Of a DNA stretch of 37,979 nucleotides, positions 1 to 37,979 are shown piece after piece; the stretch's first letter is position 1, and each line of letters starts with the position of its first letter. The notes beneath the pieces are model-generated. The model ran no database searches and was not told the DNA's origin. It saw nothing but the letters and a program-made list of their open reading frames with translations. The position numbers and the translations under genes were made by a program. This stretch comes from Ochromonas danica (taxonomy: Eukaryota > Sar > Chrysophyceae > Chromulinales > Chromulinaceae): assembly GCA_015146655.1 (NCBI GenBank), contig VKHL01000151.1, positions 29,112-67,090 on the forward strand. Reading direction: 5' to 3'.

Positions 1-108
1 CTTGACTATTCCCTCTGGAGGACTAGCCTTGGGCATCTGCATGTTGAGCTGCCTGGCAGAGGCCTTCAGCACAGTATTGCGAGCAGCACCTGAAGAAGAC
101 AGCATCAT
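1..108 (-). CDS. Partial gene at left edge, N-terminus only, possible organelle-targeted protein
   Basis: An open frame on the minus strand starts at ATG 108 (a second ATG lies at 105) and continues for 36 codons to the window edge. The peptide begins MMLSSSGAARNTVLKASARQ and is rich in Ser, Ala, Arg and Lys with no acidic residue in its first 30 positions, which resembles a mitochondrial presequence. The product cannot be recognised from this piece. It could instead be an internal exon or a chance frame, because the composition is the only support. It is transcribed away from the ADAT3 gene to its right. Confidence 0.35.
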   Translation of the reverse strand, partial: MMLSSSGAARNTVLKASARQLNMQMPKASPPEGIVK

Positions 109-741
109 CCACCAAGCAAATAAATTAATTTGGCAATGAATAACTTGGTCTAAGAAGACTGTAACAAGAGACATAGGTGTCTTGCATTCAAGACGGCATT
201 TGTATCTCATGCCCAAGGGCAACAAGGAAGACATCCAAATCAAATCCGCAACAAGCAAGTCATGTTTCCTTACCAGTCTTAGCAACGAAGGCAGTGCAAA
301 TAATAATGGACCCCAACATCTATTTTGACAAGCAGGACTTGCAGACCGACTTGTCCTCGCCAGTCATCCGCACCCACTAGACCAAACTACAAGAGCCTCA
401 CACAGCAAGGGACTAGGACTTAACATAACAAACATAGCAGGGTGTGCGTTGCACAAGAAGGACCGTTCCATGGAATTCATAATGGAATCCAACAACAACC
501 TTTTGAGCTGAGGTTGGGAAGGGAAGCGTTAATGCCAACGCTGGTGGTAACGACCTCCTCTCGGAAGAATTCTATCTCGTCTCGTCTCGTCTGCTTTGGA
601 GAGTCGACAGACCTCACAAAAGTGCTGAGCTTGCCTGCCTGCATGTTTTCTGCTCTCTCCGACATGAGTCTCAAACATCCCATGGACTGAATCGTTCCAT
701 GGAATAGAGTGGTGGAATCCAACTCCCCGCCACTTCCACAA
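109..741. other. Gene-poor stretch upstream of ADAT3 containing a decayed duplicate of the ADAT3 5' end
   Basis: I see no convincing gene. The forward frame at 177-380 has no family resemblance. The right half (463-633) is a diverged copy of sequence at 692-889, which covers the start of the ADAT3 gene. The interval lies between the partial minus-strand gene and ADAT3, so promoters for both would be here. Confidence 0.5.
463..633 (+). repeat. Diverged tandem duplicate, left copy (of 692-889)
   Basis: Matching landmarks in order are GTTCCATGGAAT near 465 and 694, GGAATCCAAC, then ATGCCAAC, CTCTCGGAAGAATTCTAT near 559 and 815, and ACCTCACAA with GTGCTGAGCTTGC near 620 and 870. The offset grows from 229 to 256 bases, so an insertion or deletion of about 27 bases separates the copies. 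In the left copy the frame is not kept in line with ADAT3, so it looks like a non-coding relic. Confidence 0.7.
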
Positions 742-889
742 ATGGCAGAAATGGATGGAAAGAAAGTCATTTTATCAGAAGTCTTATTTGATGCCAACTC
801 TGGTAAAGACCTGCTCTCGGAAGAATTCTATGTCCTCTGCTTTGTCTTGCGAGTGGAGAGTCGGAAAACCTCACAAGTGCTGAGCTTGC
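692..889 (+). repeat. Diverged tandem duplicate, right copy, spanning the ADAT3 start
   Basis: This is the partner of 463-633. It covers the ADAT3 upstream region and the first 50 or so codons, including the segment coding LLSEEFYVL. Because this copy is part of an intact reading frame, the left copy is more likely the derived one. Confidence 0.7.
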
Positions 890-1813
890 TCGCAGATCGC
901 CTGCCACTGTTGGATTTGGGCCTGGCCCATCTGAAGAGAGTGAGGAAGGTTGAGAGAAGCAGTGCCTATGTGGAGATATTAGTTGGTCCAGTGAGTGCTT
1001 TGGATAGCATTCCTGAAGATTTGTGGTCAAAGTGTGGTGTGCCAGCCCCGCCTAGCAATGAACAGGAAGAGACAGAGTTACAAGTGTCACCCAACCAGTG
1101 TCCTGAAGTGTTAACATGTCGAGTACCGCGCTTTGAACCCAGCCATCGACAAGAGTTCACAGTGTGGAGTCAGGCCTGGCCCATCAACTTCCACCCTGGC
1201 GAGGAGGAACGATCACGCAACAAGGGCCACACAGAAGAAGAGTTGCGCTACGTCAGTCATCATATTAGCAGGTTATTGGAGATGATGACAAACGCAGCAG
1301 AGGCCAACAGTGGCAGTAGTCCCGCAGTGGCTATTCTGACTAACCCACAGACCACCGCGGCCATCTGCACCTCTCGAGAAGCAGAGGTCAGATTGAGAGA
1401 GCAACATGATGGAGATGATGTTAGCCACCACCCTCTGCTTTGTCCCACCTTATTAGCAGTAGACCAAATAGCAGCTATTGCTCGCAAAGAAGCGCCTGGC
1501 TTTGGTAAGCTCCTCCACGCCTGCATCAATATTTTGTATGATTGCTCGCACTAACAACTGATGCTATGCGATAGAGAGGCTTCCGCAGGGTCATTATCTG
1601 TGCACTGGGTTGGATCTCTTTCTCACCATTGAGCCAAACTTGTTCGCTGCAATGGCTCTTGTGCACAGTCGCATTCGGAGGGTCTACTTCCTCGAGTGTG
1701 ATCCAGTCTTTGGCGCCTTGAAGAGCGGCAATGGGCATCTCCACAGCCTACGCTCTCTCAATCATCACTACAGAGTTTTTCAGGTGTCATTGGAGCAAAC
1801 AGATCATTCATGA
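742..1813 (+). CDS. ADAT3: tRNA-specific adenosine deaminase subunit 3 (ADAT3/Tad3), zinc cysteines replaced
   Basis: In other eukaryotes ADAT3 is the non-catalytic partner of ADAT2; the heterodimer converts A34 to inosine in tRNA anticodons. Two exons, 742-1535 and 1579-1813, are joined across a 43-nt intron and give about 342 aa. Family features are LAHLKRVRK near residue 65, a WP..FHP segment, the first deaminase motif HAC (H259), and in exon 2 YLCTG, DLFLTIEP and MALVHSRIRRVYF, ending with LNHHYRVFQV. The usual PCxxC zinc motif reads PNLFA here (N285, A288), so both cysteine ligands are missing while the surroundings are well kept. The first in-frame ATG is 742; ATG 751 is an alternative. 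The acceptor at 1577-1578 was chosen because it alone restores frame. Identity is secure; the exact splice is less so. Confidence 0.85.
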
Positions 1814-2323
1814 TAAGATGGCTGATGGACGCCTGATTGATAGGTGATCGTGTGTTATTGCTAAATGAGTCCTGGGTGCTTGAGTGTCTTAATGTCTTCC
1901 AGTGTGTTCGATGAACGCATCGTCTTCTGTAGCGTTTAGTGTATGATACAAGTATGTGAGATAAAGAGAGGTGTTTCGTGTCTCTGTGCGAAGTGTACTT
2001 CACCTTTCGCGCCAATGTATCTCTGAGTAGCACTGACTGCTCTATTTATCGAGCATGATTATGGATATCGTGGAACGAGAGGAAATGTTTGGTTTCCAAT
2101 CTTTCGCTTTTGTGTGTCAATACATGTGATCAATGTAGCATGTCCAATGTACATACACAGCATGCCCAATGTAGTACAAGTACAGTGATTGAATGATGTC
2201 TCACACTTCACTTTTGAACTGTTCAACTTATCAATGGAAGCAAAGCCTCATTTCCCTTCAATCATCTAGATAAGCCTGGATTATCCCTAAACACACAACT
2301 CTACACGTCTCATAACATAGCGC
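1814..2323. other. Convergent intergenic region (ADAT3 / CCDC124-like), no gene seen
   Basis: This lies between the 3' ends of two converging genes and should hold both 3' UTRs. It is AT-rich and has no frame with family resemblance. A short imperfect direct repeat, AGCATGTCCAATGTA at 2137 and AGCATGCCCAATGTA at 2159, is the only structure noticed. Confidence 0.5.
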
Positions 2324-3146
2324 TTACACGTCAGCAGCGGAGGGCTTAGAGACTTGATTGTGCGGATTCTCTGGTGCAGTTCTCCATAAGTCAAAGATGC
2401 GCTCCTTGTACTGAGAAAGCTTCAAGCCAGGATGCTCTTCCTTGAGAATAGGCAGCATGGCTTCATAATAAGCGCGATAAGCAGCTTTCTGTCTCCTTTC
2501 AGGATGGTCTTCGTGTCCTCCGTCATTCAGAGAGAGGATGTCAATAGCAGCGTCCAAACCACTGCCATGCTCGAAGTCATCGTCCAGGTGGTTGTTCAAG
2601 GGAACAAAGAAGTCATCTGTGTGATTCATAACGATTCCTTTCGCTGCCAATCGCTTTCTTTCCTCTTCTTCCGCCTACCCTCACAGCCAGTCAAGTCAGG
2701 TCAAGACATGGCAGATGTGATGGCAAGAGAAAGAGTGAGCTAACCTTCTTTTTAGCCTCTCTGAGTTCAGCGGCTTCAGCTTCTTTGCGCTTTCGCTCTT
2801 CTTCTTCTTGCTTCTTCTTCTCAGCCTCCTTCTGTGTCTTGGACTTGGGCTGGTTGGCCAGAGCTGCCTTGAGGAAGTCGAAGTCATCCTTCCCTTTCTT
2901 CTTAGGCTTTCCTGTCCTCTGTATCGCACTGAGCTCAGCTTGTTCAGCGGCTTCAAGAGCAGCCTTTTCAGCAGCTTTCTGTCTGCGCTGAGCTTCCTTG
3001 TCTTCTTCCTCCTTCAGCTTCTTGTTGGATTTGGCACCCACTGACCAGGTAGCAGCTTCTCTTAGCTCGGCATCTTCTTCTGCCTTTCGTGCCTTAGCAG
3101 CTTCGTTTTCAGCTTTCTTTTCAAGAGCTTTAAGCTTGGGAGGCAT
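2324..3146 (-). CDS. CCDC124: CCDC124 / LSO2-type ribosome-associated protein
   Basis: Exons 2745-3146 and 2324-2674 are joined in phase 0 over a 70-nt intron and give 250 aa. The protein starts MPPKLKALEKK, continues as a highly charged Lys/Glu/Ala coiled coil, and ends with the diagnostic globular tail HPERRQKAAYRAYYEAMLP, LKEEHPGLKLSQYKERIFDLW and PENPHNQ, which matches human CCDC124 almost block for block. CCDC124 and yeast Lso2 bind idle ribosomes at the tRNA and mRNA channels and help recovery from dormancy. An in-frame ATG lies upstream at 3182, but MPPK fits the family start better. The 232 bases to the divergent E2 gene must hold both promoters. Confidence 0.9.
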
Positions 3147-3378
3147 GGCTTTTCTCGTCCTTTTCTTTGCGATTGATTTCATTCACTCTTTCCTCTATTT
3201 CCGTATTATGGGAATTTCGTGTTGACTTGCAACGAAATGTCAACATTACGGAAAGACACCTTCAGATTGTCAGATTTGTCTATCTGGCTCCAATTTCTGT
3301 TCTTCTTTCTTCCTCATTTTGTTTTTCCTAACTGGACCGTCACATCATCATCACTGAAGAAGAAGAAAAGCAGTGACC

Positions 3379-3912
3379 ATGCTCGTAACTGCACGTGAAC
3401 AAGGCATCTGCCGAAGACGTGTCAGCAAAGAGCTGAAAGAACTTCAAGAGAATCCTGTGCCGAACATTCAGATCGCCGTGGACCCCCAGGACATCTTGAA
3501 CTGGTACTGTCTCATCTACGGCCTCAGTGACGCCCATTACCTCCATGGAGAGTACATCTTCAACATCAAACTCTCGCCAAGATATCCCTTCGAGCCTCCT
3601 GACTTCATTTTTCTCACTCCCAATGGTCGCTTTGAGTTGCAGAGGAAGTTGTGCTTCTCCAACTCCTCGCACCACAAGGAAACCTGGTCACCCATCTGGA
3701 CGATACGCACTATCCTGTTAGGATTCCTTTCCTTCTTCTTGGAGAACTCTTCCACTGGGCTTGGCCATCTTTCCACGGCAGTTGATGTCAAGCGACAGCT
3801 GGCCGCAGCCTCCAAGGCATACAATGAGGACCACCTCGCATCCATCTTGGAGATGATTCGAAGTCAGAACCCTCCTCTCCCAACCTCCTTCTCGCCACCT
3901 ACTAACACATAA
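3379..3912 (+). CDS. UBE2J2: Ubiquitin-conjugating enzyme E2, UBE2J2/Ubc6-like, without tail anchor
   Basis: A single exon codes 177 aa. The UBC fold is complete: GEYIFNIKLSPRYPFEPPDF, then TPNGRF in place of the usual HPN motif (typical of the UBE2J group), the catalytic cysteine in KLCFS (C92), and ETWSPIWTIRTILLGFLSFF. After the fold the protein stops about 20 residues later at SFSPPTNT, with no hydrophobic segment. UBE2J/Ubc6 enzymes are normally held in the ER membrane by a C-terminal helix and serve ER-associated degradation, so this one would be soluble or recruited by a partner. The start is the first ATG, at 3379. It is divergent from the CCDC124-like gene. Confidence 0.88.
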   Translation: MLVTAREQGICRRRVSKELKELQENPVPNIQIAVDPQDILNWYCLIYGLSDAHYLHGEYIFNIKLSPRYPFEPPDFIFLTPNGRFELQRKLCFSNSSHHKETWSPIWTIRTILLGFLSFFLENSSTGLGHLSTAVDVKRQLAAASKAYNEDHLASILEMIRSQNPPLPTSFSPPTNT

Positions 3913-4230
3913 TGTAAATAAGAGAAAACTAACATTCTTTTATTTCCTTAGCGACAACCATACTGCACCACTACTACACATGCGATTTCACAAATGAACA
4001 TAGATCATATTTAGACAGAGAATTAAAACTCAGAGAAAGAGAATTACATTATCAACGGCAGCCGTCTTGCCCCTTGGTTCCACAATTAAAGGACGTACAC
4101 TAGACTGTATATTAGTACTTTGCTTTTGAGTCTTTCAAAAGGAAGATATCAACACTTGACTTGAACAATTATAAGATTCTTGATAGAAGGGCGGGAAAAA
4201 CGAAACGAATCACAATAGGTAATGGACATA
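3913..4230. other. Convergent intergenic region, no gene seen
   Basis: An AT-rich 318-base interval between two converging 3' ends. It contains AATTAAA-like strings suitable for polyadenylation and no supported frame. Confidence 0.5.
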
Positions 4231-4995
4231 CTAAACATTGGACATGAAAAGTGGAATGTGGGGTGGAGGAGAGGCCACAACTTTCACAATACACCCGTCA
4301 TTGTTCATGTGAAATGATATCTTCATATTCAACTCGAGGTGCAATACTCTAGGAATTATAACAGTGGCGTCACTATTTACCGGTGATGAAAACAGCATAT
4401 GAGTTCCTTTGAGAACTGTGTATAATTCGACGATAGAAGTATCCTCGTGCAGCTGTCGGATGACACGACTGCCTAGAGGCACCAGTGCAAAATCTGGGAG
4501 ATTGTTTGCTGTTCCCTTCACATCCTCGACAAATGCTTGTGGCCCATCGAAGTATAGCGTGGGAAGACCAAATTGCTCGTGCATGTGGCTGGTAATATCA
4601 CAGTGAGGCTTCATGTATCGACAGAAAAACTCTTCAACCACTTGAAAATCTCCGCCATTGAGTACGTTGATGTACATGGAGGGAAAGATCTTGCGCAGAT
4701 CATTCTTCACCAAGCGATTGAAAGTCAATCGAACACGTCTATTGTGTAGCAATCGACGCAGCTTGCGTGCCGACATCACGGGTGGCTTCTCCACAACAGC
4801 GATAGTTGTTACGTTGGCTTCATCGGATGCTTTCTCGTTATTCTTGATAGAGGGGATCTTCTTTTGATCTAATTTGAGCCAAATGGCGGTTATTCGGCAG
4901 TCTACGTCAGGATAATTTGGAGCAGAGCACTAACCTTCGGAATTCACCGAATTTTCATCCAAACTGACCTCCCACACAAAGTGGAACTCTGCCAT
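4231..4995 (-). CDS. Unrecognised 232-aa protein, possible NTF2/SnoaL-like fold
   Basis: Exons 4935-4995 and 4231-4868 are joined in phase 1 across a 66-nt intron; the acceptor at 4869-4870 is the one that gives GAT CAA AAG and an open frame. The N-terminus starts MAEFHFVWEVSLDENSVNSE, followed by a basic stretch SARKLRRLLHNRRVR near residues 52-66. The rest has alternating helix and strand character, with FPSMYINVLNGGDFQVVEEF, then IVELYTVLKGTH and LHLELNMKISFHM, a pattern reminiscent of SnoaL/NTF2-like domains. I do not recognise a family with certainty and give no function. The gene is head to head with family member A, with about 200 bases between start codons, so the two may share a promoter. 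Confidence 0.7.
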
Positions 4996-5200
4996 GATCA
5001 ATTTCGAGCACAATCCACTCCAGGCATCAAGACTTCCGACTAAGACCCGAGACCAAACTAATGATTCATGACGAGCGGGGCATGAAAATAGAGGTGCTGG
5101 AGAAGGCAGTTTCGACTTGAAAGTGCCAATTTGTGAGTTTGGCCCCAGCTGTGCGGGAAGAAGTTCTGTGGGGAGCAGCGCGAGCAGTGCGGGCGCAGGC

Positions 5201-7149
5201 ATGGCGTTGGCAGCAGACCAAGAGAATAATCAGAACAAACAGAAGCAGAGCCCGGGAACCCCCATTGACCTCAGCACGTCATGTCCAGGTCCTCTTATGG
5301 GGGGACAGTGTCTCCTCATGATCTCCCTCCAGGATTGAGGAGTTGCAATTTGGTGGTGAACCAAGAAGCAACGGCCGAAAATAGGGCCCTACTGTCCATG
5401 TTGAGACGCTCCATGAAGGTAATCAGTTTTTTGTTGCACACTTTTCTCGATGCTTACCTTTTAATGCTTTGTCAGATGTCATGTGCGTTAATTGTCGAAG
5501 GAAATGCCAATTTATTGCTATTCAACCTCCAACAACATGCAACGGTCGTCACCTCGGTACTGTCAAATGATATTCGCTGTGACCACAGATTAAAGCCTAC
5601 TGCTGGAAGTCGCATAGGACATGGTATTAGGAAATATTTGGGCTTCAAGGTTGATCTTGGTTATGGTAGTTCGGGTACTTTGTTGATGACATCCCAGCTG
5701 ATAGGAAATTTTGATCCCGTCCACATTGACAATGTGAGAGATGTGGTCAAAATGATTGGAGATCGCTATTCCTTGAGGACTGAAGAAGCTAGACGTGTAT
5801 ATTCTTCTTGCTTGCTGCTACCATCAGTACTGTTGTCCAATGTCGCAGTGTATACCCAACTGGCAACTAGCCTGATTAACCCCATCGATAATTCCAAGCA
5901 AGAATTAAGTGACATGGCTGGGAACAAGCAGATTTCTCCCAATTGGTTTCGCACCCTTGAACGCTATTGCAAGCGTTTGCAAGTGGTGGTGGAGAATATT
6001 AACACTGCCACTGACCGCCTCTCTACCGTGGCTAGACGATACTCAGAACCTGATACCAAGAAGTACTATCTTTCTTGCTTCCAATACCGCTCGGAAGGGT
6101 TTGTGGACCAAGTGAACGAGATGTTGCTGGAGGTGAGCAAGCTGATTCCAGACCACCACCTGAGCTGGACCTTCCATCTGGATGCAGAAGTGGTGGACAA
6201 CAGCAGTGGTCACCGCACTTTCTACCAACACCTCTTCTTCTTCCTGGAAGGCATTTTGTTGCGGTGGTCTGATTGTTGTTCATCTTCTCATATCTTGATC
6301 GAGTTTACACCTCAAGATCGCGTTGTTGTTGATCATCGCCAAAGTTCTGACCTCCCCAATAGCACCTCGTCAGACATGGATTTAGGTTATGTTTCTGTCA
6401 CCTTTACTCCGTTGACTTTTAAGGACGTTGAGGACAGCTTCTTTTCAGCCATTTCTAGGAGTAATGACTTTGTGGAAATCCTCCATACAAGTCTGCACAC
6501 GGTTGATCACAGCGCTGGCCTCGAAATTATCAACAACACGCCTCGTGATAGTTTTCTCACACAGACTGTGGGCAATGCTTTAATTGCGTATCGAATAATT
6601 ATTCCCATGCATGTTTATTTACAAGATATGTCGACCTCTGTTGTGGCGGATAGTCACATGGTCTCAACATCCTTTGAAGCAGCAATTCCTGCCATAAGTA
6701 GTCGTTCTTCCCAACACACTCGTTTGCTGGGTTTGGAAGTATCTCGTCGTTCAGTCTATCATAGTAGCTTTTCTGCGCAGTCTATGAAAGACTTGGTGCG
6801 TATGAGGCGAGCTTCGATTCGATCGGACCACAGCTCTTCTCGTCGGAATAAAGTATGGGCGGAGATTAGCTGTGCTATTGACCTATCTCGTGATACTGCT
6901 CATTCTCCCCTTCGGCAGTCAATTATTTGTAACGATGTCAAACTTGTTGAAGTGGAGGAGGAAGAATGTGTTGAAGTTGCGGGTAACAAAACAGGTGGAG
7001 AGTCACAGTGGATGTTGCCCAGTCAAAAAGAAGATCTTCCTCGTCAATATTCAACAACATTAGAAGTCCCCATGAAGGCTTCTCGCCGGCCTCTTTGGCG
7101 CAGATTATTGTTCTCTCTGTTCTGTTGCTGTTACAGAGGAACGAGATAA
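5201..7149 (+). CDS. GAF-like sensor / degenerate histidine-kinase protein, family member A
   Basis: Three exons (5201-5288, 5333-5418, 5476-7149) give 615 aa. The 44-nt first intron joins two frames; the 57-nt second intron is a multiple of three without a stop. The splice just before MSCALIVEGNAN has phase-0 counterparts in members B and C, which supports it. Residues about 60-175 read as a GAF-like domain (KYLGFKVDLGYGSSGTLLM). Residues 221-328 are the module identical in all three paralogues: a helical part resembling a histidine-kinase dimerisation domain (KKYYLSCFQYRSEGF, VNEMLLEVSKL), then the start of an ATPase-like fold (TFYQHLFFFLEGILLRW). No H-box or N-box is present. The second half of the ATPase-like fold has diverged. 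The tail ends in a basic, Cys-rich stretch, RRLLFSLFCCCYRGTR. ATG 5117 in the same first-exon frame is an alternative start. The signalling role is inferred. Confidence 0.78.
5964..6285 (+). repeat. Identical coding block, copy in member A
   Basis: All 322 bases equal 29547-29868 in member C, and 318 of them (5968-6285) equal the reverse complement of 25062-25379 in member B. I compared them line by line and found no mismatch. The left border lies at the codons for Tyr-Cys-Lys, the right border within Ser-Ser after LLRWSDCC. DNA outside is hardly alignable. A short motif TTGCAAGCGTTTGCAA, with two TTGCAA units, sits at the left border. Confidence 0.97.
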
Positions 7150-8124
7150 ACGATGTGTTTTCTCTTCGAGCATTCCTTCTATTAACAAAACAATTATCTG
7201 GATGTTCTTGTATTTTCATAGTCAAAAGTTATATCATATCAATTCTATCTCCTGTGAGGGATGTTTTCTTATTACCAACTCACATTGTTAGCCATACTTG
7301 TTGATCAGCAGTATCGACTATAATTATCATGTTGTCATTCTTTCGTTCTGCTTCAATCACTGAGAAATACTGTGATGCGTTTTGTTTTATTCATCGATCG
7401 TGCTGCTCCGCTTAAATAGCAAGGCCTTTGACGATTGCTGATGAGTTCGAGAAGTGTGTTGGGAATGTATATCAACACGCTTGATGACATGTGATGGATG
7501 TCACGTTCTTGTGATGATTGGTGATACCATGCGATTTTCAATGGATCTTCATGATCGCTTCCAATAGATTCTATCGGTTTCCGCATTCTGTGCTTACATT
7601 ATGGTGGTATTTTTTAATATTCTGCTTGATTTCTAACCGCTTTGAATGAGGTTTTATAAATGGGCTGAACAGTTGTCAAGCAGAATGGCTTGATTGTTGT
7701 CTCTGACCCAGACAAACTCTAGACAATTAGTTTACTTTGTATTGTTGTGTATTTGTGGGTGGGTGTTTGTGGATTCAAATTGATTTCGATTTAATGGCTA
7801 ATAAATCGTTTCCCATTCATAATTGAGTGTTGTTCATGGAGTAGAGTAGATTCTGTAATTGATTGTCAACCTTTTGCAAGTCACTTTGATTTTCTTTTCA
7901 TCATGTCAAAATTCGTGTGCATGTGAAGCATTCCCTTCATGTCCTTGTACTCCATGGAGGGCAAGTGGAATTCCTTTTCTGGATATTCAATTCAAGTTCA
8001 TATCAATCTATCGAAAAAAGCAATCATGCGAACCCTAAGTAGAGAATGAAATGATATCCATAGTATTAACCATGACTCATCGTTAATTAGTTTAGACAGT
8101 TTTGCTTGTTAGGGTTGTTGTTAT
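7150..8124. other. Long convergent intergenic region, no gene seen
   Basis: This is 975 bases between the 3' ends of member A and ARL13. It is AT-rich. A minus-strand frame at 7353-7586 starts with ATG but has no family resemblance or splice partner. Nothing else was recognised; both 3' UTRs lie here. Confidence 0.5.
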
Positions 8125-9735
8125 TCAGGGTAGTCTCAATTCTTCTCGTAGCTCCTTAATCAATGCGTGGATTTCATCCCAAGTCATGGGAACTTTCTTC
8201 TTGCTAATAGGCACTTTCAAAGCACCCACTATTTGCAAAGCCAATCGCTGGTAGCCAGTCATGGCCGCGATGTCTAACGCAATGGGATTCAACGCCTCCT
8301 CGCCAATCTCTGCTGCCAGAAAGGCTTCTCCCTCTTCCACTGTAAAGACATTCTTTGGGTCAGCTTCAATCTCAAGTTGTTGGATAATTTCTGGGTCTAA
8401 TTGATCGAAGAAGGCCGAAGCTATTTTATTTCGCAATACTTTCTTCTCTTTCTGTAATCGTGCTTGTGCTTCTTCAGCAACTTTGACTTTGCAGTCCTTT
8501 GCCACGCGCTCTTGTAATGGATTATATTTCTCTAGAATAGACTTGAGCAAAAGCTCTAATGCAGACTCAATGTTTGGATCGGGTTGGTAGGTCTCGCTGT
8601 CCACGTCAGCAGGAACGAAAGAAGAGCATTCCGCGATATAGAGATTGTCATCATATTCTTGAGGAATGGGGAGAACATCCTGCCAAAAAGAAGCAGGCCG
8701 AGCTCCATGCTTGTCTTGTTGATTAGCAAAGATTAGTAAGGGTTTCCCATTGAGAAAAGGACTGCTCAAAGTCTGTTCCGCTATGCGAAGAGTTTCTTCT
8801 AGATTGGATTCTTCCACGGCAGCATTGAGCACGTAAATGACACCATGAATGTCATGATAGTAGTTCTTCCAGATATCTCTTATTCGCGGACCACCTCCTA
8901 GATCGAATAGCTTCACTTGTGTGTCAGCGTCGAGAGCCATGGTGACGGGGCGAAAGCCCACTGTGGGTTTGGTGGAAGGATCATATTTGCCTTGGAGGAT
9001 ATTCACCAAAGAGGTTTTACCAACCCCACCCAGTCCAAAGATAGCAACTCTGATTTCTTTTGGCTCTGAGGAAGCGGGTAAGGTGACCTCCACTTGACTG
9101 CTTTTCGCGCTGCTTGTGGCCAAAGCTGCTGTGGAGGAGACTGCAGCCTCTGCTACTGCTGCTGAAGAAGGAGGAGCTGTAGCAGGCAAAACAGAGGGTG
9201 ATGGGACAGATTTCTTTGCCAAGGAAGAAGCAGCGGGCAGCGAAGGGGTGGGCATGGAAGAAGGGAAGAGGTCGGCGCGGTCTGGAATGAGCGCGTCTTC
9301 CTGCAGCATGGACTGCAGCTGCTCAATCATGAAGGCGATCACATCGTCAGGCAAGACCACTGCAATACGATTCACCAGTTTCGCCACTACGGGTCCGATA
9401 TTAGTGGCCAAGAACAGCTTCATCTCTTTCTTCGGCTTGATGGCGGGCCAGTGCTCGGGCAGCAGCACTTTCTCCGACTGGCTCGCCTTACCCGCGCAGT
9501 GCTTGAGGTAGTGTATCATAGCACGAGGTACATCTGCTGGCTGTTCAATAAGCATTCTTGTAATACAGTCTCCGAGAATTGGGTCGACCTTCTCGAGGAA
9601 GAAGAGGAAGGTTCGCTCTTTGCGCTTCTGTAAACGACTGCTAATCTTTGGACCTGCTGAAGAGGTGTTAGTGGCTTTGATTTGTCTCACAGCCCGAATA
9701 CCATAGGGAGCACTAGGTGAGCTGAGCGCTGACAT
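8125..9735 (-). CDS. ARL13: ARL13-type ciliary small GTPase with two N-terminal RIIa/Dpy-30-like segments
   Basis: An intronless 536-aa protein. The GTPase begins near residue 232 with a P-loop GLGGVGKTS (G239-K240-T241), switch I TVGF, and switch II DLGGG followed by RIRDIWKNYYHDIHGV; DLGGG in place of DxxGQ is the ARL13 signature. FANQQDKHGA is the base-recognition motif. ARL13 is a cilium GTPase that activates ARL3. Upstream, FLEKVDPILGDCITRMLIEQPADVPRAMI..L and, further on, FLATNIGPVVAKLVNRIAVVLPDDVIAFMIEQL each look like RIIa/Dpy-30 docking helices, so there are probably two. Kinetoplastid ARL13 is known to use one such N-terminal domain to dock on the axoneme. An Ala/Ser-rich linker joins them to the GTPase. 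The C-terminus is a coiled coil (EEAQARLQKEKKVLRNK) and a helical tail. It is head to head with RIC8. Confidence 0.88.
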   Translation of the reverse strand: MSALSSPSAPYGIRAVRQIKATNTSSAGPKISSRLQKRKERTFLFFLEKVDPILGDCITRMLIEQPADVPRAMIHYLKHCAGKASQSEKVLLPEHWPAIKPKKEMKLFLATNIGPVVAKLVNRIAVVLPDDVIAFMIEQLQSMLQEDALIPDRADLFPSSMPTPSLPAASSLAKKSVPSPSVLPATAPPSSAAVAEAAVSSTAALATSSAKSSQVEVTLPASSEPKEIRVAIFGLGGVGKTSLVNILQGKYDPSTKPTVGFRPVTMALDADTQVKLFDLGGGPRIRDIWKNYYHDIHGVIYVLNAAVEESNLEETLRIAEQTLSSPFLNGKPLLIFANQQDKHGARPASFWQDVLPIPQEYDDNLYIAECSSFVPADVDSETYQPDPNIESALELLLKSILEKYNPLQERVAKDCKVKVAEEAQARLQKEKKVLRNKIASAFFDQLDPEIIQQLEIEADPKNVFTVEEGEAFLAAEIGEEALNPIALDIAAMTGYQRLALQIVGALKVPISKKKVPMTWDEIHALIKELREELRLP

Positions 9736-10096
9736 GGTGAGAAGAGGATAGATAGCACGGAACTCAGAGTCCGAGGTCTCGATTGGATTTGAAGGGTCTG
9801 TTCTCTTTAAGTTAATGACTGTGAAACCGTTGCTTTCTTCTTCTTAAGTTAACTAGCCTAGTGATGGAGATTTTTGCATGTTCATCACAATTTCTAATTG
9901 GCACATCTTCTTGTTAGGGATAGCACATTTACTAGCGGGGATAATATAACAATAACCTCTTCAATGATCGATAGATAGCTTGATGAATAGTCCTCAATTC
10001 CCTTCAAACCTTCAAACTTGTCATTGTGGTTGTTGTTGTTGCAGTGGGAGATCAAAAAACGCGTTTTTGGTACAACGGGACAGTCTGCTTGCTGTG
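9736..10096. other. Bidirectional promoter region between ARL13 and RIC8
   Basis: A 361-base interval between divergent start codons. An in-frame ATG for RIC8 exists upstream at 9983, but the peptide it would add is Cys-rich and unlike RIC8. I recognise no particular binding site. Confidence 0.45.
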
Positions 10097-12933
10097 ATGG
10101 CCTCGACAAAATGCCATGAGAAGGGAAGAAGCATGATTGCGAAATTAGCCAAGTTAGAACACAAGCTAGGCCATATTGAGATAGAGGATTTACAGCATTT
10201 GGATGTGGAGTCATCTGATTCATTCTATGCAGAAGTCTTGGATGTCTTCCTGGACAAGTACGCGCAGTCCTTCAAGATCCGCGAAGTACTGGGCGAGACC
10301 CGCGAGACACTTATCCTCACTCTTATCCGCAAATTAGAGATCATGACTGATGTCAGTGTCAAACCCAGGACAGAGTTGAAGTTTAAAGGTGAGAGAGATG
10401 CTTTCTGTGGATTTATTATTTCCTCTCACTCACTGTTGTTGATTGTCTGTGTGGAAATATGGGGACATGACTGGACTTGACTGGGTTGGGATGGGATGGG
10501 ATGGAATGGCTGCGGTTGTTATATATTCACCACCACAGTGCTGCAGAATATTTGTGATAGTCTTCGTGTCTGTCTGCGCGATGCTTTCGAGCTGAAACAG
10601 AATCAGATCCAATACCTCCTCAAGTCCCTGCTCCACTTGATTCTTCACTTCCAGCATTATGGACATAGTCTTAGCTTGTCAGCCACGCGCTGCCTTGTCA
10701 ATGTTCTCAACAAGCACCCAGGACGCATCCAAGAGTTCATTTCTCCAGATATTCAAGGATATGCAGTGCTTGCGAATTTGATTCAGAACGATGACGCAGT
10801 GATGGGCGCCAATGAGCAGTCACAGTCTAGCAAAGAGGCTGATCAGGGCAAGTCTAGCTATCGAGCGGGAGATCGGTCAAGTCCACCTTCTCCCTTGCCG
10901 CCAAGCGAATCGAAAGAAAGTGGACGCTCTGCCATCAGCGATGGTAAGAAAATTGATAGCAAGGGAGATAAAGACAGTCCCGACTTAGGTGGTCCTTTGG
11001 GAGCGGATGAGAAAGGAAGTGGGAGAAGTGAAGGAGAGAATGCAAATAGTCAAAGTGCCAGTGCAAGTCCCAAGGAGAGAGGCCCAGAGGCTGACCTCAC
11101 TCTGGTGCATTACTGCGTCAAAGTGCTCTATATGCTGCTGTGTCAGAGGTGAGGAGTGTTTTGTGCTGTTTACACTTGTCAGACCTCACTGGTCTTCTTT
11201 ATGTTCTTTAGTGAGGACGCACACAAACTACTACGCGGGAATGTTCAATTGATTACTGCTAGCACCTACCGGCTGGCTCGCTGTCTACTGGCGAATCATC
11301 ATCAACACCTGCACTTGGCAGAGGAGAATGATGATTTGGCTAATCCTCCCCCACCTCCTATTATCCAACAGTTTCCATATAACGAGCCTAATGCATTGCT
11401 TTATATTGATTTATGCAAATTGTTGTATATCCTTGATGTTTATGGCACACTGGAAGAGGCCATTCTCTTCCAGCGACCTATCTTCTTGCATCCATCGCTT
11501 GCCTTTGTGCGGAACCTGCAGCTCGAGACTGTTCGTTATCCCGCTTTATTTAAGGAGCTTGTTGATTCGACAGTTCAATCTATTGATGAGATCTCTATTC
11601 GCGTGGGTGGACCAGGTGGTGGAGCAACTTCTCGAGAGAGCAGTATATGTTTCCACGGCAGCGAGGAGAAGAGTGTGACTGTGCGGGGATTGTTGGCTAA
11701 CCTGACAAGCAGTGGTGGTGGTGGGAGTGGTCGTGCCACTTCAACTAATCCTGCAGGCGGAGGAGAGCTAGTGTGGAATCCTCTGACAGGTCTACCAGCT
11801 ATCGAAGTGCTGAATACCATTTTACTCGTGGTCCTCACTGTCTCTCCTGTCTACCTCCGCTTACTCTACCGAGCTGTAGTGGATGTGCATCAGAATAGCT
11901 ACTACACCGGCAAGCTTGCAGACTGTGAGGAAGCTTCGTTACAACTGTTACTCCTCGCCTCTGAACCAACTCTCCGCTCGTTTTGCCTCAATGCTGCGCG
12001 CGGTGCAATACAAGGTGATGCTGCAAGTGCTGACGCGAAAGGGAGCGATCGACCCGCAAGCGGTAGTGCTTCGAGTGACAGTCTGTCAGGATTGACTTCT
12101 CTTCGCATTCGAAGGACCTATTTGACTAATTCTCTTGTGCGAATCCTCAATCGTGTTCTTCTCAATGGCAAGACCATGGAGGCTTCTGATAAATGTGCTT
12201 ATTTAACGCCTATTTTGGTGAGTCTCGTGTGTTTATTATCCGTTCTTTTGATTTCTGTTGTATTATTGATGTTGTTTACCTCTTCGTTTGGTCAGATTGT
12301 GTTGAGCAAGGTCGTAGCGCAGGACAGTCAGGCATTGGCTTATGTTAAACACCTTATCTTCCCTAACCCTTATCCTGGTCCTGCAGCCAACACTCCCTCC
12401 GCCCCCCTTGATGTCATTCCTCCTGGTCCAACCCCTGCAAGCATTGCACGATCTGCTTCCAAAGATGAATCTTCGCCAGTCAAAAGTCGGGGGCTATTCG
12501 GAGGCTTTGGTCAGTCTTCCAACTCACCTACGCCCACCACGGGTGCAACTAACTCGCTTCGTAAAACCCAATCGCACTATATTCCTTCGAACAATGAAGA
12601 AGACGCTCTCGCAGCGCTTTCTGGGGGCGGAGGGGCTGGGACCCCAGCATCTGGCATTTCCCAACACTCTATCGACCCTAAAGATTGCCCAGTTAATACG
12701 CTACGCTATGAGCTCATTAATCTCATGACGTCTTTGGATACTCAGATCAAACGTATTGTGGCAGAGTTCCTCTTTGCATTGTGTCAGAAAAATGGTAAGA
12801 ACCCCCTCATACTGTCTGTCTGTCTGTCAATGTGCTAATAACTGCTTTGGTCTCTCAAACAGTGAATGAGTTTGTTTATCGCACAGGATTTGGTAACTCT
12901 GTGGCTTTGCTTCAACTCAAAGGTCTTGTCTAA
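10097..12933 (+). CDS. RIC8: RIC8 (synembryn), chaperone and exchange factor for G-protein alpha subunits
   Basis: Five exons (10097-10388, 10539-11148, 11212-12217, 12296-12794, 12863-12933) give 825 aa, with all phases consistent. RIC8 folds nascent G-alpha subunits and promotes nucleotide exchange on them. The armadillo-like helical body is visible throughout. The most diagnostic part is the C-terminal block LRYELINLMTSLDTQIKRI, VAEFLFALCQ and, after the last intron, VNEFVYRTGFGNSVALLQ, which lines up with human RIC8A. It is longer than the roughly 530 aa of animal RIC8 because of low-complexity Ser/Gly/Pro inserts near residues 185-265, 385-445 and 650-750. It ends just after GFGN..LLQLKGLV and so lacks the acidic, phosphorylated tail of animal RIC8. 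Intron 1 (150 nt) holds a G-quadruplex motif; intron 3 (78 nt) is a stop-free multiple of three. Confidence 0.88.
10483..10500 (+). other. G-quadruplex motif in RIC8 intron 1
   Basis: The coding strand reads GGGTTGGGATGGGATGGG: four runs of three G with two-base loops, the canonical G4 pattern. It lies 38 bases before the 3' splice site, inside the longest of the five RIC8 gene introns. A role in splicing is conceivable but unproven. Confidence 0.7.
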
Positions 12934-13247
12934 TGTTTCGCATATACTGTAATGAACCAAATACAGTAGCTGCTAAGTCACAGTCAACAGCACAGTATTA
13001 GCTTGGCTGGTGGCTGTAATAAGGTAGCTGGAAGAAGAAAAAAGAAGAAGTTTATCTTTTATGATCGAGTTATCTAGGGAATAGGATGATGGTCTAGGGA
13101 GTAATCCCGCAGCTTCCTTGTTGTCATGTGTTGTAACTTGCTTTATTGTACGCCAGAATCTGGAGATTTGGAGGTCTGACCTCGACCATTCATTGCCTCT
13201 CTCTGTCATTAGCCATCATCACTTGGAAATACTTGTTGGAGAAGGAA
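12934..13247. other. Intergenic region RIC8 to TrmA, no gene seen
   Basis: A 314-base tandem-gene spacer holding the RIC8 3' UTR and the TrmA promoter. An open frame runs into TrmA from 13146 but has no ATG before 13248. Confidence 0.5.
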
Positions 13248-14615
13248 ATGGCTTCTCGTAAGGACGGTAGTCATCTTGCACGATGCTATGTTGATGATTA
13301 TGACCGGTTATTGCAGGAGAAAGTGAATACTTTCAAAGCTCTCTTGCAGTCTTCTCTCAGCAGTGCGGAAGTGGTGAAAGACTGTGTGGCTGGCAATGGC
13401 ACAGCGGTAGAGAGTGAATTGAATGACGCCAAGAAGACTGACAACACTCTGACTTTGCCTCCCATTGAGGCGTTTGAGTCATCCAAAGAACATTTCCGCA
13501 TGCGAGCGAATTTCCAAATGTGGCACGATAATCCGAACAATCGCTGTCCTGAGGGATTCTTCTATGCGATGTTCGATGAAGCTGACCCCAAGACACCCTG
13601 TGAAGTGAAGAACTTCCCTCGTGGAACCCAACGCATCAACGAGTTAATGCCTCTCTTAATGCAAGCATTCCACGAAGTGCCTGTGCTCTTCAAGCATTTG
13701 TTTGAAGTCAGATTCCTCACCACGAAGAGCAAGCAGGCGCTAGTAGTTCTCCTCTACAAACAACCATTAGCTCCTACTTGGCGGGCTGCTGCTGAAGAAC
13801 TCGCAGTCAAGCTTCAAATCAAAGTGATCGGTCGAGCCAGGAAGATGAAGCAAGTGGTTGGAGGAGTCGACGCCGCTGGAGATCGAACAACAACGACAAC
13901 AACTGCTGCTGCAGAGGGAAAGGATGAGGATGAGACGATTTGTGAAGTGCTTGAAGTGGATGGCCAACCTTTTAGCTTATTTCAGACGGAAGGTGCCTTC
14001 TCCCAGCCCAATGCAGCCGTCTGTGAGAAGATGATCACCTGGGCTCTCGATGTCAGTCGACCTCATCAAAGCCATGACTTGCTAGAGCTTTACTGTGGAG
14101 GGGGTACCTTTACTGTTCCACTTGCTAGACGCTTCCGCCAGGTCTTGGCAACAGAGATATCGAAAGCATCTGTTGAGCTCGCCAAGAGAGCTTTCCGAGA
14201 GAATAAAATCGAGAATATTCAAATGCTCAGACTTTCTTCTGAGGAATTCACAGAGTTTTATGAAGGACGACAAGATTTCCGCCGAGCAGCCACTAGTGGA
14301 GTGAAACTTGCTGACTATGATATTCGCACAGTGTTAGTGGATCCTCCACGTGCAGGACTGGATCCAGGCACTTGCCGTCTAGTGAGCAAGTTTGACAACA
14401 TCGTCTACATCTCCTGCAATCCCGTCACTCTTGCACGTGACCTCAAAGTGTTGACTGAGAGCCATCGTATTGTACGCCTCGCTGCCTTTGATCAGTTCCC
14501 CTATACACACCATCTCGAATGTGGTGTCTATCTCACTCGTAAAGAGTCGCTTGAGACTGCGAAGGAAGAAGAAAATGTTGACGATCCTCCTGCTAAGAAG
14601 GCGAGAACCGACTGA
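13248..14615 (+). CDS. trmA: tRNA (uracil-5-)-methyltransferase, bacterial TrmA type
   Basis: A single exon codes 455 aa. It should make m5U54 (ribothymidine) in the T-loop of tRNA from S-adenosylmethionine. It follows E. coli TrmA closely along its length: HFRMRANFQMWHD, INELMPLLMQAF, IGRARKMKQ, SQPNAAVCEKMITWALDV, the SAM-binding motif LLELYCGGGTFTVPLARRF, VLATEISKASVELAKRA, VDPPRAGLDP, the nucleophile in YISCNPVTLARDL (C390) and the general base in DQFPYTHHLECGV (E424). An acidic, Thr-rich insert lies near residues 205-235, and a charged tail ends KKARTD. This is the bacterial subfamily, not the typical TRMT2A/Trm2 architecture, and it has no intron beside intron-bearing neighbours. Gene transfer or organelle origin is possible. 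The start is the first in-frame ATG. Confidence 0.93.
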   Translation: MASRKDGSHLARCYVDDYDRLLQEKVNTFKALLQSSLSSAEVVKDCVAGNGTAVESELNDAKKTDNTLTLPPIEAFESSKEHFRMRANFQMWHDNPNNRCPEGFFYAMFDEADPKTPCEVKNFPRGTQRINELMPLLMQAFHEVPVLFKHLFEVRFLTTKSKQALVVLLYKQPLAPTWRAAAEELAVKLQIKVIGRARKMKQVVGGVDAAGDRTTTTTTAAAEGKDEDETICEVLEVDGQPFSLFQTEGAFSQPNAAVCEKMITWALDVSRPHQSHDLLELYCGGGTFTVPLARRFRQVLATEISKASVELAKRAFRENKIENIQMLRLSSEEFTEFYEGRQDFRRAATSGVKLADYDIRTVLVDPPRAGLDPGTCRLVSKFDNIVYISCNPVTLARDLKVLTESHRIVRLAAFDQFPYTHHLECGVYLTRKESLETAKEEENVDDPPAKKARTD

Positions 14616-14690
14616 TCTCTTTGACTAGCAGGGTGAAATTGTGTAACAACGTATTGAAATCAGTCCATGAGATAACCTAACAAAGGTGGC

Positions 14691-14767
14691 ATGGTGGAAG
14701 GTAGCGGCATTGCGACGTGTTAGAAATGTCAACTTTATGAACAACAACTAAATGTGTAGAACTACTG
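14691..14767 (+). repeat. 77-bp direct duplicate, left of the gap
   Basis: Identical, base for base, to 14778-14854. It begins ATGGTGGAAGGTAGCGG and ends AACTACTG immediately before the N run. Confidence 0.97.
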
Positions 14768-14777
14768 NNNNNNNNNN
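14768..14777. other. Assembly gap (10 N)
   Basis: Ten undetermined bases. Because the sequence on both sides is the same 77 bases abutting the gap exactly, the natural reading is two overlapping contig ends that the scaffolder failed to merge. Confidence 0.95.
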
Positions 14778-14854
14778 ATGGTGGAAGGTAGCGGCATTGC
14801 GACGTGTTAGAAATGTCAACTTTATGAACAACAACTAAATGTGTAGAACTACTG
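14778..14854 (+). repeat. 77-bp direct duplicate, right of the gap
   Basis: Exact copy of 14691-14767, starting immediately after the N run. Confidence 0.97.
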
Positions 14855-15050
14855 TGAATTCACAAACTAAACTATCCTCTTCTCCACTCCTTTCTACTGC
14901 GAACCTGATCGACATGGCCACTATCAAGTCATCAGTCCTTTCCTTCTTGGCTTCTTCTCTACGCGATACTAATCAGTTTAAACTCAAGAATAGCATTCCT
15001 TTCCCCGAGATGGCTGTTTCTTTCTACTATCTCTAATCATTTCCTTCATC

Positions 15051-17021
15051 TTAATCCATGAGACGAGTCAAAGCTGTTACCACAGTCCAGCATAACGACC
15101 CAAACAGCACTGTCAGGAAGATAATACCAGCTGTCTTCGAACGAATCTGTGACTTCGCCAACTCCTCTTGCTCTTCAGGACTTCTTGGAAGTAAGAATAG
15201 CAAAGAAAGAGGGAGCACCGAGAGACAGGAAGTCAAAGTGTTAAGCTTCCACAGGCCGTCGACGTTATGACTGCGCATGGCATCATTGGAGACGTCCCAC
15301 ACATTGGACAGCAAGTTGCCGAGATTACTGGCACAGACCAATGCGATATTACCAAAAGTGGTGAGCATGGCATAACTCGCTCCTTCTGCTCCTTCAGGGC
15401 AGAGTCGCATATACATGATGCACAGAGGCAAAAACTGAATGCCAGAGATATAGGCACTAATGACATCATCTCCAAGCGAGAAGAAGTAGTTATTCAGATG
15501 GAGATACTTCACGTTCCATTGGAAGATAAGAATCAGCTGTAACATGGAAAAGAAGCAAGTCAATGAGACAGTCCAAACGTAAATACGACGCCAAGATGTT
15601 TTGAAAAAGAAGTACTTGTAAGCCATCACACCAGCAAAAGTCATGAAACTCCCCAGAATGACCGTCATACCCAAAATCCAAGCTGGAAACTGAAGATTAA
15701 GCTGTAAATAAGATTGCCACGCGACATTGGGCACTTGAAAGAGGTTGAAAATGTAAACAAAGGCCATGGGTCTCCAAACAGATTGCAATTGCACAGTCTG
15801 CCAGATCTCATCCAACTGTTCGTAAATTGATTTGGGCACATCATCATCATCAACATGGACGTCCTCTTCCTCCTGGCTAGGCTCGCTATCACTGTTAGAT
15901 GCCTCAGTGAGGATCTCAACATGACCAAAGCCATGGTAGCCAGCTGCAGTCATATGCAGATCAGGGACAAGGCGGCTGTCTTCGTCAATGACGATCTTCT
16001 TGTGGTGATGATGATAGTGAGGGTGTTGAGAAGCATCTCCTCCATTAGCACCATCATTTACATTGGTTGTGCTTGGTGCATTGGTCTTGGCAGTGGCGCC
16101 ATAGCCGTGGTCAAATGGTTTGTTGGTTGTGGTAGACGAAGAAATGGTTCCCATCTCCAGCAGATGGCTGCGCTCGTCTGCGTTAGCGGGGTCTTCGTTA
16201 GCTTTTCTCTCCTCTCCCCCAACTCCTTCATCGGAACTTCGCTTTTTACTGCTGGTGTTGGCATCAAGGGCTGCTTGGGAGAAATGGAACTTCTCTCTCA
16301 GTCTGTGTGGCGCATTACAAGCACGGGTCAGCACTCACCGTGACACATTAACACAACTAGATAGAAGGTATTCTTACGTGAAAAGAGAAGGTGTGACCAA
16401 GATAAAGGGTATCAAACCATTAAGAAAGGCCAATTGCATGAAATCCAAGCCCCAACCCCAGGACTTACGATTGCAAAGCGTGGCACCGCAGATGGCGCCA
16501 ATCAAACTGCCCGCAAAGCGAATGGAATAACACGAAGCTTGCATCTGGCCTCGAGTATCTTCAGGCTCATATTTGCTACGCTGAACGCACATGGTGTCGG
16601 CCATGACATCCATCTGGATGAGGCCAATGGTGCCCATGAAGGTGCAGGCGGAAAGGAAGACCACGCTATGCACTCCAAGGATGGCATAAGCCATAAATGC
16701 TGTTGAATAAAGCACAGCTCCAATCGCAAGGTAAGGCTTACGATGCATGCCATACATGGGGACAGCGTCAGACAAGAAGCCGAAGGCCAGCTTGAGGGAC
16801 CAGGGCAGAGTCTGCAGAATGCCAATTGTGTTCTGCATCTGAGGCTCTGCGTTGAGGTACTCCACGAGATAGATATTCAGAGGAGTGGAGAGGAAGGATC
16901 CCACCAATCCCACAGAAAAATAGGCCAAGACGATGGCAATGTTTTCTTTGCGGTAGATGTCACAAGCGATGGAGACATCGTCAGGATGATCTCTCTTGAC
17001 AGCTCGCTTCTTCGAGGACAT
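15051..17021 (-). CDS. BT1-family (folate/biopterin transporter-like) membrane protein
   Basis: Exons 16378-17021 and 15051-16302 are joined in phase 2 over a 75-nt intron and give 631 aa. About twelve membrane segments are visible. Exon 1 carries the family hallmarks: YFSVGLVGSFLSTPLNIYL, QTLPWSLKLAFGFLSDAVP, HRKPYLAIGAVLY, MDVMADTMCVQRS and GQMQASCYSIRFAGSLIGA. Exon 2 starts with a hydrophilic loop of about 170 residues (Ser/Asn/Asp-rich, with a His cluster PHYHHHHKK and acidic runs), then the second membrane bundle. BT1 proteins carry folates or pteridines in Leishmania and plastids, but substrates vary and cannot be predicted here. ATG 17021 (MSSKKRAVKRD) is chosen; ATG 17219 is in frame but adds a low-complexity Thr/Pro leader that looks like UTR. 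It is divergent from the LC8 gene. Confidence 0.88.
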
Positions 17022-17290
17022 GGTGATGAGAAGGGGACAGGCAAGTAAAGCAGGGACAAGAGAAGAGGACGGGAGGGTGGGGCAGGGCAGGGATGGTGGT
17101 GTGATAGTTGTTGTTGTTATCGTTTGGTCCAAATGGCCACCACACCGCTGATTCCTGGCTATAGTCACACAAACGCGTTCTAAACAAGGAGAAACACTTC
17201 CAAATGAGAAACACAACATTTTCTGGGACGTTTCGCCCCGTCAACACGTTAACATTCGCTTTGAAATAACCTTGACAACCAATCAGCAAT

Positions 17291-17626
17291 ATGGCAGAAG
17301 ACGAGAATCGTCAGGGCAAGGTCAAGGCATCCAATAAAACAGCCGAGAAAGTTCATCCAGCGCAAGTCTTTGCTGAGGACATGTCCGAGGAATGGTCCAA
17401 GGATGCGATCAAAGCGGCCAGGGATGCCTTCGCTCTCACTATCGCAGCTGGTGATGTGCACTCCACCATCGCCGATTTTATTCGGAAGAAATTTGATCGC
17501 GATCATGAGCGTGGATGGAATTGTATTGTGGGGCGGTCGTTTGGAGCCTACGTCACCCACGAGATCAAGACCTACATCTACTTCACCGTGCAGCCGGGGA
17601 CCTACGTCCTTCTCTGGAGATCTTAA
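17291..17626 (+). CDS. DYNLL: LC8-type dynein light chain
   Basis: A single exon codes 111 aa. After a charged N-terminal extension of about 25 residues the LC8 fold is complete: DMSEEWSKDAIKAARDAF, DVHSTIADFIRKKFD, and GWNCIVGRSFGAYVTHE followed by KTYIYFTVQPGTYVLLW. LC8 dimers are assembly hubs of dyneins and other complexes. The extension and the divergence from the 89-residue consensus suggest one of the axonemal outer-arm LC8-like chains rather than canonical LC8, which fits the other cilium genes in the window. The start at 17291 is the only ATG in frame. Confidence 0.92.
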   Translation: MAEDENRQGKVKASNKTAEKVHPAQVFAEDMSEEWSKDAIKAARDAFALTIAAGDVHSTIADFIRKKFDRDHERGWNCIVGRSFGAYVTHEIKTYIYFTVQPGTYVLLWRS

Positions 17627-18408
17627 CCCTTCCATCGCGAGGAGGGATTTGTTAGTTGATAAGTAAGCTGGACGTGATAAGCTGTTGTTTGTGGTAAGAT
17701 GTTAAAATCTGTATAAATTGTCATTCGCACACAATGCCGCCATCCTCCCTGGTCGCTGTTTCAACACTTCTCATGGCATTGCTCGAGTGGTCTGTAAAAC
17801 TACTACCAATCTCAGAAGACTATATTATGATCCGAAGATGGTGTACTGTACCATCTTGATTTTACCTCATTTGAAAAAAAACTGAACTGTGTCACATAGC
17901 CTCCACAAAATATTGGATTGATGAAATTGGAATCTTCTTTGCTCTTGATAGTTCTTGATGAGCGATTAGTTGGTCTTGTTGTGCACTCGAGAACCTCATG
18001 CTGTCTACATTAACATTAGAAAAGGCGATTACTTCACTTTGCAAAGTTAAACTTGCTTGGTTTTGACATTGATGTTGTTTGTCATGTGATCAAGAAGTTT
18101 CCCAGACGTGGTTAACTATGGTTCCTTCAAACGTTCACTTACGCCATGACCATCACCTTACGACCAGACAGTTATGGGGGATTATTGGGAGTTTCGCAAT
18201 TTCGGTTATTCGTATTTCCGGAGTTTGGAAGGAAGGAATCTCCAACAGTTTGGAGGCCAGCGGGGGTGACGCAGGCAGAGCGGCCGCCTGTTCACAGCCG
18301 GCTGTTGGTCCAAGCCTGCACTTGCACTCTCTGCTCCCCTCACAACCCAAAGAAGATCCAACAGATCCCATCAACCGCCACCAAGCCATCGCGTTACTGC
18401 TATAGACG
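17627..18408. other. Intergenic region upstream of the ammonium transporter, no gene seen
   Basis: A 782-base spacer with the LC8 3' UTR and the AMT promoter. A frame at 18079-18405 ends four bases before the AMT start codon, and another at 18146-18439 overlaps it, but neither looks like a protein; the second could act as an upstream open frame. I could not recognise other structure. Confidence 0.45.
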
Positions 18409-19833
18409 ATGTCCCAGGTCCTTTCCTACCAAGAATTAACAGCCACTGTAAGTGAGCTAGCAAGAAAAGTTCAGCTTCTTGAAGCGTCGGCAAGAAAGTT
18501 GGCCTCTGAGGCCACAAGTTTTGACACGGGAGATACAGCGTGGATGCTGACCTCCTCTGCCTTGGTGCTCTTCATGACCTTGCCTGGCCTTTTCCTCTTC
18601 TACGGTGGCATGGCTAGAACGAAGAATGTCCTGGCCATTATCATGCAAGTCATCAGCACGGCGGCTCTCATCACTTTCCTCTGGCTGGCCTTCGGATACT
18701 CCCTTGCCTTCGCTCCCACACAAGGTTACAATCCCAGAACAAGTATTTTTGGCGACAGATCTCGCTTCTGGTTCACTGACATGAAGCTGGCTACCTACCA
18801 CCAGCTCGCCCCCACCATCCCTGAGTCTGTCTTTTGCGTGTTTCAACTGACCTTCGCTATCATCACACCCTGTCTCATGGTTGGCGCATTTGCAGATCGC
18901 ATGAAGTTTCATTCTATGTTGCTCCTCATGGCCTTGTGGCATCTGACCGTTTACTGCCCGGTCGCGCATAGCTGCTGGCATCCTAACGGCTTCCTTTTCC
19001 ATGCCGGTGTTTTGGACTATGCCGGTGGAAACGTGGTCCACATCACCTCTGGTATCTCGGGTTTGGCATCATGTATTTACATGGGTCCAAGAAGAGGTTT
19101 TGGTAAAGATCGCTTCGAGCCGCACAACATCCTCCTCACAGCTGTGGGAGCATGTATGCTGTGGGTGGGGTGGTTTGGTTTCAATGCAGGCTCTGCATTG
19201 GGTGCAACTGACCGTGCTGCCATGGCCATGCTCGTCACTCAGATTGCCGCTTCGTTGGCTGCTTTGTCGTGGATGTGCACTGAGTGGATACACAAGGGCA
19301 TGCCCACCGTACAGGGTTTGGTCTCTGGAGTAGTCGCAGGACTTGTATGCATCACTCCTGGATCCGGTTTCGTTGATCACACTGGTGCCTTCATTATTGG
19401 CCTCGTTGCAGGGCCTATTTGCTATTGGGGAGTCGAGTTAAAGCACTTCTTGGGCTACGATGACGCTCTTGATGCCTTCGGAGTGCATGGCATTGGAGGA
19501 ATTGCTGGTGGTCTCTTGTTGGGTTTCTTCGCGACTGATAAAATCTCTGGCCATGATAATGGCGTCTTCTATTCTGACACACACAACGGTGGCTTGCAAT
19601 GGGCTCATCAACTCTATGCAATTGTTGTGGTGACGGGGTGGTCTATCTTCATGACAACTATCATCCATTTTGTTGTTGATTGCACACTAGGACTGCGCGT
19701 GTCTGCAGAAGAAGAAGATGCGGGTCTGGATGTCTCTCTGCATAATGAGAGCCTCGTTTCCATCAAGTTGGAATCTAATCCAACGATACTTCCCACCGAT
19801 GATCTCGACAAACACGAAGTCGTGAGTGCTTGA
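18409..19833 (+). CDS. AMT1: Ammonium transporter (AMT/MEP/Rh family)
   Basis: An intronless 474-aa membrane protein with about eleven membrane helices. It conducts ammonium across the plasma membrane. The pore signatures are present: MLTSSALVLFMTLPGLFLFY, GGMARTKNVL, the first twin histidine in DYAGGNVVHITSG (H211), WVGWFGFNAGSA, TVQGLVSGVVAGLV and the second twin histidine in DAFGVHGIGGI (H360). The N-terminus before helix 1 is a short coiled coil, TVSELARKVQLLEASARKL, as in several eukaryotic and bacterial AMT1 proteins. The cytoplasmic tail begins LGLRVSAEEEDAGLD, the usual position of the regulatory C-terminal region. Confidence 0.95.
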   Translation: MSQVLSYQELTATVSELARKVQLLEASARKLASEATSFDTGDTAWMLTSSALVLFMTLPGLFLFYGGMARTKNVLAIIMQVISTAALITFLWLAFGYSLAFAPTQGYNPRTSIFGDRSRFWFTDMKLATYHQLAPTIPESVFCVFQLTFAIITPCLMVGAFADRMKFHSMLLLMALWHLTVYCPVAHSCWHPNGFLFHAGVLDYAGGNVVHITSGISGLASCIYMGPRRGFGKDRFEPHNILLTAVGACMLWVGWFGFNAGSALGATDRAAMAMLVTQIAASLAALSWMCTEWIHKGMPTVQGLVSGVVAGLVCITPGSGFVDHTGAFIIGLVAGPICYWGVELKHFLGYDDALDAFGVHGIGGIAGGLLLGFFATDKISGHDNGVFYSDTHNGGLQWAHQLYAIVVVTGWSIFMTTIIHFVVDCTLGLRVSAEEEDAGLDVSLHNESLVSIKLESNPTILPTDDLDKHEVVSA

Positions 19834-20480
19834 GGCAGGGGTGAGGAAGAAAGCACGCAATTTTGATCTAGCTCTGAGGAAGAAGGTATTCATTCATCTA
19901 ATAAAATAGAAGGTTATCGACAGCTGTGCTCACTTCCCAGTGGGCGTGTCTGTTTTCGACTACATCAGATCACATAATGTCGAACTGGTTAAGTGAGTGG
20001 CAAGAGTTTTGTAAGTCAGTTTGCCACTCTGTCTTATGATCATTCTGTTATTATTTAAAGAATTTCACTATCTTTTACCTTCTCTTCCCATCAGTAGATG
20101 TTACCATTCTTACATAAAGGCCAAGTTGGCAACCACCTGTATTAGTTCGGAGTTGTACACCACTCTGTACTTTACACCATGGCGCAGTGTTGCTGCAAAC
20201 AAATAACGGCCAGATACAAATTTTCAAAACTGCGAAAATACGAAAGTGAAGGGAGAGGATTGTGTGCAGGCTGTGCGAGTCCAACGAATACGAACAGATC
20301 GATTGCAATTTGACTCGTCAAGTCCACCTCAATCATCGTCGTCCACCCCAATAACCTTTCTCTGAGGACATTTTGTGGATCTTTATTATTTCCGCGATTG
20401 TCTAGTTAGGAGAGTATCGCTGCTATCATCTATCATCATCTTTTGGTTGTGATTTGATTTATTTGGTTTATTTCATTCAA
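19834..20480. other. Intergenic region AMT to PH protein, no gene seen
   Basis: A 647-base tandem-gene spacer containing a 3' UTR and a promoter. The short frames on both strands have no family resemblance. Confidence 0.45.
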
Positions 20481-21218
20481 ATGGGAAATAACGTCTGTCC
20501 CTGCTTGTCGCACACGGACTACTCCACCATCCCTGATGACGATCATGGCCATGCCCAGCTATCTTCTTCCTCTGTGGAACCTTTTGGAGGCAAGAAGGCC
20601 TCTGACCAAGTGGTCACATCCTCAGAAACATCAGCCTTAGCTTCTCCTCCAACAGTTACAACAACAACAAATACTACTACAGCCACTACAGCCACAGCAG
20701 CTGCTGTTGTCCCAGCAGATCATAACCCTTCTACACTAACTTCTGACAGCATAGAAAGCTGTGCTAGTAACACCATCTTCCACCCGATCCCTGAGGTCGT
20801 CCCGGAAGGCGACCAGTTCGACAAGAACTCCTCCGTCTTCAAGGGAATGGTCGTGGAGCAGAAGTTCTACTCCAAGTCCTCATATGACCCCAAGTTCGTT
20901 TGGATTAATCTCAAGTCGCGAGTGCTGTGTTTGTCTGAGCATAACTCTCGCGATCGCTCCCACAAGGAGGCAGCACTCGCGGAGATCACAGGTCTAGTGG
21001 CTGGACCTCCGAACAAGTACAAGGGACCTCTGGGATCTGACGGCAAGCCCATCCCATTAGATCCTGCTCTTTGCTTGTCCATCAAGTTTGCTCGCGGAGG
21101 AGAAGTGGACTTGAAGTTCCAAACCTCCAGCGATCGTGACCTCTGGAACAACACCTTGGCTCGCATTCTTCTTCAGCAGAAAGAGTTGGAGAGGTTGTCC
21201 AATAATGGTCAGTTTTGA
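20481..21218 (+). CDS. N-myristoylated PH-domain-like protein
   Basis: A single exon codes 245 aa. The N-terminus MGNNVCPC has Gly2 for N-myristoylation and nearby Cys residues suited to palmitoylation, so membrane anchoring is likely. A Ser/Thr-rich linker with a run of Thr/Asn/Ala follows (residues 30-95). From about residue 120 a PH-like fold is visible: VFKGMVVEQKFY, FVWINLKSRVLCLSEH, AALAEITGLVAG, LCLSIKFARGGEVDLKFQTS and the closing helix DRDLWNNTLARILLQQ with its conserved Trp. This suggests a signalling adaptor at the plasma membrane or flagellum; ligand and partners are unknown. The ATG is preceded in frame by a non-ATG leader only. It converges on the glycosyltransferase gene, leaving 178 bases between stops. 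Confidence 0.8.
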   Translation: MGNNVCPCLSHTDYSTIPDDDHGHAQLSSSSVEPFGGKKASDQVVTSSETSALASPPTVTTTTNTTTATTATAAAVVPADHNPSTLTSDSIESCASNTIFHPIPEVVPEGDQFDKNSSVFKGMVVEQKFYSKSSYDPKFVWINLKSRVLCLSEHNSRDRSHKEAALAEITGLVAGPPNKYKGPLGSDGKPIPLDPALCLSIKFARGGEVDLKFQTSSDRDLWNNTLARILLQQKELERLSNNGQF

Positions 21219-21396
21219 TAATCCTTCTTGTAACAGGTCATCATCATCCTGTGAACAGAAAGATTGTGTGTACTCTACTGTAGTTGAACGTGCTGTTTCC
21301 TTGTGAATGTGATCATCCTAGCTAAATTGTCTTAATTCTATTTTACAAAGCAAAGTCATCAATGGACCTCATCGATGATCAAAATAGAGTAGTGTG

Positions 21397-22773
21397 TTAT
21401 GACTTCTTCGATGGCGACAACAAAGCGCTGCGAATCAGTTGCGGGTCGACAGCTGAGGAGGATTGCACGAGAGAGAAGAGGCAAGAAGTGTTGCCATAGG
21501 CCTGCTCTGCTTTCCAAGGCAAGTCATGGGCATACCATACTTCCTCGCAACTAAGATAGACGCCAGCTTCTTCTTCCGTGAGGTGCAGGTGAGGGAAGAC
21601 ATGCAAATGGTCCAGCGCGAGGCGGTAGAGAGAATATTCCGTCCAGATAGTCTCCCGTCCAAAGCTCCGAAGCCAAAGACCTTCCCACTCATCGCCCACA
21701 GTGTTGTACAGTTTGATGAATCGCTTACGCAGCAAGGAGAGTGTTGACAAGGCTCCCCAAGTGGATAGCAGGGCAGGCGTGACGCCAAAGGCAGTCGATG
21801 CAGAGGGAAGTTCTTCTTGAGGAAGGCCCAACAGTGCTGCACTACCTTGCCACCAAAGCTTATGCACTAGCCAAGTTTCAGGGCGATAGACAACACGAGG
21901 CAGACTATTCTGTGAGTCAGTATTAGAGAATAGCAGGTGGTCGATGGAGAAGTCTCGCAGGGCCACGACGTCTGCATCCAAAGTGAGGAAATAGGCCGTG
22001 CGCACTTGTCTTGCTGCTGCTAACTTAATCGCCATTTGTACAGCATAAGGATGGACTTGGTTAAGCCACCCGCTGCGAGGTGATCGGAAGACTTCTCCTT
22101 CGCTTCGGAAGTGAACGGGAAAAGCCAAACCCGCGACTTCCCGGGCCAACGCTTGTCTTATTGCGAAGACCTGCTCATCCGGACAATAGACCAGCATCTC
22201 TAACACTGTTGTCCTACCAGACAGCAGGCTGTGCAGAGAGTAGAAGAGAACTTTCGCGCGGTCCACGTCAGCGCGTGCCAATGGCAGCACGAGAGTGACC
22301 TGATCCACTGGCTGGCTGGGCGGCTGGAAGAGGTTTTGTAGTAATAGCGGGGTGGAGCTGACACTGCCTTGCCCTTCTGTCTTGATGATCGCGGCTAACG
22401 AGGTGGACGACCAATTGTCGCCAAGTGCACAGGAAGGGCCAATTGTGATGGCCGCCGTCTGAAGAGATCCAGTGAAACACTGGCACTCCTCACCATCCAG
22501 AGACAAGCAAATCTCTTTAGTAGCGTCGAGGAGGAAGGACTCGCTGCTATCCAGGCGCAGGGCGAGGTGCAGGACAGATCCAGAGGACAAGGAGGCGATG
22601 GCCAACAGGCCTCGACTTCGCAGCACGGTCACCACTTTCCTCGAGACATCCTCACTGTCAAAGATAGTGACAGACTCTAGCACCACAGACCGCCCCGTAT
22701 ATCCGCACAGCAGACATCCAACGATCACCAGAAACGACAACATCTTCTCCCTCCCCAGATTAACCAATTCCAT
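21397..22773 (-). CDS. Putative GT-A glycosyltransferase with signal peptide (DUF6492-like)
   Basis: An intronless 458-aa protein. The N-terminus MELVNLGREKMLSFLVIVGCLLCGYT gives a signal peptide or anchor, so it should enter the secretory pathway. From about residue 155 a GT-A pattern appears: VDQVTLVLPLARADVDRA, then HPYAVQMAIKLAAA, YFLTLDADVVAL with a DAD metal-binding motif near residues 266-268, HKLWWQGSAALLG, STAFGVTPALLS and WTEYSLYRLAL. This order matches the uncharacterised glycosyltransferase group called DUF6492. Donor and acceptor sugars cannot be told. ATG 22743 (MLSF) is an alternative start that keeps the signal peptide. Confidence 0.72.
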   Translation of the reverse strand: MELVNLGREKMLSFLVIVGCLLCGYTGRSVVLESVTIFDSEDVSRKVVTVLRSRGLLAIASLSSGSVLHLALRLDSSESFLLDATKEICLSLDGEECQCFTGSLQTAAITIGPSCALGDNWSSTSLAAIIKTEGQGSVSSTPLLLQNLFQPPSQPVDQVTLVLPLARADVDRAKVLFYSLHSLLSGRTTVLEMLVYCPDEQVFAIRQALAREVAGLAFPVHFRSEGEVFRSPRSGWLNQVHPYAVQMAIKLAAARQVRTAYFLTLDADVVALRDFSIDHLLFSNTDSQNSLPRVVYRPETWLVHKLWWQGSAALLGLPQEELPSASTAFGVTPALLSTWGALSTLSLLRKRFIKLYNTVGDEWEGLWLRSFGRETIWTEYSLYRLALDHLHVFPHLHLTEEEAGVYLSCEEVWYAHDLPWKAEQAYGNTSCLFSLVQSSSAVDPQLIRSALLSPSKKS

Positions 22774-24044
22774 AACTATTGTGTAATTACATAAATTTCC
22801 TTCAACTTAGTGAGTTTAGCCAACTAAGGTAGATCTCAACTTTCTCGTGCATGGACGATTGATATCCTGCTGAGATGAGATGGTAAGAAGAGACATTAAG
22901 AGTTGTCTACCTTTGCACTGGAAAGTTGAATCCAATCATCAACATTCAACATGTATACTGTAATACTAGTAGTATGAATGACAGACAATAGGACGTGGGC
23001 TAGAAGTGGTAATGGGTGGAGAACAATGTGTCAGCAGTTACTAGAGAAGAAGAATATCATTCGTTAAACAGTTAAGCACCACTCTCATTAACTGACGACT
23101 GCTGCAGTGCGAGACCAACCAACTAGTCTAGCAGACTAACTACTACAGCACTAGTAGAACTACAGAGCAAGAGCAGGGTAAATTTAAAGTAAAAACAAAG
23201 ATGGACTCTCTCTCTTCAGTCCAAAGAAATGTAAATCGAGTTACTGCATAATCACTGAGTCTTCAGTCTTCGCTACATCTCGTAGGATTATCAGAAACAA
23301 TACGATATCATCATCTGGTAGGACCATTGCCTCTGCTAGCTAAACTAACAGGGACAAGGAACTGTACTGTAACTGCACCACGCGGTTCGTGTAAATAGCA
23401 TTAACAAAGGCTCGCGAAGAGGTCGCAAGGAAAGCAACAACCAGACTAGACTATCTAGCTAGCGGGAGAAAGCTTCGTGTCATCAAAAAGCTTGTCCATC
23501 ACACCAAGTAGAGCATGTAGAATTCAATAGAATAGAATAAAGCAATTAGGTGGATTCTCTCCTGATTCGAAGAAAATCATAAAAGCGAGTAAAGCAAGAA
23601 CTATATCTTCCAGGAATACTATGTCTATGAAGCTTCTAGAACTAATAGTATTGTTATTGTTGTTATAAAATAATGAAAATAGCTGATTAAGAATCTGATA
23701 GGGGGTGGGGAGAGAGAAGGAAAGAAGAAACGTGATGAAGCTGAAGCTGCTAAGGCTGCTGAGATGATGTTAAAGAACACTTTACTCTGAGAGTGGTAAA
23801 GTGGGAGAAGACTTGAGGAGAAAGAGAAAGACAAAGGAAGTGATGTACTGTAGAGGGTAGGGGTAGGGTAGGTAGAAATAACAGGATAGTAGTAGAAATA
23901 ATATACTTTGCTTCTTGTTCTTGTTCTTCTATGATAATGTTGAACTGCTGGTCTTCTTTCGTGCGCCACGCAGTGAACTATTCCCTGCGGATAATAATAA
24001 TAATATATATAGACACAATATATACTGCATATGATTGGCTTGGT
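22774..24044. other. Longest gene-free interval (1.27 kb), nothing recognised
   Basis: This lies between the start of the glycosyltransferase and the stop of member B, both minus-strand genes. It is AT-rich with many CTAG tetramers and purine-rich runs around 23700-23850. Minus-strand frames at 23625-23969 and 23929-24123 are low in complexity and not credible proteins. It may hold a long 3' UTR or a non-coding RNA, but I see no direct sign of one. Confidence 0.45.
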
Positions 24045-26106
24045 TTACGGACTGGCAGTGCGACCAGTCGTGGCAGCAGAGAAGGAAGACTTGGTATTGA
24101 TTGGCGCGATCTTTGGCCTCCAATGGCGAGGACTACCGCTGGAATCGCTTCGATCCAATGAAGGGCTAGAGAAGATGAAAGAGGAGCGATTCATCAGCTT
24201 GTGCATAAAGCTGCGACTGATGTCAACGATCTGCTTCATCCACTCCATCTGATGACTTGGCTCCTCCTCTATGACACTGTGATCGTCGCCTTCATTTCCT
24301 GTTGCTTTCGAGCCTTTGCCCACAGGAGAGATTGATCGTCCTCGTTGGGCAAATCGAGGAGTACGAGGCGCATGTTGTAGACCACTCTCTTTGGTACTGC
24401 TAACATGATGAATGATCAATGACGACCGCAGCCCCGGGATTGAAGAAACAGTGAACGCAGTCATGCCATCCTCACACACCACTGATCGCTTTCTTGTCGC
24501 AATATCCCTTTGAACAGAGAAACTGCGGCAGAATGCTTTTGACTTCAGGAACTGGCTTCGACTATACACCAAAGACTCTGTAGGGGCATTAGATGAAGTC
24601 TCATCATCCAGCCACTCGTCCTTGCTGACCTCGACTTCTCGATGCGATACCGAGTGACTATCAACACTGGAACAGCCCAGAGCAGAAGGATAAAGAACAC
24701 GACTATTGCTACGACCAAGATGTGAATCCAAGACAAGATGAAAGTGGCATGGTAGACGAATGAGATAGCTCTCTGCCTCCACCGACTCACCCTCTCCTTC
24801 ACACACACCTCGTCCCGCTCCACTCGCCTTCTCAGCCTGCAACACCTCTACACGAGCACCATGATCCGTCAGACGAAGAAAGTCGCCCAGCATCTCCACC
24901 AACTGTCTGCTGCGAGACTTCGCCACCTTCACCTCTTCACTGTTCTGACTCACATGCTCAGGCTGGAATCGTACCATCAGATAGCCCAACTCCAGACGAT
25001 TCTGACTGTCCACTGAGGAATGAAAAGAGTGTTCACAATCAAAGCTCACCGATACATGAGCAGATGAACAACAATCAGACCACCGCAACAAAATGCCTTC
25101 CAGGAAGAAGAAGAGGTGTTGGTAGAAAGTGCGGTGACCACTGCTGTTGTCCACCACTTCTGCATCCAGATGGAAGGTCCAGCTCAGGTGGTGGTCTGGA
25201 ATCAGCTTGCTCACCTCCAGCAACATCTCGTTCACTTGGTCCACAAACCCTTCCGAGCGGTATTGGAAGCAAGAAAGATAGTACTTCTTGGTATCAGGTT
25301 CTGAGTATCGTCTAGCCACGGTAGAGAGGCGGTCAGTGGCAGTGTTAATATTCTCCACCACCACTTGCAAACGCTTGCAGTAATGGTCGAGACGATGTTG
25401 CGTAGTGGTGAACCGTGGAGTTGGTTGAGCTGTGAGGAAACTTCTCGCATTTGGAAGATTGAAAAACTTGGGTGATCCTCTGCATTTTTCTTCTTGGAGA
25501 CAACTTTGTATCTTTTTCGAGATGTTGGTAGCAACAGATAAGTAGACTTGTAATGCAGTGAAGAGAATGCTGGTGTTGACGATCATAGACTTGGCCGCGG
25601 AGGCTTCGTCTTCTTCGCGAATCTTGTGACGGTCTTCTATCATGGCTGCAATCTCCTGTATGATCATAATATCCTTGTTAGATATCATAGAAAACTCTCC
25701 AGAAAGCAGCATGAGAGTTCCTCTTCGACCGTTGCTGAGAGAGAGTGTGATGCCAATATAGCGTCGAATGGCACCATGTAGCATTGTAGCGATGATGGGC
25801 TTTACTCGCTCATCAATAGAGAGGTCAGAAGAAATGAGGCAAGCCAAAGGGTCGCCATTGAAGGACCTTTTGAAGATAATGCTGTTGGCATTGGCATCAG
25901 CGATAAAAGCTTCACACATCTACAGGCAGGAATCATTGGTAATCATAATGAAACTGCATAATGATTGGCATAACTGCACTCACCTGAAGCCTTCTCTTAG
26001 CTAAGGAAAGTAAGAAGCGATTTGCAATGGTTTCGTCGTCATTTATCTCAATACCGCAAAGGTCAAGGCGATCGGACAATGACTGAGACAAAATATCCAT
26101 AATCAT
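24045..26106 (-). CDS. GAF-like sensor / degenerate histidine-kinase protein, family member B
   Basis: Exons 25984-26106 and 24045-25919 are joined in phase 0 over a 64-nt intron and give 665 aa. Exon 1 ends NRFLLSLAKRRLQ, matching ALLSMLRRSMK in A and ALLSLLRRQLQ in C, with the splice at the same place. Residues about 42-165 form the GAF-like domain (IRRYIGITLSLSNGRRGTLML, IIQEIAAMIEDRHKIREED). Residues 222-436 are the kinase-like module identical in DNA to member C: dimerisation-like helices, then an ATPase-like fold closing with SRQLVEMLGDFLRLTDHGARV and SYLIRLPCHFHL, which resembles the last helix and strands of histidine-kinase ATPase domains. The H-box, N-box and glycine box are absent, so catalysis is unlikely. 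The tail (residues 440-665) is Ser/Arg-rich. It lies downstream of the bZIP gene on the same strand. Confidence 0.8.
24735..25379 (-). repeat. 645-bp identical coding block, copy in member B
   Basis: The reverse complement is identical, base for base by my line-by-line reading, to 29551-30195 in member C. The first 318 bases in gene direction (25379-25062) also equal 5968-6285 in member A. It is inverted with respect to the C copy, with 4.17 kb between. Confidence 0.96.
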
Positions 26107-26815
26107 GGCAATATAATGCAGTGAAACTATTCAAGTAAACTATGGTTGGAATTGGTAACTGTATCTCTTAGAGTTGAAATGGCATGGAAAGAAAGAAGTG
26201 AGCGTTGAGTTGAAATGAAGTTCGAAAAGAAGGTCAAGTGGTTGTTGATGATGCCATGGCAGAGGGCAGAGGGCAGAGGCAAGAGAAGGGATGGCTGCAG
26301 CAAAGCAGCAGAGCCAGCAGCGCACAGAGCAGCGCGGCGGTAGTGGTGCACAGAGGTGGTGCTGTGCTGCCATTGTTACTGCGCGGGGAGAGGCAGTGCG
26401 GGGTGTTGCCTGCAAGATCAGCACTCAACAGCAACCCATGACAAGTCATGTATAACAATAACAAGTCATGTAGTCTATGAATCGGCAAATGGCTTGTCTT
26501 TGTTAAATTAAGATCAACGCAAACTATGAACAAAAAGTGCCGGGCAGCGCGCACCAAACATGACAAATTAGTTTGAGAGCTAGTAACAGCATTCATTACT
26601 CTGATAATCATGCATACAACAACGTCATTTAATCACAAAGAGACAGAGGAACTGGAGTAAAATCAACACACAGCTAAAGGATCGTTTTTCTTTCAAAACA
26701 GCATATACATGGAGACCCTTTAGCCCCGAATGAAGCACCCAGTCCTAACTGTCAGATGCCCTTAGGCATCGACAGAAACTGCTTGACAAAAAAATTGCTC
26801 GTATCAACAAACTTT
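26107..26815. other. Spacer between bZIP and member B, no gene seen
   Basis: A 709-base tandem-gene spacer on the minus strand. It has a GC-rich patch near 26270-26400 with CAGCAG-like strings and a low-complexity frame at 26234-26611, which I do not accept as a gene. Confidence 0.45.
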
Positions 26816-28015
26816 CTAGAGTGAATAAGGAGGTGGCATCCCCATGTGAAAAGTTGGTGGTCCAGGAAATGGAACACCTGATAAAGAGACCGGTGGTCCC
26901 CGACCCATTGCAGTCATGGGGAAATAGGCAGGCGGAGGGCCTCCAGCCAGCACATTTATCCCGGCCTCGGGATTAGGGCACGAAGTTGCCACAGAGCCAC
27001 TAATTAAGGAATTTAAACGGCTGCGCATCATCTGGTTATGGCGCTCCAATGCTTGAATAGTCTGTTGCATACGCGAAGTGAACAACTTTTTGCGATCTCT
27101 AGTTAGTTTGGCATGCATACGATTCCTTTCTCTCCTATACCACAGCATGATGATTAGAAGTCACGAGATGAAAAACAAATTGAAAACTCACTTTTGATCG
27201 CCAGGGCTCAACGATTTGCTGCCCATGTCAAAGGAATGGTCCTGAATCTCCTTCCCATCCAGCCAAGAGGTTGAAATAGCGGAGGAAAATGCGGAAGCAT
27301 TCGCAAGATGTTCTTCGTCCGTCCCATGGAGCTGCTCTCCCCCTGAGACATCTCCTTCCACAGATTCTCCACCACCAGAGTCCATGGGCACTATCGAGGG
27401 AGCCATATAATCCTCCGATGTGGAAGTGGACAAAGCTCGTTCTCGAGTTCCGGCCAGTATATGGGTCTGCTGCTCATATTTACTGCGAAAAGTTCGAGCT
27501 GCTTCCGCACGCACCTTATGCCTTAACTGATCGATAATGTTTCCTTTCGGAACTGAAATCGATCGATCATACTCATCATTCAATGCTGCCATGGAGTGAG
27601 CTGCGGAGGATATTCGACTGGGATGGACATCGTGTGGAATTTCTTCCGGCTTGTGCAAGGCTAATAAAATATTGGCAGTGTTGCTTTCTTCAAGTAATTG
27701 TTCTAGTCGAGAGGCCTATGCAAAAATTTCAACCATTGTCAGTGAGAATAAAATAGGAAATTCGTCAGAAATTCTGTTCCTCCTAACCTCTCGTTGGAGC
27801 TCCAAGAGGCGCATTTTCATCCCTTCGATCATCTCCTTTTTCCTCAGTCTAGTCCTCTTCGCATGTTCACGGTTGCGCTCTCGATTTTTTTCAAGTTTAT
27901 TCTCGATGCTTTGCTCTGGATCTGAAGGAATGTCCCCCGAAGATAACGAAGGATTATTTTCTGTCTTATCCATTGATAATTGGCTTTCTAAATCAACTGT
28001 GTCGAGTTCCGTCAT
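26816..28015 (-). CDS. Transcription factor with two separate bZIP domains
   Basis: Exons 27788-28015, 27192-27715 and 26816-27134 (introns 72 and 57 nt, phases 0 and 2) give 356 aa. Basic region 1, NREHAKRTR at residues 48-56, is followed by KKEMIEGMKMRLLELQREA and SRLEQLLEE, a leucine zipper that continues across intron 1. Basic region 2, NRMHAKLTR at residues 255-263 just after intron 2, is followed by DRKKLFTSRMQQTIQALERH and a second zipper. Both fit the bZIP pattern N-x3-A-x2-[CST]-R. Between them lies a Ser-rich linker, and the C-terminus is Pro/Gly/Met-rich, possibly activating. The types resemble stramenopile bZIP proteins. It is expected to bind ACGT- or TGAC-core DNA in the nucleus. 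It sits between members B and C, inside the inverted repeat. Confidence 0.87.
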
Positions 28016-28865
28016 AGTGACAAGTTCATATCCCCAAAATAATTCACGATGATTTTGCTTATTTGATGATCTATTGTATGAAAGACCTTGTCGAAGGCGG
28101 TCTGTCTCGAAGGACTCACTTTAGCAGGTCGTCACTAGATGAAGTTACGCCTTTGTTGAATTTTGATCATGCTGACGCACCACTGGTGGGGGAAAATTCT
28201 CCCACGGCCTCTGCCAGACAAAGTTGAGATTTCTGAGAGGATTACTGGGTGATAACTCCGAAAAGAATGGTTTTGATGAGGTGGGGCCATGGGAAGAATA
28301 CGGGAGGAATTGGGTCCCTGACACGTCATCGAATTCCCGCCCACGTGTGCTCCACCTTCAAATGGCGCTGCAACCAACGACCACCCCCACAAAGAAGAGT
28401 TGGAGTTTGTAAACTGTCTGGAGAGGATCAATCAAGGGGAGCTATTTAGTTTGGTCGGAGTTGTTAGATCTCACTAGCAATTAGCTAATAAGAATGTAAC
28501 TAATCGTAAACGAGAGAAGAGAGAAATCAAAAGATGTTGCAAGGTAAGGCCTATCTTTAATTGTAGTCCTTACACCTGTATTTAATATCTTTCCAGAAGT
28601 CATCTGAAGTGATATAAAGAATATTGAAACAAGATAATGTGTATGGCCGGTTGTGACAAATGCCTGCCTTAGACCTTCTGTAACTTTGTAACAGCAACAA
28701 CGCACTGCAGGTGAGAATAAACGCATTTACTGCGCTGCATGCAATGGTGCACCACTCCTCACTCCTCTCCCTCTCTTGCCTCGTCTGATCTCACCGCCAC
28801 TTTGAACAGTCTTCTTCTGCTTACTCTTCTCCTTTTCAACCCACTGGTTCCACTCATATGGTGAA
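28016..28865. other. Divergent promoter region between the bZIP gene and member C
   Basis: 850 bases between the bZIP start (minus) and the accepted start of member C (plus). It holds two ACGT-core sites listed separately. Frames on either strand (28135-28431, 28727-29017) have no family resemblance. An upstream exon of member C here cannot be excluded. Confidence 0.45.
28319..28347. promoter_or_regulatory. Pair of ACGT-core (bZIP-type) sites
   Basis: TGACACGTCA at 28319-28328 is a near-perfect palindrome with an ACGT core, the classic bZIP target form. CACGTG at 28342-28347 is a G-box/E-box palindrome 14 bases further on. They lie about 300 bases upstream of the bZIP start codon and about 520 upstream of member C, so they could serve autoregulation of the bZIP gene or joint control. 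Short motifs like these also occur by chance. Confidence 0.35.
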
Positions 28866-30753
28866 ATGGGGAGAGGTGTTCTCTTGGAGCTGTCGTCGTG
28901 GTGGAAGCATGTTGGTATTGAAGTTGATGTCGGCTTGACTTCCGATAACGTAGCTCTGCTTTCTTTACTGCGAAGACAACTGCAGGTATTGTCATACAAA
29001 GATAGTTTACCCCTCAAAGATGGCCTGTAACCTTTAGCTGTCGCCCTCTTGTCAGATGGATCACGTCTGCGTGGTGAGAGACCACGCCAACCTCCAATTG
29101 TTTGTGAAACAACATCCCAAAGACAGCTTGAAAACCTTTATCTCATGCAATCTTCACGCAGACTCAGAGAAGATGAAGTGCGCCCCAGATGACTCTCTCA
29201 GAGCATTTGTTGGCCGCGCGATCACACTTCCTTTCGGTAAATACACAATCTTGGCGTTCTCCTCAGCAGTTACGACACCTCTGACACCATCGGCAGTGGA
29301 AATATTAGAGCAGATAGAGTCTATGATTTGTGATCGCTATCGAGTGTATTTGAACGAAGCTGCCAAGGCGACCTATGAGATCATCACCACCCACGCAGTC
29401 CTGCTCTCCCCTCTCCAGACATACCTCAACATAGCCAATCGCATGGCTGACAGCATTCGATCTGCGTTGACGGAAATGACTCTTATGCTTTACAAGGTTG
29501 AAAACTGTAAACTATATTCATGCTCAGCATCCAATGCCTTGGACTACTATTGCAAGCGTTTGCAAGTGGTGGTGGAGAATATTAACACTGCCACTGACCG
29601 CCTCTCTACCGTGGCTAGACGATACTCAGAACCTGATACCAAGAAGTACTATCTTTCTTGCTTCCAATACCGCTCGGAAGGGTTTGTGGACCAAGTGAAC
29701 GAGATGTTGCTGGAGGTGAGCAAGCTGATTCCAGACCACCACCTGAGCTGGACCTTCCATCTGGATGCAGAAGTGGTGGACAACAGCAGTGGTCACCGCA
29801 CTTTCTACCAACACCTCTTCTTCTTCCTGGAAGGCATTTTGTTGCGGTGGTCTGATTGTTGTTCATCTGCTCATGTATCGGTGAGCTTTGATTGTGAACA
29901 CTCTTTTCATTCCTCAGTGGACAGTCAGAATCGTCTGGAGTTGGGCTATCTGATGGTACGATTCCAGCCTGAGCATGTGAGTCAGAACAGTGAAGAGGTG
30001 AAGGTGGCGAAGTCTCGCAGCAGACAGTTGGTGGAGATGCTGGGCGACTTTCTTCGTCTGACGGATCATGGTGCTCGTGTAGAGGTGTTGCAGGCTGAGA
30101 AGGCGAGTGGAGCGGGACGAGGTGTGTGTGAAGGAGAGGGTGAGTCGGTGGAGGCAGAGAGCTATCTCATTCGTCTACCATGCCACTTTCATCTTCTGAC
30201 TGATCCTCTGTTGAAGCAAATGATGGGACTCTCTGTCAGCAGCAGAAGTCTGTCTGTTTATAGAGGTTGTACAGTCGCTCCTCTGGGTTGGGTTGATGTT
30301 GGACGATCGTCTGGTAGTCGAGTCTATGAACAAACGTTTTCAGTGCTAACAGAGGCTCAAAGTTATCGTAAGTCGGTGATTCTTCAGAATGGAATTTCGT
30401 GGAAGTCGCATATGGCAGAAGTCGCTGTGACAAATCGATCTCAACCACGCGATTCTAATATCCATGGTGTATCTTGGACGTCTGTTGGTCGATTGATTTC
30501 CTCGGGGCGTAACTGGTTGAGTGGTATATTTGGTGATAGCAAAGTCTCCATTGAAGTGCCCACCAACAATCTGATGTTATCGAGTGATGCACAGTCAAAG
30601 CAAACCCCTGAGACACCTCGCACTGTTACTGGTCGCCACGTTTCTTCTTCGTCGTCATCGTCATCTTCCTCTTACACGAACTTTCTTCATCTGGTAGTGC
30701 CCGGGTTTTTGTCGAGGTCTCCGGCTGTGTCCCCAACTGGCATTTCTCTTTGA
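28866..30753 (+). CDS. GAF-like sensor / degenerate histidine-kinase protein, family member C
   Basis: Exons 28866-28985 and 29056-30753 are joined in phase 0 over a 70-nt intron and give 605 aa. The splice position is conserved with A and B. The GAF-like domain (about residues 41-160) contains FVGRAITLPFGKYTILAFSS and AVEILEQIESMICDRYRVY, clearly related to B but strongly diverged. Residues 204-420 are the kinase-like module, 645 bases of which equal member B. The tail (421-605) differs from both paralogues, carries a run of ten serines near residues 570-580, and holds a possible amphipathic helix SVGRLISSGRNWLSGIFG, perhaps comparable to basic/hydrophobic stretches in the tails of A and B. 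No catalytic histidine-kinase boxes are present. It converges on RPN1. Function is inferred as non-catalytic sensing or scaffolding. Confidence 0.8.
29547..30195 (+). repeat. Identical coding block, copy in member C
   Basis: Bases 29551-30195 equal member B (645 bp, inverted). Bases 29547-29868 equal member A (322 bp, direct). The two nested tracts share their left border to within four bases and differ in where they stop on the right. Confidence 0.96.
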
Positions 30754-31362
30754 TTTTCTTCTTGCTGAGTGATCAGCAATGATTGGGAACTAACTTTTGT
30801 TTTTGTTTGATCATCAATTTCTATAAAACTGCGTCATGCGCTAACAATGAACTATAGTCTGTTTGTTGCTATTTGATACATGATGCTTCGTGTTAGATTC
30901 GTTAATAAGTTATCTGTGTTGTCTAGTCTTGAGAAAGATCGACATGCTAATTGGTGGGATGTGGATAAGCATTTCGATTTACTGGTAGTACTATTAGTAG
31001 AATTATATTGTTGCCTGTCGCTCAACAACAAAAATAAATGAATTTGATTTGAGATGTTGAGGCAGAGGATCAACTATTTGGTTTCATAGTGATATCGTAG
31101 TTCTGATAATGTTATGGTTTGGTCATATTCGAGTTCTCGCTCTTTGAGGAGCAGGGATCTGTAATTTCAATTAAGTAGTCTATCACATTCAATTCAAATG
31201 ATGAATTGTTGTCGTGGTAAAGAGAGATCGGTGTGTTAGTTTTAGGCTCGACTAGACTCAGCTAGAAGATGGTCTGTACATACTGTAGCAGCTCCGTGCA
31301 GCAGCGAAGAACAAGGCAAGCACAGAGTGGGACTATAATCATTTTGGGGCTACCACAACCTT
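30754..31362. other. Convergent intergenic region, no gene seen
   Basis: 609 AT-rich bases between the stops of member C and RPN1. It should contain both 3' UTRs; no credible frame on either strand. Confidence 0.5.
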
Positions 31363-34200
31363 CTAGACAGGTGTGCTGCTGCTAGTGTTGTTATTTCCAT
31401 TGCCACCATTGCTCGCAGTGCTCTCCTCGGGTACGGCTTGGACAATGACTGTGCCCTCCATCACGCTTGTTAGCGCGCGATAGTCCCGTCCAGCCAGCTC
31501 GGCGCGATCCTTATAACCCAGAAGAACGGGCGAGGTATGTGTTTGGAAGCCAGTGATAGTTTTCGGTCGGCCTGCCTGGCCAACAGTCTCCACTGCCTGG
31601 CCAACGCGCACAGAAGCTTTAACTGGCTCAAGCGATTCGTCCACTGAGCGCATGAAACGAGGACGAATTGCAGGAGTGAGGAAATAGAGAAGATGAGGCA
31701 GCTGGTCAAGCACAGTTGATTTGAGGTCAACACCAGCGAAGAGCAATACCAACAATCCGCCCAATGCGGGACCGTTCAGCAGCAATCTAAAATATCATCA
31801 AATACAGTTCAGTAAAAGTTGTGCATCATCTGAAGAAAATTTGTTCACAAACCTATCAGAGTGGAGAGGAGATAATGTAAGAAGGCCCTTCCCTAGCGCA
31901 TTCAAGCCTTGAGCTAAACGCACCACATAGAGGGCTTGAGCATCTTTTCCATAGAAGTCAGCTAGCTGACGCAACAGATTTCCAATACGGCTATTGTTGC
32001 TTCCGGCAGCAACCAAACCAAGTGCAAGAACGGAGTTAATCGCAACTGCGTGGTCGCTATCATGGGTCAATCGAGACAGAATATCTATGATAGCGTAGTC
32101 TGGATTGCTGACATAGAGAAGTGCAATTGCCAAAGGAACCATTTTGCGAATAGGAGGCTGGCTATATTGTAACAGGTGCTCCAAAGTTCGGATGGACATT
32201 TCACTTCCAACATCCTCACCCAAGGCAATGAGTGCAATGCCAACCACCGCAACAGATTGAAAATCGGCCTGTTCGGTAAGATGATCTGCACAGTGACGAA
32301 GCATACTCTGAACCTTCAGAACATTACCACTACCAGCAAAAGCACAAGATGTGACAACAATCTCTGTAAACTTGACCATCTCTTCATGCTCCACAGTTTT
32401 GACAGCCTCCAACACTGCATCTGCCGCCTCACCACGGCCTAAAAATAGCAATCCCAAACCTAAAGCCAGCCAACGTCCATGTGCATGGCTAAGCTCTGCA
32501 GGACTGGCTTCCATGAGACGCTGCAAGATAAGACTGCTGACTTCCTCATTAGCAGAGCCCACATGCACCAGTCCTAAAGCTAAGGCGGAAAACGCCGACT
32601 CCAAGAAAGCTGGGCCAGGACTGCCGTCAACAGAAACGCTTGACTGGCAGAGAAGTCCTTCCAATAAAGAATCGATTTCTTCTCGCTGACTTCCAGCGTA
32701 GGCGATTGCCAGTCCCATTACACTGGCAGTCTTCACCAAAGATGTGGCTTGACGATCCTCGAGAAAATCAGTAAGAAGGGCTAAAGCTGGATCGCTTTCA
32801 TTTCTCACGCCACTGCAACAGACACCAACTCCAAGGCAGGCGCCAGCACGAACCACTTCCTCCTGTGCATGAAAATACTTGTCGATGGCATTAAGACCTT
32901 CTTCGACATTCCAAAGCATCAATAACCCCACAGAAGCAGCTGCACAAAGTTGTCCAAGGTGCTTGTTCTTCCCAGAAACCCACGTGGAATCTGCGGGAAG
33001 CAAGAGACTATCTTGGCCATGCGCCGCATTAATCCACGCGTTGACAAAAGATGATGCCTGGTTTGCCTTCGCTGAGTCCAGGCCGCTACCATTGCCGCCA
33101 CTGTTCAACAGAGAAGCAGCTCGGTTGGTGGAGGACAGGTGGGTCTTGTATATGTCCTCCACCGTGCGCGGAGTGGAGAGGTCCATCTCTTTGGCAACTG
33201 TAATGAAATGCTCCGACAGGTGCTGATTACCGAGGAGAGCATTTAGCTCATCACTGTCGCTAATGTCGCTGTCCAGAGTGAGTGGATAGCGGTCCGCACC
33301 AATAATGAGCGCCATCTGCTTCTTGACCAAAGGAAGTTCCGCACAATCTGCAAAGAGTTCGTGCAAATGATGATCCTTCTTCATTTTCAGTGCAACACGA
33401 CAAGCATCTGCATAATGACGCTGATTTCGATAGATCTGATAAGTTGTCTCGTACAGGATGTCGACATCCTCGGGATCGATCAGGTAGCTGGCGGAGCGCA
33501 GCAGGTAGAGACAGACACGCTCGTAGTTCCGATCATCCACCACATTACCCAACAAGAGCTTGGGCAAAGATCGCACTTCCATGAGAAGATCTACCGCCTC
33601 CGCTTCAGCGTTATGCTTCATTTGAAAGGGTAAGATGTCGTCGACCAGGACCTGCAGGTCGTCATCGTACACTTCGTCTTCTGTGGTGGCATCCAAGGCT
33701 CGCTGGTTGTACTCTTCAGAAATCTCCCCCGCTAATGATCGGACATATTCATGTCCCCAGGAAGAGATGTTGACTTGAGTTCCAGCCAACTTGTATCGCA
33801 GCGATTCGCGAGAGCCGGCGACAGCCATTGTCATGGCCAGCACAGATAACACGTCAGCCATCAGTCGCTTCATAAGATGGTTCGCAGGCCAGGACTCATA
33901 GATCTTCTTCAATGTGTCATAGTGTGGGCGAAGAAACTTGAGCGGCTTGGGCACGGAGGTCATGGAGGAGGTGGCCGAGCGAATCTCGTTGACCAGATGG
34001 TCCAGGGCAGGCTTGTGAAGCGAATCGTCTTCATCTTGCAAGCGAATGACAGCAAGTTCTAGCCCTTCTTTCAAGGCTTGATCCTCTTCTGAGAGCTCTT
34101 CAGCCTTGACTTTGTCCTTCTCCGGCTCCACTGTCGCTGTCGTCACTGGCACAGCCACGGCTTCTTCTTCTTCTGATTTCTTCGAGGTTGATCCAGGCAT
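31363..34200 (-). CDS. RPN1: 26S proteasome regulatory subunit RPN1 (PSMD2)
   Basis: Exons 31853-34200 and 31363-31786 are joined in phase 2 across a 66-nt intron and give 923 aa, the usual length. RPN1 is the largest base subunit of the 19S regulator and docks ubiquitin receptors and the deubiquitinase Ubp6/USP14. After a charged N-terminus come conserved landmarks: LRPHYDTLKKIYESW, MTMAVAGSRESLRYKL, SWGHEYVRSLAGEI and VWYLL-like helical repeats. From about residue 400 the PC-repeat solenoid is clear: NKHLGQLCAAASVGLLMLWN, GACLGVGVCCSGVRNE, VMGLAIAYAGSQREEI, ALALGLVHVGSANEEV, ALGLVAAGSNNSRIG. The final exon ends ITGFQTHTSPVLLGYKDRAE, a highly conserved RPN1 block, and an Asn/Ser/Thr-rich tail. 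The start is the only ATG before the conserved region. Confidence 0.96.
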
Positions 34201-34752
34201 AATCTAATTACTCACTGTGATCAAAGATGGGTATGAAAGGGAATAATCCGCTGGGAATGGACTTGTTTCTCTGCGACAGGATGCAGGCGCTGGGCACGAG
34301 TTCCAGAGATCACCACAGCAACAAACAAGAGCAAAGAACGCGTTTGTCTCCTCGCGTTCTCATCTCCCGCCATCAGCTGCACTGTGTACAGCAAATTATA
34401 GACTAGTAGGTACTGTACTGTACCAGACTGACAACAGCCATATCAAACATGTAGACTAGACTATACCCTCGGGGTTCATCTATTCTCATCTGGGTTAAGT
34501 ATGATCTGGTCTTTACTAGAAGGCAATAATGTTTGGTTGGCATGCCAAGTGCCTCCTAGTGAAGCTATTTTGATGACAAAATATGTAAAATAACGTCACT
34601 TATATTAATTATTACAGTTTTATGAATGTTTATGAGCCCTCCAAGGCCGACAACGATCACGCCAACTATCAGAGTTTGCTGATATTACACTATTCTCTTC
34701 ACACTCTATTAGACATCTACAGTACAGGCATCGTCAGGGCACTGTACCTAAC
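34201..34752. other. Spacer between IFT38 and RPN1, no gene seen
   Basis: 552 bases between the RPN1 start codon and the IFT38 stop, both minus-strand genes. It holds the RPN1 promoter and the IFT38 3' region. An ACTGTAC-type repeat lies near 34412-34424. No credible gene. Confidence 0.45.
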
Positions 34753-36587
34753 CTAGAAGTCTCCCGAGCCAGAGAAATCACCATCATCCCCGTCGTCTCC
34801 TCCATCATCGTCGTCATCATCGTCATCGTCGTCATCATCCATGAAGTCATCGGAGGCTTGCTCATCGATGCTTCGACGAACTCCACGTCCACCGCTGCTC
34901 GACCCTCCACTCTTGTTGCCAATGCTTCCAGGGCCAGCAGACCCACGACCTGGTGCAGGTCGACCTCTAGCGTTATCCGAATAACCTCCATAGGCGTTCT
35001 TATCGTTGACTGAGAGTTCTTCGTCCTCGCTTTCATTACCCCCGCGGCGATCGTCTTCACTTTGCGAGGCATCGTCACTGGAATCATTCTCCGAGTGAGA
35101 TGCTTGGCGCTTTGGACCAGACATCTGACCCTGGACGTAGGTCTGGCGCCCTCGAGCATTGTAGTCATCGTCATCATCACGCCTGCCAGCATTGCCTCGC
35201 ATCAACTCCACCTCCTCCTTCAGCAGCCTCTCTCGCATCTTCTTCAGCTTTCGCTCTTGTTCCTCCATTAATTCTTCCTCATGCTTGCGATATTTCTCGA
35301 GCTCATGCTCCAGGTAGTCCAAGTTGCGGTGCTTCTCCATGTAGACCTCATAGTAGCGCTGTAGCTCTTTCTCCAACTTCTCCGCTTCGTCCATAAATTG
35401 GGGACGAACATTTTCGAGACTTTTCAATCGCTTCTCAGTGCGCTCTAACTCTTCCTGTTTCTTTGAGATCTTTGATTCCAGGTTCCGTTGATCAGCATCC
35501 AACTCTTCGGCTTCTTTGCGCACATCCTCCACGGATTGTTTGGTGTTTTCAATAATATCCCGCAAGCTTCGTTCCACAAATGCCTGGTCTTTGCCGCCAT
35601 CTGTCATGTCCAAACAGAGTGTGAGAGGTGAGAGAATAAAACGCATGACGAATAGGAGCACGGTCAAGGTCAGTACCTGATGAAGAGGCGATCTGATCCA
35701 GAAAGCGAAGAGCTCGAGTTCTTTCCGAGCGGATTTGTAGCTCAGCTTCCATGAGATCGTACAATTTGGCACCAATCTGAGTAATCTCCGTGGCCAAGGT
35801 ACGAGCTGCCCGCACATCTTGTACTTTGATAGGCGGAGGCGATACTTCCTCCTCATTGCGCCTCGACACTGTCTTGGTGGCACTACAGGAAACCCCAAAA
35901 GAGAAGTGAAGCAGTTGTCTACTGGTGAAGACGTCTTCAAGACTTACTTGTAGAGCAGAGTGGCTAACTTGAGCAGTTCCTGCACTGCCTTGCCATCCGA
36001 GGCATAGAGCTTCTTTGTGTTCAGCTTTAGTCTTGCCTTGTTAGCCATCAAGGTGGCAATGCTGGTGAGGAATTCCACGCGCTCATTCTCAAACTCCACT
36101 CTGTCAGAGATCGGGCTGTCTGGGTCGTACCTGGTGGAGAGGTGGCAGTTAGCGAGGTAGAGAATTATTGCGATACACAACACACAACAAGCACACAACG
36201 AACACACTACACCAAACACACAACGAACACACTAGACCAAACGCAAGGACGTAGAGTCTTACAGTTTCACCATCCAGTACAAAATATCCGCAACTAGTTC
36301 GAAGTTGGGTTTGCGGAAGTTCTCCATCTACCAAGACAGCATGACAGTGGCACAGAAGCACAGCGTGACAACAACAAAAGTAATTCTCCGTGAGTGTCTC
36401 AGATGCGCTGCTAACGACAGAGTGGCACTTACCGAGATTAGGCGAGGATAGCCTAAGGCTCGCATAATCTCCACAAAATCTAGATTCGTTAGCGCCCAAG
36501 TAAAGGTGCATCAGTTAGAAATCGATGGGGTAGCGAGAGCTGGAGCATGGCTGAGGAGCACTTACTTCTCAATTCACGATAAGACAT
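34753..36587 (-). CDS. IFT38: Intraflagellar transport protein IFT38 (CLUAP1 / qilin / FAP22)
   Basis: Six exons (36566-36587, 36433-36479, 36263-36327, 35948-36130, 35677-35882, 34753-35600) give 456 aa; all phases agree. The protein starts MSYRELRNFVEIMRALGYP and continues RLISMENFRKPNFELVADIL, almost identical to animal CLUAP1, then LKLNTKKLYASDGKAVQELL and LYNATKT; this is the calponin-homology-like head. A long coiled coil follows (QSVEDVRKEAEELDADQRN, LEYLEHELEKYRKHEEEL types). IFT38 is a peripheral IFT-B subunit needed to build cilia. The tail, about 110 residues, is rich in Gly, Ser and Asp and contains a run of twelve or so aspartates before GSGDF. The 132-nt intron at 36131-36262 contains an imperfect 25-bp tandem duplicate at 36193 and 36218. 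This is the most intron-rich gene in the window. Confidence 0.95.
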
Positions 36588-36898
36588 CTTCCTTTCACTA
36601 GATCCTCTAGGTCAGTATCTACAATAAAAGAACTTGGACGCTAACAGTAGTCAGAGAAACTCAGAGAAGCTCGTAGTGGAAGGAATCAATCGACCGCCTA
36701 TTCAAACCAGGCAGCTTTGGCGTTGCTTTGTCTGCAGGCACAAAACCGACAAAATGTTCCACTATTATTACGATACGTGGGCAATTGCTGCCAGATTCCC
36801 AGATTCCCGGACCAAGTAGTGCATTGAGAAGAAAAGAAACGATCATCTTGCTGGTCTGTGGCAGAAGATTAGACTATAGTCTACTTCATCTAGAAAAC
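36588..36898. other. Bidirectional promoter region between IFT38 and the RIIa protein
   Basis: 311 bases separate two divergent start codons, and both products are expected in the cilium. A shared promoter is plausible. I did not find a clear X-box. An open frame runs into the RIIa gene from upstream but lacks an ATG before 36899 and has no family resemblance there. Confidence 0.45.
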
Positions 36899-37090
36899 AT
36901 GGTGCAGACAGAAAACGAGGAAATTATCAACGGTATTTGTGACTATGCTCAGCAGCATCATATCAAGGCTCTTCTTCAGGAGTATCTTCGTCGTGTGGTC
37001 TTGAACAAACCCTCTGACCCCGTGCAGTTCCTTCTCAAGACTATCAGTGAGAATCCCTTTGAGATGAAGAAAGAGGAAGATCAAAGCTAG
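36899..37090 (+). CDS. Small RIIa / Dpy-30-domain protein
   Basis: A single exon codes 63 aa. Almost the whole protein is one dimerisation-docking motif: YAQQHHIKALLQEYLRRVVL followed by NKPSDPVQFLLKTISENPF, the two-helix RIIa/Dpy-30 pattern with the Pro-Asp-Pro turn. Such proteins form dimers that hold amphipathic helices of A-kinase anchors or radial-spoke proteins; small members occur in axonemes and in histone methyltransferase complexes. Divergence from IFT38 favours a ciliary role, which is an inference. The tail is acidic (KKEEDQS). The ATG at 36899 follows a stretch without any other in-frame ATG. Confidence 0.75.
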   Translation: MVQTENEEIINGICDYAQQHHIKALLQEYLRRVVLNKPSDPVQFLLKTISENPFEMKKEEDQS

Positions 37091-37173
37091 TGTGAATTAT
37101 TCAAAGTTAGTCCTATGACTTTGCATGCTGCCTCATGAGAGGGGGGAGGGATGGAGGGGGTCTGTCTGTCTGT

Positions 37174-37979
37174 CTACACAGAGGTCCTCCCAGCCTCTCG
37201 CAGCCTGGAGGCGTCATGGGATGGGAAAGAAGGCACTGAAGGCACTGTAACTGAATCTAACTCGTGCTTGTCATCACACTCTCTTGCTCGCTTTGATCAA
37301 AACAGATGCGCATAGATCTTTACAATAAGAGAAGAAGGCGATGGGTCAAGTCAGACGAAGTCTCAATGGTCTATCAACAGCATGAACTCTTACCGCCAGG
37401 TTGAGATTATCGTCGCGGTAGGTCTTGAGAGAGAGAAGCCTGGGACTGCCTGTCTGACTGCTCAAGTCGCCATGAAGAGATCCTTGAGATGAGTTGTTGT
37501 TGTTATTATTCACCTGAACGAGAAGAATGACATCGTTAAGAAGCACAGAAATCAAATCAAATCAATGGTTCAGAGATTGTTCCTCACTCTGCGGGATAGT
37601 GCAAGGTTTTCAGAGAACTGATTGTTGTCTACCAACCACTCGCCAGTGGCCAAGGCATTGGACAGAGTCTCTGAGAGAGAGAGACAAGCAGAACAACAAT
37701 AACAGAGAGAAAGACAGAGACAGAGAGAGACACACACACACAGGGTGAGAATGGCAACAGGTGATAGCACCCCCTCGCTCTACCTCGATGACGAGAATCA
37801 CCTGACCCCCCCGTGGGCTTCGTTACAATCATTAGTGACCAAGAGAATGCTTCATCTAAGACAGACAGACAAACGAACAAACACACAAACAAACAAACAC
37901 ACAAACAAACAAACAAACAAACAAACAAACAAACAAACAAACAAACAAACAAACAAACACACAAACAAACAAACAAACA
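37174..37979 (-). CDS. Partial multi-exon gene at right edge, product unrecognised
   Basis: Exons were deduced from compatible phases: 37784-37855, 37588-37670, 37394-37513 and, less surely, a last exon 37174-37290 ending in TAG. Joined, they read DEAFSWSLMIVTKPTGGSGD, then ETLSNALATGEWLVDNNQF, SENLALSRRV, an Asn run, SSQGSLHGDLSSQTGSPRLL and SLKTYRDDNLNLA. The frame is continuous over three junctions with GT/AG signals, which chance would rarely give. No family is recognised. Further 5' exons must lie beyond the window, across a microsatellite-bearing intron. If the last intron is not spliced, the protein would instead end near 37346. It converges on the RIIa gene. Confidence 0.5.
37861..37979. 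repeat. Microsatellite, (ACAA)n with ACAC and ACAG variants
   Basis: From 37861 to the edge the sequence is a run of ACAGAC then CAAACAAA-type tetramers with interspersed ACACAC. It lies in the presumed intron of the right-edge gene and continues beyond the window; contig ends often fall in such repeats. Confidence 0.95.

Follow-up and report, generated by a model that had tools for sequence, protein, structure and literature searches.

Background

Regional gene conversion has been described for the clustered protocadherins of fugu, as well as of zebrafish and mammals (PMC1852091). The fugu genes are the closest known system to the locus described below. They are linked paralogues with about 100% identical DNA in the 3' coding part and a diverged 5' recognition part. 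Homogenization takes place within subclusters and not between them, GC3 is raised in the converted part, and the case is argued from synonymous sites (PMC1852091). A similar mosaic of regions with high and low divergence, with apparent ongoing conversion, is known for GOT1 paralogues of Tigriopus californicus (PMC3728101). Those genes are pairs of enzyme genes and are accompanied by population data, which distinguishes them from our case (PMC3728101).

Here we describe three genes (A, B, and C, hereafter the trio) from a stretch of 37,979 nucleotides of the Ochromonas danica genome (contig C151, positions 29112-67090); this whole stretch is called the window. The trio belongs to a different gene family than protocadherins and comes from an algal genome. 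The flanks also differ in their degree of divergence: the low-homology part of FrPcdh2alpha2-7 still has 80% protein identity, according to the figures given for this one fugu subcluster (PMC1852091), versus 25-28% and saturated synonymous sites in the flanks of the trio. A further parallel exists within the same genome. In hybrid histidine kinases (HATPase_c plus Response_reg), linked copies have a homogenized core and a diverged N-terminal part, like the trio. Among the open-licence PMC papers listed by our searches, no report described kinases with such a pattern of homogenized core and diverged flanks. The kind of event is already known; what makes the case interesting is how extremely the flanks have diverged and that the pattern recurs in a sensor-kinase family of a eukaryote.

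Gene models and the gene family

All three genes have the same layout: a predicted short exon 1, a phase-0 intron of 57-70 bp, and a long exon 2. The predicted upstream exon had been overlooked in the first-pass annotation of the window. B and C are transcribed divergently, and A is 19-24 kb distant from them. The features are as follows.

5281-5418, plus strand: predicted exon 1 of gene A, an open frame followed by a GT...AG intron at the site of intron 1 of the paralogues; called from genomic DNA alone
5419-5475, plus strand: predicted intron 1 of gene A, GT...AG, 57 bp, phase 0
5476-7149, plus strand: exon 2 of gene A, with the GAF-like region, the block, the remaining domain, and the tail
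5964-6285, plus strand: block copy of A, 322 bp shared with B, 318 bp shared with B and C
6108-6109, plus strand: site of intron 3 of the paralogues inside the block, counted from the alignment; A, B, and C have neither an intron nor a scar there
24045-25919, minus strand: exon 2 of gene C
24735-25379, minus strand: C side of the exact tract shared by B and C, 645 bp
25062-25379, minus strand: block copy of C, exact match
25984-26106, minus strand: predicted exon 1 of gene C, followed by a 64-bp phase-0 intron
28866-28985, plus strand: predicted exon 1 of gene B, followed by a 70-bp phase-0 intron
29056-30753, plus strand: exon 2 of gene B
29547-29868, plus strand: block copy of B, exact match
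29551-30195, plus strand: B side of the exact tract shared by B and C, 645 bp, ending at the motif LPCHFHL

Protein A, used as a query against the assembly, revealed five further members of the family, on contigs C137, C227, C171, C9, and C17. These remote paralogues were spliced by hand before alignment. Their common layout consists of a first exon, a GAF-like region, a linker, a conserved core, a long low-complexity insert, and a tail, and the identical block of the trio occupies a homologous position within the eight-gene family.

Intron 1, the 5'-most one, is present in all eight genes. Intron 2 was found in four of the five remote members (the exception is L020), intron 3 in all five. Both are missing from A, B, and C without a scar; the site of intron 2 lies outside the identical block, the site of intron 3 inside it. 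The shared absence of the two introns suggests a common ancestry of the trio.

Other matches in the window include RPN1, Arf-like, ammonium-transporter, bZIP, and Cluap1 proteins. Like the predicted GT-AG introns and the light-harvesting family of the assembly, they fit a eukaryotic genome, by our reading that of a flagellated ochrophyte alga. Genes C and B have the bZIP-like frame (26819-27148, minus strand) between them. The match to Cluap1, a protein of flagellar transport, is at 34756-35940 on the minus strand (E 3.1e-31) and suggests a flagellated stage. Two repeats are also worth recording. At 14691-14854, just 3' of a frame similar to tRNA (uracil-5-)-methyltransferase, a unit of 77 bp is present in two exact copies, 87 bp from start to start. 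An (ACAA)n-like repeat at 37845-37979 reaches the very end of the contig and is possibly the reason why the contig stops there.

Extent of the identical block

Positions 5968-6285 of A are equal to 29551-29868 of B and to the reverse complement of 25062-25379 of C, with 318 matches of 318. The exact run is 322 bp for A and B (5964-6285 and 29547-29868) and 318 bp for A and C (5968-6285). It is 645 bp for B and C (29551-30195 and 24735-25379 of the minus strand), i.e., the tract continues 327 bp past the three-way block up to the last conserved motif, LPCHFHL. Thus the identity of 318-322 bp in three copies reported in the first-pass annotation was confirmed, while its extent was understated for B and C. 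A repeat search of the window gave these two copies as arms of an inverted repeat (24735-25388 and 29542-30195) with 4153 bp between the arms.

In terms of codons, the longest identical runs are 107 (A and B), 106 (A and C), and 215 (B and C). Shuffling the aligned codons 10,000 times gave maxima of 10, 11, and 17, respectively, so chance is excluded as the source of the identity. A DNA search of the assembly (31.19 Mb, 337 contigs) with the 318-bp block found at least three copies; the matches listed all lie within the window, in A, B, or C. Each of the three copies is embedded in unique flanking DNA. No Rfam match at gathering scores was found anywhere in the window.

Divergence inside and outside the block

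Within the block, both pS and pN are 0.00 in all three pairs of aligned codons. On its 5' side, pS among A, B, and C is 0.73-0.84. In the part of the domain that remains after the block, pS is 0.74 for A versus B or C, and 0.00 for B versus C up to LPCHFHL; in the tails it is again 0.73-0.83 among the three genes. The synonymous divergence of the aligned genes thus changes from 0.00 inside the block to 0.73-0.84 outside, which is the outcome that the first-pass annotation had named as support for conversion. The weak protein relationship of the flanks, which it also mentioned, holds too: on the GAF side the identity is 25.0-28.5% within the trio, no closer than to the five remote paralogues (18.1-30.0%). 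For the block, the corresponding values are 100% within the trio and 28-42% between the trio and the remote paralogues.

The left end of the tract coincides with the close of the linker, whose length is highly variable between the members, and agrees within 4 bp across all three pairs. The right ends are at CSS, ahead of an insertion-rich stretch, and, for B and C, at LPCHFHL, the last conserved motif. Thus the ends of the tracts coincide with the ends of alignable DNA, as homology-dependent exchange predicts. GC3 of the block is 0.63 in the trio. It is lower upstream (0.47-0.54) and in the corresponding block of the five remote paralogues (0.33-0.49).

Histidine kinases of the same genome

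Two control families, histidine kinases and light-harvesting proteins, were chosen for their large size and do not provide an unbiased base rate. A search of the assembly with PF02518 gave 38 scored matches among 101 candidates. Four proteins (from 12 loci) were scanned for domains: HATPase_c was present in all four, and Response_reg was above the cut-off in three of them. The N-terminal parts that were read (loci L060-L099) look hydrophobic, of membrane type, and diverged. Many kinase loci are paired, inverted or in tandem, within a contig (six loci on C33, four on C57, three on C53, and three on C135).

Loci L062 and L070, located 51 kb apart on C33, have an exact tract of 263 bp that runs from NTNSF to NAVK; the coding DNA to either side of it is diverged. 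With this core as the query, 40 scored matches among 59 candidates were obtained. We took 39 of these 40 matches (C50:119808 was omitted) and added C118 from the HATPase list, which resulted in 40 loci on 20 contigs. Only pairs with DNA identity below 68% in both flanks were retained, namely 735 of the 780 pairs, 18 of them on the same contig and 717 on different contigs.

The core is at least 95% identical in 16 of the 18 same-contig pairs, which are non-independent since the 16 come from three contigs (12 from C33, three from C135, and one from C29), versus two of the 717 different-contig pairs, some of which may still be linked because contigs are fragments. Both of the latter two pairs join C161 with C20. 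The mean identity of the core in the filtered pairs is 0.948 for the same contig versus 0.745 for different contigs, with mean flank identities of 0.49/0.43 and 0.48/0.45, respectively. For the first 32 loci the numbers were 16 of 16 versus 2 of 457, and label shuffling matched this difference in none of 5000 trials. The two same-contig exceptions are C5a-C5c and C5b-C5c, with cores 68% identical and not homogenized; C5c is distant from C5a and C5b. On C33, cores are 97% alike across 131 kb and identical across 51-71 kb.

The 45 pairs excluded by the filter (at least 68% identity in a flank) include 18 same-contig pairs, 17 of them with a core at least 95% identical, and 27 different-contig pairs, 10 of them with such a core. 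By our reading these ten (C132-C141, and C57 with C11 and C114) are ordinary similar copies; four of them have one flank 56-62% alike. Among the excluded pairs there are also one-sided mosaics, such as C20a-C20b (left flank 0.96, right flank 0.40) and C33e-C33f (1.00 and 0.57).

In the linked pair L062-L070, pS of the core is 0.02; the G-box region, with a protein identity of 68%, has 0.75. The unlinked pair L062-L064 has pS 0.69 in the core despite a protein identity of 92%, and 0.85 in the G-box region (87%). This means that a constrained protein there leaves synonymous sites free to change, which agrees with the earlier claim that selection on the protein is insufficient for synonymous identity. 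Physical linkage, not protein constraint, predicts core identity in the kinases, in a sample where all 16 homogenized pairs are from three contigs.

An exact tract of 522 bp in L062-L063 spans a predicted intron after the H-box, so that the template there would have been DNA, not cDNA. All 40 loci have a higher GC3 in the kinase core than in the right flank. Core GC3 is also high (0.60 versus 0.64) in contigs with one sampled copy, which makes GC3 weak evidence for conversion and weakens its use as proof of repeated conversion. Expression or constraint may account for the raised GC3 of the kinase core.

Light-harvesting genes

The light-harvesting family has 47 matches in the assembly, and the stretches around 31 of them were compared. 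Against the PDB, L018 (cut-off 1e-40) matched only the multi-domain chains of 9vfj; L016 gave these first, followed by single-domain chains named XLH12, VCPI-1, and FCPI-1, names that point to ochrophytes. Four exact or nearly exact tandem copies on C224 (L029-L032) share exact tracts of 1.74-1.99 kb, a length set by how much sequence was taken. L050 and L051, inverted relative to each other on C166, are identical over 1070 bp. L042 and L043 share an exact tract of 690 bp with flanks at background identity, and L027 shares an exact tract of 440 bp with L029-L032; in L027-L028 and L027-L029 the identity drops on both sides of the tract. Tracts in this family are mostly whole-gene.

Protein domains of the trio

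Pfam GAF gave no match in A, B, or C at E<=1. The sole member supporting a GAF domain is the paralogue L020, where PF01590 scores 22.4 bits, exactly the cut-off of 22.4 (E 1.9e-4). For kinase families there was no Pfam match at E<=1 in the trio or in the frames of the five paralogues, and none in NCBIfam. The matches that were returned for the trio are to unrelated families far below the cut-off (e.g., Snapin_Pallidin, E 0.19, and NurA, 16 bits versus a cut-off of 400) and to one unknown PDB protein (E 0.3). A comparison of the trio core with the kinase core by hhalign gave E 0.43, versus 0.45 for the reversed control; at full length the value was 0.25.

The structure model of the trio domain is of low confidence (pLDDT 44, pTM 0.40; another prediction has pLDDT 43). 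The Foldseek matches of this model are at most a hint: histidine kinases make up 10 of the best 20 rows, the lowest E being 0.012, with no row at 0.001 or better. The N-box helix forms the end of the kinase core, and the motif FLEGxxxRWxxxCSS of the trio resembles LLSNAVKYSS by eye. In its motif order, judged by eye, the downstream domain of the trio resembles a degenerate DHp/ATPase module, and it does so weakly in the low-confidence model. Comparison of the sequences gives no evidence of kinship between the trio and the hybrid kinases. The identification of the trio as histidine kinases is unsupported by Pfam, NCBIfam, PDB sequence search, and profile-profile comparison.

Probable gene conversion and alternative explanations

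We regard ectopic (interlocus) gene conversion between the linked paralogues A, B, and C as the best explanation, with a probability of roughly 0.87. A, B, and C would then be old, strongly diverged paralogues, each with a GAF-like sensor region and a conserved downstream domain. The part of the domain from its start through CSS would have been copied among all three genes, 4-24 kb apart, and B and C would have exchanged the domain up to its final motif. The tracts would halt where DNA homology is lost, at the length-variable linker on the left and, on the right, at sequence that is rich in insertions or cannot be aligned. The mechanism may be strand exchange or DNA repair. We infer that exchange has been ongoing since the flanks began to diverge, because flanks as diverged as those of today could hardly pair. 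The blocks of the remote paralogues are likewise too diverged for pairing, and early and continued exchange is therefore required for the trio. The last round of conversion is probably recent, and the process probably long-lasting. Its outcome would be a common output module behind differing sensors. One point against conversion is that the coincident left ends are more regular than random tract ends; such regularity is expected if homology sets the end.

An artefact of assembly or polishing, in which mixing of reads from near-identical copies would have flattened small differences, seems very unlikely. Reads shorter than 318-645 bp could indeed be assigned to a wrong copy. However, flattening hides a few differences at most and cannot make widely diverged segments identical. 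The unique flanks around each copy of the block also speak against it. Moreover, the assembly retains scattered differences in comparable repeats: the cores of C33a/b and C33c-f are 97% alike with 6-7 synonymous codon differences, and C29a-C29b are 97% alike.

We give just as little weight to replacement of a cassette by another route, i.e., by recombination of cDNA into the genes or by insertion of a mobile cassette. The scarless loss of introns 2 and 3 and the retention of intron 1, with the intron-3 site inside the block, are in its favour: intron loss biased to the 3' side with the 5' intron kept is classically attributed to cDNA. Yet the site of intron 2 is outside the block and L020 also has no intron 2, so the loss need not belong to the event that produced the block, and the comparable kinase tract of L062-L063 carries a predicted intron. 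The first-pass annotation had named conversion and cassette replacement together. The zero pS of the block, the saturated flanks, and the linkage pattern of the kinases favour conversion, whereas the homologous position of the block and the lack of a copy beyond the three genes among the matches listed speak against a separate mobile cassette.

Still less probable is that the genes were triplicated recently and then diverged very fast outside the block, through hypermutation or diversifying selection. Diversification could plausibly act on the sensor and tail regions, but the saturation of the flanks covers synonymous sites and not replacement sites alone, and the GAF-side divergence within the trio equals that to the remote paralogues. 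In addition, A is saturated relative to B and C in the remaining conserved domain, where B and C are the same. Finally, preservation of the block by purifying selection at the nucleotide level (an overlapping code or an RNA element) can practically be dismissed, given that the five paralogues have a block protein only 28-42% identical and are absent from the listed DNA matches to the block, and that the unlinked kinase pair is synonymously saturated within a protein core 92% identical.

Implications

Conversion between linked paralogues may have a wider role in this genome. We tentatively propose, at clearly less than even odds, that the sensor-kinase repertoire, both the true hybrid kinases and the window's GAF family, evolves by core conversion limited by linkage and homology. 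An interchangeable output module would be kept identical among neighbours while the sensor ends diverge freely, and a division into constant and variable receptor parts would be maintained by recombination. In such a genome, trees of the kinase core would cluster neighbours and not true relatives, and identity of the core would be mistaken for recent duplication. The case is a natural test of the reach of ectopic conversion and of its stopping points. It suggests that, in a large eukaryotic family, sensor and output parts can be set free by recombination to evolve separately.
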